Shown piece by piece: positions 1-64,000 of a stretch of 64,000 bases of DNA. The notes beneath the pieces were generated by a model. The model ran no database searches. It was given only the letters and a program-made list of their open reading frames with translations, and was not told the DNA's origin. The DNA lies in the NCBI RefSeq assembly GCF_001457795.1, contig NZ_LN898208.1, positions 62,001-126,000 of the forward strand, in the 5' to 3' direction. The DNA is from Olsenella massiliensis (GTDB lineage Bacteria > Actinomycetota > Coriobacteriia > Coriobacteriales > Atopobiaceae). The position numbers and the translations under genes were made by a program. Within the stretch, counting starts at the first letter, position 1; the number at the start of each line of letters is the position of its first letter.

Positions 1-1259
1 GGAAGGTCTCCCAGGCGCCCCACCACCTCGGTGACGCCGCGCGCGACCTCGGCCTTGATGCCAGCGTACTTGAGGCGCACCTGCACGTCGTTGGCTCGTG
101 TCCCGCCAACGTGGACGCGAGAAACCCGCTGGTCGAGCAGGCGCTCAAAGTCCACGTCCCAGACCCACGAGACGTCCGTCCCGTCGTTGGGGTTGTCGTT
201 GACGACCACGAAGACCGCCTTCTCGCGGTCGTCGGCGGCAAGCAGGCTCAGGTTCTGGTTGAGGCCGGTGGGATTCTTGGCCAGGTTGAGGATGACCTCG
301 CGACCCCCCACGTCAAAGTGCTGAAGGCGGCCGTTCTGCGGGCGGTAGCGCTCCAGGGCCCGCTGCACGTCGTCCACGCCTCCTCCGACGAGCGTCACCG
401 CCGCGCAGACGGCCAGCAGGTTGTAGACCATGTAGGTCCCGCCAAAGCCGGCGTGAAGGCGCCGGGTCGGTCGCGAGGGCATGACGAGGTCAAACGCGAC
501 GCCCTCCCGACCCACCGTCACCGCCCGGGCGGCGACGTCAAGCGCGGGGCGACGAAAGTCGCAGCGAGGGCAACGATAGCTCCCCAGCTGGGCGTAGCTC
601 CTGAAGGCATACTCCAGCTCGGCGCCGCACGCGGGGCAGAAGCGCGCTTCGGGAACGCGGTCGGCGCTCAGGTGGAGGTCCTCGTCGATGCCAAAGGCCA
701 GGACGCGGGTGCCGGCCTCGGCGGCGCGACGGGCCACGGCCGCGCAGAGGGGGTCGTCGCCGTTGATGACGAGCGCTGTCTGGGGCGAGAGGGACAGGGC
801 CCGCACGATCACGTCCTGGACGTGGTCAATCTCGCCGGCGCGGTCGAGCTGGTCGCGGAAGAGGTTGAGCAGCACGAGATAGCGCGGCCTCAGGCTGGGA
901 AGGATCCGCACGGTTGACAGCTCGTCCGCCTCGATGACGGCCACGTCGGCCGAGCGCGCGGTGAGCAGCGCCGACACGACGCCCGGTGCCATGTTGGCCC
1001 CGACGCGGTTGCACAGCACCGACCTGCCGCCCGCCTCGAGGGCGTCGGCGATGAGGTTGTTCGTGGTGGTCTTGCCGTTTGTGCCGCAGACGACCACGGA
1101 GCCCCAGGTTGCCCGCTCGGCGAGACGGCCCATGAGCGTGGGGTCGAGGGCGAGCGCGACGCGGCCGGGAAGCTGCGAGGCGTTGCGGCGCAGGACCTTT
1201 GAGAGCCCCCAGCGCGTGAGGCGCCCTGCCGTTATCGCGAGGCTGGACCTCAGGCCCAT
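1..1259 (-). CDS. murT: Lipid II isoglutaminyl synthase, Mur-ligase-like subunit MurT (3' end outside window)
   Basis: MurT with GatD amidates the D-glutamate of the lipid II stem peptide; MurT binds and activates the substrate in the cytoplasm. About 419 residues are visible and the C-terminus runs off the left edge. Seen: a Mur-ligase P-loop CGTNGKTTT near residue 52, a four-cysteine zinc ribbon (FCPACG and about 20 residues later CPRC) inserted in the central domain, as in MurT and not in MurE/MurF, and the C-terminal DUF1727 part with NDNPNDGTDVSW, whose aspartate belongs to the conserved catalytic region. ATG at 1259 follows GGAGG at good spacing. The gene starts 3 nt after the Asp23 stop, so it is co-transcribed with the envelope genes upstream. 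GatD would be expected just beyond the window. Confidence 0.9.
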   Translation of the reverse strand, partial: MGLRSSLAITAGRLTRWGLSKVLRRNASQLPGRVALALDPTLMGRLAERATWGSVVVCGTNGKTTTNNLIADALEAGGRSVLCNRVGANMAPGVVSALLTARSADVAVIEADELSTVRILPSLRPRYLVLLNLFRDQLDRAGEIDHVQDVIVRALSLSPQTALVINGDDPLCAAVARRAAEAGTRVLAFGIDEDLHLSADRVPEARFCPACGAELEYAFRSYAQLGSYRCPRCDFRRPALDVAARAVTVGREGVAFDLVMPSRPTRRLHAGFGGTYMVYNLLAVCAAVTLVGGGVDDVQRALERYRPQNGRLQHFDVGGREVILNLAKNPTGLNQNLSLLAADDREKAVFVVVNDNPNDGTDVSWVWDVDFERLLDQRVSRVHVGGTRANDVQVRLKYAGIKAEVARGVTEVVGRLGDL

Positions 1260-1262
1260 AGG

Positions 1263-1901
1263 CTATGCCTCCGTCTTGCCCGTCAGCCGGGGCGCCGTCG
1301 CGCCGCCGATCGCCTCGGGCTCGGCGGGCTCGAGCGCCGCCTGCTCGCTCGTGCCATGCTCGTACTCCTCCGGCGTGAGCACGTCCTCGATGCGCAGGTT
1401 GACGCCCGCCACGGACAGGCCGGTCATGCCGGAGACCTCGCGCACGACGGCCTTCTTGACGTCCTCGAAGACCTGGGGGGCGTAGGCGCCGTACTTGATG
1501 AGGACGCTGATGTTGACGCGGACCGAGGCGTCGGGGGTGACCTCCACCGACACGCCCTTGCGCGCGTCCGAGGCGCCCAGGACGTCCTGGACGCGGTTGA
1601 GCCAGCTGCCCTTCATGCCGATGACGCCCGGCACGTCATGCATGGCGATGGCGACGATCTTCTCGATGACGCCGTTGGAGAAGGTCAGGGAGTCCTCCGA
1701 ATCGAGGTCCTCGTCATCGACGGACACCTCGTCCGACGAGGCGGGCTCCGCGACGCCTGACGGGACGTCGGCGGGCTCGGCCTGCTCGGCAAGCTCGGCA
1801 GAATCCGCCGAAGGCTCCCTCGTGTGCCCCTCTGCGGGGATGGTCTCGTCCCTTTGGGGGTCGTTCGTCGCAAGGCGCGAGGTTGAGCTGCTCAGAGACA
1901 C
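1263..1901 (-). CDS. Asp23/Gls24 family envelope stress protein
   Basis: Asp23/Gls24 proteins coat the inner face of the membrane, anchored by AmaP, and are linked to cell-wall stress. The 212-residue product has an acidic Ser/Glu/Asp-rich N-terminal extension of about 70 residues, then the Asp23 domain (FSNGVIEKIVAIAMHDVPGV through VRVNISVLIKYGAYAP) and a short acidic tail. GTG at 1901 is chosen because AAAGGAG lies 7 nt upstream. It lies in the order amaP, DUF2273, asp23, murT, which fits a membrane-associated role. The disordered extension is longer than in typical family members of about 120-170 residues. Confidence 0.88.
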   Translation of the reverse strand: MSLSSSTSRLATNDPQRDETIPAEGHTREPSADSAELAEQAEPADVPSGVAEPASSDEVSVDDEDLDSEDSLTFSNGVIEKIVAIAMHDVPGVIGMKGSWLNRVQDVLGASDARKGVSVEVTPDASVRVNISVLIKYGAYAPQVFEDVKKAVVREVSGMTGLSVAGVNLRIEDVLTPEEYEHGTSEQAALEPAEPEAIGGATAPRLTGKTEA

Positions 1902-1946
1902 GGTGCGCTCCTTTCGGGAGTGGATGGGTTAGGCAGGGGCGCCGCC

Positions 1947-2324
1947 TCAGCGGTTGTCCGAGAAGAGCTTGCGAATGGCCCTGACCACACGCGCGTCGCC
2001 GTCAAGGAACTGCCCCACGACGACGCCGACGCCGACGCAGAGCGCCACGAAGAGCGCGCGCCAGAACCCGATGGCAAAGATCAGAAGGGCGACGGCGAGG
2101 CCGACGGCGCCGCCCAGGGCAGCGTTCTCGTGGCCGACGACGACGTCGTGCGTCCAGGCGGCGACCCGTCTGCACAGGCGGGCGGGCGGCTCCTGCTCCT
2201 CGACCTCGGGCGCCTTGGTGACGGGGCTCGGCTCTTTCCGTCCGCTCGGGGCGTCCTGGGGAGGCTCGCTGACGTCAGGAGCCTTCTCCACGGTCAGACG
2301 GGGCTTCTGGTCCGTCATCGTCAC
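1947..2324 (-). CDS. DUF2273 small integral membrane protein
   Basis: A 125-residue protein with a charged cytoplasmic N-terminal half and two closely spaced hydrophobic segments (about residues 68-86 and 88-106), the DUF2273 arrangement. In Gram-positive bacteria these genes sit between amaP and asp23, and the product is thought to help anchor the Asp23 layer; no enzymatic role is known. The start ATGA overlaps the amaP stop by 4 nt, indicating translational coupling. Confidence 0.8.
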   Translation of the reverse strand: MTMTDQKPRLTVEKAPDVSEPPQDAPSGRKEPSPVTKAPEVEEQEPPARLCRRVAAWTHDVVVGHENAALGGAVGLAVALLIFAIGFWRALFVALCVGVGVVVGQFLDGDARVVRAIRKLFSDNR

Positions 2325-3073
2325 TCCTCTCCGGCATAGGGCAGGTCGGCACGGGCGGACCTGCTCATGGGAACGGTTATCTCGACGGGCTCCTCGGGCA
2401 GCTGCGGCGCGGCCTCCGTCGCGTCAGGCCCCGCGGCGTCGGCGGCGCCCACCATGACGACCTTCCGGGCGTCGGCGCTGCGAGACGGGGCCTCCCCTGG
2501 CGTCGCGTCCGTCGCGGCGTCCAGCGGGCGCCCGTCCGAACGCGCCGCCGCGACGGGGTCAAACTCCCCCGCGTCGATGAACTCGACCGTGACCTTGTCC
2601 ACGTTGTCGCCGCACACGCTCCTGAGGCCGCTGACGATGCGGTCATGCAGGGCCTCGCCCTCGGACACCACGTCGACCGCCCGGTAGGGCTGCACCCGGC
2701 AGCTCACGCGCACGTGCCCGTGCTTTCTGGCCCGTACGCGCACCCGATGCGCGCGAAAGCCGCCCCCGGCCTCGATGACGTTGACGGCCTGGCTGGCTAT
2801 GGCGTCACGCGTGATGGTGATGGCGTCGTCGCCCACCTTGGACACAATCACGACCTTGCGGTTGCGCGTCAGAAGCGCGCGGGCGAGGCACACGAGCAGC
2901 CCCAGCGCGGTGATGCCCATGAGGACCTCAAGGGCCAGGCAGTACCAGACGTTGCCCAGAAGGTCCGTGGCGGCCCTGGTCCACGACCCCCACCACGGCA
3001 GCGCGAGGGCGGCAAGGGACAGAAGGCCGGACAGACCAAACAGCAGCAGGCAAACGCGCTTGAATGCACCCAT
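2321..3073 (-). CDS. amaP: Alkaline shock response membrane anchor protein AmaP
   Basis: AmaP tethers Asp23 to the membrane. The 250-residue product begins with a hydrophobic hairpin: one membrane segment at about residues 6-26 and a second at about 40-70. A cytoplasmic domain follows with TRNRKVVIVSKVGDDAITIT and RVRVRARKHGHVRVSCRVQP, typical of AmaP. The C-terminal 80 residues are Ala/Asp/Pro-rich and probably disordered. It is the first gene of the four-gene envelope operon; about 135 nt upstream separate it from the J-domain gene. A candidate promoter there (TTGACT, 18 nt, GATAGC) is weak. Confidence 0.82.
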   Translation of the reverse strand: MGAFKRVCLLLFGLSGLLSLAALALPWWGSWTRAATDLLGNVWYCLALEVLMGITALGLLVCLARALLTRNRKVVIVSKVGDDAITITRDAIASQAVNVIEAGGGFRAHRVRVRARKHGHVRVSCRVQPYRAVDVVSEGEALHDRIVSGLRSVCGDNVDKVTVEFIDAGEFDPVAAARSDGRPLDAATDATPGEAPSRSADARKVVMVGAADAAGPDATEAAPQLPEEPVEITVPMSRSARADLPYAGEE

Positions 3074-3208
3074 GACACACGCCCCTTCGCATGGCTATCC
3101 ACGGTGGCTCACGGTCCAGTCAAGGATAGCGCAGTCGGCAGACAACTGCCACGAGGCACGCAAAAGGCCTTCGGAGGCGGCGTGCGCCCAACCCCTCGGA
3201 CGCGCCGC

Positions 3209-4225
3209 CTAGCGAGTCTCGGGACGCCCCGAGACCGCGCTCCCCCACTGGCCGCAGCGCTTGAGCAGGGCCATCCGAAGCGTCACGTAGCGACGCTCGA
3301 TGAGCGCGGCGAGCCAGCGCGAGAGCCCCATGACGACGCCCGACCCAAAGAAGCCGATGAGCAGGTCGACCGTCACGAGCGCGCCCGGGACGAGATAGGC
3401 GAGCTGCGCCTGGCCCTCGATCGTCGGCATGCCCCGCACGAGCAGCCAGACGGCGAGCGGTAGCTCGAGCAGAGGGTAGACCTGGCCTTCCACCAGGCTC
3501 GAGGCGTCGGAGCGATAGGCGCCCCCGCCGTGCACCTCCACGTGCTCGCGCGTCACCAGCGAGACGAGCCCGTTGGCGGCTTCGCGCAGGGTCCCGGAGA
3601 CGTGTCCCGTCACGAGCTCGTACAGGACGAAGTAGCTGGGATACACCACGGCCGCCAGGGCGTCGGCCAGCTCGGTCAGGGGCGCCTGGGCGCTCAGGTC
3701 ATAGCGGGCGGCGTTGGAGCCGACGAAGGGAAAGAGGCGCCACCAGACGACGGCGAGGGCGAGCACGACCAGCGCACGGAGCAGGACGGGACCCAGCAGC
3801 AGGCGACGCAGGGCATGGCCCGGGGCGTCGGCGGCGGCGTTGGCGGCGTTGGTTGCCTGGGCGCTGCGAGGGTTGCCCTGCTCGTCCCAGAAGAGCGCGT
3901 CGTCCACCTGGGTCGTCACGCGCGTCGTGCCCGTGGGCGCATAATGGACGCCCACGCCTCGTCGCCCCGACGCGGCGCCCACAAGGTAGCGATGGAGCAG
4001 CGTGACGTCCGTCTCGGCAAACAGGGACCTCAAGTGGGCGTAGGCCTTGTTGACCTCCGTCATCCGCCGCTGGGCGAACTTCTTGGAGATGCCGTTTCTC
4101 TCGGCGTTGTCGGGATGGTACTCAAGGGCAAGGCGCTTGAAGGCGGCGCGAACGTCGGCCATGCCGTAGCGCTCGGGAAGGTCGAGGACCTCCTCGGCCC
4201 TGGAGCGGGTCATGTCCTGTCTCAT
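3209..4225 (-). CDS. Membrane-anchored J-domain (DnaJ-like) protein
   Basis: J-domains recruit and stimulate Hsp70 (DnaK). The N-terminus carries a compact J-domain (about residues 5-75) with LALEYHPDNAERNG, so the essential HPD motif is present. No zinc-finger or C-terminal substrate domain of classical DnaJ follows. Instead there is a linker and hydrophobic segments near residues 145-165, 190-215, 255-270 and 280-305, suggesting an integral membrane protein that presents the J-domain in the cytoplasm. ATG at 4225 is preferred over an upstream ATG (4282) because GAGGGG precedes it at normal spacing and the upstream residues are out of family character. Substrate unknown. Confidence 0.75.
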   Translation of the reverse strand: MRQDMTRSRAEEVLDLPERYGMADVRAAFKRLALEYHPDNAERNGISKKFAQRRMTEVNKAYAHLRSLFAETDVTLLHRYLVGAASGRRGVGVHYAPTGTTRVTTQVDDALFWDEQGNPRSAQATNAANAAADAPGHALRRLLLGPVLLRALVVLALAVVWWRLFPFVGSNAARYDLSAQAPLTELADALAAVVYPSYFVLYELVTGHVSGTLREAANGLVSLVTREHVEVHGGGAYRSDASSLVEGQVYPLLELPLAVWLLVRGMPTIEGQAQLAYLVPGALVTVDLLIGFFGSGVVMGLSRWLAALIERRYVTLRMALLKRCGQWGSAVSGRPETR

Positions 4226-4302
4226 CGGCGACGTCCCCTCATGGCTGCGGCGACCACGAGGGCCGCCGCACGTGCAGGTCATGTATGGACCGGCCCGTGG
4301 GC

Positions 4303-5103
4303 CTAGTCCTCGTTGGCGAGCGCCTCGGCGACCTCGTCGGAGACGCTCATGGTGCTATAGACGCTCTGGACGTCGTCGAGCTCCTCAAGACGGTCGACGA
4401 GGCGCTGGACCTTCCTGGCGTCCGCGAGGTCGAGCTCGGTCGGGGTCGTGGGCACCATCGTGAGCTCGGATCCCTTGACCTCGATGCCCTGGTCCTCAAG
4501 GGACTTCTGGACGTCCTGCATCCGGTCGTAGGCGGTGTAGACGATCCACTCCTCGCCCGCGTCCTCGTAGTCGTCGCCCTCGGCCTCGGCAACGGCCATC
4601 ATGAACTCGTCCTCGTCCACGGCGTTGTCACGGTCGGCGACCTTCTTGTCGTCGCTGTGGATGACCTTCTCGACGGCGATGGAGCCCTTGCGTTCGAACT
4701 GGAAGGCCACGGATCCCGTGGTGCCCAGGTTGCCGCCGGCATGACTGAAGGCGGAGCGCACGTCAGCGGCCGTGCGGTTGATGTTGTCGGTCAGGCACTC
4801 CACGTACAGGGCCGCACCCGCGGGACCATAGCCCTCGTAGGTGACCTCCTTGTACACGACGGCCTCGGCGCCAGTGCCGAAGGCCTTGTCGATGGCCGCC
4901 TGGATCTTGGCGTTGGGCATGGAGACCATGCGGGCGCGGGCGACGGCCGCGGCGAGGGAGGCGTTGTTCTCGGGGTTGGGATCACCGCCGTTGCGGGCGG
5001 CAACGGTGATGTTGCGCGAGTGCTTCGAGAAGAGCGCGGAGCGCTTGGCGTCGATCGCGGCCTTCTTATGCTTGGTGGTGGCCCACTTAGAGTGTCCGGA
5101 CAT
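4303..5103 (-). CDS. yebC: YebC/PmpR family DNA-binding protein
   Basis: A 266-residue YebC-family protein, implicated as a transcription regulator and, in recent work on the family, in relief of ribosome stalling. Seen: the canonical MSGHSKWATTKHKKAAIDAKR start, GGDPNPENN, and the YEGYGPAG motif; the long acidic middle domain (VDEDEFMMAVAEAEG) is typical. ATG at 5103 is chosen over an upstream ATG because the family N-terminus starts there and AGAAGGAG lies 7 nt upstream. It appears monocistronic, with its own promoter upstream. Confidence 0.93.
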   Translation of the reverse strand: MSGHSKWATTKHKKAAIDAKRSALFSKHSRNITVAARNGGDPNPENNASLAAAVARARMVSMPNAKIQAAIDKAFGTGAEAVVYKEVTYEGYGPAGAALYVECLTDNINRTAADVRSAFSHAGGNLGTTGSVAFQFERKGSIAVEKVIHSDDKKVADRDNAVDEDEFMMAVAEAEGDDYEDAGEEWIVYTAYDRMQDVQKSLEDQGIEVKGSELTMVPTTPTELDLADARKVQRLVDRLEELDDVQSVYSTMSVSDEVAEALANED

Positions 5104-5137
5104 GCACGTCTCCTTCTGACAATGACAAAACACTTGG

Positions 5138-5167
5138 ATGATACACAACTGCATGCCGGCAGCACAA
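5138..5167 (-). promoter_or_regulatory. Candidate sigma-70-type promoter of yebC
   Basis: On the minus strand a TTGTGC -35 (5162-5167) is followed after 18 nt by TATCAT (5138-5143), leaving a leader of about 30 nt before the yebC start. The fit is moderate (3/6 and 5/6). Confidence 0.45.
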
Positions 5168-5236
5168 GGCAGAGCGCAGGTCTCCAGATGAGCGTCACCC
5201 GCCAGGCCCGCGCCGGGCGGCGAGGGGCGACGGGCG

Positions 5237-5929
5237 CTAGGCGCCCAGGGCGGCGCAGAACCACCTGGTGATGCTCGTCGGGTGCGTGATGCCCGTGCCG
5301 GCGACGACCGCCCAGGCGCCCGCCGTTAGGGCCGCGGCGGCGTCGGCCGGGGTGTGGACGTGTCCCTCGCAGATGACGGGCACGTCGGGAAACTCGGCGG
5401 TGGCCTGGCGGAGCAGGGCGAGGTCGGGACCGTCGCCCATGGTGGTGTCGATGGCGGCCTTGTTGTGGCTCAGGGTGGTCGAGACGAGGTCGACGCCCGC
5501 GCGGACGGCGCCTCGGATGTCCTCGATGGTCATGCAGTCCGCCATGACCAGCGTGTCGCACCGGGCACGCAGCTCCCGGACCGTCTGCTCGAAGGTGCGC
5601 CCGTCCGGGCGCGGGCGGCTCGTGGCGTCAAGGGCGACCACGTCGGACCCGGCGTTGACGCAGGCTATGGCATGACGGAGCGTGGGCGTTATGTAGACGC
5701 CCTCGTGCCCCTCCTTCCACAGGCCTATGACCGGCACCTCCACGCGTCCCTTGATGGCGGCGATGTCGGCGAGGCCCTGGCAGCGGATGGCGACGGCGCC
5801 TCCCTGCTCGCACGCCTCGGCCATGAGCGCCATGGTCTCGGGGTGGCGCAGAGGCTCCCCGGGATAGGCCTGCACCGAGACGATGAGGCCCCCCTTGATC
5901 GACCGCACCAGCGGTGAAAGCTCGGACAT
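5237..5929 (-). CDS. nanE: N-acetylmannosamine-6-phosphate 2-epimerase
   Basis: NanE converts ManNAc-6-P to GlcNAc-6-P, the third step of sialic acid catabolism. The 230-residue TIM barrel has KGGLIVSVQAYPGEPL at the N-terminus, AIRCQGLADIAAIKG, PVIGLWKEG (catalytic Lys), DATSRPRPDG and ICEGHVHTPADAA, all family signatures. Two in-frame ATGs lie 6 nt apart; 5929 is preferred because AAAGGA touches the first ATG (5935) but is properly spaced from the second. It is last in nanA-nanK-nanE, 22 nt after nanK. Confidence 0.92.
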   Translation of the reverse strand: MSELSPLVRSIKGGLIVSVQAYPGEPLRHPETMALMAEACEQGGAVAIRCQGLADIAAIKGRVEVPVIGLWKEGHEGVYITPTLRHAIACVNAGSDVVALDATSRPRPDGRTFEQTVRELRARCDTLVMADCMTIEDIRGAVRAGVDLVSTTLSHNKAAIDTTMGDGPDLALLRQATAEFPDVPVICEGHVHTPADAAAALTAGAWAVVAGTGITHPTSITRWFCAALGA

Positions 5930-5951
5930 GCTCATTCCTTTCCGCTCTCTG

Positions 5952-6923
5952 TCATGCGAGCTGCGCGTAGCCTGACGTGATGACGTTCTCTGCGGCGCCG
6001 ATGAGGGGCGCGTCATCGCCCAGCTGCCCCGAGACCACCGGCGTGCCCGCGACCGGGGGCATGACCGCCTCGGCCCAGCCGGCGTCAAGCGCGTCCCGCC
6101 AGGCGGGGCCGCACTTGGCGACGGAGCCCGAGAGGATCACGCAATCCGGGTCGAACATGTTGACCATGCTGCCCAGGACCTCGCCCAGGGCGTGACCGGC
6201 ACGCGCCTCGGCCTTGATCGCGGCCTCGTCGCCGGCGGCGGCGCGCCGGTCGATGACGGCCCCGTCGAGCGCGGAGCCGTCCTCGCAGGAGGGCTTGCCG
6301 CCCAGCTCGAGGTAGCGCGAAAGGATGCCCGGACCGGCGCCGATGGGCTCGAGATGTCCCACCGCCCCGCAGGGACAGGCGATCCCCGCCGCGTCGGTGC
6401 AGCTCACATGGCCTATGTGACCAGCCTCGTTATGGGCCCCGAGCAGGATGGAGCCCTGGTTCACGAAGGCTCCGCCGATGCCCGTCCCCACGGCCACGAC
6501 CAGACAGCTGCCCTTGCCCAGGCCCCCGCCCCACCGGGCCTCGCCCAGGGCGTGGGCATGGACGTCGTTGAGGACGCGCGTGGGCAGCCCAAAGGCGTCA
6601 GCGAGGCGCGCGCCCAGGGGGGTGCCCCCCCACCCGGGCATAAGCTCGTTGGCATAGGTCACCTCGCCCGTCGCGGGGTCGATGACGCCGGCGCTCGACA
6701 CGCCGATGCCAGCGAGCGCGGTCGCGCCCGACTCGTCGATGACCCTCCTCACAGACGCGATGACGTTCTCGAGGACGCGAGACCCGCCCAGGGCGGCCTC
6801 GGTGGGCACCTTGCCCGCATGAGAGATGCGAGGGCGTCGACCGTCGCCGAGGCTCACCAGGGCGGAGGCGATCTTGGTGCCGCCGACGTCAACGGCGACC
6901 ACCTGCCGCGTCGTGTCAGACAT
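5952..6923 (-). CDS. nanK: ROK family sugar kinase, probable N-acetylmannosamine kinase
   Basis: This would phosphorylate ManNAc to ManNAc-6-P between NanA and NanE. The 323-residue ROK protein has DVGGTKIA (phosphate loop, residues 12-19), the LNDVHAHALGEA catalytic Asp motif and the EAGHIGH metal-site His. The ROK zinc motif CxCGxxGCxE reads CPCGAVGHLE here: the last Cys is His, a substitution that may still ligate metal. Assignment to ManNAc rather than glucose rests on its place between nanA and nanE. RBS GGAAGGAG precedes the ATG. Confidence 0.82.
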   Translation of the reverse strand: MSDTTRQVVAVDVGGTKIASALVSLGDGRRPRISHAGKVPTEAALGGSRVLENVIASVRRVIDESGATALAGIGVSSAGVIDPATGEVTYANELMPGWGGTPLGARLADAFGLPTRVLNDVHAHALGEARWGGGLGKGSCLVVAVGTGIGGAFVNQGSILLGAHNEAGHIGHVSCTDAAGIACPCGAVGHLEPIGAGPGILSRYLELGGKPSCEDGSALDGAVIDRRAAAGDEAAIKAEARAGHALGEVLGSMVNMFDPDCVILSGSVAKCGPAWRDALDAGWAEAVMPPVAGTPVVSGQLGDDAPLIGAAENVITSGYAQLA

Positions 6924-6949
6924 GGCTCACTCCTTCCCGCGCGTGACGG

Positions 6950-7876
6950 CTATGCCGTCAGGACGCCCGTGTCAAGCAGGACCTTGCGGATGGCCTCGAC
7001 GTTGTACCCCGAGAGGGGCTTGACCGGTCGGGGCATCTGACTCGAGGAGAACACGCCCATAAGGTGGAGGGCGCACTTGAAGGCGCCCACGCCGCCGGCG
7101 TAGCCCTGGACGCCCGACGTGACGTCAAAGATGTGACTGACCTCGTTGATGCGGTCCTGAAGCTCCTTGACCCGCTGCCATGCGCCGGCCTGGGCCGCCC
7201 TCCACTGCTCCACGTAGAGCCCGGGAATGACGTTGGCGAGCCCGGGGACGGCACCGTCGGCGCCGGCGAGGTAGGCGCCGTCCACGACGATCTCGTGGCC
7301 GGTGAGGATGGACAGGGGATGAGCGAGCGCATCGTTCTCCTGGATGAGGTAGCGAAACGACACGTCGTCGCCGGAGGAGTCCTTGACGCCGGCGAGCACG
7401 CCCTCGGCGCCCAGCCTCGCAAGGAGCTTCCAGGGCAGCTTGGTGTGGACGCAGACGGGGATGTCATAGGCGAAGAGGGGCGCGGCGAGCTCGCGGTGCA
7501 AGATCCGAAAGTGCTCCTCGACCTCGGCCATGCCGCCGAGGGCGTAGAAGGGGGCCGTCGCGACGAGCGCGTCGGCGCCCAGCGCCAGGGCGCTGCGGCC
7601 GTGCTCGATGACGCGGTCGGTCTCGGTCTCGATGATGCCCACGAGGACGGGCACGCGATGGTCCACGATGCGCACCGCCTCGCGGACGATCTCGCGACGC
7701 CGCTCGTCGGTCGAGAAGACGACCTCCCCGGACGAGCCGAGGAAGAACAGGCCGTTCACGCCCGCGGCCAGCATGCGCTCGATGAGCCGCTCGAACGAAG
7801 GGACGTCCAACCGGTGGTCGTCGGTGTCGGGAACGACCACGGGCGGCACGACGCCGCCGATCTTGAAGTCTGCCAT
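6950..7876 (-). CDS. nanA: N-acetylneuraminate lyase (DHDPS/NAL family)
   Basis: NAL-family class I aldolase, predicted to cleave sialic acid to ManNAc and pyruvate. The 308-residue TIM barrel has FFLGSSGEV (GxxGE pyruvate-binding loop), YDIP (catalytic Tyr) and GVKDSSGD (Schiff-base Lys). Family members also include dihydrodipicolinate synthase; neighbours nanK and nanE and the adjacent sialate-type ABC importer favour NanA. The ATG follows AAAGGAG by 8 nt. It is the first gene of the nan operon, separated from the transporter operon upstream by a terminator. Confidence 0.82.
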   Translation of the reverse strand: MADFKIGGVVPPVVVPDTDDHRLDVPSFERLIERMLAAGVNGLFFLGSSGEVVFSTDERRREIVREAVRIVDHRVPVLVGIIETETDRVIEHGRSALALGADALVATAPFYALGGMAEVEEHFRILHRELAAPLFAYDIPVCVHTKLPWKLLARLGAEGVLAGVKDSSGDDVSFRYLIQENDALAHPLSILTGHEIVVDGAYLAGADGAVPGLANVIPGLYVEQWRAAQAGAWQRVKELQDRINEVSHIFDVTSGVQGYAGGVGAFKCALHLMGVFSSSQMPRPVKPLSGYNVEAIRKVLLDTGVLTA

Positions 7877-7951
7877 GCGTCTTCTCCTTTGTGACGGGGG
7901 CTCGACGTCCCGTGCGGCCGGCGGCGGGCCGGCGGCGCACTATCGTAGCTC

Positions 7952-7983
7952 AAAACGGACGCGCCCTGCCTGACGGGCGCGTC
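7952..7983 (-). terminator. Rho-independent terminator after the ABC importer operon
   Basis: A perfect 9-bp inverted repeat (7958-7966 with 7975-7983) has an 8-nt loop. On the minus strand it is followed by GTTTTG. It lies 15 nt past the stop of the last transporter gene and before nanA, so the nan genes probably need their own promoter or read-through. Confidence 0.7.
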
Positions 7984-7997
7984 GTGACGCGCCGCGC

Positions 7998-10871
<2,874 letters not shown>

Positions 10872-10872
10872 G

Positions 10873-11829
10873 CTACACCGTCCTTATCCTGGGGTTGATG
10901 AGGAGATAGAGCATGTCAACGATGATGTTGATCACGATGAACGCGAGGGCGACGACGATGACGACGCCCTGCACCAGGTTGGTCTCGTTGCCCTGGATGC
11001 CCTCGAGGATGGCCATGCCCATGCCGGGGAGGTTGAAGATCGTCTCGATGACGACGGCGCCGCCCATGAGGTAGCCGATCTTGAGCCCGAGCGTGGTGAC
11101 CGGGGTGATGAGGGCGTTGCGCAGGACGTTGCGACCCACCACCACGGCCTTGGGGAGGCCGGCGCCCTTGGCGGTCTTGACGTAGTCCTTGTCGAGCTCC
11201 TCCACCATGGCGGTGCGGACGATGCGCGTCATCTGCCCCGTGAGGGGCAGCGCCAGGGCAATGGAGGGCATGAGCATGCGGGCCATGTAGCCGCCGGGAT
11301 TTTGGGCGATGTCGGGGAGCGCGCCCGAGGACGGCAGCGCCTTCAGGTAGAACGAGAAGACGAGAATCATCAGGACCGCGATCCAGAAGGAGGGCGTGGC
11401 GAGGCTGGCGATGGAGAGGACGCGTATGAGCTGGTCGGGCCAGCCGTCACGATAGAGCGCCGCCAGGACGCCCAGCAAGAACGAGACGACGGCGGCGATG
11501 GCCAGCCCGATGAAGGTGAGCTGCATGGTCACGGGCAGGGCCTTGGCGATGCGCTCGCCCACGGAATAGTTCGCGGCGCCGTAGGAGCCGAGGTCGCCCC
11601 GGAGCAGACCTCCCATGTAGCGGACGTAGCGAACCGGCAGCGGGTCGTCCAGGCCGTGGTCCTGATGGTACTGGGCGACGGCCTCGGGCGTGGCAGACTC
11701 CCCCAGGGCGTTGTACGCGGGATCGACCTTTGAGAACGACATGAGGAAGAACACGAGGACCGTGACGCCGAGCGCCATGACGGGCAGGGCGATCAGGCGA
11801 CGGCCGATGAGCCTCAGCAAGTTGTTCAC
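10873..11829 (-). CDS. ABC transporter permease, DppB type
   Basis: First membrane subunit of the importer. The 318-residue product has an N-terminal membrane segment (LIALPVMALGVTVLVFFLMS) and the BPD_transp_1 domain with EAA-loop residues KTAKGAGLPKAVVVGRNVLRN, ending in the typical LLINPRIRTV. GTG at 11829 is chosen because AAAGGAGG precedes it by about 10 nt; in-frame sequence further upstream runs into the intercistronic stem-loop and is not permease-like. It follows the binding-protein gene by 164 nt. Confidence 0.88.
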   Translation of the reverse strand: MNNLLRLIGRRLIALPVMALGVTVLVFFLMSFSKVDPAYNALGESATPEAVAQYHQDHGLDDPLPVRYVRYMGGLLRGDLGSYGAANYSVGERIAKALPVTMQLTFIGLAIAAVVSFLLGVLAALYRDGWPDQLIRVLSIASLATPSFWIAVLMILVFSFYLKALPSSGALPDIAQNPGGYMARMLMPSIALALPLTGQMTRIVRTAMVEELDKDYVKTAKGAGLPKAVVVGRNVLRNALITPVTTLGLKIGYLMGGAVVIETIFNLPGMGMAILEGIQGNETNLVQGVVIVVALAFIVINIIVDMLYLLINPRIRTV

Positions 11830-11918
11830 GAACTCTCCCCTCCTTTTGACGGGGCGGACCGATGCCGCCTGCGGGCTGCGGACGCGCAGCAGAGCCCGCC
11901 TCGTGCTCGGCGACAAGG

Positions 11919-11959
11919 AAGGAGGCCCGAGCGCCTGGGACGAGTACTCGGACCTCCTT
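11919..11959 (-). terminator. Intercistronic stem-loop between binding-protein and permease genes
   Basis: A 13-nt inverted repeat with one mismatch (11919-11931 pairing 11947-11959) and a 15-nt loop. There is no strong U-tract. Such structures commonly protect the abundant binding-protein mRNA 3' end or partly terminate transcription so that permeases are made at lower level. Confidence 0.5.
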
Positions 11960-11993
11960 GCGTACGGTTGCGGGCGGCGCCGGCGTGGGGACG

Positions 11994-13598
11994 CTACTTG
12001 ATCGTGGTGACGCCGATCAGCTCGATGCCCGTGGTGCCGATGCCCTTGAAGTCCGAGGAGATCTTGACACCGTCGCCGTTGGCGTTCTCGCGCCAGGAGG
12101 AGGTGGAGGTCTTCACCTGCAGGACCGGGTACAGGGGCACGTTCTCGGAGAGGAGGTCGAAGCACTTGTTCCAGTGCTGCTGCTGCTCGTCGCCGCTGGC
12201 CTTGAGCGCCTCGGTCATCTCGGAGCTGAGCGTCTTCCACTCCTCGGAGCCGACCCACTGGCAGCGCTTCTGCATCCAGGTGTTGTTGCCATACCACCAG
12301 TTGAGGAGCAGGTCGGGGTCAGCGCCGAAGCAGGAGGGGTCGCCGGGGGCCAGCAGCAGGTCATAGGCCTCGCCGCCGTCGATGGCCGCGTAGGTCGCCG
12401 CGGAGGTGTCGGTCTGGATGGTGACCTTGAAGCCGAGGGCGTCGAGGTTGTTCTTCACCTCGGTGGACATCGCGATCACCTGGTCGTTGTCCGTGGTGCG
12501 CAGCGTGATGGCGCCCGGGGTGATGCCCGCCTCGTCGATGAGGGCCGTGGCCTTCTCGAAGTCATAGGTGTAGACCATGGAGGCCTTGTGGTAGTTGGGG
12601 AACGCCGGATCGTCGGGCAGGTAGCAGGTGGGTGCGGTGGCCTGGCCGGACAGGGCGTTCTGAATCATCTTCTCGTAGTCGAGGGCGTACATGACGGCCT
12701 GCCGGACCTTGACGTTGTCCCAGGGGGCCTTGGTGACGTTGAACATCATGAAGCGAGTGCCAAAGCCCTGGACGGTGTCAACGCTCAGGCCGGCACCCTT
12801 GAGCTGCTCGATGGAGTCGGCGGGCGTGGACTCGGAGATGAGCGTGGTCCCCTGCTGGGCGGCGGTCACGCGGGCGGTGGCGTCCTTGAGGACGTCATAG
12901 CGAATCTTCTTGTCCTTGGCAGGCTTGTCGCCGTTGTAGCTCTCGTTGGGGACGAGCGTGACGGAGGCGTCGGTGATCTCGTCGTACATCCAGGGGCCGG
13001 TGCCCACGGGCATCTTGGTGAGGTCGTCGTCAGAGGCCGACTCGGGCACGACCTTGACGATGGCGAGGCGCTCCTTGAGCAGGGAGAACTTGGGGATGGA
13101 CGTCTTGATGGTGACGGTCTTGTCATCCTTGGCCTCGATGGAGGCGATGGGCGTCAGCATGGGGACGTAGATGTTGCCCTCCTTGGAGGAGCGGGCAAAC
13201 GAGCTGGCGACGTCGGAGGCCTTGACGTCGGTGCCGTCGGAGAACTTTGCGCCGTCGCGCAGCTTGACCTCGTAGGTGGTGTCGTCGACCATCGTGGGGT
13301 CGCCGGCGGCCAGGGCGGGACGGGTGCTGTAGTCGCGGAAGTCGATCTCGTACAGGCCCTCGACCACGTTGAGGTTGCACCCGAGGGCGAGCGCCGAGGA
13401 GGTGGTGGAGGGGTGATAGTTCTGCGTGGAGTATGCGGTGCCGACGCTGATCTCGCCGCCGCCGGCGGCTCCGGCGTCAGAGCTCGCGCTGGAGGAGCCG
13501 CTCCCGCTGCCCCCGCAGCCGGCAAGCCCGAGCCCAGCGAGCGCCGCCGCGCCTCCCGTCAGGCCGACGAACGAACGACGAGTGAAGTTCTGCCTCAT
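11994..13598 (-). CDS. ABC transporter substrate-binding lipoprotein (SBP_bac_5; DppA/SatA-like)
   Basis: A 534-residue cluster C binding protein. The signal has a twin-arginine-like motif RRSFVGL and lipobox LAGC (Cys about residue 28), followed by a Gly/Ser linker, so it is a surface lipoprotein. The mature part has SBP_bac_5 features (VVEGLYEIDF, GTGPWMYDEI, QAVMYALDYEKMI). These domains bind peptides, nickel, oligosaccharides or, in SatA/SiaE, sialic acid; the nan genes downstream favour sialate. First gene of the five-domain importer operon; RBS is TAGGGAGGAACC. Confidence 0.88.
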   Translation of the reverse strand: MRQNFTRRSFVGLTGGAAALAGLGLAGCGGSGSGSSSASSDAGAAGGGEISVGTAYSTQNYHPSTTSSALALGCNLNVVEGLYEIDFRDYSTRPALAAGDPTMVDDTTYEVKLRDGAKFSDGTDVKASDVASSFARSSKEGNIYVPMLTPIASIEAKDDKTVTIKTSIPKFSLLKERLAIVKVVPESASDDDLTKMPVGTGPWMYDEITDASVTLVPNESYNGDKPAKDKKIRYDVLKDATARVTAAQQGTTLISESTPADSIEQLKGAGLSVDTVQGFGTRFMMFNVTKAPWDNVKVRQAVMYALDYEKMIQNALSGQATAPTCYLPDDPAFPNYHKASMVYTYDFEKATALIDEAGITPGAITLRTTDNDQVIAMSTEVKNNLDALGFKVTIQTDTSAATYAAIDGGEAYDLLLAPGDPSCFGADPDLLLNWWYGNNTWMQKRCQWVGSEEWKTLSSEMTEALKASGDEQQQHWNKCFDLLSENVPLYPVLQVKTSTSSWRENANGDGVKISSDFKGIGTTGIELIGVTTIK

Positions 13599-13900
13599 GG
13601 TTCCTCCCTAGTGGTGGGAAACGTTGATAGGGCGTGCGCCGCGGCGCACCATCTCGCCTATAGGCTATGTCATCGGCCGAGGGGCGGCCTGCGCGCACCT
13701 GACAAAAGGCCGGCGATCGCAGGCGAACGGCCTGTCCGGCGAGACAAGCGGAAGCTGCCTTTGAACTGGTCTTTTTCTGGCCTGAGCGTCAGAAATTCCT
13801 TATTGGGCGGGCTCTTTTATCCATGTGGGAGCATTATCGTGCCATGGCATGACACGACGGCGGGCGGTCGCGGGCGATCCATGGCGGCAGGGCCGCGGCC
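13599..13900 (-). promoter_or_regulatory. Intergenic region upstream of the importer operon
   Basis: About 300 nt without a gene, holding the uvrC 3' end signals and presumably the importer promoter. It has a 6-bp hairpin (13707-13712 with 13728-13733) followed by TTTTG on the minus strand, which could end uvrC transcripts. It also has a perfect 16-nt palindrome at 13634-13649 and the 10-nt palindrome GCCTATAGGC at 13656-13665, both in the leader of the binding-protein gene. No convincing -35/-10 pair was found; the palindromes are candidate operators. Confidence 0.4.
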
Positions 13901-15922
13901 CTAGTCGTCGGCGTCCGGCGCTTCCGCCGACGTCGCGACCGCAGCGGAGAGGGGCTCCCTCTCGCGCTCCCAGGCGCGCAGCGTCTCATAGACCGCTCGG
14001 GCCACCGTGGCGGGCACGCCCCTCACGGAGGCGATGTCCTCCTCGCTTGCCGCGCGCAGGCGTCGCATCGACCCAAAGTGGCTCAGGAGGGCGCGCTTGC
14101 GCCGCGCGCCCACGCCGGGGACCTCGTCCAGGATCGAGACGCCCTGAGCCTTGGTCCGAAGCTCGCGATGAAAGCTGATCGCAAAGCGATGCGACTCGTC
14201 ACGCACCTGCTTGATCAGATAGAGGGAGGCCGAGCCCGAGGGAAGGACGACCGGCGTCTCGTCCCAGGGCACGAAGACCTCCTCGTCGGACTTGGCCAGG
14301 CCGCACACCGGTATGTCAAGGCCCAGCGCCTCGAGCTGCCTGATGGCGGCCGTGAGCTGTGGCTTGCCGCCGTCGACCACCAAAAGGTCCGGCGGCGCGG
14401 CGGCGAAGCGCCCGTCGGCCATGTTCCGGGGGGCGTAGCGCCGTCCCAGCACCTCGCCCATCGACACGAAGTCGTTTGCCTCGTCGAGCGCGGCCTTGAT
14501 TCTGAAGCGTCGGTACTGCCCCTTGTCGGGGCGGCCGTTGGAGAAGACCACCATGGACGCCACCGTGAACGTGCCGTGCAGCGTGGAGATGTCAAAGCAC
14601 TCTATGCGCAGGGGCGGGCGGTCAAGCGCCAGCGCGCTCTCAAGCTGCAGCAGGGCCTCGTTCGTGCGCTTGTCCGCGTAGCCCGTCCGCACCAGGTAGC
14701 GGTTGAGGGCATGGTGGGCGTTGCGGGAGGCCATGTCAAGGAGGTGGGCCTTCTCGCCGCGCCGGGGCCTGCGGACGTGACAGGCGCGACCCCGCCTTCT
14801 CGTGAGCCACTGGCCCAGAAGCTGGGCGTCAGGCAGCTCGATGGCGACGTCCACCTCGGCGGGGATGTCGGACGTCTCGTCGTAGTAGCGCTTGATGAAG
14901 CCCTCCGTGAGCTCCACCTCGTCCACGTCGGCGCCCTTGTTGAGGATGAACTCGCTCGATCGGACCGTGCGCCCCTCCCTCACCACGAAGACGCAGGCGC
15001 AGCTGATGGTCTCCTCGCGGAAGATGCCAATGAGGTCAAGGTTGACCTCGGCGGAGAAGGTCACCTCCTGCCGGTCGTCGAGCCCCTCGATGACCTCGAG
15101 GCGCCGCTTGATGCGCCCCGCCCTCTCGAACTCGAGGGCGCGGGCCGCCTCGTCCATCTGGAGGCGCAGCTCGTCCATGATCTTCGAGCGCCTCCCGGCG
15201 AGGAACTCCCCCACCTGCCGGACGTTCTCGGCGTAGTCGGCGGGCGTGATGGCTCCCACGCAGGCGCCGGGGCCGCGCCCCACGTGGTAGTCAAAGCAGG
15301 GTCTCCCCCGCCTTGCGAGGGCAAGGCCGGCCACGGCGGCGTCATCGGGATGCGACTTGAGGTAGCGGCGGCAGCGCTTCCACTCCGCGCAGGTGAATAT
15401 GCAGACCGGCACCACCTTGCGCAGGGTGTCTATGGTCTCGCGGGCCGCCTGGGCGTCGGTATAGGGCCCAAAGTAGCGCGTCCCCTTTCGATGACGCTCG
15501 CGCGTGTACTTGATGGCGGGAAACACGTCGTCCATGGTGAGGGCGATGTACGGATAGCTCTTGTCGTCCTTGAAGTCCACGTTGAAGTACGGGTGAAACT
15601 GGGCGATGAGGTTGCGCTCCAGGACGAGCGCCTCGTGCTCGGAGCCCACCACGATGTAGTCGAAGCTGCGAACGACCTGCATCATGAGGGGAATCTTGGC
15701 GCGATCGTCCGTGAGGTTCACGTACTGGAGCATGCGCGCCCTGAGGTTCTTGGCCTTCCCCACGTAGATGACCTGGTCGCAGGCGTCCTTCCACAGGTAG
15801 CAGCCGGGGTCGGTGGGCACGAGCGCCACCTGATCGGCGATGGACGGCAGGCCCGCGGCCTCGGGCCGAGGGGCCGAGAGGTCAAAGTTGGGCACGTGGG
15901 TTGCGGGATTCTTGACGCTCAT
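13901..15922 (-). CDS. uvrC: Excinuclease ABC subunit C
   Basis: UvrC makes both incisions in nucleotide excision repair after UvrAB damage recognition. The product of about 673 residues has the GIY-YIG nuclease (DPGCYLWKD, VIYVGKAKNL), a UVR motif that contacts UvrB (LQMDEAARALEFERAGRIK), the RNase H-like C-terminal nuclease (ECFDISTLHG, VVDGGKPQL) and a C-terminal helix-hairpin-helix pair (LDEVPGVGARRKRALLSHFG). The start is uncertain: ATG at 15922 gives the family N-terminus but has no clear SD; it begins 23 nt after the femX-like stop, so translation may be coupled. Confidence 0.93.
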   Translation of the reverse strand: MSVKNPATHVPNFDLSAPRPEAAGLPSIADQVALVPTDPGCYLWKDACDQVIYVGKAKNLRARMLQYVNLTDDRAKIPLMMQVVRSFDYIVVGSEHEALVLERNLIAQFHPYFNVDFKDDKSYPYIALTMDDVFPAIKYTRERHRKGTRYFGPYTDAQAARETIDTLRKVVPVCIFTCAEWKRCRRYLKSHPDDAAVAGLALARRGRPCFDYHVGRGPGACVGAITPADYAENVRQVGEFLAGRRSKIMDELRLQMDEAARALEFERAGRIKRRLEVIEGLDDRQEVTFSAEVNLDLIGIFREETISCACVFVVREGRTVRSSEFILNKGADVDEVELTEGFIKRYYDETSDIPAEVDVAIELPDAQLLGQWLTRRRGRACHVRRPRRGEKAHLLDMASRNAHHALNRYLVRTGYADKRTNEALLQLESALALDRPPLRIECFDISTLHGTFTVASMVVFSNGRPDKGQYRRFRIKAALDEANDFVSMGEVLGRRYAPRNMADGRFAAAPPDLLVVDGGKPQLTAAIRQLEALGLDIPVCGLAKSDEEVFVPWDETPVVLPSGSASLYLIKQVRDESHRFAISFHRELRTKAQGVSILDEVPGVGARRKRALLSHFGSMRRLRAASEEDIASVRGVPATVARAVYETLRAWEREREPLSAAVATSAEAPDADD

Positions 15923-15945
15923 GGACGTGACTGCGGCAACGCGGG

Positions 15946-16938
15946 CTAGCCGCGCCTCAGGAGCTTCTTCGCCGCGACGAGCGAGCCGTACAGAACCGGG
16001 CGCACCGGAAGGTCGCGGGCGGGGGCCACGTCGGTGACGCCCTCGGCGAACTTCGTCTTGAACGTGTTGAGTCCCTTCAGCGTCGGCGAGAAGTCGTTGC
16101 CGATGCCCATCTGGTCGTACCTCGTGCAGCCCCTTCTCGCCAGCTCGCAGCATTCGAAGTAGATGAGCCCGTCCGTCGCGAGCGTGCGCGCCAGGCCCGT
16201 GCGCGAGGCGCCGTAGTAGCGCACGGCATGAGTGCCCTGGATGGTGGCTATGGTCCAGGTGACCACCTGACCGTCAAGCCTCCCGGCAAAGACGCGGCAG
16301 TGGTCCTCGCCCAGGATGCGGATGAAGTTCTCGTAGTCCTCGAGCGGCGCGGGCGTGAAGCCGTCGCGCGCCCCGGTCTCGACCATGACGTCGTAGTGCT
16401 CGGCGAACGACGAGCGGGCGAGCGCCGTCTCGTCGGCGAAGGCCACCTTGCACTCGCGGAGGGACTTACGGACGTCACGGCGGCCCCGCTTCTTAAAGCG
16501 CTGGAGGATCTCCTCAGGCGTGCCCGTCGTGTCGATGACGACGGTCTGGTTGTACGGGCGCGTCGAGAGGACCGGCCTCGTGACGTCAAGCTCATGGGCA
16601 ACCGCCAGGCGCACGAAGGCCACGCGGCCGTCCTCCCCGCGGACGTAGTCGCGCAGCGCCTCGAGCGCCGTGCGCTCGAGCTCCTCGCCCGGCTCCGACC
16701 CCCAGACGGGGCCATGCCAAGAGCGCAGATAATGATACCCATGAGTCTCGAAGTCGGTAAGGGACAGGACGGCGACGGCGCGCCCGTCCCGGACGAGCTC
16801 GAGGCAGCGCCAGGGCGTCCTGTCCTCGATGGTCGTCTGATAGCGCGCCCAGGCCTGGGTCTGCTCGATGGGAAGGTCCACCTCCCACTCCCGGGAGAGC
16901 TCCTCCATCCTGGCGAAGTCGATCTGACGAATGTCCAT
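15946..16938 (-). CDS. FemX/FemAB-type peptidoglycan aminoacyltransferase
   Basis: Fem ligases add amino acids from aminoacyl-tRNA to the lipid II side chain. The 330-residue product has two GNAT-like folds; seen are FKKRGRRDVRKSLRE (the basic helix before the second GNAT domain), YYGASRTGLARTLATDGLIYFECC and YDQMGIGNDFSPTLKGLNTFKTKFA, all diagnostic of the family. ATG at 16938 follows GAGGATTCCC. The ATP-grasp carboxylate-amine ligase upstream (53 nt gap) may supply the other half of an interpeptide bridge pathway. The amino acid transferred cannot be read from sequence. Confidence 0.85.
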   Translation of the reverse strand: MDIRQIDFARMEELSREWEVDLPIEQTQAWARYQTTIEDRTPWRCLELVRDGRAVAVLSLTDFETHGYHYLRSWHGPVWGSEPGEELERTALEALRDYVRGEDGRVAFVRLAVAHELDVTRPVLSTRPYNQTVVIDTTGTPEEILQRFKKRGRRDVRKSLRECKVAFADETALARSSFAEHYDVMVETGARDGFTPAPLEDYENFIRILGEDHCRVFAGRLDGQVVTWTIATIQGTHAVRYYGASRTGLARTLATDGLIYFECCELARRGCTRYDQMGIGNDFSPTLKGLNTFKTKFAEGVTDVAPARDLPVRPVLYGSLVAAKKLLRRG

Positions 16939-16991
16939 GGGAATCCTCCCTCTGTCGTTCGCCGGCGCGGCCAGGGCGAACGGGCCGCCTC

Positions 16992-18236
16992 CTAGAACGA
17001 GGTGTCGGTTGGCTCGGGATAGTGACGGGCGAACTTGCGCCACTGGTTGAGCTCGGTGAGCTCGACGTCGAGCATGCGACGCACGCCGCGGTCGGCGGCG
17101 TAGCGCTGGGGGTCAAAGACCTTGCCGGCCCCCACGAGCTCCTCCATCTCCGCCTTGAGCGCCGGGTCGCGCACGTAACGGCGAAGCAGGGGCACGGGGA
17201 CGAGGGTGTAGAGGATCCTCCGGCCGGCCACCTGGGGCTCGGGCGCCTCGTGGCCCACGAGGTCGCGGACGAGCGCCTCCATGGGGTTTGCCCCCGCCGC
17301 GAGGTTGTAGTACGAGTTGCGCCCTATGCGCGGGTTCACCTCAAGGAAGACCGCCCTGCCCGGGCGCTTGGGGTCGCGCTTCACGTCAAAGTTCGCAAAG
17401 CCTCGGTATCCCACCGAGGTGAGCATGCGCACGCAGCGCTCCCACAGCCCCGGCATCTGCCGCGTGATCATGGCGACGGGGTTGCCCAGCATGGAGGGGG
17501 CATGGTCCTCCAGAAGGACGCCGGCGGCCCCAAAGTGCGTGCATCTTCCGCCCTGGTCGATGTAGAGCGTGATCGAGTCCATGTACGTGTCGTCCCCGCC
17601 GATGAGCTCCTGGACGAGCATGTCGCCCGCAAAGCCCGCCTCCGTGAGAGAGGAGAGGATCGACTCGAGCCGCTCCTGGCTCTCGACGAAGTAGACCTTC
17701 TTGAAGCCGCGAGCGAGGAAGGGCGCGTACTCGGGCGAGCGCGCCGGCTTGAGCACCAGGGGAAAGTCGCCGTCCCACTCAGGCGCGGCATGTCCGGCGG
17801 CGCAGGGGGCCGTCATGGAGCGCGGGGTCTCAAGTCCATGGTCGGCGCAGAGCCGCGCGAACTCCACCTTGTCGGACACGAGGTCAACCACGTCGGCGGG
17901 CGGCATCGCCATGACGACGTTCGCGGGAAGCGACGAGGCCATGCGGCCCAGGGTGGCGATGAGGTGGTCGACGTTGGACACGACCACCACCGTGCGGGGG
18001 GCATGGTCGCGGGCGAGGGTAGTGAGGGCACGGGCGACCTCGTCGCGTCCCAGCCGGCTCACCTGATGACAGTCGAAGATGGCAGAGTGCGCGATGGCGC
18101 CAATCGGCTCGGGCGCCACGCAGACGCTCGTGACGCCAAACGCCTCGTGCATCTCGCGGCCGAGGGCGTAGGCGCCGATGTCCCCGCCGATGACGACGGG
18201 AACGATCTCTGCGTAGCTCGTGGTCATAGTGTCCAA
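16992..18236 (-). CDS. ATP-grasp carboxylate-amine ligase, possibly D-aspartate ligase-like
   Basis: A 414-residue ATP-grasp enzyme, which would join a carboxylate to an amine with ATP. Seen: an N-terminal Rossmann-like segment (PVVIGGDIGAYALGREMHEAF), ATP-grasp lysines (FPLVLKPARS), LVQELIGGDDTYMDS and the Mg-binding FLEVNPRIGRNSYYN. Length and layout resemble the Aslfm-type D-aspartate ligases that build the lactic-acid-bacterial crossbridge, and the FemX gene follows, but the substrate is an inference. TTG at 18236 is preferred over ATG at 18227 because AAGGA is 7 nt from the TTG. Confidence 0.75.
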   Translation of the reverse strand: MDTMTTSYAEIVPVVIGGDIGAYALGREMHEAFGVTSVCVAPEPIGAIAHSAIFDCHQVSRLGRDEVARALTTLARDHAPRTVVVVSNVDHLIATLGRMASSLPANVVMAMPPADVVDLVSDKVEFARLCADHGLETPRSMTAPCAAGHAAPEWDGDFPLVLKPARSPEYAPFLARGFKKVYFVESQERLESILSSLTEAGFAGDMLVQELIGGDDTYMDSITLYIDQGGRCTHFGAAGVLLEDHAPSMLGNPVAMITRQMPGLWERCVRMLTSVGYRGFANFDVKRDPKRPGRAVFLEVNPRIGRNSYYNLAAGANPMEALVRDLVGHEAPEPQVAGRRILYTLVPVPLLRRYVRDPALKAEMEELVGAGKVFDPQRYAADRGVRRMLDVELTELNQWRKFARHYPEPTDTSF

Positions 18237-18356
18237 GTCTGCTTCCTTTGCGCGTTGGGGGGCGGACGCCCCGTACGTCTTCCCTACCTTAGCGCACGGC
18301 CCGACCGTCCGCGTCGCCGGGGCGAACCGCCACGCATTTGACAGGGACGGGGCTCC

Positions 18357-20009
18357 CTAGCGACGAAGGCGGCTCAGCATCATGCGCACGGCCCTGCCCT
18401 CCGGGACGTTCAGCGACAGCGCGAGACCATACGTCACGAGCACGGCGGGGAGGCCGGCGAGCACGCAGTAGAGCACGCTTCTGACGATGGAGGCGCCCCA
18501 GGGCCCCATGAGGCGACCGAGCAGGGCAAAGATGCCTGCGGCGGCGGCGAGTCCCAGAGCTCCCAAGAGCAGCGAGCGGGCGAACGACAGGACGAGGGAC
18601 CTGATGCCGAGCGGCCCGACCTGACGGCGCACGTGCAGGAGCGTGACGACGTCAACCGCGCCGAAGAACAGCGTGGACGAGAACGCGACTCCCGCCAGCC
18701 CCAGGGCGTCCGTGAAAAGCAGGCAGAACCCAACCTGCACGGCGGCGGCGACGACCGTGGCGACGGCAAAGAAGCCCATGTGCCTGAGCGAGGAGCATAT
18801 CTTCTGAAGATAGGTGCTCATGCCGTAGAACGGCAGGGCGACGGCAAGCCAGCGCAGGTAGAGCGTCGTGTCGGCAAGCCCCTGAGCGTCAAACTTGCCC
18901 GCAGCGAGGATCGTGACGAGGCAGGGCGCGAAGAAGGCGAGGTACAGGGCGAAGGGGACGAGCATGAAGATGATGCGCTCGCTGCCAAAGCGCACCCCCC
19001 TCGTAAAGGAGGCCATGTCATCCGAAGCCACGCAGTCCGAGAGCTCGGTGAACATGGCGACCGTCGTGGGGATGGCAAAGACCGAGTACGGCAGCATGTA
19101 CCATAGCCGGGCATAGTACGCCACCGAGGCGCCCGCCGCCGTGACCTGGAGGGCCGAGGAGGTCTGGACCGCCACGGTGGGAAATGACGCCACGGTCACC
19201 ACGAGCGTCGGGATGCCGATGGAAAGCGTCTCCCTGAGGGCGGGGTCATGCCAGTCAATGAACGGCGTGATGGCTATCCCGTGGCGCCTGAGGCTTGGGA
19301 GCTGCACCACCACCTGGACGAGCACGCCGAGCGGGTTTCCCACGGCGAGCGACAGAAGGGCGAGGGAGGGATTGCTGTGCGCGAGGGCCGCGTAGACGAA
19401 GAACGACGCCGTGCAGACGACGTTGTTGAAGATGGGGGCGGCGTTGCTCCACAGATAGTCCCGCTCGGCGTTGAGTATGCCCGAGATTATGGACGAGAGC
19501 GCATAGAGCACGACCTCGATGACGAAGAACCTGAACAGGTAGACGGACAGGCCCGCGTCAAAGTCGGCGCGCGCCGAGAACGACTGCGTCCAGATGATGG
19601 GCGCGGCCAGCACGAACGAGACGACGGTGACGAGCGCCATGAGCAGGGTCGTTATGGAGAGCAGGTTGGAGGCGTAGCGCGTGGAGGCCCCCGCCCCGAG
19701 CCGCCGCTTGGTCGAGAGGTAGACCGGCAGGAAGGCCGTCATGATCATGCCGCCGGCCACGAGCTCGTAGAGCTGGTTGGGCATGTTGTTGGCCACGGTG
19801 TAGGCGCTGGCGAGCGCCGTGACGCCCAGGGCGTAGGCCTGGCCCCAGGTGCGCAGAAAGCCCGTGACGCGACTGATGACGACGAGAACGCCCATCAGGG
19901 CCGCCGACCTGCCCACCTGCGCCTCGGTCTCCTGCTGCGCCCTGACGGGGCGCCGGCTGACGACGGGCTGCTCGACGGGCTCTCCCGTCCTTCTGAGATG
20001 TTTGGGCAT
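18357..20009 (-). CDS. murJ: Lipid II flippase MurJ
   Basis: MurJ flips lipid II across the membrane. The 550-residue MOP-superfamily protein has about 14 membrane segments and the family motifs RVTGFLRTWGQAYALG, ANNMPNQLYELVAGGMI and YLQKICSSLRHMG. The short basic N-terminal tail of about 45 residues is cytoplasmic. ATG at 20009 has only a weak GGA upstream. It is separated from the NlpC/P60 gene upstream by a strong terminator; the ligase and femX genes follow. Confidence 0.92.
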   Translation of the reverse strand: MPKHLRRTGEPVEQPVVSRRPVRAQQETEAQVGRSAALMGVLVVISRVTGFLRTWGQAYALGVTALASAYTVANNMPNQLYELVAGGMIMTAFLPVYLSTKRRLGAGASTRYASNLLSITTLLMALVTVVSFVLAAPIIWTQSFSARADFDAGLSVYLFRFFVIEVVLYALSSIISGILNAERDYLWSNAAPIFNNVVCTASFFVYAALAHSNPSLALLSLAVGNPLGVLVQVVVQLPSLRRHGIAITPFIDWHDPALRETLSIGIPTLVVTVASFPTVAVQTSSALQVTAAGASVAYYARLWYMLPYSVFAIPTTVAMFTELSDCVASDDMASFTRGVRFGSERIIFMLVPFALYLAFFAPCLVTILAAGKFDAQGLADTTLYLRWLAVALPFYGMSTYLQKICSSLRHMGFFAVATVVAAAVQVGFCLLFTDALGLAGVAFSSTLFFGAVDVVTLLHVRRQVGPLGIRSLVLSFARSLLLGALGLAAAAGIFALLGRLMGPWGASIVRSVLYCVLAGLPAVLVTYGLALSLNVPEGRAVRMMLSRLRR

Positions 20010-20060
20010 GGCAATCCAATCTAGAGGGGCGCGGGCGCCAATCGCAGGCTGGGCAAACGC

Positions 20061-20092
20061 GAGGGAAGCCGCCCCGAAGGGCGGCTTCCCTC
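20061..20092 (-). terminator. Terminator after the NlpC/P60 gene
   Basis: A perfect 14-bp stem (20061-20074 with 20079-20092) closed by a CGAA tetraloop, 52 nt past the hydrolase stop and ahead of murJ. The U-tract is weak (CGTTT). Confidence 0.75.
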
Positions 20093-20144
20093 GTCGCATC
20101 GCCTCAAGGCGCGACCGCGCGTGCGCGGCAGAGCCCCATGAGCG

Positions 20145-21335
20145 CTAGGCCGGGGAGCCGGCCAGCACGAAGTCGCCCGTCGAACCAAAGGTGATGCCCT
20201 GGCTGGGCGACATGGCCTCGATGGTCCTGCCGCCGCCGATGCAGATGCCGACGTGCCCGGCGCGCCACACGATGTCGCCCGCGACGGCCTGGGAGGCAGG
20301 CTTGCCGCAGAAGGCGCGCAGGTAGGCGGAGGAGTGCGGCACGCTGTAGCCGGCCACCGCATAGCAGTAGCTGACCAGACCGGAGCAGTCGAAGGTCCTC
20401 GACCCGGGGTCGTAGGAGCCGTAGTCATAGTGTCCGCCGACCATGGAGTAGGCGGCCGAGACGACGGTGTTGCGCCAGGCGGCGTTGGAGGGCGAGGAGT
20501 TTCCGCCGCCGTTGGAGCCGCCGGGAGTGGTCGTTCCCGAGTTCGGGGAGGTTCCCCCGGTGCTGCCGGAGTGGCTGTCGGAGCCGTTGTTGGGCTGGTT
20601 GTTGGAGCCGTTGCCCGTCGTGGGCCGCTGCGTCTCCTCGGCGCTCACGTAGCTGCCCTCATTGCTCGCCGCCGCGGCCGCGGCCTCCTGGGCCGCCTTC
20701 TCAGCCTCGGCCTTGCGGGCGGCCTCCTGCTCGGCGAGGGCCTGCTGGAGCTCGCCGCTCAGGGAGTTCACGTAGGACTGGGCGCTCGCCGCCTTGCTCG
20801 CGAGCTCCGCCTGCTGGGCCTCCTGGCTCCGCAGCAGCTGCTCCTGCTCGCTCTTCTGCTGCTCGAGCTGGCTCTTCTCGTCGGCGAGCTGCTGCTGCAG
20901 GTCGCGGACCGTCTGAATGGACCTCGTCTCCGCGTCGTTCATCTTGTTGGCATAGTAGATGCTGCTCGTGAGGTCCTCGATGCTGGACGAGCTGAAGAGT
21001 ATGTCAAGGATGGACTTGCTGCCTGCCGTGTAGTCGTCCGAGACGCGGCTCTTGAGGTCCGCCTGCGCGTCGGCGAGCTGCTGGCGCTTCTGCTCGATCT
21101 GCTCCTGCGTCTCGCTGATCTTGCTGTTGGTGTCGTCCAGCTGGACCTTGGTCTCGTTGAGCGCCTCGGACGCCCGCTCGGCCTGCCCGTAGAGGCTGTC
21201 GAGCTGGGATCGGGCGTCGTTCAGCTGCGATTGCAGGTGCTGGGGCGTGTCCGCCAACGAGGGAGTGGGGGTCGCAGAGATGATTATGCCTGCCGAGACG
21301 ATCACTGCAAGTGGTGCGTACCAGTGCCTCTTCAT
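20145..21335 (-). CDS. Secreted NlpC/P60 peptidoglycan endopeptidase with coiled-coil domain
   Basis: Cell-wall hydrolase cleaving stem peptides. The 396-residue product has a signal peptide (APLAVIVSAGIIISA, cleavage near SLADT). A long coiled coil follows at residues about 35-230 (repeated Q/E/L heptads), as in PcsB/CwlO/RipA-type proteins activated at the membrane. Then come a Ser/Gly/Asn/Thr linker (about 250-290) and an NlpC/P60 domain with catalytic Cys in FDCSGLV and His in AGHVGICI. ATG at 21335 follows GCGAGGTCAC; an upstream in-frame ATG would add a non-signal sequence. FtsEX-type regulators were not seen nearby. Confidence 0.9.
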   Translation of the reverse strand: MKRHWYAPLAVIVSAGIIISATPTPSLADTPQHLQSQLNDARSQLDSLYGQAERASEALNETKVQLDDTNSKISETQEQIEQKRQQLADAQADLKSRVSDDYTAGSKSILDILFSSSSIEDLTSSIYYANKMNDAETRSIQTVRDLQQQLADEKSQLEQQKSEQEQLLRSQEAQQAELASKAASAQSYVNSLSGELQQALAEQEAARKAEAEKAAQEAAAAAASNEGSYVSAEETQRPTTGNGSNNQPNNGSDSHSGSTGGTSPNSGTTTPGGSNGGGNSSPSNAAWRNTVVSAAYSMVGGHYDYGSYDPGSRTFDCSGLVSYCYAVAGYSVPHSSAYLRAFCGKPASQAVAGDIVWRAGHVGICIGGGRTIEAMSPSQGITFGSTGDFVLAGSPA

Positions 21336-21676
21336 GTGACCTCGCTTCCATCCTCTCGCATCCATGTGCATATTCGGGCCGTATCAGGCACAGATGCTAC
21401 CACCTTACGCTGAAGACGGGCTGATACGCTCTGCCAACGAACGGGCGACGCACGGGAGCGACAAAGCGCATACGGCCCTGCATCTGGTGATTTGCGGCAA
21501 TGTGGGCAGTCTTTGAAATATTGCGCCGTTTGTGTGATTTGAGCAGGCCAACCCTCAAGCGGAACTTCATACGCGTTTTTGCGGGCCACAAAGGGCGCCG
21601 CCAAGGCAGCCGGGCGTTGCCGCGCGAGCCCTTCGCGCCGCCCGACCGACACGTGCGTGCCTCGCGGACGCGCATC
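21336..21676 (-). promoter_or_regulatory. Long leader and promoter region of the NlpC/P60 gene
   Basis: About 340 nt without a gene. An 8-bp inverted repeat CGTATCAG/CTGATACG (21380-21387 with 21421-21428) encloses 33 nt rich in short paired segments, in the leader of the hydrolase gene. Leaders of NlpC/P60 hydrolases in actinobacteria often carry a ydaO-type cyclic-di-AMP riboswitch; I see only partial resemblance (an AGCCCGTC then TCAGC stretch on the minus strand). The hisE-proximal part is AT-richer and may hold the promoter. Confidence 0.35.
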
Positions 21677-21994
21677 CTAGCGCATGCGCGCGTCAAGCTC
21701 CCCCGCAAGCTCCTCGGGCGTCACGCCATAGCGCTCCGCCGTCACCATCAGGTGGTAGAGAAGGTCGCCCATCTCGTAGCGGATGTGGTCGTGGTCGTCG
21801 TCCTTGCAGGCCATGATGACCTCGCTCGCCTCCTCCGCGAGCTTCTTGAGCAGCGCGTCCGCCTCGCCCGTGAGGAGCCTCGCCGTGTAGGAGCCCTGGG
21901 GGTCATGACCCCAGCGACCGTGAATCGTTCCCGCAAGCGACGAGAGCGTCCTGCCCAGGTCGCCCTCGACGACGCCTTCCGTGCGAACGCCCAT
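21677..21994 (-). CDS. hisE: Phosphoribosyl-ATP pyrophosphatase
   Basis: Second step of histidine synthesis, PR-ATP to PR-AMP. The 105-residue MazG-like all-alpha protein has KKLAEEASEVIMACKDDDHDHIRYEMGDLLYH, with the acidic ExxE and ExxD metal ligands. ATG at 21994 is preferred over 22000 because GAGGGGG abuts the earlier ATG. Last gene of the his operon, 11 nt after hisI. Its C-terminus is complete. Confidence 0.9.
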   Translation of the reverse strand: MGVRTEGVVEGDLGRTLSSLAGTIHGRWGHDPQGSYTARLLTGEADALLKKLAEEASEVIMACKDDDHDHIRYEMGDLLYHLMVTAERYGVTPEELAGELDARMR

Positions 21995-22005
21995 GACCAT
22001 CCCCC

Positions 22006-22368
22006 TCACTCGTGGTCTCCGGCCGTCTTGGCCGGAAAAAGAAGCTCTCGATAGAAGCACGTTCGGTGACCGGTGTGACAGGCGGGGCCGGCGGCGTCCA
22101 CCACGTACAGGAGCGTGTCGCCGTCGCAGTCGACGAGCACGCGCCTCACCGTCTGCACGTTGCCGCTCGTGGCGCCCTTGTTCCAGAGCTCCTGGCGCGA
22201 CCTGCTCCAGAACCAGCTCGTTTTAGTCTCGAGCGTGAGGTCCAACGCCTCCTGGTTGGCCCAGGCGACCATGAGCACCTCGCCCGAGCCCTCCTGCTGG
22301 ACGACGACGGGGACCAGGCCCCGCCCGTCGAAGGCGACCTGCGGGCCCGCGGGCGCGACCTCGCTCAT
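22006..22368 (-). CDS. hisI: Phosphoribosyl-AMP cyclohydrolase
   Basis: Third step of histidine synthesis. The 120-residue product has [29 protein letters not shown], the Mg-site DCDGDTLLY and the Zn cysteines in [10 protein letters not shown]. Separate from HisE, unlike the HisIE fusion of enterobacteria. ATG at 22368 follows GGAAGGAGCGAGC. Confidence 0.93.
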
Positions 22369-22420
22369 GCTCGCTCCTTCCCGGGCGTCGCGTCGACGGC
22401 GCCCGCATCCGTCTTTCCGC

Positions 22421-23191
22421 TCAGAAGTCAAGGCGCACGGGGATGCCCTGGCTCGCAAGGTACTCCTTCACCTGGCGGACCGTGAACGTCCCAAAGTGGA
22501 AGACGCTCGCGGCGAGCACGGCGTCCGCCTCGCCCTCGAGGATGCCCTCGGCAAAGTGCTCGAGCGTCCCCACGCCGCCGGAGGCGATGACCGGGATGGG
22601 CACCGCCCTAGACACCGCGCGCGTGAGGGCAAGGTCGAAGCCGTCCTTCGTGCCGTCCTTGTCCATGCTCGTGAGGAGAATCTCGCCCGCACCCCGCCGG
22701 CAGGCCTCCTCGGCCCACGTGACGGCGTCGACGCCCGTCGCCGTCCGACCGCCCGCGACGTACACCTCCCAGCGGTCCCGGTCGCGGACCGTCCGCCGCG
22801 CGTCGATGGCGCAGATGACCGCCTGGCTGCCGAACGCGGCGGCGGCCGAGGTGATGATGGAGGGGTCCCGGACGGCGGCGGAGTTGACGGAGACCTTGTC
22901 GGCGCCGGCGCAGATCATGCGCGCCATGCCGGCGACGTCCCTGAAGCCTCCCCCGACGGCATAGGGCACGTGCAGCTCGCGACTGGCCCGGCTCGCAAGG
23001 TCCACCGTCGTCGTGCGGTCGTCCGACGTCGCCGTGATGTCGAGGAAGACGACCTCGTCCGCGCCGGCCCGGTCGTAGGCGCTCGCGAGCTCGACGGGGT
23101 CGCCCGCGTCACGCAGGCCCACGAAGTTGACGCCCTTCACCACGCGACCGTCGCGCACGTCCAGGCAGGGTATGACTCTCTTCGCCAGCAT
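22421..23191 (-). CDS. hisF: Imidazole glycerol phosphate synthase, cyclase subunit
   Basis: HisF takes ammonia from HisH and closes the imidazole ring, yielding IGP and AICAR. The 256-residue TIM barrel has both catalytic aspartates, in [14 protein letters not shown] (residue about 11) and CAIDARR (about 130), plus [15 protein letters not shown] and phosphate-binding VIASGGVG. 9 nt separate it from hisA upstream. Confidence 0.95.
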
Positions 23192-23200
23192 ATGTCCTCC

Positions 23201-23938
23201 TTAGCGGCGGGCGGCCCTGAGGGCGTCCTCGAGCGAGAAGGCCCCCTCGTACAGCGCGCGCCCGCAGATGGCCCCCTCCACGACCGCGTCGCCGAGACCC
23301 GCAAGCGCCCGGATGTCGTCCAAAGTCGCGATGCCTCCCGATGCCACGACCGGAAAGCCCGCCACCCGCGCGATCCGCTCGTAGGTCGCGACGTCAACGC
23401 CCGTGCGCATGCCGTCACGCGAGACGTCCGTAAAGACCAGGTGGCCAAAGCCGAGTTCGGCAAGGCGGCCCACGAGCTCGTCGACGCCCAGCCCCGCGCC
23501 GTCGCGCCAGCCGTTGACCCGAACCGCGCCGTCTGTCGCGGCGACGTCGGCCACGAGAAGGTCGCCGTAGCGCTCGACGGCCCTGCGCGCGAGGTCAGGG
23601 TCACGCACGAGCACGGTCCCCAGCGCGATGCGGCGGGCGCCGCAACCCGCGAGGCGGTCGATCGCCCCAAGGCTCCGCACGCCGCCGCCCACGTCCACCG
23701 AGATGCCCTCCACGCCGCAGATGCCCTCGATGGCCCTGCGATTGGCGCGCAGGGCCTCGTCGTCCTCGCCGAAGGTGGCGGAGAGGTCCACCACGTGCAC
23801 CCAGGTGGCGCCGCGGGCGGCAAAGTCTCGCGCGACCGCCACGGGGTCGTCCGCATAGACGTCCATGTGCGCCCGGTCGCCCCGCCTGAGGCGCACGACC
23901 TTGCCCGCAACGAGGTCGATCGCAGGAAAGAGAAGCAT
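23201..23938 (-). CDS. hisA: ProFAR isomerase HisA (possibly bifunctional PriA)
   Basis: Amadori isomerase of histidine synthesis. The 245-residue barrel has catalytic Asp in FPAIDLVAGKVVRL and the C-terminal half VFTDVSRDGMRTG with the second Asp. Many actinobacteria use the same protein (PriA) for tryptophan synthesis as well; this cannot be decided from sequence alone, and no trpF is in view. ATG at 23938 follows AGGGGGACGC. It is 8 nt after the hisH stop. Confidence 0.92.
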   Translation of the reverse strand: MLLFPAIDLVAGKVVRLRRGDRAHMDVYADDPVAVARDFAARGATWVHVVDLSATFGEDDEALRANRRAIEGICGVEGISVDVGGGVRSLGAIDRLAGCGARRIALGTVLVRDPDLARRAVERYGDLLVADVAATDGAVRVNGWRDGAGLGVDELVGRLAELGFGHLVFTDVSRDGMRTGVDVATYERIARVAGFPVVASGGIATLDDIRALAGLGDAVVEGAICGRALYEGAFSLEDALRAARR

Positions 23939-23946
23939 GCGTCCCC

Positions 23947-24615
23947 CTAGCCGCGCACGATGCGCACGAAGTTGGAGAGGATGCGAAGCCCCGCAGCGGA
24001 GGACTTCTCGGGATGGAACTGGACCCCAAAGACGTTGTCGCGCCAGACGCAGGAGGCGAAGCTGCGCGCGTAGTGCGTCCTGGCGGCGACGAGGGTGCCG
24101 TCGACTCCCTCGTCCACGGCGAAGGAGTGCGTGAAGTAGACGTTGCCGCCCTCGGGAACGTCCACGAGCAGGGGGCAGCGCTGGCCCACGTCGGTCAGGT
24201 GAATCTGGTCCCATCCCACGTGGGGCACCTTGAGACGTCCCGAGGGCAGGCGCGTGACCGAGCCCGAGAGCACCCCGAGCCCCGGCACCCAGGTCCCGCC
24301 CCACGGACTGGGGCCGCCCTCTGACGAGCGCTCGGAACCACGGTCAAAGAGCAGGTGAAGCCCCAGGCAGATGCCCAGGAAGGGCGTCCCTTCCCCCAGG
24401 GCCGCCATGATGGCGTCGGCCTGGCCGCCCTGACGGATGAAGCCCATGGCGTCCTCGAACGCGCCCACCCCCGGAAGCACGACGCCTGCGGCCCCGGCGA
24501 TGAGCGTGGGGTCGTCCGTGACGGTGACGAGGCCGCCTGCGGCCTCCAGGCCCCTGACGACGCTCTGCAGGTTGCCGCGATGATAGTCGACGACGACGAT
24601 CCGCCCCGCCGCCAT
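23947..24615 (-). CDS. hisH: Imidazole glycerol phosphate synthase, glutaminase subunit
   Basis: Class I glutamine amidotransferase that feeds ammonia to HisF. The 222-residue product has catalytic Cys in FLGICLGLHLLF and His/Glu in VQFHPEKSS, with the oxyanion-strand VVLPGVGAFEDAM. The start overlaps the hisB stop by 1 nt (ATGA-type arrangement). Confidence 0.95.
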   Translation of the reverse strand: MAAGRIVVVDYHRGNLQSVVRGLEAAGGLVTVTDDPTLIAGAAGVVLPGVGAFEDAMGFIRQGGQADAIMAALGEGTPFLGICLGLHLLFDRGSERSSEGGPSPWGGTWVPGLGVLSGSVTRLPSGRLKVPHVGWDQIHLTDVGQRCPLLVDVPEGGNVYFTHSFAVDEGVDGTLVAARTHYARSFASCVWRDNVFGVQFHPEKSSAAGLRILSNFVRIVRG

Positions 24616-25217
24616 CAGAGGCTCCCCTTGGTCGAGGGCACGTCGCTCACGCGCGGGTCACCCTCGACCGCCGCGCGCAGCGCGCGCGCCACGGCCTTGA
24701 AGGCGCACTCGATGAGATGGTGGGAGTTCTCGCCCGCGAGGCGGCGCACATGCAGGGTGATGCCCCCGTCCCGGGCGAGGCCGCTAAAGAACTCGCGGGC
24801 GAGCTCCGTGTCAAAGCCGCCCACCTTCTGGGCGGGGATGGGAAGCTCCCAATACAGCTCGCCGCGCCCCGAGACGTCGATGGCGGCGAGCACGAGCGTC
24901 TCGTCCATGGCGACGCAGACGTCCGAGAAGCGCCGGATGCCGGCCTTGTCACCCAGCGCCTGGCGCAGCGCGCGACCCATCACGATGCCCACGTCCTCGA
25001 CCGTGTGATGGTCGTCCACCCAGCTGTCGCCCGTGGCCTTGACCTCAAGGTCGATCAGGGCATGACGGCCGAGCGCGTCGAGCATGTGGTCAAAGAATCC
25101 CACGCCCGTGCCGACGTCGCAGCGCCCCGTCCCGTCGAGGTCGAGGCTGACCGTCACGTCCGTCTCGCCCGTCGTGCGGGTGAGCGTGACCTTGCGCGAT
25201 GACTGTCTGGTGCTCAT
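24615..25217 (-). CDS. hisB: Imidazoleglycerol-phosphate dehydratase
   Basis: Dehydrates IGP to imidazole acetol phosphate. The 200-residue monofunctional IGPD has the Mn-binding repeats FFDHMLDALGRHAL, DDHHTVEDVGI, and ENSHHLIECAFKA. No phosphatase domain, so histidinol phosphatase must be elsewhere. ATG at 25217 follows GGGAGG by 7 nt; an in-frame ATG further upstream lies inside hisC. Confidence 0.95.
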   Translation of the reverse strand: MSTRQSSRKVTLTRTTGETDVTVSLDLDGTGRCDVGTGVGFFDHMLDALGRHALIDLEVKATGDSWVDDHHTVEDVGIVMGRALRQALGDKAGIRRFSDVCVAMDETLVLAAIDVSGRGELYWELPIPAQKVGGFDTELAREFFSGLARDGGITLHVRRLAGENSHHLIECAFKAVARALRAAVEGDPRVSDVPSTKGSL

Positions 25218-25230
25218 AAGTGCCTCCCGT

Positions 25231-26331
25231 TCAGGGTCGCTCGTCCAATAGGGTGCCGAGGGCCGTGATGACGGCGTCATTCTCGGCGGGCGTGCCGACG
25301 GTGATGCGCAGGCAGTCGGCGAGGGCCGGCGCGGCGGAGAAGTCGCGCACGAGGATCGAGTGCTCGTCGCGCAGGCGACCCCAGACCTCGTGCGCCCGGG
25401 GCAGCCGCACGAGCAGGAAGTTGGCCGAGCTGGGCCAGGTCCTCACGCCTTTGGACGCAAGGCCCTCCAGTCGCGTGCGCATATGCTCGCGTTGCTCGCG
25501 AATCTCCCGGATGCTGGGCTCGAACTCCTCACGCAGGCGGACGGCGACGGAGGCGGCCGCCTGCGACAGCACGTTCACCGAATAGGGTTGGCGCACCGCG
25601 GCCAGGGCGGCGACGACGGCCGGGTTGGCGAGCACGTACCCCAGGCGCACGCCGGCGAGCTGGTAGGCCTTGGAGAGCGTGCGCAGCACTGCGAGGTTCG
25701 CATGCTCCTCGAGAAGCGCCGCGCAGTCCGCGCCGTCGCCTGCGAATTCGACGTACGCCTCGTCGGCGAGGACGACGCCGGGACAGGCGTCGCAGAGGGC
25801 GGCGACGAAGTCGGGCGACACGACGTCCCCCGTGGGATTGTTGGGAGTCGTGACGATGACCAGGTTGGCGGATGGCGCAGCCTCAAGCGCGGCCGCCTCG
25901 TTGACGCGCAACGTCTCCGGGTCGCGGCCCACCCTGAGGACGGGCGTCTCGACCAGACCCGCATAGAGCCCGTAGACGCTGAAGTCGGGAGGAAAGGTGA
26001 GGAGGGGCCGGCCGGCGCCCCCAAAGGCGAGCAGCAGGTTAAAGAGGAGCTCGTCTCCCCCGTTGCCGACGACGACCTGATCGGGCCCGACGCCGTGCCA
26101 GTCGGCGACGAGGGCGCGCAGGTCGTCCGCAAGCGCCGAGGGATAGCGGTTGGTGGGCAGCTGGCGCAGGGCCCCGTCCAGGGACTCGCGCACCGCCCGA
26201 GGCAGCTCGTGGGTGTTCTCGTTGGCCGAGAGGTTGATGCGCACCTCTGAGAAGGCGGGGTCATACGGCTCGAGCGCCGCCGCGGAGGGACGCAGGAGAG
26301 GGCGCATGTCAGAAGGAATCGTCAGGGCCAT
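25231..26331 (-). CDS. hisC: Histidinol-phosphate aminotransferase
   Basis: PLP-dependent fold I aminotransferase making histidinol phosphate. The 366-residue product has INLSANENTHELP, VVGNGGDELL, TTPNNPTGD, LADEAYVEF and the PLP lysine in TLSKAYQLAGVRLGY. It is the first gene of the local his run, although hisG and hisD normally precede it. It starts 2 nt after the stop of a truncated ftsI and has no promoter of its own in view, which makes this junction suspect. Confidence 0.94.
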   Translation of the reverse strand: MALTIPSDMRPLLRPSAAALEPYDPAFSEVRINLSANENTHELPRAVRESLDGALRQLPTNRYPSALADDLRALVADWHGVGPDQVVVGNGGDELLFNLLLAFGGAGRPLLTFPPDFSVYGLYAGLVETPVLRVGRDPETLRVNEAAALEAAPSANLVIVTTPNNPTGDVVSPDFVAALCDACPGVVLADEAYVEFAGDGADCAALLEEHANLAVLRTLSKAYQLAGVRLGYVLANPAVVAALAAVRQPYSVNVLSQAAASVAVRLREEFEPSIREIREQREHMRTRLEGLASKGVRTWPSSANFLLVRLPRAHEVWGRLRDEHSILVRDFSAAPALADCLRITVGTPAENDAVITALGTLLDERP

Positions 26332-26333
26332 CG

Positions 26334-26807
26334 CTACGCCCGCCCCTCGCTGCCTAAGAGCCGCGGGACGCCGGGAGCCCTGAGAATCTGCGGCCAGGCC
26401 GTGGCGGAGGCCCCCTCGCAGGCGGCGACGGCGGCGGCGGTGACGTCCTCGATCTCGCGGGGGTTGCAGTAGACGGTGGTGCAGTCCACGCTGATGGCGA
26501 GGACGTTGCCGTTGCGATCATAGATGGTGCCGCGCCTGGCCTCGATGGCCACCTCGTTGGAGCTGAGGCTCGCGGCGGCGGCCTTCAGCGCGGGGGCGTC
26601 AACGACCTGGAGCCAGATCAGCTTGGCACAGACGATCCCGACCACGGCGGCGAGGGCGAAGGCGAGCACGGTGCGACCTGCCTCGAAGCGGGCGTCATCG
26701 ATGCGGGGGGCCTCATCGTCACCATGGAGCCGAAGAGGGGCCTCGTCAAAGGAAGCCCCCCCTCCACGCGTCCCCGAGGGACCGGAATATGTGCGTCTGC
26801 GTCTCAC
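26334..26807 (-). pseudogene. ftsI: Truncated ftsI/PBP2-type penicillin-binding protein (N-terminal fragment)
   Basis: 157 residues: a basic N-terminal tail, one membrane segment (TVLAFALAAVVGIVCAKLIWLQVV, about residues 45-68) and the start of the PBP dimerisation domain with ARRGTIYDRNGNVLAISVDCTTVYCNPREI. After about residue 125 similarity stops, and 30 unrelated residues lead to a stop 2 nt before hisC. The transpeptidase domain (SxxK, SxN, KTG), about 400 residues, is absent. It sits after ftsL as expected in a division cluster. FtsI is normally essential, so either another copy exists, or this is a rearrangement or misassembly. Confidence 0.8.
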
Positions 26808-26839
26808 GTGTTGAGAGTGTACGACAACGACCGTGAAAA

Positions 26840-27271
26840 CTAGCCCTGGGAAGGGGTCTGCGCATTTCCTGCAGAGCCCCGGACCTGCGCCGCGCTCGTC
26901 GAGGCCACCATCCCGTAGTTCTCCGTGGCGATGCTCTCGATCCGCGAGGAGGCGCGCAGCTGGGACTGGGCCATGAGAAGACCCGTGTTGAGCGCCTGCG
27001 CGTCGGCGATGGAGCTCTGCGTCTGAGCGTTTGCCTGCATGCTCGAAACCGTCATGATCGAGACGGCCACGCGCCCGCTGCCCACGACGACCACGAAGGC
27101 CATGCAGGCGAGAAAGACCTTGATGCGCGCGAGGAACGCCCGCGACACGCCGCGTCGCGCCTCGGCGTCCAGGCCGCCGCCGCGAAGCACCTCGAACGTG
27201 GCGCGCTCGTCATGTCGTGGCTGCGCCTCCAGGACGTCGAGGCGATATGCGGCCGATCCGAGGTAGGCCAT
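26840..27271 (-). CDS. FtsL-like cell division protein
   Basis: A 143-residue single-pass membrane protein: a charged cytoplasmic tail of about 50 residues, a membrane segment (KVFLACMAFVVVVGSGRVAVSI, about residues 51-73) and an extracytoplasmic helical part rich in Q/A/S (MQANAQTQSSIADAQ), ending in a low-complexity tail. Position between rsmH and ftsI is that of ftsL; the sequence itself is poorly conserved. RBS AAGGAG. The 133 nt upstream to rsmH contain GGTG-rich low-complexity DNA. Confidence 0.7.
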   Translation of the reverse strand: MAYLGSAAYRLDVLEAQPRHDERATFEVLRGGGLDAEARRGVSRAFLARIKVFLACMAFVVVVGSGRVAVSIMTVSSMQANAQTQSSIADAQALNTGLLMAQSQLRASSRIESIATENYGMVASTSAAQVRGSAGNAQTPSQG

Positions 27272-27404
27272 CGTAAGCTCTCCTTGCGTCGCGTCCTTGA
27301 GGGGCGCGTGGTGGTGTGTGGGTAGTTCGTCTGAGCTGCGGTGTGATGCGGTGGTGCTGCGGTGGTGCCTTGCGTCGGGCCAAAACCCGAGGTCGTCCGA
27401 TGCC

Positions 27405-28370
27405 CTACGTGCTCGTGACGTCCAACTTGACCGCCACGCGCAGCAGGGCGCTGCGCGACCGTGGGTTGGCCGCGACCTCTTCGTCGCTCGCGACGAGAGG
27501 CCTCTTCGTCCTCACCTTGACTATCGGCACGTGACCGCAGGCGCACACGGGCAGGTCGGGAGGGCAGACGCAGCCCTGCGACAGCTCATGGAACACGTGC
27601 TTGACGATGCGGTCCTCCAGCGAGTGATACGAGATGACGGCGATCCTGCCGCCCGCGTTCGCCCACCTGACGGCGGCCCTGAGGCCCTGGTCCAGCGCGT
27701 CGAGCTCATGGTTGACCTCGATGCGCAGGGCCTGGAAGGTCTTGCGCGCCGGGTGCCCGCCATGGCGCCGCCCGGCCGCGGGGATCGCGGACTTCACGAT
27801 CTGGGCCAAGCGTAGCGTCGTCTCGATGGGCTGCCTCTCTCGCTCCCGCACGATGAGGCGGGCGATGCGGGGGGCGAACCTCTCGTCGCCGTACATGCGC
27901 AGAATCCGGACGAGGTCTGCTTCGTTGTAGGTGTTCGTGACCTCTGCTGCGGTAAGGGTTCCATTGTCCGGATCCATGCGCATGTCCAACGGGGCGTCCT
28001 CGTTATATGAGAAGCCCCTCTCCGGGATGTCGAGTTGCGGGGACGAGACGCCGAGGTCAAACAGGAAGCAATCAACCCCTATGACCTCAGCTCCGACGAG
28101 GAGCTGGTCAAGCGAGGCGAAGTTTCCCTTGAGGAGGCGCGTGCGCGCCTGGGGAAGCTCCGTCTCAAAGCGTGCCGACGCCGCTGTGAGGGCCATGTCA
28201 TCCTGGTCGATGCCAATGGACAGGCCATCCGGCTGCACGCGCCGCGCGAGCTCGATGGAATGTCCCGCCCCGCCCAGGGTGCAGTCACAGACGACCTCTC
28301 CCGGTCGGGGTCCCAGCTCGCGCACGACCTCGTCGATCATCACCGGTTCGTGCCGATATTCCCTTGTCAA
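27405..28370 (-). CDS. rsmH: 16S rRNA (cytosine1402-N4)-methyltransferase
   Basis: RsmH (MraW) methylates C1402 in the ribosomal P-site. The 321-residue product has the start RHEPVMIDEVV, SAM motif CTLGGAGHS, FDLGVSSPQLD, RFAPRIARLIV and the C-terminal ISYHSLEDRIVKH. Near the C-terminus two CxC-type pairs (GCVCPPDLPVCACG) match the actinobacterial/firmicute form. It follows mraZ by 11 nt. Confidence 0.95.
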   Translation of the reverse strand: MTREYRHEPVMIDEVVRELGPRPGEVVCDCTLGGAGHSIELARRVQPDGLSIGIDQDDMALTAASARFETELPQARTRLLKGNFASLDQLLVGAEVIGVDCFLFDLGVSSPQLDIPERGFSYNEDAPLDMRMDPDNGTLTAAEVTNTYNEADLVRILRMYGDERFAPRIARLIVRERERQPIETTLRLAQIVKSAIPAAGRRHGGHPARKTFQALRIEVNHELDALDQGLRAAVRWANAGGRIAVISYHSLEDRIVKHVFHELSQGCVCPPDLPVCACGHVPIVKVRTKRPLVASDEEVAANPRSRSALLRVAVKLDVTST

Positions 28371-28381
28371 GGCACTCCCCC

Positions 28382-28813
28382 CTAGTCGGTGAACATCAGG
28401 TCTTCAAGATCCTCGTCCAGCTCGTCAAGCTGCGCGTCCAAGCTCGGCGCGTCCCAGATCTCGAAGTGGTCGATGTTGCCGACGATGGCCACCTCGCGCT
28501 CGATGCCGCACTTCTCGATCGCGGCGGCGTCCACCTTGCCCAGGGCAAGCCTGCCGGCCGAGTCGACGTCGACCGTGACGGTCTTCGAGGCGAGCGCACG
28601 GCGCAGCTTGTCGTCCTTCCGGTTGCGCGGGTTGAACCCGCCGGGAAAGAAGCTGTCAATCCACGCCTGATGGCTCTCGGGGGTAAAGCCAAAGAGCGCG
28701 CCTCCCACGGGGACCAGGCAGACCTGGTCGCCGACCTGCTTGCGAAAGCTTGCGGGAAGGGTGACCCGAGACTTGGCATCCAGGTTGTGCTTGTAGGTGC
28801 CGGTCAGGTACAT
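28382..28813 (-). CDS. mraZ: Transcriptional regulator MraZ
   Basis: MraZ (AbrB-like swapped-hairpin fold) represses or activates its own division-cluster promoter by binding repeated boxes. The 143-residue product has two tandem DXXXR cores (LDAKSRVTLPASFR and VDSAGRLALGK). RBS GAAGGGGGAGAGGG precedes the ATG. A promoter with three matching boxes lies 50-100 nt upstream, supporting autoregulation. Confidence 0.95.
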   Translation of the reverse strand: MYLTGTYKHNLDAKSRVTLPASFRKQVGDQVCLVPVGGALFGFTPESHQAWIDSFFPGGFNPRNRKDDKLRRALASKTVTVDVDSAGRLALGKVDAAAIEKCGIEREVAIVGNIDHFEIWDAPSLDAQLDELDEDLEDLMFTD

Positions 28814-28864
28814 CCCTCTCCCCCTTCGCTCCTGTCGGGGACTCCCGTTTGAAGGCGTGACTCA

Positions 28865-28893
28865 ACTATACGGTCAAGAGAAACACCTTGCAA
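28865..28893 (-). promoter_or_regulatory. Promoter of the mraZ/division operon
   Basis: Minus-strand -35 TTGCAA (28888-28893), 17-nt spacer, -10 TATAGT (28865-28870). It is one of the best sigma-70 matches in the window, and its -35 is embedded in the MraZ boxes. Confidence 0.75.
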
Positions 28894-28909
28894 CACTTTC
28901 CGACACTTT
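28883..28909 (-). promoter_or_regulatory. Three MraZ-binding boxes with 10-bp period
   Basis: Minus-strand AAAGTGT (28903-28909), AAAGTGT (28893-28899) and AAGGTGT (28883-28889), each separated by 3 nt. This matches the AAAGTG(T/G)-N3 repeat described for MraZ in Mollicutes. The boxes overlap the -35, consistent with repression by MraZ. Confidence 0.75.
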
Positions 28910-29072
28910 ACCCCTCAGACGGTCTATATTTTGCAGACGACGGGCGATGATGACGAATCTTCCTACCATATCTAGCGAGAACAGGTGTTTGTTGGCACAA
29001 ACGCCAGGAAGCCTCGGAACGGACAAGGCACCTCATATGTGAAGAATATATGTTTTAGCAGGTAGGCGTCAT

Positions 29073-29099
29073 AAAAAAATGCCGCCAGGCGTCAGCGGC
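29073..29099 (-). terminator. Rho-independent terminator after xerD
   Basis: Stem GCCGC/GCGGC (29095-29099 with 29081-29085) with a 9-nt loop, followed on the minus strand by ATTTTTTT. The short stem is compensated by the seven-U tract. It lies 87 nt past xerD. Confidence 0.65.
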
Positions 29100-29186
29100 T
29101 CGTCATCTGGATGGTGGGAGGCCGTCCCATCGACCCACACGCCCCGCCAGGGCGCGGACGCGCCCGGCACGGCGGGCCTCAGACGG

Positions 29187-30134
29187 TCAGCTCCGCGCCC
29201 GGGGATGCGCCTCCAGGTACACCATCCTCACGTGCGTTCGGTCCACATGCGTGTACAGCTGCGTGGTCGCGACGCTGGCATGGCCCAGCAGCTCCTGCAC
29301 CACGCGCAGGTCGGCCCCTCCCTCAAGGAGGTGCGTCGCGAAGCTGTGCCTCAAGGCGTGGGGATGCAGGCCCTCCACGCCCACCATGCGGCCGTAGCGC
29401 TCGACGATGCGATGGGTCGCCTGACGCGTGATGCGAGTGCCCCTCTGGCTCAGGAACACCGCCTGGGTCGTCCTGCCGTGCGCCTGGAGCACGTCGCGCC
29501 AATCCCCCAGATAGCGGGCGAGGGCCGCCTGTGCCGTGCCCAGCAGGGGAACCAGGCGCTCCTTGGATCCCTTGCCCAGCACGCGGACGAGCTCGTCGTC
29601 CAGCGACAGGTCCCTCAGGTCGAGCCCGCACAGCTCGGACACCCGCAGGCCGCAGCCGTACAGCACCTCGAGCATGGCCTTGTCCCGATGGAAGCGGGCC
29701 ACGTTGTCATAGCCGAGCGTGCCCCCCGCGCGCGGCGTGGGCGCAGGCTCCTGAGAGAATGGCTGGTCAAGCAGGGCAAAGACGCGCTCGCGCGAGAGGG
29801 TCTCGGGCAGGCGCTCGGGCTTCTTGGGCAGCGGGACGTCAGCTGCGGGCTGGGCGTCGGAGACCTGCTCGCTCACCATGAAGCGATGGAAGCCCTTGAT
29901 GGCCGAGATCGCCCGCTGCACCGACGAGGCGGCGAGCCCGCGCTCGCCCAGTCGGGCGACGTACGCCTCGATCAGCCCCCTCGTGACGTCGTCGGGCAGG
30001 CTGACGCCCCTCTCGCCCAAAAACGCCAGGTATCGGTCGAGGTCGCGCGCGTAGGCCTCCACCGTGCGCGGCGAGCTCCCCCGCTCGACGCTCAGGTAGT
30101 CAAGATACTCCAGACGCGCGGCAGCCAGGTCCAA
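29187..30134 (-). CDS. xerD: Tyrosine recombinase XerD-like
   Basis: Resolves chromosome dimers at dif with FtsK. The 315-residue product has the N-terminal SAM-like core-binding domain (YLDYLSVERGSSPRTVEAYARDL) and all catalytic residues: Arg in CGLRVSELCGL, Lys in GKGSKERLVP, HALRHSFATH, and His/Tyr in LLGHASVATTQLYTHV. An unusual insertion of about 20 residues (PFSQEPAPTPRAGGTLGYDN) precedes the catalytic domain. TTG at 30134, 4 nt after the pyrG stop, is the first in-frame start that gives the family N-terminus, with GAGGG just upstream. No mobile-element neighbours, so a housekeeping recombinase. Confidence 0.88.
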   Translation of the reverse strand: MDLAAARLEYLDYLSVERGSSPRTVEAYARDLDRYLAFLGERGVSLPDDVTRGLIEAYVARLGERGLAASSVQRAISAIKGFHRFMVSEQVSDAQPAADVPLPKKPERLPETLSRERVFALLDQPFSQEPAPTPRAGGTLGYDNVARFHRDKAMLEVLYGCGLRVSELCGLDLRDLSLDDELVRVLGKGSKERLVPLLGTAQAALARYLGDWRDVLQAHGRTTQAVFLSQRGTRITRQATHRIVERYGRMVGVEGLHPHALRHSFATHLLEGGADLRVVQELLGHASVATTQLYTHVDRTHVRMVYLEAHPRARS

Positions 30135-30138
30135 GCCC

Positions 30139-31794
30139 TCACCCGGCCAAGGTCGCAGGCACGACCTCGCGGCGAGCGACGCCCTCGTGGCGGGCGATGG
30201 CGGCACGCACGAACTCCCTGAACAGGGGCGCCGGCTTCGTCGGACGGCTCTTGAACTCGGGATGGGCCTGGCTGGCGACGAACCAGGGGTGGACGTCCTC
30301 GGGAAGCTCGACCATCTCGACGAGCCGGTCGTCGGGTGACAGGCCGCCAATGACGAGACCCGCCTCGACGAGCTGCTTGCGGTAGGCGTTGTTGACCTCA
30401 AAGCGATGCCGATGGCGCTCGTAGACGAGCTCCTTGCCGTAGGCCTCCAGCGCCAGGGGCCCCAGGACCTTGCAGGGATAGGCGCCCAGGCGCATGGTGC
30501 CGCCCTTGTCGGTGACGTCCTGCTGGTCGGGCATGAGCCCGATGACCGGATGGGGGCACGCGGGCTCGAACTCGGCGGAGTTGGCATGCGCAAGGCCGCA
30601 GACGTTGCGGGCAAACTCGGACACGGCGACCTGCAGCCCCAGGCACACGCCCAGGTACGGGATGCCCCGCGTGCGGGCGAGGCCGGCCGAGAGGATCTTG
30701 CCCTCGACGCCGCGTTTGCCAAAGCCGCCCGGCACCAGGATGCCGTCGGCGTCCGCCAGGACCTCGGCGACGTTGGTCGCGTCGAACTCCTCGCCGTCGA
30801 CGAGCTCGATGTCAACGTTGCGCCCGTAATACACGCCCGAGTGATGCAGCGCCTCGATGACGGAGAGGTAGGCGTCGGGGAGCTGGACGTACTTGCCCAC
30901 GACCTTGATGCTCACCCGGTCCACGACGGCGCTGGCGCCGTGCATGCGGTCCGTGAAGCTCGTCCAGTCCGCGAGGTCGCCGGGGCGCGCCTCAAGGCCG
31001 AGCTTCTCGAGCACCTTCGCGTCAAAGCCCTGGCAGGCGAGGTGGGCGGGCACGTCGTAGATGGACGGGCAGTCGGAGTTCTCAAAGACGCAGTCCTCGT
31101 CGACGTCGCAGAAGTGGGCGATCTTGGCGCGGATGGCGGCGTCCACCTCGTGGTCCGAGCGACAGACGATGAGGTCGGGCTGGATGCCCATGGAGCGCAG
31201 CTCCTTGACGGAGTGCTGCGTGGGCTTGGTCTTGACCTCGTGGGCGGCGGCGATGTAGGGGACGAGGCTCACGTGGATCACGAGCGTGTTGCGCGAGCCC
31301 TTCTCCTTGCGAAACTGCCTGATGGCCTCCACGAAGGACTGCCCCTCTATGTCGCCGATCGTGCCGCCCAGCTCGGTGATCACGACGTCGGCCTGGGTCT
31401 GCTCCTCGATGCGCAGGAAGCGGTGCTTAATCTCGTCGGTGACGTGAGGGATGACCTGCACCGTGCCGCCCAGGAAGTCGCCGGCGCGCTCGCGACTGAT
31501 GAGCGACTGGTAGATGAGGCCCGTGGTGAAGTTGGACTCGCGCGTGAGGTTCTCGTCGATGAAGCGCTCGTAGTGGCCCAGGTCGAGGTCGGTCTCCTTG
31601 CCGTCCTCGGTGACGAAGACCTCGCCGTGCTGGAACGGGCTCATGGTGCCCGGATCGACGTTGAGGTAGGGGTCCGCCTTCTGCATCATGACCTTGTAGC
31701 CCCGCGCCTTGAGAAGGCGGCCCAGCGAGGCCGCCGTGATGCCCTTGCCCAGGGACGAGACCACGCCGCCCGTGACGAAGATGTGCTTGGTCAT
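30139..31794 (-). CDS. pyrG: CTP synthase
   Basis: Converts UTP to CTP with glutamine. The 551-residue product has the synthetase domain (IFVTGGVVSSLGKGITAASLGRLLK, ELGGTIGDIEGQSF) and a C-terminal class I glutaminase with Cys in YLGVCLGLQ and the His-containing motif near SQAHPEFKS. ATG at 31794 gives the canonical MTKHIFVTGG start; its SD GGGAGG is buried in a 9-bp hairpin. It follows recN by 56 nt and precedes xerD by 4 nt. Confidence 0.96.
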   Translation of the reverse strand: MTKHIFVTGGVVSSLGKGITAASLGRLLKARGYKVMMQKADPYLNVDPGTMSPFQHGEVFVTEDGKETDLDLGHYERFIDENLTRESNFTTGLIYQSLISRERAGDFLGGTVQVIPHVTDEIKHRFLRIEEQTQADVVITELGGTIGDIEGQSFVEAIRQFRKEKGSRNTLVIHVSLVPYIAAAHEVKTKPTQHSVKELRSMGIQPDLIVCRSDHEVDAAIRAKIAHFCDVDEDCVFENSDCPSIYDVPAHLACQGFDAKVLEKLGLEARPGDLADWTSFTDRMHGASAVVDRVSIKVVGKYVQLPDAYLSVIEALHHSGVYYGRNVDIELVDGEEFDATNVAEVLADADGILVPGGFGKRGVEGKILSAGLARTRGIPYLGVCLGLQVAVSEFARNVCGLAHANSAEFEPACPHPVIGLMPDQQDVTDKGGTMRLGAYPCKVLGPLALEAYGKELVYERHRHRFEVNNAYRKQLVEAGLVIGGLSPDDRLVEMVELPEDVHPWFVASQAHPEFKSRPTKPAPLFREFVRAAIARHEGVARREVVPATLAG

Positions 31795-31803
31795 AGCCGA
31801 AGC

Positions 31804-31838
31804 CTCCCGTAAGAGATGTCCTGACGCTTTTACGGGAG
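31804..31838 (-). promoter_or_regulatory. Hairpin sequestering the pyrG ribosome binding site
   Basis: A perfect 9-bp inverted repeat CTCCCGTAA/TTACGGGAG (31804-31812 with 31830-31838), extendable by a G-U pair, encloses 17 nt. On the minus strand its 3' arm contains the pyrG SD GGGAGG (31803-31808). It could tune translation or act as part of an attenuator; no U-tract follows. Confidence 0.55.
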
Positions 31839-31850
31839 ACAATGATAACC

Positions 31851-33473
31851 CTACGTCAGCCCGAGCAGCTGCCGGGCATGGGCAATCGACACATCGCTCT
31901 CATCTCCGGCGAGCATGCGGGCGACCTCGCGGACGCGCTGCTCGCCCTCGACGAGGCGCAGCGTGGTCTGAGGGTGCGCCCCCGCGCTCTTCTCGACCAC
32001 GTAGTGACGCATCCCCACGACGGCGACCTGCGGCAGGTGCGTGACGACGATGACCTGGTGGGTCCGGGCGAGACGGGCGAGGACCTGTGCCAGGGCGACG
32101 GCCGCGGAGCCGCCGACGCCGGCGTCGATCTCGTCGAAGACGAGCGTCTCGACGCCGTCGGCGTCGCCGAGGACCGCCTTGCAGGCCAGCATCACACGGC
32201 TGACCTCGCCTCCCGAGGCGATCTTGCGCAGCGGCCTGGCCAAGAGTCCGGCTGCGGGGCGATAGAGCAGCTCGACCTCGCTGGGACCGTCCTCGGCCCA
32301 GAGGCGGCGGGGCCGGCGGCTCATGTCCATCTCGACCTGCGCCGTGCCCATCTCGAGGAAGCGCAGCTGCTCGTTGATGGCCGCCATCAGTCGGGGCGCG
32401 GCGAGGCCCCGCACGCGGTCGAGCTCGTCGGCCGCCGCGTCAAGCCGCGCCTCCGCCGCGTCGAGCGCCGAGCGCGCCCTCTTCAGGCGACGGCCTCCGT
32501 CGCGGGCCGACTCCACGATCTCAAGGGCGGCGCGCCGACGCGCAAGGACGTCGTCCATGCCGGGACCAAAGCGACGCATGAGGCCCTGGAGCTGGGCCAT
32601 GCGCTCCTGCATGCGCGCCAGGGCCTCCTCGTCCACGTCCACCCCGTCGCCGTAGCGCCTGAGCTCGCTCGCGACGTCCCCCATGTCGATGAGGGCGCTC
32701 TCAAGGGAGGAGGCGAACCCCTCGAGGCGCGCGTCGAAGCCGGCCGCGTCGCGCAGGCCCTGAATGACGTCCGAGAGGGCGTCCTCCATGCCGCCGTCGC
32801 CCACGATCGCGTCGTGGGCCCCCGTCGCGGCCCGCAACAGCGCGTCGGCATGCTCAAAGCGCGGCAGCCCCTCCTCGATTCGCTCGAGCTCCCCCTCAAG
32901 CGGGGCGACCTCGTCGATGCGCTCGAGCGTGAAGCTGGCGTCCTCGAGGCGGGCGTCGGCAGCCTGAGTCAGCTCGACGAGGCGCCTCAGCTCGGCGCGG
33001 GCGGCACGGGCGTCCTCAAGGGCCTGGCCGTAGGCGACGCGAGCGGGGCCGACCTCGTCTGCGGCCCAGGCGTCGAGAAGCCCGACGTGCGTCTCGCGCC
33101 GCATGAGCCGCTGATGCTCGTGCTGGCCGCAGAGGTCGATGGAGGCCCCGACGCCCTCGGCGAGCTCGCGCACCGAGGCCACGCGCCCGTCGATCCGCAC
33201 GCGCCCGCGGCCGTCCGCCCCCACGCCCCTGCTCACCACCACGCCGTCAGGGTCCCCGTCGCGCAAGAAGAGGCGGCCCTCGACCAGCAGCCCCTGCGCG
33301 CCCTCGCGCACCGAGCCGACGTCGGCGCGCTCGCCCATGATCAGCTTGACGGCCGTGAGCAGCGCGGTCTTGCCCGTGCCGGTCTCGCCGGTCAGAACCG
33401 TGAGGCCGGCTGCGGGCTCGATCGTCGCCTCGCGGATGAGGGCGACGTCTCGTACGGCAAGCTCGTCAATCAT
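31851..33473 (-). CDS. recN: DNA repair protein RecN
   Basis: SMC-like ATPase acting early in double-strand break repair. The 540-residue product has Walker A TGETGTGKTALL (about residue 30), long coiled-coil arms (Leu/Ala/Arg/Glu-rich, about 150-360), the ABC signature KIASGGEVSRVMLA and Walker B LVFDEIDAGVGG, with the H-loop VTHLPQVA. The start overlaps nadK by 4 nt. tlyA-nadK-recN is a common Gram-positive cluster. Confidence 0.95.
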   Translation of the reverse strand: MIDELAVRDVALIREATIEPAAGLTVLTGETGTGKTALLTAVKLIMGERADVGSVREGAQGLLVEGRLFLRDGDPDGVVVSRGVGADGRGRVRIDGRVASVRELAEGVGASIDLCGQHEHQRLMRRETHVGLLDAWAADEVGPARVAYGQALEDARAARAELRRLVELTQAADARLEDASFTLERIDEVAPLEGELERIEEGLPRFEHADALLRAATGAHDAIVGDGGMEDALSDVIQGLRDAAGFDARLEGFASSLESALIDMGDVASELRRYGDGVDVDEEALARMQERMAQLQGLMRRFGPGMDDVLARRRAALEIVESARDGGRRLKRARSALDAAEARLDAAADELDRVRGLAAPRLMAAINEQLRFLEMGTAQVEMDMSRRPRRLWAEDGPSEVELLYRPAAGLLARPLRKIASGGEVSRVMLACKAVLGDADGVETLVFDEIDAGVGGSAAVALAQVLARLARTHQVIVVTHLPQVAVVGMRHYVVEKSAGAHPQTTLRLVEGEQRVREVARMLAGDESDVSIAHARQLLGLT

Positions 33474-34321
33474 GACCGGCTGTCCCCATAGAACACGCGC
33501 GAGACGCTCCGATAGAAGCTCTGGACGCTGCGGTCGAGCAGGATGACGTCACCGGGACCGCGCCTGACGGAGACGCGCTCGCCCCAAAGCCCCTCGCCGA
33601 TGGGCTGGCCGTCCGCAAAGAAGAGGCGCTCCGACGCGCGCTCTCGCGTGATCTGAATCTCGACGACGTCGTCGGGCGCGGTGATGAACGCGCGCGCCCT
33701 GATGGAGTGCGGGGCCACCGGCACGCAGATCATCCCCGTGCATTCCGGCGTCACGATGGGGCCGCCCGCGGCGAGGGCATAGCCCGTCGATCCGGTGGCG
33801 GTGGACACCACGAAGCCGTCGCCGCGAAGGCGGTCGATGTGGTGGCCCGAGACGGACACGTCAAACGCGATCATGTCGCCCTTGACGCCGTGGGTGAGCG
33901 CCAGGTCGTTGAGGGCGAAGCGCCGTTCCACGAACTCGGAGCCGTCAGGCTTGGTGAAGGTCGCCCGTATGTCGAGCGTGGCGCGATGCGACGCGTGCAT
34001 CGTGCCGTCGAGCGCCGACTGCACGACCTCGACGAGCTCGTCCGGCCCGCCGCAGGTCAAGAAGCCCAGATGACCGTACGAGAGCCCCACGATGGGAATC
34101 TCGGCGTACTCCACGATGCGCGCCGCGCGCAGCAGGGTGCCGTCCCCGCCCAAGGACACCACGAGGCCGACGCCCTCTAGGTCGACGACGCGATCGGGAA
34201 ACAGCTTCTTGTCATGGGCCCAGCGCACCTCGACGCCCTCGCCCTCGAGCCAGGCGGCGAGGCGGCTGGCGCCCCCGACGGCCTCGGGGCGCGAGTAGTT
34301 GGGAACGAGAAGAACCCTCAT
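33470..34321 (-). CDS. nadK: NAD kinase
   Basis: Phosphorylates NAD to NADP. The 283-residue product has GGDGTLLRAAR (phosphate/Mg motif, about residues 53-63), GHLGFLT, the ALNDLALTHG motif and the conserved STATGSTGYALAAGGPI. ATG at 34321 follows AAAGGCGGCGAC; upstream in-frame ATGs lie before the family N-terminus. Confidence 0.95.
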   Translation of the reverse strand: MRVLLVPNYSRPEAVGGASRLAAWLEGEGVEVRWAHDKKLFPDRVVDLEGVGLVVSLGGDGTLLRAARIVEYAEIPIVGLSYGHLGFLTCGGPDELVEVVQSALDGTMHASHRATLDIRATFTKPDGSEFVERRFALNDLALTHGVKGDMIAFDVSVSGHHIDRLRGDGFVVSTATGSTGYALAAGGPIVTPECTGMICVPVAPHSIRARAFITAPDDVVEIQITRERASERLFFADGQPIGEGLWGERVSVRRGPGDVILLDRSVQSFYRSVSRVFYGDSRS

Positions 34322-34420
34322 GTCGCCGCCTTTCCCCAAACTGATGGACCTGGCCATGGGCCACCTGCAGTGTAGCATCCCCATGGCATGGCTGCGACGC
34401 ATGCGTCCCGTCCGTGCGCG

Positions 34421-35239
34421 CTAGGCGACGACGCAGGCGCCCCGCAGCACGACCGCCTCGAGGTCAAGGTCGCCCTCGGCGCCCCGCCCCGCCGCCCGGG
34501 CCAGCAGCAGGAACTCCCGGTTTCCCTTGTGCCCGCGCAGGGGGCTCGGACAGGCCGCGCGGGGCGAGAGCCCCCGCTCGACGCAGGCGGCCGCCACGCT
34601 CCTGAGGGCCCCGACCTGCACGTCCGCGTCACGCACGACCCCGCCCTCGCCCACGTCGGCGCGAGCTGCCTCGAACTGGGGCTTCACCAGCGTCAGGAAC
34701 GACCCGTCCGAAGCCAAAAGATGCGCCACGGCAGGCAGCACCGTCCTGACCGAGGTGAAGGAGACGTCGCAGACCGCCAGGTCGATGCTCCCCGCCCGCT
34801 CGGGCGTGGGCAGGTCAACCACGTTGGTGCGCTCGAGCAGCTCCACCCGCGCGTCGCATCGAAGCGACCAGGCAAACTGTGCGTAGCCGACGTCGACGGC
34901 AAGGACGCTGCGCGCCCCATGCCTGAGCAGGCAGTCGGTGAAGCCGCCCGTCGAGCAGCCCACGTCAAGGCAGGCGAGCCCCGTGGGGTCCACCCCGAAC
35001 GCCTCGAGGCCCCGCTCGAGCTTGAGGCCGCCGCGTCCCACGTAGGCGCTGCCGCCGCGCACGTGGACGTCGAGGTCCTCGCGGACGCGCTCCCCCGCAA
35101 AGCTCAGGCGCCTGCCCGCGGCCGAGACGTCGCCGGCCATGATGGCCCGCAGCGCCTCGTCCGTCGTGGAAAACAACGAGCGCCTGACGAGCAGCTCGTC
35201 CAGGCGCAGCTTGGAAACCTTGTCCCGTCCGGCGGCCAC
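34421..35239 (-). CDS. tlyA: TlyA family rRNA (2'-O)-methyltransferase/hemolysin-like
   Basis: TlyA methylates 16S C1409 and 23S C1920 in mycobacteria. The 272-residue product has an S4 RNA-binding domain (KLRLDELLVRRSLFSTTDEALRAIMAGDV) and an FtsJ-like methyltransferase domain with DVGCSTGGFTDCLLRHG and LVKPQFEA. GTG at 35239 follows GAGGCGCCC and begins 7 nt after the xseB stop. Confidence 0.92.
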   Translation of the reverse strand: MAAGRDKVSKLRLDELLVRRSLFSTTDEALRAIMAGDVSAAGRRLSFAGERVREDLDVHVRGGSAYVGRGGLKLERGLEAFGVDPTGLACLDVGCSTGGFTDCLLRHGARSVLAVDVGYAQFAWSLRCDARVELLERTNVVDLPTPERAGSIDLAVCDVSFTSVRTVLPAVAHLLASDGSFLTLVKPQFEAARADVGEGGVVRDADVQVGALRSVAAACVERGLSPRAACPSPLRGHKGNREFLLLARAAGRGAEGDLDLEAVVLRGACVVA

Positions 35240-35246
35240 GGGCGCC

Positions 35247-35516
35247 TCACCCCTCGGCGACGTCCGTGACGTGGCCGGGGCGTCCCTCGGCGGGACGAGC
35301 GGCCTCGCCCGCCGCGAGCTGCGCGGCCTCGCGGGACGAGAGCTCGGTCATGTCAACCAGGTCGACGGCCTTGGATCCCAGGGCGACCGCCTCCTCGAAC
35401 AGGTCGAGGGAGCGCTCGAGCGAGGCGTCCTTGTCCCGCACGGCGGCGATGATCTCGTCAAGGCGGCCCTGAATCGTCTCGATGTCATGATAGCCGGCGG
35501 CATCCGGGCGCGTCAT
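35247..35516 (-). CDS. xseB: Exodeoxyribonuclease VII small subunit
   Basis: XseB partners XseA in exonuclease VII. The 89-residue product has the conserved helical core IQGRLDEIIAAVRDKDASLERSLDLFEEAVALG. Its ATGA overlaps the last codons of the xseA remnant by 4 nt (stop at 35513), which is how I recognise that remnant. The C-terminal tail is Ala/Arg-rich. Without xseA the enzyme would be inactive. Confidence 0.9.
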   Translation of the reverse strand: MTRPDAAGYHDIETIQGRLDEIIAAVRDKDASLERSLDLFEEAVALGSKAVDLVDMTELSSREAAQLAAGEAARPAEGRPGHVTDVAEG

Positions 35517-35614
35517 GCCAGGGCCTCCCCGTCGTGCGGGGCCGCAACGGCCGTCCGGGCGCCCTCGGCCGGCGTGGCTGCTCCCGACCCCTCGCCCGCC
35601 CCGTCGCCCTCCGC
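35513..35614 (-). pseudogene. xseA: 3' remnant of xseA, cut at adapter sequence
   Basis: A frame ending in TGA inside the xseB start codon encodes only about 34 Gly/Ala/Glu-rich residues (ending HDGEALA). It is the expected place and overlap for xseA, but the rest, about 1.2-1.4 kb, is absent and the frame runs directly into a Tn5 mosaic end. Most likely an assembly loss rather than a true deletion. Confidence 0.65.
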
Positions 35615-35652
35615 CTGTCTCTTATACACATCTAGATGTGGATAAGAGGCAG
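35615..35652. other. Nextera/Tn5 mosaic-end adapter palindrome (sequencing artefact)
   Basis: 35615-35633 is exactly CTGTCTCTTATACACATCT, the 19-nt Tn5 mosaic end used in tagmentation libraries. 35634-35652 is its reverse complement with two mismatches (T to G and A to G). The mosaic end is an engineered hybrid and is not expected in a natural chromosome; the head-to-head pair marks an untrimmed adapter join. Confidence 0.93.
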
Positions 35653-36578
35653 GCCCCGCCGGGGGTGCAGGTCGTACTCGCGCACGTCGCGCCGCCCCCC
35701 GAGCGAGGCGCCGCCGGCCCCGCGGCGCCGTCGCCGTCAGACGTGCCCCCCTCGCACGTCGCCTGCTCGGTCATGGCGCGCTCCACGGCGAGGCGGGCCT
35801 GGCCGATGACGTCGTCACCCTGCTCGATGCGGTCGGCGACCCTGCCGAGGACCCCGTTCACGAAGCGCGAGGAGTCATCGGTGCCGTATGCCTTTGCCAG
35901 CTCGACCCCCTCGTCGATGGCCACGGAGACGTCAACCGCGTCGACGGCGAGCATCTCGAAGAGGGCGAGCCTGAGCAGGTTGCGGTCAAGCGAGGGCATG
36001 CGCGAGACGCCCCAGTTGGGAGAGGTCTCGTCCAGGATGTGGTCGAGCGGGACCCTGAGCGCGTCGCAGCCGCAGGCGAGCTCCCGGGCATAGTCATCGA
36101 CGATGCCCGACGCCTCGACGACCTCATAGGAACCGCCGTGCCCGTCCGCGACGAAGCAGCCGGCCGGGCCCATGTCAAAGGCGAGAGGCTCCTCCCTGCG
36201 GGAGAGGGCGCACACGTAGCCCTCGCGGGCGTCATCCCAGACCAGCAGCTTGAAGCCGTGTGCGCGCACGGCGAGCAGACCCTGGTCGCCCACGGCGCGC
36301 AGGCGCACGCGGACGAAGTCGCCGGCGGCCTCGCCGTCGGTCCGGCTTCCCGCGAACTCGCTCCACACCCAGACCTTGCCGTCGTCGGGGTCCTCGAGCG
36401 CGTTGGGCCTGCCGGGGCGGACACGGGCGATGACGTAGTCGCCGGGCACGGCGCCCGAGACCACGTACGAGCACGACAGGACGTCCCTGACGCTCCTGCG
36501 TGAGAACTCGGCCTGGTACAGCAGCTGGACGGCCTGGCTGCGGGCGAGGGTGCGCCCGCGGAAGCAAGTCTCTGACAC
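35653..36578 (-). CDS. nusB: NusB antitermination factor with large internal insertion; 3' end lost at adapter
   Basis: NusB binds boxA RNA with NusE (S10) in rRNA antitermination. The start (RTLARSQAVQLLYQAEFSRRSV) and the C-terminal core (NWGVSRMPSLDRNLLRLALFE and SSRFVNGVLGRVAD) are clearly NusB. Between them, about residues 38-150, lies a segment not found in normal NusB of about 140 residues; it is rich in Val/Gly/Asp and predicted beta-like (DYVIARVRPG, VWVWSEFAG, GFKLLVWDDAREGYV). GTG at 36578 follows AAGGAG by 7 nt. No stop is reached before the adapter at 35652, so the true C-terminus is unknown. Confidence 0.8.
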
Positions 36579-36582
36579 GTCC

Positions 36583-36945
36583 CTACTCCTTGGGAAAGAC
36601 AAGGCTGTCGATGCAGACGTCAACGGCCTTGGGCTCGACGCCCACCTGCTCGCGGATGGCCGCGGCGACGGCCTGGCGCACGTTTGAGGCGAGCGCGACG
36701 AACGGGTAGCCGTAGAAGACCGCCAGATGCACGGTCACGCGCAAATCACCGCCCTCGACGACGGATTCCACGGCCGCCTCGGGAGAGGTGCTCTTGCTGG
36801 TGAACACCGAGATGAGGCTGGAGGCGATGTCGTTTCCCCCCACGCGCACCACTCCCTCGACCCTCTCGGCGGCGAGGGTCACGATGGTGGTGAGGACGTC
36901 CCTCGACACGCCTATGCCGGCAACGAGGAGTTCGGATTCGCTCAT
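36583..36945 (-). CDS. Asp23/Gls24 family protein (second copy)
   Basis: A 120-residue minimal Asp23-domain protein (VAGIGVSRDVLTTIVTLAAERV, VTVHLAVFYGYPFVALASNVRQAVAAAI). It lacks the acidic extensions of the copy at 1.3-1.9 kb. It lies between efp and nusB, a common place for an asp23-like gene in Gram-positive genomes. ATG at 36945 follows AAAGGAACAAG; the stop overlaps the nusB RBS. Confidence 0.88.
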   Translation of the reverse strand: MSESELLVAGIGVSRDVLTTIVTLAAERVEGVVRVGGNDIASSLISVFTSKSTSPEAAVESVVEGGDLRVTVHLAVFYGYPFVALASNVRQAVAAAIREQVGVEPKAVDVCIDSLVFPKE

Positions 36946-36993
36946 CTTGTTCCTTTCGACGTGGGGCGCACGCGGGCGCCGTCTCGACCTTGT

Positions 36994-36999
36994 AGTATA
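36994..36999 (-). promoter_or_regulatory. -10 element upstream of the asp23-nusB genes
   Basis: Minus-strand GCGGGTATACT, with a good TATACT -10 about 50 nt before the asp23 start; no clear -35 at 17 nt. A very similar GCGGTATACT precedes efp at 37720-37725. Confidence 0.45.
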
Positions 37000-37032
37000 C
37001 CCGCACACGGGTCGATAGGGCCCCTAGGGCAG

Positions 37033-37065
37033 GGGACCCGCATGCCGCCGCGGCACGCAGGTCCC
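37033..37065 (-). terminator. Hairpin after efp
   Basis: A 15-bp stem (37033-37047 with 37051-37065), 13 Watson-Crick and 2 G-U-type positions, with a 3-nt loop, 25 nt past the efp stop. No U-tract. Probably terminates or processes efp mRNA ahead of the asp23-nusB promoter. Confidence 0.55.
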
Positions 37066-37089
37066 GTCGTGAGTCATGGGCGCAGGACG

Positions 37090-37653
37090 CTAGACACGCG
37101 AGACGAACTTGCCGTCTCGGGTGTCCACCTTGATGCGCTCGCCCTGGTTGAGGTACATGGGAACCTGGATGGTGGCGCCGGTCTCGATGACGGCGGGCTT
37201 GGTGCCGCCCTGGACGGTGTCGCCCTTGAAGCCCGGGTCGGTCTGCGTGATCTCCACCTCCACGAAGGTGGGGGGCTGGACGGCGTAGAGCACGTCGTTG
37301 GCGTATTGCAGCAGGCAGACGTCGTTCTCCTTGAGGAACTTCACGTTGTCGCCCACCAGGTCCCTCTCGACGGGAATCTGCTCAAAGGACTCCATGTCCA
37401 TGAACCAGAAGGTGTCGCCGTCGCTGTAGAGGTACTGCATCTCGCGCGTCTGCATGTTGACGCTGTCAAACTTGGCGGACTGCTGGAAGTTCTCCTCGTT
37501 CACGCGGCCCGTGCGGATGTCACGATACTTGGTGCGCACGTAGGTGTTGCCCTTGCCCGGCTTGACGTGCTGGGCCTCGAGGATGACGCAGTCCTTGCCC
37601 TTGATGTTGACGCCGAGGCCCACCTTGAGGTCATTGATGCTGAGAGTTGCCAC
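37090..37653 (-). CDS. efp: Elongation factor P
   Basis: Relieves ribosome stalling at polyproline. The 187-residue protein has three beta-barrel domains; the modification-loop region reads HVKPGKGNTYVRTKYR (tip Lys in PGKGNT), and the end is the conserved YLNQGERIKVDTRDGKFVSRV. GTG at 37653 is chosen because it gives the family length and N-terminus (ATLSINDLKVG). No EpmA or EarP is in view. Confidence 0.95.
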   Translation of the reverse strand: MATLSINDLKVGLGVNIKGKDCVILEAQHVKPGKGNTYVRTKYRDIRTGRVNEENFQQSAKFDSVNMQTREMQYLYSDGDTFWFMDMESFEQIPVERDLVGDNVKFLKENDVCLLQYANDVLYAVQPPTFVEVEITQTDPGFKGDTVQGGTKPAVIETGATIQVPMYLNQGERIKVDTRDGKFVSRV

Positions 37654-37719
37654 AAAAAGCTCGCTTTCTCGATGCGTCCAGCCCCGCGAAGGTCCAGACA
37701 TCACTCAACGTTCGTCGCA

Positions 37720-37725
37720 AGTATA
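37720..37725 (-). promoter_or_regulatory. -10 element upstream of efp
   Basis: TATACT on the minus strand preceded by a GC-rich tract, about 67 nt ahead of the efp start. The -35 is weak at any usual spacing. Confidence 0.45.
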
Positions 37726-37775
37726 CCGCCCCGCCCCGCCGCTCGCGCAAACGGGCGGGCGGCTCCACAGACAAC

Positions 37776-37798
37776 GCAGGCCCCCCAGAGAGGCCTGC
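37776..37798 (-). terminator. Terminator-like hairpin after the metal ABC operon
   Basis: Perfect 7-bp stem GCAGGCC/GGCCTGC (37776-37782 with 37792-37798) with a 9-nt loop, 3 nt beyond the permease stop on the minus strand. Confidence 0.55.
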
Positions 37799-37801
37799 CC
37801 G

Positions 37802-38635
37802 TCATGCGGCCTGAGCGCGGGCCTGGCGACGGAAGGAGTGGAGCTCGGCCAGGGCGAACTGCGCCCCCAGGGCGACGCCGATCATACCTCCCGTGGAGGC
37901 GTTGAAGGCGACGCTCGCCCCGATGCCCACCAGAACGGCCAGCACGGCCACCAGGGGCGCGATCACCATCATGCGCCACAGGCTGTCCGTGATGAGACGC
38001 GCCGTGGCACCCGGGGTCACGAGCAGGGCGACAGACAGGATGATGCCCACGGCCTGGAGCGAGATGACCACGGTCACGGCGAGGGCGACGAGCAGCAACC
38101 TGCCGAGCCGGCGGGGCCGCAGACCCAGGGCCTGGGCGTGGTCAGGGTCAAATGCGAGGAGCGCCAGGTCCCTCCTGCGGACCGCCACCCAGAGCAGGAC
38201 GATCGCTCCCAGGACGAGCAGCTGCGTCTGGTCCTGGGGCGTGACGCCCAAAAGGTTCCCAAAGAGGATGTGGGTGAGGTTCACCTGGCTGGGCACCTTG
38301 GACACGAGCACGGTCCCCAGGGAGAAGAGCGTCGTGAAGACGATGCCCATGGAGGTGTCCGAGGAAAGGGCGCCCCCCTCCCCCACGCGCTCCATGAGGG
38401 CCACGGCCACCAGGGCAGCCGCCAGGGCGCCAAAAAGGTACGGCACCCCCAGCACATAGGAGAGGACCACGCCGGGGAGAACGGCGTGCGAGACGGCGTC
38501 ACCCATGAGCGACCAGCCCAGATGTATCACGAAGCAGCTGATGGTGCCACAGACGAGCGCGATGGCGATGCCCGCGACGAGGGCGCGCTGGATGAAGCCG
38601 AGGCTGAGGAGCTCCGCGATTCCCAGGGCCCCCAT
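37802..38635 (-). CDS. Metal ABC transporter permease (ABC-3 family, Mn/Zn type)
   Basis: Membrane subunit of a cluster A-I metal importer. The 277-residue product has about eight membrane segments and family motifs CFVIHLGWSLMGDAVSHAVLPGVV and FDPDHAQALGLRPRR. ATG at 38635 lies 1 nt after the ATPase stop. Mn versus Zn cannot be decided from the permease. Confidence 0.9.
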   Translation of the reverse strand: MGALGIAELLSLGFIQRALVAGIAIALVCGTISCFVIHLGWSLMGDAVSHAVLPGVVLSYVLGVPYLFGALAAALVAVALMERVGEGGALSSDTSMGIVFTTLFSLGTVLVSKVPSQVNLTHILFGNLLGVTPQDQTQLLVLGAIVLLWVAVRRRDLALLAFDPDHAQALGLRPRRLGRLLLVALAVTVVISLQAVGIILSVALLVTPGATARLITDSLWRMMVIAPLVAVLAVLVGIGASVAFNASTGGMIGVALGAQFALAELHSFRRQARAQAA

Positions 38636-38636
38636 C

Positions 38637-39404
38637 TTAGGCCACCATCCCCGTGGCAAAGCGAGCGTCCACGCCGAAGGCGCGCTCGATGGCGGCGGGG
38701 CTGAGCGCCTGGCGCGCGGGCCCCTGGCAGATGACCGTCCTGTCCAGGAGCGCCGCCTCGTCGAAGGACGTTGCCGCCATCCGTAGGTCATGCACGGCGG
38801 CAAGCACGCACACGCCATCCTGCGCGAGCTCGCGCAGGAGCCCGGCGATCGTCGCCTCCGAGCGCTTGTCAACGCCGGCAAAGGGCTCGTCAAGAAGGAG
38901 GTGGTGCGCGCCCTGGGCGATGCCGCGCGCGACGAACATGCGCTTCGCCTGTCCTCCCGAGAGCTCGCCCACCTGACGCCGCCGCAGCTCCCAGAGGTCG
39001 CACCGCCTCAGGGCCTCCTCCACGGCACGACGATCGGCGTCTCGGGGGGTCCTCGTGAGGCCCATGAGGGCGTAGCGACCCATCATGGCCACGTCCTCGA
39101 CGCAGAGGGGAAAGCTCGCGCTCGTGGCGTCCCTCTGGGGGACGTACCCCACGAGCCCCCTCCCCAGGACGGCGTCCACGTCTCGCCCGTCGTAGCTGAC
39201 GCGGCCCCTCTGGGGCGTCAGCTGGCCGACGAGCAGCTTGAAGAGGGTTGACTTCCCGGCTCCGTTTGCCCCGACGAGGGCGCAGAGGCTCCCCGGGGCA
39301 AGCTGGAGGCTCACGCCCCTGAGCGCCCACTCACTCGATCCCGCATAGCGGTAGCTGACATCGTCCACCCCTATGGCAGGGGTGCCACTCAGGACGTCGC
39401 TCAT
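38637..39404 (-). CDS. Metal ABC transporter ATPase (Mn/Zn type)
   Basis: 255-residue ATPase with Walker A GANGAGKST, signature LSGGQAKRMFVARG, Walker B LLLDEPFAGVD and H-loop VHD. Its start overlaps the binding-protein stop by 4 nt (ATGA). The three genes form one operon in the order lipoprotein, ATPase, permease. Confidence 0.92.
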   Translation of the reverse strand: MSDVLSGTPAIGVDDVSYRYAGSSEWALRGVSLQLAPGSLCALVGANGAGKSTLFKLLVGQLTPQRGRVSYDGRDVDAVLGRGLVGYVPQRDATSASFPLCVEDVAMMGRYALMGLTRTPRDADRRAVEEALRRCDLWELRRRQVGELSGGQAKRMFVARGIAQGAHHLLLDEPFAGVDKRSEATIAGLLRELAQDGVCVLAAVHDLRMAATSFDEAALLDRTVICQGPARQALSPAAIERAFGVDARFATGMVA

Positions 39405-40384
39405 CTCGCGCCCCCTTTCGCGAGCCCCTCGACGATGACGTGGGCATCGTGTCTCAAGAGCTCGAGATACGTGGGTACGGGGCCGTCCGCGTCGGAAAGT
39501 GAGTCCACGTAGAGCATGTGGTCGGCATCGGTCCAGAGCGTGGCGCCCGTCTCGTCCGCAACCTGTCGCATGGGCTTGGGGCTCACCGTTGACTCGCAGA
39601 AGACCGCTGGCACGCCGGCGGCTCGCACGCCGGCGACGACGGCCGCCACCTGCTGCGGCGTGCCCTCGTTCTCGGCGTTGACCGGCCAGAGGTACAGCTC
39701 CCTCAGGCCCGTGTCGCGGCAGAGATACGAGAACGCCCCCTCGCAGGTCACAAGGGTGCGCTGGCCCTCGGGAAGCTGGGAGAGGCCCTCCCTGAGCTCG
39801 TCCGACACGCCATCCAGCTCGCGCTTGTACGCCTCGCCGTTCCTTCGGTACTCGTCGGCATGGGCACGATCGAGCTCGCAGAAGGCCGTGACGATGTTGT
39901 CGACGTATGTCTTCCCGTTGGCGGGAGACATCCACGCGTGGGGGTTGGCGTTGCCGGCGTACTCCCCCTCCGCGATCCTCATCGGCTCGACTCCGTCAGA
40001 GAGCGTGACGCGCCGCGCGTGCGAGTCGGTCATGAACCGCTCGAACCACCGCTCGAGACCCAGGCCGTTGTCAAGCACGAGGTCGGCGTCCGCGGCGCGG
40101 GCGATGTCCTCGGGAGTGGGTTCGTAGTCGTGGATCTCGGCCCCCGGCCTGGTGATGGACTGGACGTTCAGGTGGTCGCCGGCTATGGTCTGCGCCATGT
40201 CCTGGATGACGGTGAACGTGGTCAGGACCTTGGGCTTGCGGCCGGCGCCCGCCGTGGGCCCCGAGGGGCAGGCGCTCAGGAGGCTGAGGGAAAGGACGAC
40301 CCCCAGAAGCGCGAGAAGCGCGCCCGCGCAACGTCTTTTCAGGCGTTCGTAGGAAGGGAGGGCTTGGGTGACTGGCAGTCGCAT
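39401..40384 (-). CDS. Metal-binding lipoprotein of Mn/Zn ABC transporter (ZnuA/PsaA/MntA-like)
   Basis: 327-residue cluster A-I binding protein. Signal with lipobox LLSAC, then likely metal ligands His in GAEIHDYEPTP, His in NPHAWMSP, Glu in VTCEGAFSYL and Asp in LWTDADHMLYVDSLS. The His-His-Glu-Asp set without a His-rich loop favours Mn (or Fe) over Zn. The promoter and a dyad operator directly upstream point to control by a DtxR/MntR-type repressor. Confidence 0.9.
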   Translation of the reverse strand: MRLPVTQALPSYERLKRRCAGALLALLGVVLSLSLLSACPSGPTAGAGRKPKVLTTFTVIQDMAQTIAGDHLNVQSITRPGAEIHDYEPTPEDIARAADADLVLDNGLGLERWFERFMTDSHARRVTLSDGVEPMRIAEGEYAGNANPHAWMSPANGKTYVDNIVTAFCELDRAHADEYRRNGEAYKRELDGVSDELREGLSQLPEGQRTLVTCEGAFSYLCRDTGLRELYLWPVNAENEGTPQQVAAVVAGVRAAGVPAVFCESTVSPKPMRQVADETGATLWTDADHMLYVDSLSDADGPVPTYLELLRHDAHVIVEGLAKGGAR

Positions 40385-40407
40385 GACCGCTCCAATCTTG
40401 CTTGACT

Positions 40408-40429
40408 AAAGTTAGCCTTATTTAACTTT
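40408..40429 (-). promoter_or_regulatory. Candidate DtxR/MntR-type operator of the metal ABC operon
   Basis: Perfect 7-bp dyad AAAGTTA/TAACTTT (40408-40414 and 40423-40429) with an 8-nt AT-rich spacer, lying at about +1 to +22 of the predicted transcript, where a metal-loaded repressor would block initiation. AT-rich TAAxTT-type dyads of this size are typical of MntR/ScaR sites. Confidence 0.6.
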
Positions 40430-40435
40430 TAGGCG

Positions 40436-40464
40436 ATTCTAATCCCTTTGCCTGAACGTTTCAA
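40436..40464 (-). promoter_or_regulatory. Promoter of the metal ABC operon
   Basis: Minus-strand -35 TTGAAA (40459-40464), 17-nt spacer, -10 TAGAAT (40436-40441). Start of transcription would be near 40429, 45 nt before the lipoprotein ATG. Confidence 0.7.
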
Positions 40465-40523
40465 GCCCTCTCGTCGCGCGAATCGCACCGTTCTGACCCA
40501 CCGGGCCAGCACCGCAGACGACA

Positions 40524-40553
40524 GGCGCGGGCGCCCCGAGGGACGCCCGCGCC
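40524..40553 (-). terminator. Terminator after fprA
   Basis: Perfect 10-bp GC-rich stem (40524-40533 with 40544-40553) with a 10-nt loop, about 50 nt past the fprA stop; no U-tract. Confidence 0.6.
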
Positions 40554-40601
40554 GCACTCATGCCAGGCCCGCCGCCCCGGACGCGGGGCGACGCCGGTCG
40601 T

Positions 40602-41864
40602 CTAGTGCTGCTTCTTCTCGAAACGCTTGGCGGGGTCGCAGGTGACCTCCTCCATGGAGTCGATGATGGCCTGCGCCATGTCATCGACGTCGCGCTTCTT
40701 GTCGCCGGAGAGCGAGGAGGCGATGGAGATGCGCTCGTTCATGACGGTCATGTCCTTCATCTCGTCCTCGAGGAACTCCTGCATGAGGTCGCCCGAGGTG
40801 ATCGCCCACGAGCCGTTCTCGATGATGGCGACGTGACGGTTCTGCATGTTGAGCATGCGCATCTCGTTGAGGAAGTTCTCCATGACGGGATAGATGTTGA
40901 GGTTGTAGGTCGGCGAGGCGAGCACCAGGTGCGAGTACTTGAAGACGTCGGCGATGAGGTAGGACACGTGCGTCTCGGAGATGTCGCAGACCTTGACGTT
41001 CGTGAAGCCCTTCTCGCAGATCGCGCTCGCGAGCGCCTGGGCGGCGGACTCGGTGTTGCCGTACATGGAGGCGTAGGCGATGAGGACGCCCTTCTCCTCC
41101 GGGGTGTAGCTCGACCAGTGGTTAAGCTTGTCGATGTAGGTCATGAGGTCGTCGTCGGCATGGTAGATGAGGCCGTGAAGCGGGCAGACGATCTTGATCT
41201 TGTCGAGGATCGTGGCGGCCTTGCCCAGAAGGAGCTGCACGTGAGGGCCGTACTTGCCGACGATGTTGCAGTGGTAGCGACGAATCTCGTCGAGGTTGTT
41301 GGCCTTCCAGTCCACGTCCGTGCTCCAGAGCTTGCCGTCGTTGGCGATGAAGCCGCCAAAGGCGTCCGCCGAGAACAGCACGCCCTCGGTGAGGTCGAAG
41401 GTGACCATGACCTCGGGCCAGTGGACCATGGGAGCCTCGACGAAGGTGACCGTGTGCTTGCCGAAGGAGAAGGTGTCACCCTCCTTGACCTGGATCTGCT
41501 CGTGCGCATCGACGTCAAAGCCAAACTGGTGCATGAGCATGAAGCACTTCTCGGAGGAGATGACCTTGACGTTGGGATACCGGCTGAGGATGAGGCCGGT
41601 CGAGGCGGCGTGGTCGGGCTCGAGGTGGTTGACGACCAGGTAGTCAAGGTCCCTGCCGTCGAGCACGTGCTCGAGGTTGGACATCATCTGACGGCCCTGG
41701 CCCCACTCGATGGTGTCGAACATGGCCGTCTTCTCGTCGAGAAGGACGTAGCAGTTGTAGGAGACGCCCTGCGGGATGGGATGGATGTTCTCGAACAGGT
41801 GCGTCCTGTGGTCATTTGCGCCGATCCAATAAATGTCATCGGTGACGTTGCGTACGCAGTACAT
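40602..41864 (-). CDS. fprA: Flavodiiron protein, FprA/FDP class A
   Basis: Cytosolic O2 (or NO) reductase of anaerobes, taking electrons from rubredoxin. The 420-residue product has a metallo-beta-lactamase-like domain with diiron ligands in NHLEPDH (HxExDH), VHWPE, SADAFG and PLHGLIY, and a C-terminal flavodoxin domain (YASMYGNTESAAQAL, SPTYNLNIYP). It has no rubredoxin domain of its own. ATG at 41864 follows AAAGGAGAGAC. It is 66 nt downstream of the fusion gene that ends in rubredoxin, the obvious electron donor; the two are probably co-transcribed. Confidence 0.93.
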   Translation of the reverse strand: MYCVRNVTDDIYWIGANDHRTHLFENIHPIPQGVSYNCYVLLDEKTAMFDTIEWGQGRQMMSNLEHVLDGRDLDYLVVNHLEPDHAASTGLILSRYPNVKVISSEKCFMLMHQFGFDVDAHEQIQVKEGDTFSFGKHTVTFVEAPMVHWPEVMVTFDLTEGVLFSADAFGGFIANDGKLWSTDVDWKANNLDEIRRYHCNIVGKYGPHVQLLLGKAATILDKIKIVCPLHGLIYHADDDLMTYIDKLNHWSSYTPEEKGVLIAYASMYGNTESAAQALASAICEKGFTNVKVCDISETHVSYLIADVFKYSHLVLASPTYNLNIYPVMENFLNEMRMLNMQNRHVAIIENGSWAITSGDLMQEFLEDEMKDMTVMNERISIASSLSGDKKRDVDDMAQAIIDSMEEVTCDPAKRFEKKQH

Positions 41865-41930
41865 GTCTCTCCTTTCGTCGCGGGCCCAAGCCGGTCGCCC
41901 GGGCCCGCCAGGCATTGTCGGATACGAGCG

Positions 41931-44156
41931 CTACAGTCCGAGATGCGTCCTATCGACGAAGTTGTCCTTGGGCTCCGCGCACTCGGGGCAGACCCAGTCG
42001 GAGGGCAGCTCGCTGAACAGCGTGCCCGGGACGATCTCGGCCTCGGCGTCGCCAAGCTCGGGCACGTACTCGTAGCCGCAGCCGGAGCAGACCATGGTGG
42101 GTCCAATGGGATCGGGCTTGGGCATGTGCGGCCGCTTGATCTTGACCATCTCGCCGGCCGGCTGCTTCTCCTCGGTGCCGAACGCCTTGGTGAGCAGCGG
42201 CAGGACCTCGTTCACGTCGCCCACGATGCCGTAGTCGCAGTTCTTGAAGATGGGCGCGCCGGCGTTGGTGTTGATGGCGACGATCGTGGAGGCGTCCTTG
42301 ATGCCCTTGAGGTGCTGCTTTGCGCCGGAGATGCCGCAGGCCACGTAGAGGTTGCCCTTGAACTTCTGGCCCGACATGCCCACATAGCGGTTGAGGGGGA
42401 CGTACTTGAGGGTCTCGGCCACGGGACGGGAGGAGCCGATGGCGGCGCCGGCGGCCTGGGCGAGGTCCTCGATGAGCTTCATGTTCTCTTTGTCGCCGAT
42501 GCCCTTGCCGGCCGAGACGACGCGCTCGGCGTCGACGATCGGGGTGTCGGCGGGGATGCCGACGCTGAAGTCATAGCCGTCGGCCTTCAGCGCCGCGACA
42601 ACGGCGTCGACGTTGGCCTGCTGGTCGGCGTCGTTGAAGATCTTGAGCTTGCGCGGGCCGGTGGCGGGCATGACAGGGCCGAAGAGCGCCTTGGCGGCCT
42701 TCTTGCCGGTCTCCTTCTTCTTGCCGAGACGGCCCAGCTCGTAGGAGGCGATGACGATGCGCTGGACCTCGTTGGTGCCCTCGTAGATCGTCGTGATCTT
42801 GGCGTCACGGTAGGCGCGCTCGACCTCCATGCCCTTGATGAAGCCGCTGCCGCCATGAATCTGGAGGGCGTCGTTGACGACCTCGAGGGCGATGTCAGAG
42901 GCGTAGAGCTTGGCCATGGCGGCCTCGCGCCCGTAGCGGGGCACGTGGTTCTGCTTGCACTCGGCCGCGGAATAGACGAGGAAGCGCGCGGCGCGAATCT
43001 TGGTGGCCATGTCGGCGAGCTTGAACGAGATGCCCTGGTTCGTGCCGATGGGGCTGTTGAACTGGATGCGCTCGCGGGCGTAGGCGAGAGCCTTCTCATA
43101 GGCGCCCTGGGCGATGCCGAGCGCCTGCGCGGCGATGCCGATGCGGCCGCCGTCGAGGGTCGCCATGGCGATCTTGAAGCCCTTGCCCTCCTCGCCCAGG
43201 AGGTTCTCCTTGGGGACCTTCACGTTGTTGAAGATGAGCTCGGCGGTCGAGGAGGAGCGAATGCCCATCTTGTCATAGTGCTCGCCGAAGGTGAAGCCGT
43301 CCCAGCCCTTCTCGACGATGAACGCGGAGATGCCATGGTTGCCCAGCTCGGGCGCCGTGGAGGCGAAGACGACGTAGGTGTCGGCCTTGGGGGCGTTGGT
43401 GATGAAGATCTTGGATCCGTTCAGCAGCCAGTGGTCACCCTTGTCAACGGCGGTCGTCTGGGTGCCCGAGGCGTCGGAGCCGGCGTTCTCCTCGGTGAGG
43501 CCGAAGGCGCCGATGTGCTCGCCGGTGCAGAGGGGCACGAGATACTTCCTCTTCTGCTCCTCGTTGCCGAACTCGGCGATCGGGAAGGTGCCCAGCGACG
43601 TGTGGGCGGAGAGGATGACGCCGGCGCCGCCGTCGACGCGGGAGAGCTCCTCGACGGCGATGGCATAGCTCAGCACGTCAAGGCCGGCGCCGCTGTACTC
43701 CTTGGGATACGGGATGCCCATCCAGCCATGGGTCCCATAGCCCTTGACCGCCTCGGTCGGGAACTCGTTCTGCTGGTCGAGCTGGAACGCGATGGGCGCA
43801 ATCTCGCTCTCGGCAAATGCCCTGACCTCTGCACGAAGCTTCTCGTGGGCCTCCGTGGTCTGATACAACATGCCAAACTCCTCCTTCGTCTCTTTCTGAC
43901 TTGCGTTCTGCACGGGCGTCGGCGCGGGCGCGGCAGGCTCCTCGACGCGCTGAGGTGCGTCCTCAGCGGCGGGCGCGGCCGCCTCTGCCTTGAGGTGCGC
44001 GGGCTCCTTTGCGACGTCCTCACCCTCGTCGGCCGCAGGCGCGGGCTCACGGTCGGGCTCGACGGGCTTCACGGGACGCGCTGCGCCCTTGTCTGAGGGA
44101 GGTGCGCTCTTCTTCTGCTTCTTGCTGGACCAAAACCCGGTCATAGGCCTCACCAT
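41931..44156 (-). CDS. Acyl-CoA dehydrogenase / EtfA FAD-domain / rubredoxin fusion
   Basis: A product of about 741 residues. After an Ala/Pro/Glu-rich linker (about 95 residues) comes a complete short-chain acyl-CoA dehydrogenase (LTEENAGSDASGTQTTA, FITNAPKADTYVV, catalytic Glu in TIYEGTNEVQR). Next is the C-terminal FAD domain of EtfA (VVSAGKGIGDKENMKLIEDL, YVACGISGAKQHLKGIKD, YGIVGDVNEVLPLLTKAF) without the EtfA N-terminal domain. A rubredoxin closes it, with iron cysteines in CSGCGYEY and CPECAEPKDNF. Two starts have excellent SDs: 44156 (AGGAG) for the long form and 43871 (AAGGAGG) for a core without the linker. Predicted to pass electrons between acyl-CoA and rubredoxin, then FprA downstream. 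Separate from the Bcd of the butyrate operon. Confidence 0.9.
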   Translation of the reverse strand: MVRPMTGFWSSKKQKKSAPPSDKGAARPVKPVEPDREPAPAADEGEDVAKEPAHLKAEAAAPAAEDAPQRVEEPAAPAPTPVQNASQKETKEEFGMLYQTTEAHEKLRAEVRAFAESEIAPIAFQLDQQNEFPTEAVKGYGTHGWMGIPYPKEYSGAGLDVLSYAIAVEELSRVDGGAGVILSAHTSLGTFPIAEFGNEEQKRKYLVPLCTGEHIGAFGLTEENAGSDASGTQTTAVDKGDHWLLNGSKIFITNAPKADTYVVFASTAPELGNHGISAFIVEKGWDGFTFGEHYDKMGIRSSSTAELIFNNVKVPKENLLGEEGKGFKIAMATLDGGRIGIAAQALGIAQGAYEKALAYARERIQFNSPIGTNQGISFKLADMATKIRAARFLVYSAAECKQNHVPRYGREAAMAKLYASDIALEVVNDALQIHGGSGFIKGMEVERAYRDAKITTIYEGTNEVQRIVIASYELGRLGKKKETGKKAAKALFGPVMPATGPRKLKIFNDADQQANVDAVVAALKADGYDFSVGIPADTPIVDAERVVSAGKGIGDKENMKLIEDLAQAAGAAIGSSRPVAETLKYVPLNRYVGMSGQKFKGNLYVACGISGAKQHLKGIKDASTIVAINTNAGAPIFKNCDYGIVGDVNEVLPLLTKAFGTEEKQPAGEMVKIKRPHMPKPDPIGPTMVCSGCGYEYVPELGDAEAEIVPGTLFSELPSDWVCPECAEPKDNFVDRTHLGL

Positions 44157-44270
44157 CACTCTCTCTCCTGGCTGCTGGCAACGGGGCTCCCCCGCTCTCC
44201 ACACACATATGTTATATTTCATATCGCATTTAAAAGATTCAAGCTTGCGGTAAGTGAGGGCTATTGAGAC
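44157..44270 (-). promoter_or_regulatory. AT-rich promoter region of the fusion gene
   Basis: Follows two terminators and is AT-rich against the surrounding GC. It has TTGAAT near 44240 and TATAAC near 44213 on the minus strand, but their spacing (20 nt) is not standard, so exact elements are uncertain. It shows the fusion-fprA pair can be transcribed independently of the butyrate operon. Confidence 0.45.
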
Positions 44271-44274
44271 GTGA

Positions 44275-44340
44275 GCGGCACCCGCCAGACGCCATGTCTG
44301 ACGGGTGCCGCACTACCGGCGTCGGGCCCTGCCCGACGCC
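44275..44340 (-). terminator. Tandem terminator hairpins after etfA
   Basis: First hairpin: 10-bp GCGGCACCCG/CGGGTGCCGC with an additional AGAC/GTCT inner stem (44275-44311). Second: perfect 10-bp GGCGTCGGGC/GCCCGACGCC with a 3-nt loop (44318-44340). The pair closes the butyrate operon. Confidence 0.75.
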
Positions 44341-44356
44341 TCGGGACGAATGACGC

Positions 44357-45454
44357 CTACAGGCCCTGGGCCCGCATGACGCCGATCTGCTTGATGAGCT
44401 CGGGAACGATCTTGAACAGGTCGCCCGCGATGCCCAGGTCGGCGATCTCGAAGATGGGGGCGTCGGGGTTCGAGTTGATCGACACGATGTAGCCGGAGTC
44501 CTGCATGCCGGCGACGTGCTGGATGGCGCCGGAGATGCCGAGCGTCACGTACAGCTGCGGGCGGACGGTGCGACCCGTCTGCCCCACCTGATGCGCCGCG
44601 TCGATCCAGCCCGCGTCAACGACGGCGCGCGAGGCGCCCACGACGCCGCCGAGCGTGTCGGCGAGTTCCTTGGCGAGCTTGAGGCCGCCCTCGACGTCCC
44701 TGGAGATGCCGCGGCCCACCGAGACGACCACGTCGGCGCCCGTGAGGTCGACGAGCTCCTTGGCCGCCTTCTCCACGCTGACGACCTTCGTGTGCAGGTC
44801 GGCCTCGGAGAGCTCGAAGTCCTCGAGCTCCACCTTGACGTCGTCTGCCTTGGACTGGTCAAAGGCCGCCTTCTTCATGACGCCCGGGCGGACCGTCGCC
44901 ATCTGGGGGCGGAAGCGCGGGCAGACGATGGTCGCCATGAGGTGTCCGCCAAAGGCGGGGCGCGTCATCTTGAGGTTCTTGTCCTCGTAGTCGAACTTCT
45001 GCCTCGAGAGGTCGATCGTGGACGACGTGCGCAGGAACTCGACGTACTTCTCGGTGTCGATGTCCAGGTGGGTCGTGTCTGCGGTGAGGCCGGTGTGCAG
45101 GCGAGCCGCGCAGCGCGGCGCGAGGTCGCGACCGATGGTCGTGGCCCCGATGAGCACCACGCTGGGCTTGTGCTCATTGACCTTGTCACACAGGACCTTC
45201 GTGTAGGCGTCCGTCGTGTAGGTGGCGAGCAGCGGCCCCTCGCAGACCTTCACGACGTCGGCGCCGTAGCCGCCAAGCTCCTTGGCGACCTTGCTGACGC
45301 CCGTGCCGCCCAGGAGCAGGGCGACCACGTCCTGCCCGAGATCATCGGCGAGCTTGCGGGCCTCGCTCACGAGCTCGAAGTTGGTGGGCATGAGCTTGCC
45401 CCCGCGCTGCTCGCAGAACACCCAGACGCCCTTGTACTCAGCATAGTCAGTCAT
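44357..45454 (-). CDS. etfA: Electron transfer flavoprotein alpha subunit
   Basis: With EtfB, couples Bcd to NADH and, in bifurcating complexes, ferredoxin. The 365-residue product has a full N-terminal domain ([12 protein letters not shown]), the FAD-domain motifs [50 protein letters not shown] and [19 protein letters not shown] at 45454 follows AAGGGAGGAGG. It is 14 nt after etfB; last gene of the butyrate operon before two terminators. Confidence 0.94.
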
Positions 45455-45468
45455 GTACCCCTCCTCCC

Positions 45469-46263
45469 TTAGATGAGGTGCTTGGCGGCAAGGCGAGCCG
45501 CAAGCTGTTCGGCGACGTCCACGCCCTCGAGCATCGTGCCTGCGCCCTTCTGGGGAGGCGTGAAGCTCTTCCAGACGTTGGTCGGGCTGCCCTTGAGGCC
45601 GATGGTGTCCAGCTCGATGAGCGGGTCGTCCTTGAGGGTCTCGAAGTTGAAGACCTCGAGCGGCTTGTCGTAGGCGCACCAGATGTCGGGAATGTTCATG
45701 TAACGAGGCTCGTTGAGCTCCTTGATGCAGGTCAGCAGGCAGGGGGTCTCAACCTCGATGACCATGAAGCCGTCCTCGAGCTGGCGCTTGAGCGTGAGCT
45801 TGTCGCCGTCCTTCTGGATGTCGGTGACATAGGAGACCTGCGGGATGCCCAGCTTCTCGGCGATCTGGGGCCCAACCTGGGCCGTGTCGCCGTCGATGGC
45901 CTGGCGACCGCAGAAGACCACGTCACCCTTCTCGACGCCGATCTTGTTGACGCCGGCGGCGATGATCTGGCTCGTCGCAAAGGTGTCCGAGCCGCCGAAC
46001 TCGCGGGCAGAGATCAGCACGGCACGGTCGGCGCCGCGGGCCAGAAGCTCGCGCAGCATGCCCTCGGCCGGTGGGGGCCCCATGGAGACGACGACGACCT
46101 CGCAGCCGGTCTCGTCCTTAAGCTTGAGGGCCGCCTCGAGGGCGTTGAGGTCGTCGGGGTTGGTGATGGCCGCCATGGAGGCGCGGTCGAGCTGACCGTT
46201 CTCCTTGACGGCGACGTTGCCGGAGGTGTCCGGCACCTGCTTGACGCAAACAATCGCTTTCAT
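45469..46263 (-). CDS. etfB: Electron transfer flavoprotein beta subunit
   Basis: EtfB carries the second nucleotide or flavin and docks with Bcd. The 264-residue product has the start VCVKQVPDTSG, NPDDLNALEAALKLKDETG, FCGRQAIDGDTAQVGPQIAE and LPCLLTCIKELNEPRYMNI-type segments (here TPCLLTCIKELNEPRYM). VxxGRQAxDGDTAQVGP is the form seen in bifurcating clostridial EtfB, so flavin-based bifurcation is plausible. It follows bcd by 15 nt. Confidence 0.94.
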   Translation of the reverse strand: MKAIVCVKQVPDTSGNVAVKENGQLDRASMAAITNPDDLNALEAALKLKDETGCEVVVVSMGPPPAEGMLRELLARGADRAVLISAREFGGSDTFATSQIIAAGVNKIGVEKGDVVFCGRQAIDGDTAQVGPQIAEKLGIPQVSYVTDIQKDGDKLTLKRQLEDGFMVIEVETPCLLTCIKELNEPRYMNIPDIWCAYDKPLEVFNFETLKDDPLIELDTIGLKGSPTNVWKSFTPPQKGAGTMLEGVDVAEQLAARLAAKHLI

Positions 46264-46278
46264 CGTGTGTGTGCCCTC

Positions 46279-47448
<1,170 letters not shown>

Positions 47449-47469
47449 GGAATGTTCCTCCCCTTGTAC

Positions 47470-48339
47470 TTAGAGCTGGTCGATGGGGGTCTTGGTGCGG
47501 TCGGCGTTGTAGGCGTAGAAGCCATGGCCGCTCTTGACGCCCAGGTTGCCGCCGCGGACCATCTTGCGCAGCAGGGGGCAGGCGCGGTACTTGGAGTCAC
47601 CGGTCTCGTCGTACAGCACGTCCATGATGGCGAGGCAGATGTCCAGGCCGATGAAGTCGCCCAGCTCGAGCGGGCCCATGGGATGGTTGGCGCCGAGCTT
47701 CATGGCGGTGTCGATGCCCTCGATGTCCGAGACGCCCTCCATCTTGATGAAGGCGGCCTCGTTGATCAGCGGGATGAGGATGCGGTTGACGACGAAGCCG
47801 GCGGCCTCGTTGACCTGCACCGGCGTCTTGCCGATGGCCTTGGAGAACTCGACGATCCTGTCGACGGTCTTCTGCGGGGTGTTGACGCCGGCGATGACCT
47901 CGATGAGCTTCATGCGGTCGGCGGGGTTGAAGAAGTGCATGCCGATGAGGGGGCGGCTGAGGCCGTTGCCGATCTCGGTGATGGAGAGGCTGGAGGTGTT
48001 GGAGGCGAAGACGGCCTCGGGCTTGCAGATGTCGTCCAGCTGGGCGAAGGTGTCCTTCTTAACCTTCATGTCCTCGAAGGCGGCCTCGACGATGAGGTCG
48101 CAGTCGGCGCAGAGGTCCTCCTTGAGGCCGGCCGTGATGGACGCCAGGCGCTTGTCGACCTCGGCCTGGTCAAGCTTGCCCTTCTGGACGAGACGGTCAT
48201 AGCCCTTGGCGATCTTGTCCTTGCCCCCGTCGGCCCACTCCTGCTTGATGTCGCAGAGCGCGACCTCCCACCCGGACTGCGCGAATGCCTTCGCTATGCC
48301 CTGACCCATGGTGCCGGCGCCGATGATGCCAACCTTCAT
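47470..48339 (-). CDS. hbd: 3-hydroxybutyryl-CoA dehydrogenase
   Basis: Reduces acetoacetyl-CoA to 3-hydroxybutyryl-CoA. The 289-residue product has NAD-binding GIIGAGTMGQGIA, ASNTSSLSITEI, catalytic His in GMHFFNPADRMKLIEVI and GFVVNRIL. ATG at 48339 follows AAAGGGGAACGT. Separated from crt by 65 nt that contain a 10-bp hairpin. Confidence 0.95.
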   Translation of the reverse strand: MKVGIIGAGTMGQGIAKAFAQSGWEVALCDIKQEWADGGKDKIAKGYDRLVQKGKLDQAEVDKRLASITAGLKEDLCADCDLIVEAAFEDMKVKKDTFAQLDDICKPEAVFASNTSSLSITEIGNGLSRPLIGMHFFNPADRMKLIEVIAGVNTPQKTVDRIVEFSKAIGKTPVQVNEAAGFVVNRILIPLINEAAFIKMEGVSDIEGIDTAMKLGANHPMGPLELGDFIGLDICLAIMDVLYDETGDSKYRACPLLRKMVRGGNLGVKSGHGFYAYNADRTKTPIDQL

Positions 48340-48360
48340 ACGTTCCCCTTTCCTAAGGTG

Positions 48361-48386
48361 CCCGGTCGGCATCGGTGCCGACCGGG
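48361..48386 (-). terminator. Intra-operon hairpin between crt and hbd
   Basis: Perfect 10-bp stem CCCGGTCGGC/GCCGACCGGG with a 6-nt loop, directly before the hbd RBS, no U-tract. Could be a partial terminator or a processing site that sets the ratio of upstream and downstream products. Confidence 0.5.
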
Positions 48387-48404
48387 CCACACGAATGGCT
48401 GTCG

Positions 48405-49190
48405 CTAGCTGTTGGTGAAGACGGCCTTTGGCTTGGGCTTGTCGCGGCTCAAAAAGCACGCCATGCCCTCCCTCTGGTCGTGCGTCTCGAAGCAGTCGCC
48501 AAAGAGGCGCTCCTCGACCGCGACCGCCTCCGCGATGGGAAGGCTGATGCCGCGGTTCATGGCCTCCTTGCAGTGGCGCACCGCGATGGGGGCGTTGCGG
48601 GCGATCTTGCCCGCCAGCTTGAGGGCGGCGCCCATGAGCTCCTCCTGCGGATAGACCGCGTTCACGAGCCCGATGCGCAGCGCCTCGTCCGCCGGTATGT
48701 TGAGGGCGGAGTAGACGAGCTGCTTGGCCATGCCCATGCCCACGAGGCGCGCGAGGCGCTGCGTGCCGCCGAAGCCGGGCGTGATGCCCAGCCCCACCTC
48801 GGGCTGTCCGAAGAGGGCGTTCTCGGAGGCCAGGCGGATGTCGCAGCTCATGGCCAGCTCGTTGCCGCCGCCCAACGCGAATCCGTTGACGGCCGCGATG
48901 GTGGGCACCGGGAAGTCCTCGATCATGAGGAAGACGTCGTTGCCCAGCTTGCCGAAGGCCTCGCCCTCGGCCTTGGTCATCGTCGACATGGCGGCGATGT
49001 CGGCGCCGGCGACGAAGCTCCTCTCGCCCGCGCCCGTCAGGACGACGCAGCGCACGACGTCCTGATCGATGGCGTCGAAGGCGGCCTTGAGGTCGGCGAG
49101 GACGTCGGGGTTGAGGGCGTTGAGGGCCTTGGGGCGGTCGATCGTGAGGACCGCCACGGCATCTTGCAGCTCGCAGGTGACGAAGCTCAC
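48405..49190 (-). CDS. crt: Crotonase (3-hydroxybutyryl-CoA dehydratase)
   Basis: Dehydrates 3-hydroxybutyryl-CoA to crotonyl-CoA. The 261-residue crotonase-fold protein has the oxyanion-hole segments FVAGADIAAM and NGFALGGGNELAM and the two catalytic glutamates (GGGNE and GQPEVGLGITPGFGGTQRL). GTG at 49190 follows TAGGTGAT, which overlaps the thl stop, indicating coupling. Confidence 0.94.
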   Translation of the reverse strand: MSFVTCELQDAVAVLTIDRPKALNALNPDVLADLKAAFDAIDQDVVRCVVLTGAGERSFVAGADIAAMSTMTKAEGEAFGKLGNDVFLMIEDFPVPTIAAVNGFALGGGNELAMSCDIRLASENALFGQPEVGLGITPGFGGTQRLARLVGMGMAKQLVYSALNIPADEALRIGLVNAVYPQEELMGAALKLAGKIARNAPIAVRHCKEAMNRGISLPIAEAVAVEERLFGDCFETHDQREGMACFLSRDKPKPKAVFTNS

Positions 49191-49198
49191 GCGATCAC

Positions 49199-50386
49199 CT
49201 ACATCTCGACGACGGTGGCGCAGCCCATGCCGCCGCCGATGCACAGCGTTGCCAGACCCTTGTGGGCGCCGCGATGCTTCATGGCATAGAGCAGCGTGAC
49301 GAGGATGCGCGCGCCGGAGGCCCCCACGGGGTGGCCGATGGCGATGGCGCCGCCGTTGACGTTGGTCTTCTCGATGTCGAGGCCGAGGTCATGGACGACG
49401 GCGAGCGACTGGGCGGCGAACGCCTCGTTGGCCTCGACGAGGTCGATGTCCTTGACCTCCAGGCCGGCCTTGGCGAGGGCCTTGCGGCTCGCGGGGATGG
49501 GGCCCGTGCCCATGATCTTGGGGTCAACGCCGGCGAGCGCGCCGGAGACGAAGGTCGCGAGCGGGGTGACGCCCAGCTCCTTGGCCTTGTCCTCGCTCAT
49601 GATGACGAGCGCGGCGGCGCCGTCGTTGATGGCGGAGGAGTTGCCGGCCGTCACGATGCCGTCGGGCTTGAAGGCGGGACGCAGCTTGCCCAGAAGCTCC
49701 ATGGAGGTCTCGCGCGGACCCTCGTCCGTGTCAAAGACGACCTCCTTCTTGCGCATCTTGACGGTGACGGGGACGATCTCGTCCTTGAAGGCGCCGTCGG
49801 CGACGGCGGCGAGGGCGCGCTGCTGGCTCCTGAGGGCAAACTCGTCGAGCTGCTCGCGGGTGATGCCCCACTGCTCGGCCACGTTCTCGGCCGTGATGCC
49901 CATGTGGTAGTCGTTGAACGCGTCCCACAGGGCGTCATTGACCATGGTGTCCACGAGCTCGGACTTGCCCATGGGGTAGCCCATGCGGTAGCCGTAGCGC
50001 CCCTTCATCATCGCGAAGGGGGCCATGTCCATGTTCTCTGTGCCGCCCGCGATGACGACGTCGGCCTCGCCGGCCATGATCTTCTCGGCGGCGGCGTTGA
50101 CGGCGTAGAGACCGGAGCCGCAGACGACGTTGAGGGTCACGGCAGGGGTCTCGATGGGCAGGCCGGCGTCAAGGGAGGCCTGGCGGGCGACGTTCTGGCC
50201 CTGGCCGGCCTGGATGACGCAACCGAGGTACACATGCTCGACGTCCGTCGGCTTGATGCCCGCGCGGCTGATGGCCTCCTTGATGACCGTGGCACCGAGC
50301 GTGCGCGGGGGCACGGACGAGAGCGTGCCGCCGAACTTGCCCACGGCGGTGCGGCATGCACTTGCGATTACGACCTTCTTGCTCAT
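49199..50386 (-). CDS. thl: Acetyl-CoA C-acetyltransferase (thiolase)
   Basis: Condenses two acetyl-CoA to acetoacetyl-CoA, the entry to butyrate synthesis. The 395-residue product has nucleophilic Cys in [12 protein letters not shown] (about residue 88), His in [13 protein letters not shown] and the second Cys in [16 protein letters not shown] at 50386 ([16 protein letters not shown]) follows GGGAGGTCAGTCAC. Confidence 0.95.
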
Positions 50387-50456
50387 GTGACTGACCTCCC
50401 TGACGTATACCTGCCTATGCTGCAAAGCGGTGGTGCACCTGCCTAGAACACTGGTC

Positions 50457-51803
50457 TTAGACCCGGTTGGACCTGCGCCAGATATTCATCTTCTGGGCCT
50501 CGGCGATGAGGCCGTCGCGGAAGTCGGGATGGGCGATGGAGATGAGCGCCTCGGCACGCTGCCAGCCGGAGAGCCCCTTGAGGTTGACACAGCCGAACTC
50601 CGTCACGATGTACATGGCGTTGGCGCGCGTGTCGGTGACGATCGAGCCGGCTGCGAGCGTCGGACGGATGCGGCTCGCCACCTCGCCGGTCTTCTTGTTC
50701 ACGAAGGTCGAGCTGAGGCAGATGAAGCTCTTGCCGCCCTTGGCGTGATAGGCGCCCATGACGAAGTCGAGCTGGCCGCCGGCGCCCGAGATGGCCTTGG
50801 TGCCCGCGCTCTCGGCGTTGATCTGGCCAAAGAGGTCGATGTCAACCGCGTTGTTGATGGAGACGAAGTTGTCGAGCTGCGCCACGGTGCGGATGTCGTT
50901 GACGTAGTCGACCGGCGCCGCCACGCACTCGGGATTGTCGTCGATGAAGTCATAGAGCTTCTGCGTGCCCGCCGCGAAGGAGTAGACCTGCCTGCCACGG
51001 TCGATTGCCTTGCGGTTGCCCGTGATCTTGCCGGCGAGCGAGAGGTCCACGAAGGCGTCCACGTACATCTCGGTGTGAACGCCCAGGTTGGTGAGGTCGC
51101 TCTGGGCGATGCCCGCGCCGATGGTGGTGGGCATGGTGCCGATGCCCAGCTGCAGGCAGGCACCGTCGGGAATCATGGGAACGACGATGTCCGTCACGGC
51201 GCGGTCAACGTCCGTGGACGCGCCGCCGGCGCCCAGAAGATCGATGCCGGGGTTGTCGCCCTCGATGATCATGTCCACGCGCGTGACGTTGATGAAGGTC
51301 TCGGGCCCCCCGAAGGCGCGGGGCATGTTCTTGTTGACCTCCACGATGATGACGTCCGCCTTGTCGAACACGGCGTTGATGTGGCTGGCGCAGAGCCCGT
51401 AGCCAAAGTTGCCGTAGGCGTCCATCGGCGAGACCTGGACGCAGGCCACGTTGACGCGCTCGGTCATGTCGCGATAGTAGCGCGGGAGCTCGGAGTAGCG
51501 GATGGGCGCGTAGAAGCCGAAGCCCTTGGTGCAGGCGCGGCGCTCGAACCCGCCCATGTGCCAGCTGTTCCAGGTGAAGTGCTCCTCGGGGGCGTCGATC
51601 TTGAAGATGGCGGGCTCGTGGGCCAGCACGCCGCCGCGCACGTTGACGTCCGTGAGCTCGCCCATGCGCGCGGCGAGGGCCTCGTCGAACGCGACGGGCG
51701 TGATGGAGCTCCACCCATAGTCAACCCAGTCGCCGCTCTTGACGACGGCTGCCGCGTCTGCGGCCGAAACGAGCTTGGAGTTGTACATGTCTGAAAAGTC
51801 CAC
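50457..51803 (-). CDS. Butyryl-CoA:acetate CoA-transferase family protein
   Basis: Would release butyrate and regenerate acetyl-CoA, the last pathway step. The 448-residue product belongs to the AtoA/4-hydroxybutyrate CoA-transferase group, with GLCASHIN, a GIG-type loop [15 protein letters not shown] and the catalytic-Glu region [21 protein letters not shown]. Sequence alone does not separate butyryl-CoA from 4-hydroxybutyryl-CoA specificity, but operon position supports the former. GTG at 51803 is preferred over ATG at 51827 because GGGGAG lies 9 nt upstream and the ATG has no SD. First gene of the operon, with two palindromes just upstream. Confidence 0.88.
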
Positions 51804-51833
51804 GATGATCACGCTCCCCGAACTCATGATACC

Positions 51834-51862
51834 AATACCGGTATTACCTTGACAATTGTCAA
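51834..51862 (-). promoter_or_regulatory. Two palindromic operator candidates at the butyrate operon promoter
   Basis: A perfect 14-nt palindrome TTGACAATTGTCAA (51849-51862), whose half is an ideal -35 TTGACA, and a perfect 12-nt palindrome AATACCGGTATT (51834-51845), 3 nt apart, in an AT-rich tract (51849-51925). TTGAC-N4-GTCAA resembles CRP/FNR-family sites. The -10 (GGTATT at 17 nt) is weak. Confidence 0.55.
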
Positions 51863-51980
51863 AACAACAATTAAAGCAAAAAATTTATGCCATAATTGCA
51901 ACTTAACTTATATCATTTACCGGACGATGCGTTCGCGTCGCGTTCCCAGAAGGCGCCCCGCGCCGAGTGAGCGGCGGCCG

Positions 51981-52403
51981 TCACCTGACCGAACGGGGCA
52001 GGTTCCTCAGCAGGCCCCTCAGAAGGGCCCCCACGGAGCTTCGCAGGCTCGTCTCGCGCACGAGCGCGTCGGCCCCCACGTAGGGACGCATGGCCCTGAG
52101 CACCCGCTTGTTGTCGCGCGTGGAGAAGGCGAGGGCGCCGTCGCGCCTCGTGTGCACGGTGAAGCGCGGAAGATACCTGCCCTTGAGCATGACGGGCGCC
52201 GAGACGCGCGTGACCTCCCCCCAGGGAATCTGGACGTAGTCCTGCTCGTTCGCGTCGGACTGATACTCGATGCCGTGCGACCCCAGGCTGATCGTGCCAT
52301 ACGACCCCAGCCCAAGATAGGACTGCGCCTTGATGGTGAGGTCGACGTTCTCGTCTAGCGGGCGCGGGCGTGCGGGGCGCGCGCCTCTCGACCATGATGT
52401 CAT
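51981..52403 (-). CDS. DUF956 family protein (ManO-like)
   Basis: A 140-residue DUF956 protein (SYLGLGSYGTISLGSHGIEYQ, IPWGEVTRVSAPVMLKGRYLPRF, FSTRDNKRVLRAMRPYV). DUF956 genes almost always follow mannose-family PTS operons; a regulatory role is proposed but not established. The first 15 residues are Arg/Pro-rich and the true start could be slightly later. Located after the PTS genes and two hairpins, the second of which can also pair across its start codon. Confidence 0.8.
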   Translation of the reverse strand: MTSWSRGARPARPRPLDENVDLTIKAQSYLGLGSYGTISLGSHGIEYQSDANEQDYVQIPWGEVTRVSAPVMLKGRYLPRFTVHTRRDGALAFSTRDNKRVLRAMRPYVGADALVRETSLRSSVGALLRGLLRNLPRSVR

Positions 52404-52453
52404 GCGCTAAGACTCCCCTCGATGCTCCACGAGAGGCGCGGCGGCGCCTCTCG
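52381..52453 (-). promoter_or_regulatory. Mutually exclusive hairpins at the DUF956 start
   Basis: A 10-nt element occurs three times: CGAGAGGCGC at 52430-52439, its complement GCGCCTCTCG at 52444-52453 and again at 52381-52390. The first copy can pair with the second (4-nt loop) or with the third, the latter enclosing the SD (GAGGGGAG) and ATG (52403). This is the layout of a translational or transcriptional switch. Confidence 0.55.
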
Positions 52454-52459
52454 CAAGGC

Positions 52460-52503
52460 GGGGCACCCCGCACGTCACCGTGTGACGAGACGCGGGGTGC
52501 CCC
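52460..52503 (-). terminator. Terminator after the mannose PTS genes
   Basis: Perfect 12-bp stem (52460-52471 with 52492-52503), with an inner 6-bp CGTCAC/GTGACG helix; 47 nt past the IID stop. No U-tract follows, so it may attenuate rather than stop transcription into DUF956. Confidence 0.65.
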
Positions 52504-52550
52504 CGTAGCCGTTTTACGTTTCTCTCAGGACAGGTTGGCTGCGACGCGGC

Positions 52551-53471
52551 CTACATGAACCCGAGGAGACGCCCGACGACGCCAAACGCGAAGAGCGCCA
52601 GGATGATCGTGATGGGCGAGACGTTCTTCTTGAGCAGCCAGCAGCAGAGCAGCGTCAGGCCGACGGCCGCGAGGCCGGGAATGAGCTGGTCGAGGTTCTG
52701 CTGGAGCGTGGTCACCTTGTTGGCGTCAAGGCCGTTGGCGCCCAGGGCGGCATACTGCGTGAGCGCGGCCTTGATGCCCTCGGCCCCCGCAGGCAGGCTC
52801 GACCAGTCGATGTAGGCGCCCTCCTGCTGCGGGATCGTGGCGACGACCGGCGTGAACGAGATGGACACCCAGCGCTCGACGAGCGCGCCGATGATGAACA
52901 TGCCGAGGATGGAGGCTCCCTCGGTGACCTGGCCCAGCATGCCGCCGGAGAGGTCCTGCGAGATGGACGAGCCGGCGCGGTAGCCAAACTCCTGCGTGTA
53001 CCACTCGAAGGCGAGGCGGATGACGTTCCAGGCGACGAAGAACAGGATGGGGCCGAGAATGGAGCCGCCGAGCGCCAAAGACGCGCCGAGTGCGCCGAGG
53101 ATGGGGCGCACGGTGAACCAGAACACGGGGTCGCCCACGCCGGCCAGCGGACCCATCATGCCGATCTTGACGCCCTGGATCGTGACGTCATCGACGGGCT
53201 CGCCGTTGGCGCGCCCCTCCTCGAGGGCGAGGGTGACGCCCATGACCGGGGACGAGACGTACGGATGGGTGTTGTAGAACTCGAGGTGACGCCTCAGGGC
53301 GGCCTTCTGGTCCTCCTCGCTCGCGTACAGCTTCTTGATCGCGGGGATGATCGAATAGCACCAGCCGCCGTTCTGCATGCGCTCGTAGTTCCAGGAGCCC
53401 TGCAGGAACTGATGACGCCACCAGACGCTCAGTCGGTCGTTCTTCGAGAGCTCGATCTTTTCGTTTGCCAT
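52551..53471 (-). CDS. PTS mannose/fructose/sorbose family IID component
   Basis: Membrane subunit of a mannose-class PTS. The 306-residue product has the family start SWNYERMQNGGWCYSIIPAIKKLY, GVKIGMMGPLAGVGDPVFW and C-terminal membrane helices. ATG at 53471 is preferred over GTG at 53480 because GGGAG lies about 10 nt before the ATG but almost touches the GTG. It follows IIC by 22 nt. Confidence 0.93.
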   Translation of the reverse strand: MANEKIELSKNDRLSVWWRHQFLQGSWNYERMQNGGWCYSIIPAIKKLYASEEDQKAALRRHLEFYNTHPYVSSPVMGVTLALEEGRANGEPVDDVTIQGVKIGMMGPLAGVGDPVFWFTVRPILGALGASLALGGSILGPILFFVAWNVIRLAFEWYTQEFGYRAGSSISQDLSGGMLGQVTEGASILGMFIIGALVERWVSISFTPVVATIPQQEGAYIDWSSLPAGAEGIKAALTQYAALGANGLDANKVTTLQQNLDQLIPGLAAVGLTLLCCWLLKKNVSPITIILALFAFGVVGRLLGFM

Positions 53472-53493
53472 GTTATTCACGCTCCCTTACGGC

Positions 53494-54306
53494 CTAGTAG
53501 TTGTTGAGGATGTCGCCGAGCGGGTCGCCGGACCCGCCGCTGCCGCCGCCCTGCTTGGCGAGGTTCTTGAGGGCGAGGTAGATGAGGGCGAGGCAGACGC
53601 CGATGGCGCCCAGGGCGATGAGCGTGAGCGAATTGATGGCCGCGAGGACGAAGCCGAGGACGAAGAACGGCCAGACCTCCTTGGACGCCATCATGTTGAT
53701 GACCATGGCGTAGCCGACGGCCGCGACCATGCCGCCGCCCACGGCCATGCCGCCGGCGAGCCAGGAGGGCATGGCGTTGAGCGCGGACGTGACGGCCTCG
53801 GCGGGGATGAAGCACAGGGCGGCCGCGGGAATGGCGATGCGCAGGCCCTGCATGACGATGCCGGCCACCTGCCACCGCTCGATGGCGGCGGCGTCGTTGC
53901 TCTCGGCGGCGGCGTCCATGGCGTGAACCATGCCGGTCGCCAGCGTGCGGCAGATCATCGTGAGGAAGAGTCCGGCGACTGACAGGGGGATGGCCAGCGC
54001 GATGGACGTGGTGATGGCGTTGGACGCGTCGGCCGTGCCGCCGGAGAGGGCCAGGACCATGATGATCGTGGACGCCACGGACGCGAGGGCCGCGTCAGGG
54101 GCGACGGCGGCGCCGATGTTGGCCCAGCCGAGGGCGATCATCTGAAGCGAGCCTCCCAGGGCGATGCCCTCTGCGGGATGACCGGTGACGATGCCGATGA
54201 GCGTACAGGCGACGAGGGGCTGATGGAACTGCCACTGGTCGAGAACGCCCTCCATGCCCGCAAGGAATGCGACGATGATGACAAGTACGAGTGAGATTGG
54301 CGACAT
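53494..54306 (-). CDS. PTS mannose/fructose/sorbose family IIC component
   Basis: 270-residue membrane subunit with about six to seven hydrophobic segments and the family start AFLAGMEGVLDQWQFHQPLV and GGSLQMIALGWANIGAAVAPD. The C-terminus has an unusual Gly-rich tail (GGGSGGSGDPLGD). RBS GAAGGAGG. It follows the IIAB gene by 18 nt. Confidence 0.93.
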   Translation of the reverse strand: MSPISLVLVIIVAFLAGMEGVLDQWQFHQPLVACTLIGIVTGHPAEGIALGGSLQMIALGWANIGAAVAPDAALASVASTIIMVLALSGGTADASNAITTSIALAIPLSVAGLFLTMICRTLATGMVHAMDAAAESNDAAAIERWQVAGIVMQGLRIAIPAAALCFIPAEAVTSALNAMPSWLAGGMAVGGGMVAAVGYAMVINMMASKEVWPFFVLGFVLAAINSLTLIALGAIGVCLALIYLALKNLAKQGGGSGGSGDPLGDILNNY

Positions 54307-54324
54307 TGCTACCTCCTTCTGTGG

Positions 54325-55317
54325 TTACTTGGAAGCCAGCTCGTTCTTTGCCTTCTTGAGCATGGCGTCGAAGTTCTCGGGCGCGTCGGCCGGCACCTTG
54401 CGGACGTCGAACTCGACGCCCTTGGCCTTGATCGCCTCGAGCGTCTTGACGTCGTCCTCGCCCATGGCGACGGCGTTGCTCACGACGACCTTGCCGGCGG
54501 AGTGGGCCATGGAGCCGAGGTTGACCTTCTTGACGTCGACGCCGCCCTCGATGGCACGAAGCAGGTCCTGAGGCGTCTCAAACAGGAGCATGGCCTTGGT
54601 GGCGCCAAAGCGCGGGTCCTTGGAGACCTCGATGATCTTGGAGACGGGCACGACGTGAGCCTTGACTCCCGGAGGCGCCGCCTGCTCGATCATGGACTTG
54701 CGCAGCTCGTCGCGCGCGACGGCGTCGGAGCAGACGATGATGCGGTCGGGGCCGGTCATCTTGGTCCAGGTGGTGGCAACCTGACCGTGGAGCAGGCGCG
54801 TGTCAATGCGGCAGAGCACGATCTTGATGTGCCCGTCTCCCAGGACCGTCCCCTCGGGGATGGTACCGACGGGGGCGGCTGCGGGCGCGGGGGCACCCGT
54901 CGCGGGGGCGGGAACGAGGCTCTCGGGCTTGGCCTTGATGCCGCCGATGGCCTCGGCGTAGACCTCCCTGGCGACCTCGGAGGCCGTCTGCTTGTCCATG
55001 CGGGCGCCGTACGCGGCGACCAGCATGGGAAGGTTGAGGCCCGTGAGCGCCACCCAGTCGTCGTGCCCCTCCTCCTCGAGGATGCGCGACACCTGGTTGA
55101 AGGGCGTGCCTCCCCACAGGTCAACCAGGAACAGCACGTGTTCCGGGTCGGAGAACGACGTGGCGGCGTCAAGCAGCTTCGTGTGCAGGTCCTCGGGGCC
55201 GATGTCGGGCGTGAGCACGACGGCGGACACGTCGTCCTGCGCGCCAAAGATCATCTGTCCGGACTCCTTGATGCCTTCGGAGAGAGACCCATGGCTAGCT
55301 AAGACAATTCCGACCAT
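54325..55317 (-). CDS. PTS mannose family IIAB fusion component
   Basis: 330-residue cytoplasmic phosphotransfer protein. IIA domain (residues 1-130) with active-site His in LASHGSLSEG and the LVDLWGGTPFNQ segment. An Ala/Pro linker follows (about 138-155), then the IIB domain with active His in IDTRLLHGQVATTW. The fused IIAB order matches E. coli ManX. RBS AAAGGAGG. First gene of the operon; sugars of this class include mannose, glucose and amino sugars. Confidence 0.94.
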   Translation of the reverse strand: MVGIVLASHGSLSEGIKESGQMIFGAQDDVSAVVLTPDIGPEDLHTKLLDAATSFSDPEHVLFLVDLWGGTPFNQVSRILEEEGHDDWVALTGLNLPMLVAAYGARMDKQTASEVAREVYAEAIGGIKAKPESLVPAPATGAPAPAAAPVGTIPEGTVLGDGHIKIVLCRIDTRLLHGQVATTWTKMTGPDRIIVCSDAVARDELRKSMIEQAAPPGVKAHVVPVSKIIEVSKDPRFGATKAMLLFETPQDLLRAIEGGVDVKKVNLGSMAHSAGKVVVSNAVAMGEDDVKTLEAIKAKGVEFDVRKVPADAPENFDAMLKKAKNELASK

Positions 55318-55420
55318 CCAACTTCCTCCTTTACTCCTTGCTTCTCCTGCCGACAGAAACGATGCGAGGCCCGAGGCGCGGCGCGAGGCGCACGTGCCCC
55401 AGGAGGCTTCACGAGGAGGA

Positions 55421-55426
55421 ATTATA
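55421..55426 (-). promoter_or_regulatory. -10 element of the mannose PTS operon
   Basis: A perfect TATAAT on the minus strand, 100 nt before the IIAB start, with a poor -35 (CCACAG at 17 nt), which suggests an activator-dependent promoter. The 228-nt gap to pepP is AT-rich and otherwise featureless. Confidence 0.5.
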
Positions 55427-55545
55427 GAGTAAATCAGTAAGAACTGTGGTCTTTTTTGGAAGACACCCGTTTACGTATGTTTATATACCATCTGGCAGAT
55501 TGCGCCCGCAAGCTTGTCTTCGTATGATAGAAAATTTTAAGCTTA

Positions 55546-56667
55546 CTAGCCCACGATCACGAGGTCGTGCGTGGACGCCGTAAAGGCATGGTAGCCGTCG
55601 TGACGCATGACGCCGAAGTCCTCAAGACGCACGCCAAACTGCCCGGGCAGGTAGATGCCCGGCTCGATGGTCACCACCGACCCCTCGGGCACCGGCTTGT
55701 CCCAGCTTCTACCAAAGTTGGGCTGCTCGTGAATCTGAAGCCCCACCCCATGTCCCAGGCCGTGTTTGAAGTAGTCGCCATAGCCCGCCTCGCTGATGAC
55801 CTCCACGGCGCGCCGATGGACGTCGCTGCCGAGGCAGCCCGGACGCGCCTCGCGGGCGCAGGTCTCGTGGGCGCGACGCACCGCGTCGTAGACCTCGCGC
55901 TGCAGGGCCCCGCACGCGCCCACGCAGACCGTCCTCGTCATGTCCGAGTGATAGTCGCCGAGCCCCGCGCCATAGTCCATGACCACCATGTCGCCCTTCT
56001 GGATGACGTAGGCGCTGGGACGGGCGTGGGGGTTGGCGCCGTTGGCGCCCGCCGCGACGATCGTCTCGAACGAGAGGGCGTCCGCGCCGTGGGAGAGCAT
56101 GAAGGACTCCAGCTCGGCGCGAACCGCAAGCTCGGTCATGCCGGCCTTAATGTAGCCGCAGATGTGCTCGAAGGCCGCGTCCGTGATGGCCTGGGCCTCC
56201 CTCATGCGCGCGATCTCCTCCTCGTCCTTGACCATGCGCAGGGCCATGACGTCCTCGTGCAGGCGCGGAAGCAGGCAGGCGACGCCCAGCTCCGCGCAGC
56301 AGACCTGCAGGGCGTCCACGAACGACACGCTCACGCTGTCCTCGACGGCCACGACGCGGGCGCGGGCCTGAAGGATGCGTCGGGCGGCCCACCGGGGAGC
56401 CTCCTCGCCGTCCATGTCGATTGACCAGGGGCCGTCGGCGCCCATCCGCTCCCTGAGGCCGTTGAAGTAGCGCGAGTCGGTATGCAGCCAGAGACCGTCG
56501 GGCGTGACGAGGGCGACGTGGGCCACCTCGTCGTCAAAGCAGCGCTCCGCGCCCGTCAGCCAGCGCAGGTCGGGGTTGTTGCGCAGGACGACGGCGTCAT
56601 AGCCGCGCTCCCCCATGAGGCCGCGGAGCTTGGCAAGACGACGTTCGAGCGTGATGGTACTGGTCAT
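55546..56667 (-). CDS. pepP: Xaa-Pro aminopeptidase family (M24) peptidase
   Basis: Removes N-terminal residues next to proline. The 373-residue product has an N-terminal creatinase-like domain and an M24 catalytic domain with all five metal ligands: Asp in VVMDYGAGL, Asp in YHSDMTRT, His in GHGVGLQIHE, Glu in VTIEPGIYLP and Glu in GVRLEDFGV. It lies downstream of aroK-aroB, a position often followed by efp; here efp is 18 kb away. Confidence 0.92.
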   Translation of the reverse strand: MTSTITLERRLAKLRGLMGERGYDAVVLRNNPDLRWLTGAERCFDDEVAHVALVTPDGLWLHTDSRYFNGLRERMGADGPWSIDMDGEEAPRWAARRILQARARVVAVEDSVSVSFVDALQVCCAELGVACLLPRLHEDVMALRMVKDEEEIARMREAQAITDAAFEHICGYIKAGMTELAVRAELESFMLSHGADALSFETIVAAGANGANPHARPSAYVIQKGDMVVMDYGAGLGDYHSDMTRTVCVGACGALQREVYDAVRRAHETCAREARPGCLGSDVHRRAVEVISEAGYGDYFKHGLGHGVGLQIHEQPNFGRSWDKPVPEGSVVTIEPGIYLPGQFGVRLEDFGVMRHDGYHAFTASTHDLVIVG

Positions 56668-56727
56668 GGGTCTCTGATCCTTCCTTCATGTGTTGACATG
56701 TGCGCGAGCGCGCCGCAGGCCCGACGC

Positions 56728-57837
56728 TCAGGCGAGGCGAGAGGCGCAGAACGCCTCGACGTGCTCCCTGAGGAGCTCGCGGGTGACGTTTGACATCCTC
56801 ACGCGCCCGAGGCTCCTGGGGAGCGCGAGCTGCATGCGATTGGACCTTGCGAGGCACCCCCCTATCAGGCGCTCGAGCAGCGCGGCAGCGTCAAGGGACT
56901 GTCCGAGGCACAACAGCCCCAGGCGTTCGAGCAGCTCGTCTTGGGCCAGGACGTCGTCCACCGAGAGCTCCCCCTGCGCCGCGCTCAGCCGCGCCGAGAA
57001 GCGCATCCCCTCGGCGAGCAGCGTCCCCTCGGCGGCGTCGCACATCCCCCGCAGCGCCTCGGCCAGCTCCGTGCCGTAGCGCAGCGACTGGCGCGTGACG
57101 ATGGCCGTCGAGGACATGAGCCTGCCCCTCGTCTTGAGGGCGTCGGCAACCTGCTCCTCGAGGACGGCGGCGCCCTGCTCACCCGTCATCTGGAGGCTGG
57201 CGTCCCAGAGCCTCGAGAAGCTCTGCTCGGAGTCGGCGACGGCCGAGGCCACCATGAGCGCAAGGGCCGAGCGCGTGGCGTCGGCGGCAAGGTCATGGTC
57301 CAGATGGTCAAAGTCGACGATGAGGATGCGACACCAGGGCGCGCCCCGCAACGCCTGCCGCCGCTCGCCCACGTCGATGCCGCGCGGCGTGACGGCGCAT
57401 TCGATGGCGCAGCTGAGGTCGTCGGCCACGACGGCGAGCGGCGTCCCCGCGCACCAGACGCCCGCCACGGCGGAGGCGAGCGAGGCGAGGTCGGTGCCCC
57501 CCACGACGACGACCAGGTCGTCGGAGGTGATGCCGTTGGCGGCGAGGGCGCGCGCGAGGCTCTCGTATCCCTCCAGGCTGCGCGTCCGTCGGCCGGCGCC
57601 CGGCACATGGGCCCGCACGTCGAAGCCGGCGGAGCTGAGCTCGCGGCGCGTGAGCTCGACCAGCTCGCCGTCGTCGCCCTCGCGGCTCACGAGCAGCGCG
57701 CGACGGGGTTTGCCCACGGCGGTCCTGAAGATCGCCGCGCCCTCGCCGAGGGCGCCGTGACCGATGCGCGCGTCGCAGGCGCCGCCGGGCGAGGCGACCC
57801 ACTGACGCATGACGCTCGGCCTCACATCGTCGCTCAT
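56728..57837 (-). CDS. AroB-like protein, degenerate at the 3-dehydroquinate synthase active site
   Basis: A 369-residue protein with the overall AroB layout: an N-terminal Rossmann half with GGTDLASLASAVAGVWCAGTPLAVV (corresponding to GGGVxGDLAGFxA) and a helical C-terminal half with LRYGTELAEALR (usual FGHTxGHAxE) and GTLLAEGM (usual HGExVxxGM). The Zn ligands and substrate lysines of DHQ synthase (VGGKT, NHxxxKN, both His) are not recognisable. Either a non-catalytic paralogue or a strongly divergent enzyme. It overlaps aroK by 4 nt, which ties it to the shikimate pathway. Confidence 0.65.
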   Translation of the reverse strand: MSDDVRPSVMRQWVASPGGACDARIGHGALGEGAAIFRTAVGKPRRALLVSREGDDGELVELTRRELSSAGFDVRAHVPGAGRRTRSLEGYESLARALAANGITSDDLVVVVGGTDLASLASAVAGVWCAGTPLAVVADDLSCAIECAVTPRGIDVGERRQALRGAPWCRILIVDFDHLDHDLAADATRSALALMVASAVADSEQSFSRLWDASLQMTGEQGAAVLEEQVADALKTRGRLMSSTAIVTRQSLRYGTELAEALRGMCDAAEGTLLAEGMRFSARLSAAQGELSVDDVLAQDELLERLGLLCLGQSLDAAALLERLIGGCLARSNRMQLALPRSLGRVRMSNVTRELLREHVEAFCASRLA

Positions 57838-58382
57838 AGCAGACCCTCCTCCCAGAGCAGCTCGGCGGCGCCTGCGCAGACCTGCTCGAACGTCTTGTCA
57901 TGGATGTCAAGGACCAGGTCGGCCTCTCGCTGGTAGAGCGGCCGACGCTTGCGATAGAGCTTGACGGCGTCGCGCTCGCTCACGAAATCCGGCCTCAGCT
58001 CGGGATGGCGGATCTGCCTCAGCGAGTCCTGGAACGACCCGTCAAGGTAGACGACGGTGCCCATCCGATGCATCAGTCCGCAGGCCTCGCCGCCCTCGAC
58101 GATGCCTCCGCCGCAGCTCACCAGCAGTGACTTGCGCCGGGCCAGGGACCTCAGGGCGTCCGCCTCGCCGTGGCGAAAGCTCTCCTGGCCGTCCTCGGCG
58201 AAGATGTCGCGGACGCTCTTGCCCCGGGCCCGCTCCACGAGACGGTCGGTGTCGACGAACTCCCTCTTGAAGAGGGCCCCGAGGTTGCGGGCGAGGGTGG
58301 ACTTGCCCGCGCCCAGAAAGCCGATGAAGAAGATGTGGTCGCAGCCCGCATGGACCACGTAGCCTGGTTCCTGTCGTTGCAT
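57834..58382 (-). CDS. aroK: Shikimate kinase
   Basis: Phosphorylates shikimate. The 182-residue product has P-loop FIGFLGAGKST, Asp in EFVDTDRLVE, the CGGGIV shikimate loop and RRPLYQREADLVLD with the lid arginines. ATG at 58382 follows GAGGGAGCAC; 58394 is an alternative start adding four residues. The end overlaps the AroB-like gene by 4 nt. Confidence 0.92.
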   Translation of the reverse strand: MQRQEPGYVVHAGCDHIFFIGFLGAGKSTLARNLGALFKREFVDTDRLVERARGKSVRDIFAEDGQESFRHGEADALRSLARRKSLLVSCGGGIVEGGEACGLMHRMGTVVYLDGSFQDSLRQIRHPELRPDFVSERDAVKLYRKRRPLYQREADLVLDIHDKTFEQVCAGAAELLWEEGLL

Positions 58383-58468
58383 GTGCTCCCTCATGCTCGC
58401 ATGTGTTCGAGAGCGATTCTAGCATCGAGCGCAGCGAGGGATGGACGGGGACACGGCGCCGGCGCAGC

Positions 58469-58972
58469 TCACTCCCCCTCAAAGTCCCTGTCGCCGATGA
58501 CGTGCCGCTCAAGGCGACGGAGCACCTTCGTGTACCAGAGGTCCTCGGCGGACTGGGGCCGCACCAGGATGGTGCGGACGCCGGCGAGGTGGCCGGCGAG
58601 CACGTCGGTGTAGACCTGGTCGCCCACGAGCACCGCCTGCTCCCGCGTGGCGCCCATGAGCGCGAGCGCGCGCCAGACGGCGAAGGGAAGGGGCTTCATG
58701 GCGTGGTGCACCACCTGCGTGCCCAGCTCGCGGGCGCTGCGCTCGACGGCGGCCGAGTGAATGTTGTTCGACACCATGCACGCGCTCAGGCCCGCGGCCC
58801 TCACCCGGTCAAACCAGGCGACGACCTTTGGGGGCGCCGTGGTCGCGTCGCGCGGCACGCAGGTGTTGTCACGGTCGAAGAGGACGCACGAGACGCCCGA
58901 CCTCACGAGCCCATCGACGTCGATGAGGTCGATGGACGAGACGTAGCGCCAGGCCGTGAGCGCGCCCGTCAC
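58469..58972 (-). CDS. YqeG family HAD phosphatase
   Basis: A 167-residue HAD-superfamily IIIA phosphatase: nucleophile in LFDRDNTCVP, AGLSACMVSNN, KPLPFAVWRAL and VLVGDQVYTDVLAG, the YqeG signature (GDQxxTDxxG). Substrate unknown, although YqeG-like enzymes act on phosphoglycerol lipids in some organisms. GTG at 58972 overlaps the mltG stop by 4 nt (GTGA). Confidence 0.85.
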   Translation of the reverse strand: MTGALTAWRYVSSIDLIDVDGLVRSGVSCVLFDRDNTCVPRDATTAPPKVVAWFDRVRAAGLSACMVSNNIHSAAVERSARELGTQVVHHAMKPLPFAVWRALALMGATREQAVLVGDQVYTDVLAGHLAGVRTILVRPQSAEDLWYTKVLRRLERHVIGDRDFEGE

Positions 58973-60183
58973 GAGTCGGCCCCCTCGCCGCCCGTCGCGG
59001 CGGCGATGGCCTTTTGGTGCTGCTCGTACGTCTCTGAGAAGACGTGCTCGCTGTCGGTGATCCAAAAGTAGAGGTAGTTGGTGTCATCGGGGCTCAGGGC
59101 GGCCTTGATCGAGGCGAGGCTGGGCGCGCAGATGGGGGTCGGGGGAAAGCCGGGGTGCAGGTAGGTGTTGTAGAGGCTCTCGCGCTTGAGCACCTCCGCC
59201 GTCACCGGGCCGTCCGTCACGTACCCCATGGTGGCGTCGCTCTGCAGGTACATGCCCTGCCTGAGCCGGTTGTACATGACCGAGGCGATCTTGGTCCGGT
59301 CATCGTCGGTGAGCGCCTCCCTCTCGATGATGGAGGCGAGCCTGATCACGTCATAGTCGCTCACCGTGACGCCGTAGCGAGCCGCGAGCTGTGACTCGGC
59401 CGCGGCGAAGTCCAGTGACCCCACCTCGCTGGCGTACTGGTCGAGCATGGCGCGAATCACGCTGTCGGCCGTCGGGGTCGTTCCGCCAAAGTCGTAGGTC
59501 TTGGGATAGAGGTAGCCTTCGAGCGAGTCATCTTGGGCAGACGAGAGGAACGGGTAGTCGGACGCGTAACGCGACGCCTTCGCCTGCGCGAGGAAGTCAT
59601 CCGCCGGGATGCCCAGGGAGGCCTGGACGACCTCGGCCGTCTTGCGCACCGTGAGGCCCTCGGCGATGGCGAGCCGCTTGGCCGTCGAGTTGGGCCCCTG
59701 TACGAGCTGGGCCACGATGGAGGCGACGTCGGCGCCGGCGACAAGGTCATAGTCGCCGCTCTTCATGGTGGTGCCGGCGTTCTGGTCGCTCACGGCCCGC
59801 TTGAACGAGGCCTCGTCCGCGATGACGCCGGCGTCGCAAAGGATCCTGGCGATGTCGGCGGTCGAGGCCCCCGACGGGATGGTCACGCTGACCGTCTGGC
59901 CGGCGTTTTGCAGGCCCGTGGGCTGCGGGGGGCCTTGCAGGACGTGACGGACGCCAATCAGGACGCCGGCGCCGACGACGAGCAGGAGCAGCAGCGTCAC
60001 CACGGGCGCCAGCCGGGAGCCGCGCCGGCGGGAGCCGCCGTCATGGGGACGACGCCCCTGCGTCCGCCTGACGCGGCGCGCAGGCCTCGTCGTGCCGGCA
60101 GCGGGAGCGCCGCCGTCGATGCGCCTTGCGCCGCCGGGGCGGGCGGCGTGCCTTCCGGGACGTCGTCCTTGCGCGTCAGCCAT
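58969..60183 (-). CDS. mltG: Endolytic transglycosylase MltG
   Basis: Cleaves nascent glycan strands at the membrane. The 404-residue product has an Arg/Gly-rich cytoplasmic tail, one membrane segment (VTLLLLLVVGAGVLIGV), a LysM-like VTIPSGASTADIARIL part and the YceG domain with catalytic Glu in RLASIIEREAL and LQSDATMGYVTDG. ATG at 60183 follows GGAGGGTGG; it overlaps ruvX by 8 nt. Confidence 0.92.
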   Translation of the reverse strand: MADAQGRRPGRHAARPGGARRIDGGAPAAGTTRPARRVRRTQGRRPHDGGSRRRGSRLAPVVTLLLLLVVGAGVLIGVRHVLQGPPQPTGLQNAGQTVSVTIPSGASTADIARILCDAGVIADEASFKRAVSDQNAGTTMKSGDYDLVAGADVASIVAQLVQGPNSTAKRLAIAEGLTVRKTAEVVQASLGIPADDFLAQAKASRYASDYPFLSSAQDDSLEGYLYPKTYDFGGTTPTADSVIRAMLDQYASEVGSLDFAAAESQLAARYGVTVSDYDVIRLASIIEREALTDDDRTKIASVMYNRLRQGMYLQSDATMGYVTDGPVTAEVLKRESLYNTYLHPGFPPTPICAPSLASIKAALSPDDTNYLYFWITDSEHVFSETYEQHQKAIAAATGGEGADS

Positions 60184-60607
60184 CTCGTCCACCCTCCGTG
60201 CCGTTGGCGTCAATCCAAGTTTGCAGTATCAGCGAGGCGGCGACCATGTCGACGCGACCACGCATGGCGCGCTCGCTGAGGCCCTGTCGCCTCAGGATAC
60301 GCTTGGCCTCGGCGGAGCTCAGCCTCTCGTCCTCAAACTCCAGGGGAAGAGCGCAGGAGGCGGCTATGTCGCGGGCCTGCGCCATGACGCGGAGCGCCTG
60401 CGGGCCCTCCTCGCCCGAAAGGGTCAGGGGGCGCCCGCAGACGAGCACCTCGGGCTCATAGTCATCGAGGACGCGCCTGAAGCTCGCGGCGTGCGAGAGG
60501 ACCTCGCGGGCCGGCAGCACCTTCACGGGAACGGCAACGGCACCCGAGGCGTCCGTCGCCGCGATGCCGATGCGCACCTCGCCGATGTCGAGCGCGAGGG
60601 CCCTCAT
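60176..60607 (-). CDS. ruvX: RuvX/YqgF pre-16S rRNA nuclease
   Basis: Resolvase-like nuclease for 16S rRNA 5'-end maturation. The 143-residue RNase H-fold protein has LALDIGEVRIGIAATD, VLVCGRPLTLSGEEG and FEDERLSSAEAKRILRRQGLS (catalytic Glu and Asp). ATG at 60607 is used; GTG at 60622, five codons upstream, is possible. alaS-ruvX-mltG is a common order. Confidence 0.92.
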   Translation of the reverse strand: MRALALDIGEVRIGIAATDASGAVAVPVKVLPAREVLSHAASFRRVLDDYEPEVLVCGRPLTLSGEEGPQALRVMAQARDIAASCALPLEFEDERLSSAEAKRILRRQGLSERAMRGRVDMVAASLILQTWIDANGTEGGRDG

Positions 60608-60625
60608 GCCTCGCCCGGGCACGAC

Positions 60626-63280
<2,655 letters not shown>

Positions 63281-63339
63281 GCTTCTCCTCGCAGTCAGAC
63301 GTCAGGGGCTCTCGGACGCCATGGATTCTCAAACGCCAT

Positions 63340-63371
63340 TAAGAATACCCCCCGAGCCTGGTGCCGGGGGG
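63340..63371 (-). terminator. Rho-independent terminator after the sigma factor gene
   Basis: Perfect 7-bp stem CCCCCCG/CGGGGGG (63348-63354 with 63365-63371), 10-nt loop, followed on the minus strand by TATTCTT; 85 nt past the sigma gene stop. Confidence 0.72.
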
Positions 63372-63455
63372 ATGTTTCTGCCCGCGGGCGACGACCTGCG
63401 CGGAATTCCCACGCCTGCCGGGCGGGCGCCGCGCTGGCGACGGGCGCGGTCAGGG

Positions 63456-64000
63456 CTAGGGCAGGTCGTTGGGGCCGATCTTGTCCTGGAGCTTCTTGAG
63501 GGTCCGACGCAGCAGCCTGGACACCTGGACCTGCGATATGCCCAGCTTGCCGGCGATCTCCACCTGCGTGAGCCCCTCCAAAAAGCGCATGCGGATGATG
63601 TCCTGCTCGCGGGAGGAGAAGTCGCGTATCGCCTCCTCGATGGACAGGCGGTCGTCGGCGGAGGCCAGGCCCTGGTCGTCCTCGCCGCGCCGGTCGAGGA
63701 CCGAGGGCGCCTCCTCGTCGTCGTCCGTGGTGGCGCCCCCCTCAAGAGAGATGGTGCTGTAGGCGCTCGACGACTCCATGGCCTCGAGGACCTCGTCGAC
63801 GGACACCTCGAGGGTCTGTGCGACCTCCTCCACCGACGGCTCGCGGTGGAGGTCCTTCGTAAGCAGCTCCTTCGTCTGGTTGACCTTGGCGGAGAGCTCC
63901 TGCAGGCGACGGGGCACGCGGACCGACCATCCCTTGTCGCGAAAGTGACGACGGATCTCGCCGAGGATCGTGGGCGTCGCAAACGTGGTGAACTCCAGGC
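63456..64000 (-). CDS. SigB/SigF/SigG-family RNA polymerase sigma factor (5' end outside window)
   Basis: 181 C-terminal residues are visible. Region 2.4/3 reads FTTFATPTILGEIRRHFRDKGWSVRVPRRLQEL, the signature of the SigB/SigF group, then region 3 (KDLHREPSVEEVAQTLEVSVDEVLEAM) and region 4 (SSREQDIIRMRFLEGLTQVEIAGKLGISQVQVSRLLRR helix-turn-helix). Such sigma factors direct stress regulons, controlled by anti-sigma factor partner switching; no RsbW or RsbV is visible in the window. The envelope-stress genes at the other end of the window may be targets, but this is speculative. Confidence 0.92.
   Translation of the reverse strand, partial: LEFTTFATPTILGEIRRHFRDKGWSVRVPRRLQELSAKVNQTKELLTKDLHREPSVEEVAQTLEVSVDEVLEAMESSSAYSTISLEGGATTDDDEEAPSVLDRRGEDDQGLASADDRLSIEEAIRDFSSREQDIIRMRFLEGLTQVEIAGKLGISQVQVSRLLRRTLKKLQDKIGPNDLP

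Follow-up and report, generated by a model that had tools for sequence, protein, structure and literature searches.

Does Olsenella massiliensis lack most of the division gene ftsI, or does its genome assembly join two places that are apart in the chromosome? The question arises on contig C10 of an assembly of 1.82 Mb in 13 contigs (97.07% complete, 0.26% contaminated), within a window of 64,000 nucleotides (G000:C10:62001-126000), where the division and cell wall (dcw) cluster gives way inside ftsI to the histidine operon. A sequence-only reading had described mraZ, rsmH and ftsL followed by a shortened ftsI and then hisC, and this order is confirmed on the minus strand, with the start of hisC 2 bp past the stop codon of a 157-aa open reading frame (ORF). 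The features concerned are listed here; gene names that carry no Pfam scan, both in the window and in its relatives, are presumed from sequence and gene order.

28382-28813, minus strand: mraZ (PF02381, E 1.9e-15).
27405-28370, minus strand: rsmH, also called mraW (PF01795, E 7.3e-108).
26840-27271, minus strand: ftsL (PF04999, E 7e-4, slightly under the curated cut-off; same position in relatives).
26334-26807, minus strand: chimeric ORF of 157 aa, FtsI N-terminus fused in frame to the HisD C-terminal tail.
26430-26807, minus strand: FtsI part of that ORF, residues 1 to ~126, with the membrane segment and the start of the dimerisation domain (identity to the ftsI of relatives, PBP_dimer).
26424-26459, minus strand: crossover zone, residues ~117-128, with GCC-rich codons, where the identity profile changes from FtsI to HisD.
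26334-26429, minus strand: HisD C-terminal tail, residues ~127-157 and the stop codon (identity to the hisD ends of relatives).
25231-26331, minus strand: hisC, the first intact his gene past the joint (Aminotran_1_2, Pfam E 1.5e-54).
24615-25280, minus strand: hisB ORF, with a provisional start codon and an overlap with hisC as listed (IGPD, Pfam E 4.2e-62).
21677-24615, minus strand: hisH, hisA, hisF, hisI and hisE, placed from the ORF list and in the order of relatives; these five names are presumed from the sequences.

The first ~126 residues of the 157-aa ORF match the ftsI N-terminus of other members of the genus, with identities of 51% (141 aa aligned) for G003, 49% (145 aa) for G004 and 57% (84 aa) for G002. 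The ORF has the membrane segment and the start of the penicillin-binding protein dimerisation domain that had been recognised from the letters, and its PBP_dimer match spans only positions 2-39 of 180 (Pfam, E 2.5e-6); a Pfam scan of the ORF found no transpeptidase domain (PF00905). The portion of FtsI that is kept is smaller than the first third originally proposed, being ~126 of 594-608 residues, or about one-fifth of the protein. The codons that follow had been taken for some 30 unrelated ones, and instead they correspond in frame to the C-terminal tail of HisD, with 66.7% identity over 27 aa to the hisD end of G002, 65% over 23 aa to that of G003 and 50% over 26 aa to that of G004. In several genomes the hisD end that the tail matches has the same position relative to hisC, with per-genome E values down to 2e-8 (G020), an agreement that exceeds chance. 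In G004 the ORF that immediately precedes hisC is a histidinol dehydrogenase (Histidinol_dh, Pfam E 3.7e-161), and the 157-aa ORF has the C-terminal tail of such a protein and no PF00815 catalytic domain. Since the tail is the HisD C-terminus in frame, the break lies inside hisD and not between hisD and hisC.

In an identity profile built on 36 of 37 tails for HisD (L083, which has no anchor motif, was omitted), residue-by-residue agreement passes from FtsI to HisD at residues ~117-128, and the crossover cannot be placed more finely because intact ftsI and hisD parents of this species are absent from the assembly. Judged by sequence comparison, the 157-aa ORF is an ftsI/hisD chimera. On either side of it the window follows its relatives: the dcw cluster keeps the mraZ-rsmH-ftsL-ftsI order known in the Coriobacteriia, with pyrG and xerD upstream as in the genus mates, but ftsI is cut at codon ~126, and murF and the later genes are on contig C12. 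Likewise, the order from hisC to hisE is that of the hisZG-hisD-hisC-hisB-hisH-hisA-hisF-hisI-hisE operon of relatives, whereas the assembly has nothing of hisZG and only ~31 codons of hisD. Beyond hisE, at 20145-21371 on the minus strand, is an NlpC/P60-type or PcsB-like coiled-coil gene, and a second, truncated coiled-coil gene at the end of contig C9 (L116:31-867, minus strand) is its paralogue with ~32% identity; both border the his operon.

The relatives place the two parents of the chimera far apart. In G002, G003 and G004, whose ftsI loci were read whole, ftsI leads into murF, mraY, murD, ftsW, murG and murC. In all four genus mates hisD immediately precedes hisC, and the his operon consists of a fused hisZ-hisG, hisD, and then hisC, hisB, hisH, hisA, hisF, hisI and hisE. 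The window hisC is 61-64% identical to the hisC that comes after hisD in G001-G004. In genomes assembled as a single contig, ftsI is ~123 kb (G003), ~450 kb (G002) and ~249 kb (G020) from hisC/hisD, and in all three ftsI shares its strand with the his operon. The upstream border of the operon is conserved as well: ybaK and the NlpC/P60 orthologue are immediately 5' of hisZG-hisD-hisC in G003 (one contig), uvrA precedes hisZG in G004, and uvrA and ybaK are upstream of hisZG in G002, together with ~3.5 kb more sequence.

Across the family, all 121 genomes match the 157-aa ORF, but among the matches listed only its own genome matches over the whole length, and none of the other 120 matches across the joint. 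The best match is in an open frame of at least 575 aa in 116 of the 121 genomes, again among the matches listed; the shorter-frame matches are in G016, G056 and G100, two of these three within 160 bases of contig position 1, and G116 has only a weak match, outside the matches listed. Viewed from the other side of the joint, the closest named relatives of the window hisC are in Collinsella, Olsenella, Thermophilibacter and other Coriobacteriia, and all 33 coriobacterial hisC loci have hisD immediately 5' of hisC (in L077 hisD is partly truncated); 31 of them also have hisZG ahead of hisD, and the remaining two are cut on that side. Neither ftsI, ftsL, rsmH nor murF was found near hisC in any of 57 hisC loci from named genomes (E 1e-8). 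At the level of sequence, the ftsI-hisD joint is not a feature of the lineage.

The fusion of hisZ to hisG seen in these loci is a single gene of ~555-574 aa in the genus mates (e.g., L046:11892-13616, minus strand), with PF13393 and PF01634 in one ORF in G004, and it gives one continuous match in 31 of the 33 coriobacterial hisC loci; hisZG was seen in L044, L045, L050-L076, L078-L081 and L083. The portion of PMC9437257 covered describes HisZ as a HisG subunit, and that portion does not mention a fusion.

For each broken gene, the sequence expected on the inner side of the break turns up at the end of another contig. Contig C12 (421,722 bp) has its right end inside murF, as a 410-aa open frame that relatives' murF matches only from residue ~73, and past it are mraY, murD, ftsW, murG and murC. 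The left end of C9 has adapter sequence and then the truncated coiled-coil gene, whose orthologue in G003 is the NlpC/P60 protein (53% identity), followed by ybaK and uvrA. The parts between are absent from the searches made: PF00815 (histidinol dehydrogenase) and PF01634 (HisG) each have no match in the whole assembly and are each present in 13 of 14 control genomes, and neither the 3' part of ftsI, hisZG, the 5' part of hisD nor the 5' part of murF is in contigs C1-C8, searched whole, or at the ends of C9-C13. The small contigs C1-C8 were considered as the missing pieces and rejected, as they contain none of them. A missing hisG and hisD ahead of hisC had been noted from the letters; both genes are indeed lacking, throughout the assembly, except that the tail of hisD is present and the break falls inside that gene. 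Similarly, of the genes proposed for a whole-assembly search, mraY, murD and ftsW were located on C12, and hisD and hisG were not found. An orphan 3' part of ftsI at a contig end, named in advance as proof of misassembly, was not found, and C12 instead ends in the next gene, murF; because C12 stops inside murF, the 3' part of ftsI itself falls in the gap. As the inner flanks of both breaks lie at contig ends, the lacking parts would be the content of two gaps.

The assembly carries unremoved adapter. The 19-base Nextera transposon end CTGTCTCTTATACACATCT has 34 matches in the O. massiliensis assembly, compared with none in the four genus mates, at up to 3 mismatches (a reversed control gave none in this assembly and 1 across all five genomes). 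These matches are in 20 places, on contigs C4, C9, C10, C11, C12 and C13, and include 11 head-to-head dimers, a form that resembles the Nextera mate-pair junction adapter. Mate-pair libraries of this type ligate distant ends. One of the dimers is in the window:

35615-35652, no strand assigned: head-to-head Nextera transposon-end dimer, its second half with 2 mismatches.

In PMC3906532, CTGTCTCTTATACACATCT is named as the Nextera transposase sequence; a literature search for the adapter peptide string gave no paper. The joint at ftsI had been likened to this site at 35.6 kb as a misassembly, and the comparison holds in that adapter is present there, but not in that two places are falsely linked, as the order nusB-xseB-tlyA across the adapter (window 35247-36623) agrees with G003 and G004, and damage is limited to the nusB end. 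With this order intact, the 35.6-kb site is an adapter in a small gap and not a misjoin of distant pieces, and the adapters therefore prove poor read cleaning and not frequent misjoins. At the ftsI-hisD joint there is no adapter, the 35.6-kb site being the sole match in the window, and a search for the best match up to 1 kb from the joint, allowing up to 7 mismatches, gave none. The adapters alone do not account for the joint.

Several biological explanations bear on the same observations. In a true rearrangement, recombination between ftsI and hisD would have relocated the remaining division cluster, and another penicillin-binding protein would carry out septal transpeptidation. The fusion is in frame with a normal end before hisC, and recombination between genes on the same strand, as ftsI and the his operon are in G002, G003 and G020, keeps their orientation, so that a deletion, too, would yield the orientation observed. 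Nor is essentiality alone the argument, since FtsI is not required everywhere: PMC10693644 reports it as dispensable for vegetative division in Clostridioides difficile, which uses a class A penicillin-binding protein, whereas PMC3989709 reports it as essential in the actinobacterium Corynebacterium glutamicum. A rearrangement is nonetheless highly improbable, as it must lose FtsI, the start of MurF, HisZG and HisD together, exactly where two other contigs stop, and it runs against the frames of at least 575 aa with an ftsI match in 116 of 121 family genomes among the matches listed; no reciprocal joint, with the 3' part of ftsI or the 5' part of hisD, was found at the contig ends. A simple ftsI-hisD deletion is contradicted because the inner flanks that it would remove are still present, namely murF, mraY, murD and the genes up to murC on C12 and uvrA, ybaK and the NlpC/P60 gene on C9, and it is rejected. 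Were the joint real, the lineage would have no FtsI transpeptidase, would keep an FtsI membrane anchor bearing a HisD tail, would divide with another penicillin-binding protein and would have lost HisZG and HisD, a reading that we regard as exceedingly improbable.

A second complete division cluster, or a second ftsI elsewhere in the genome, would make such a loss tolerable in principle, but it was put forward only in the sequence-only reading, and nothing was found in its support. A search of the genome with the FtsI N-terminus returns the window locus and one weak match (32%) in a 679-aa frame, whose equivalents in all four genus mates are 678-679 aa long, and no second FtsI N-terminus. PF00905 has 4 matches in this genome and 5 in each of the four genus mates, the missing one being FtsI. 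The murF-mraY-murD-ftsW set occurs once, at the C12 end, and only one murD match is above the family cut-off (TIGR01087), in an assembly that is 97.07% complete. With the FtsI N-terminus, PF00905, PF00953 and TIGR01087, no second division cluster was found in this genome; that reading is contradicted, and its probability is close to nil.

The ftsI-hisD joint is thus almost certainly an assembly misjoin, with the lacking parts missing from the assembly rather than from the cell, and of the readings first offered it is misassembly that the two chimera parents and the C12 and C9 ends strongly support. Contig C10 would be chimeric at ~26.43 kb, where two unlinked gap edges, one in ftsI and one in hisD, may have been joined by the assembler, a scaffolder, a gap filler or a chimeric library molecule. 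The true chromosome most likely runs from ftsI into the murF gene cut at the right end of C12, and the left end of C9 would lead into hisZG-hisD. From gene lengths in relatives, one gap would be ~1.6 kb, with the rest of ftsI and the start of murF, and the other ~3.9 kb, with the rest of the NlpC/P60 gene, hisZG and most of hisD. Two expectations for a misjoin are borne out in the data, with the parents apart in G003, G002 and G020 and the complementary flanks at other contig ends (C12 in murF, C9 in the NlpC/P60 gene).

In a variant of this explanation, the joint would have formed in the library DNA, as an amplification or ligation chimera or at the joint of a mate-pair circle, and not in software. 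The 11 transposon-end dimers and the GCC-rich crossover zone, at which template switching is plausible, are consistent with this, and the missing adapter at the ftsI-hisD joint speaks against it; we consider this origin possible but rather doubtful, and a joint of either kind is equally an artefact. A repeat-induced misjoin is unproven: a 21-mer covering part of the crossover zone has no second occurrence in the assembly, even at 1 mismatch, and such an origin is therefore not directly shown. Further observations that count against a misjoin are the in-frame fusion (for which the chance expectation is 1/3), the lack of adapter at the joint and the correct gene order at 35.6 kb. Compared with chimeric contigs in short-read assemblies, the locus is alike in having two genes cut internally and fused, the missing halves at gaps beside other contigs, an arrangement absent in relatives and unremoved adapter in the assembly; it is unlike them in having neither adapter nor a recognised repeat at the joint and in its in-frame fusion.

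Most likely, then, the apparent loss of the cell-division gene ftsI from O. massiliensis is not biological. A genome that is 97.07% complete and 0.26% contaminated would here hide a misjoin that looks like the loss of one essential gene and two histidine genes, in the same assembly that has unremoved adapter at 20 places, and any claim of gene loss or auxotrophy based on this assembly calls for a check of the contig ends.

Follow-up and report, generated by a model that had tools for sequence, protein, structure and literature searches.

The window analysed was a stretch of 64,000 nucleotides on contig C10 (positions 62001-126000) of assembly G000, which comprises 1.82 Mb in 13 contigs. At the focal site, a 38-nt adapter and a short arm from elsewhere in the genome interrupt what reads as nusB, upstream of xseB and tlyA on the minus strand. 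The features of the locus, in window coordinates, are as follows.

34421-35239, minus strand: tlyA family rRNA methyltransferase (TIGR00478, 205 bits), co-linear in relatives
35247-35516, minus strand: xseB, exonuclease VII small subunit, intact (TIGR01280, 24.5 bits, under the 35-bit cutoff)
35513-35614, minus strand: probable final part of the NusB tail, 33 codons (AEGDGAGEGSG...GEALA) and a TGA stop that overlaps the start codon of xseB (ATGA)
35615-35652, no strand: junction adapter, almost certainly Nextera mate-pair, two back-to-back 19-nt Tn5 mosaic ends (36/38 match)
35653-35700, no strand: mate arm, about 48 bp of an ABC-transporter gene (C12:63301-63349, 90% identical)
35701-36623, minus strand: nusB, conserved domain and proximal tail, cut by the artefact (TIGR01951, 99.9 bits; PF01029, 87 bits)

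The first half of the adapter (35615-35633) was CTGTCTCTTATACACATCT, the exact 19-nt Tn5 mosaic end. The second half (35634-35652) was AGATGTGGATAAGAGGCAG, the reverse complement of the mosaic end with two mismatches (T>G and A>G). The two 19-nt mosaic ends stood tail to tail and formed a 38-nt palindrome, as in a junction adapter. The mosaic end matched the window twice at up to 3 mismatches, compared with a mean of 0.00 in dinucleotide shuffles. An earlier note had described an exact mosaic end followed by its reverse complement with two mismatches, and both the positions and the shuffles bore this out. A 9-bp Tn5 target duplication, with the flanks as two halves of one cut site, was rejected: GCCCTCCGC on the left and GCCCCGCCG on the right are not duplicated. 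The 38 nt are a laboratory artefact without biological novelty, and no biological reading of them survived.

The foreign stretch is not limited to these 38 nt, as had been supposed. About 48 nt to the right (35653 to ~35700) came from elsewhere in the genome, so that the artefact spans ~86 bp (adapter 35615-35652, mate arm 35653-~35700), the arm ending at ~35697-35700. The arm matched C12:63301-63349 (E=7e-11 over 48 bp; ungapped 92.7% over 41 bp, E = 3e-10), which lies within an ABC-transporter-like frame of 628 aa, read on the opposite strand. A junction formed from a single fragment was rejected at this site, as no matching arm occurred within 15 kb on C10 and the best match was on C12. In four relatives (G002, G004, G015 and G019), the ABC-transporter orthologue and the tlyA-nusB locus are far apart (at least ~80 kb). 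Because the source of the arm is on another contig and its orthologue is distant in relatives, the circle at this site was probably an intermolecular chimera of two fragments rather than a record of true neighbourhood. At 90% identity, the true source could be an unassembled paralogue. The arm is joined to the remaining nusB inside a C-rich run. The local DNA flanking the artefact has a G+C content of 83-85% on each side, which makes a coverage gap in this stretch likely.

nusB, xseB and the location of xseA

The nusB frame enters the adapter without a stop, as had been noted earlier. The called nusB ORF (35622-36623) is artificially extended, and the TTG at 36623 is only the start of the longest ORF. 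To the left of the adapter, the minus strand reads AEGDGAGEGSGAATPAEGARTAVAAPHDGEALA followed by a stop, the TGA of which overlaps the xseB ATG. The downstream xseB was 49-65% identical to the xseB of relatives that share this gene order. Nine relatives were examined, and in each of them (9/9) the nusB stop was located 2-9 bp before the xseB match, leaving no room for xseA. Several relatives encode NusB proteins with variable low-complexity tails. Position and composition point to 35513-35614 as the end of a genuine low-complexity NusB tail.

The earlier note had assigned this segment to xseA, with about 34 C-terminal codons left and most of the gene gone. The nine relatives in which nusB abuts xseB contradict this assignment and indicate that the codons belong to the NusB tail. 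A search for xseA elsewhere in the assembly, proposed in the same note, was carried out and located an intact copy at C12:120170-121426 (TIGR00237, 361 bits, no internal stop), so the gene has not been lost. The note had also considered contiguity across 35.6 kb unproven. The gene order tlyA-xseB-nusB across the join agrees with that of relatives and makes long-range contiguity credible; the doubt holds only for the NusB tail at the join, of which the exact sequence and length are unproven. An unusual G+C-rich tail hidden behind the scar, hard to sequence and perhaps much longer than assembled, appears unlikely.

In NusB, an insert of ~115 residues separated the first helix from the remainder of the domain (36120-36490, minus strand). 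A Pfam search of this insert matched no family. It aligned through in two genomes of the same genus (G002 and G003), but G001 and G004 encode an ordinary 168-aa NusB.

Recurrence of the adapter and order of its flanks

Genome-wide, the mosaic end matched 34 times at up to 3 mismatches, and a reversed-pattern control matched 0 times. The mosaic ends were mostly back to back, giving 17 palindromes of 38 nt at up to 9 mismatches; 20 shuffled versions of the palindrome had 0 matches in the genome even at up to 13 mismatches. A further copy was truncated by the start of contig C9. The junction-adapter scars outside the focal site, several of them next to duplicated arms of 42-111 bp, are listed by contig.

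C9:1
C10:127456
C11:184952
C12:154672, 175744, 193144, 195601, 226603, 305933 and 361382
C13:223715, 277065, 277187, 343247, 388180, 403962 and 594835

Mismatches within the adapters were mainly T>G, A>C and A>G (23/35) and were read in this analysis as sequencing errors. The junction sites had a higher G+C content than the genome (70.7% vs 66.3%, p = 4e-7). At C13:277065-277224, two junction adapters lie 84 bp apart, and the piece between them consists of two segments, from C13:667193 (minus strand) and C12:279415, which suggests a concatenated chimeric circle. Among 400 genomes of the class, the palindrome was present at up to 3 mismatches in three, including G000. The other two carriers belong to the same order, with 12 (G076) and 28 (G128) copies. 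The four same-genus genomes had 0 copies.

Circularisation of a fragment with ends a and b joins b to a, and a read across the junction shows b, the adapter and a, in that order. Sequence from the left flank of the adapter is consequently expected to recur downstream, and sequence from the right flank upstream. A second copy of an adapter-flanking arm was found at 8 of the 18 junction sites, on the same contig and strand and 2371-9604 bp away. These duplicated arms were 42-106 bp long and 87-100% identical, and all eight occurred in the predicted order. Random points, used as a control, gave 7 of 1500 in the predicted order and 11 in the opposite one (Fisher p = 4e-13). Seven of the 18 sites had no identifiable duplicated arm. 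Across the genome, the duplicated flanks fit a single kilobase-scale fragment whose two ends were brought into circularised order.

Library type and proposed origin of the scar

Untrimmed TruSeq P5/P7 adapters were found inside contigs, some with poly-A/T tails, at the following positions.

C2:~196-250
C12:~232385-232425
C12:388560-388652
C13:345128-345192
C13:880492-880555

The TruSeq index adapter matched at C12:388619 (33/33), C13:880523 (33/33) and C13:345129 (32/33), with the index GCCAAT and P7 readable at the latter two. An exact junction adapter at C12:193144 is preceded, at a distance of 22 nt, by the end of the TruSeq universal adapter. Beyond the mosaic ends, no ordinary Nextera i5/i7 tails were found in the genome; this is the pattern of a library finished with TruSeq adapters. 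Circularisation in the Nextera mate-pair protocol joins two 19-bp junction adaptors (PMC3928519, NextClip paper), TruSeq adapters are added after circularisation (PMC6298255), and the resulting reads need junction clipping (PMC3928519, PMC6298255). Since tail-to-tail mosaic ends are the product of circularisation and TruSeq adapters are present, the 38 nt are almost certainly an Illumina Nextera mate-pair junction adapter, with the library type deduced from the assembly. The earlier note's interpretation of a library or assembly artefact, in which untrimmed Tn5 mosaic ends joined DNA ends, was retained, and the kind of adapter was refined to a mate-pair junction.

We propose that Tn5 would have tagged both ends of kilobase-sized fragments with a 19-bp adapter, and that circularisation of these fragments would have brought two adapters together tail to tail. 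The circles would have been sheared before the TruSeq adapters were added. Unclipped junction reads would then have been used, most likely during gap closing of the scaffold, to span a part of the nusB tail with low coverage and a very high G+C content (83-85%). The bridging read would have run from the local nusB tail through the junction adapter into ~48 nt of the other arm. This arm would derive from the ABC-transporter gene on another contig, by way of a chimeric circle, and would have been joined to the far side of the gap inside the C-rich run. In published pipelines, some applied to related human-gut bacteria, assemblers were run on untrimmed mate-pair data and GapCloser was used afterwards (PMC5552949, PMC6182551). 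Placement by a gap closer would fit such pipelines.

Ordinary Nextera (XT) read-through that was left untrimmed, with two contig ends overlapping through their mosaic ends, would leave the same 19 nt, as the mosaic end is identical in both kits. However, i5/i7 sequence should then follow and none was found, yet the full TruSeq adapter with its index was present. Nor does read-through predict second copies of the arms in circle order at a distance of 2.4-9.6 kb, and we consider it very unlikely. A real deletion or rearrangement that took most of xseA from between nusB and xseB, with the ends joined in the library, would match the open nusB frame at the adapter and the 34-codon frame end that precedes xseB. 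The loss of xseA was nevertheless refuted by the intact copy on C12 and by the nusB-xseB adjacency in relatives (spacing 2-9 bp in 9/9); the overlap of the 34-codon end with the xseB start is that expected of a NusB tail, which leaves a deletion with a negligible probability.

The many palindromic copies within one genome could also suggest that nusB contains the end of a natural mobile element (Tn5/IS50) or a member of a family of short palindromic repeats. Native IS50 ends differ from the engineered mosaic end, and it is the engineered sequence that was found here. The copies adjoin TruSeq adapters and mate arms and have no element body, and their distribution (0 copies in four same-genus genomes, 3 of 400 genomes of the class including G000) argues against a natural element, the probability of which is practically nil.

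Assembly quality and comparison with known adapters

The assembly scored 97% complete and 0.26% contaminated. Despite these high scores, it carries ~17 junction-adapter scars in addition to TruSeq adapters. Any of these scars can cut a gene short or lengthen it artificially and can add 40-110 bp that belong elsewhere; as the duplicated arms demonstrate, the false sequence does not stop at the 38 nt. Gene ends read at scar positions would mislead; at the focal site no gene is missing. The copies in G076 and G128 indicate a recurring fault that is easily screened for. A scan for the 38-mer palindrome detects such scars and can serve as a quality flag.

Nextera/Nextera XT read-through has the 19-nt mosaic end in common with the scars described here, but its CCGAGCCCACGAGAC or GACGCTGCCGACGA tails are absent from G000. 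The Nextera mate-pair junction adapter shares the sequence (36/38) and the palindromic joining of two 19-mers, and the TruSeq adapters, the fragment spans of 2.4-9.6 kb and the arm order agree genome-wide with Nextera mate-pair libraries (PMC3928519). In contrast to the usual junction adapter, which is met in a read, the copy at the focal site sits in an assembled contig, contains read errors and is followed by a chimeric arm.
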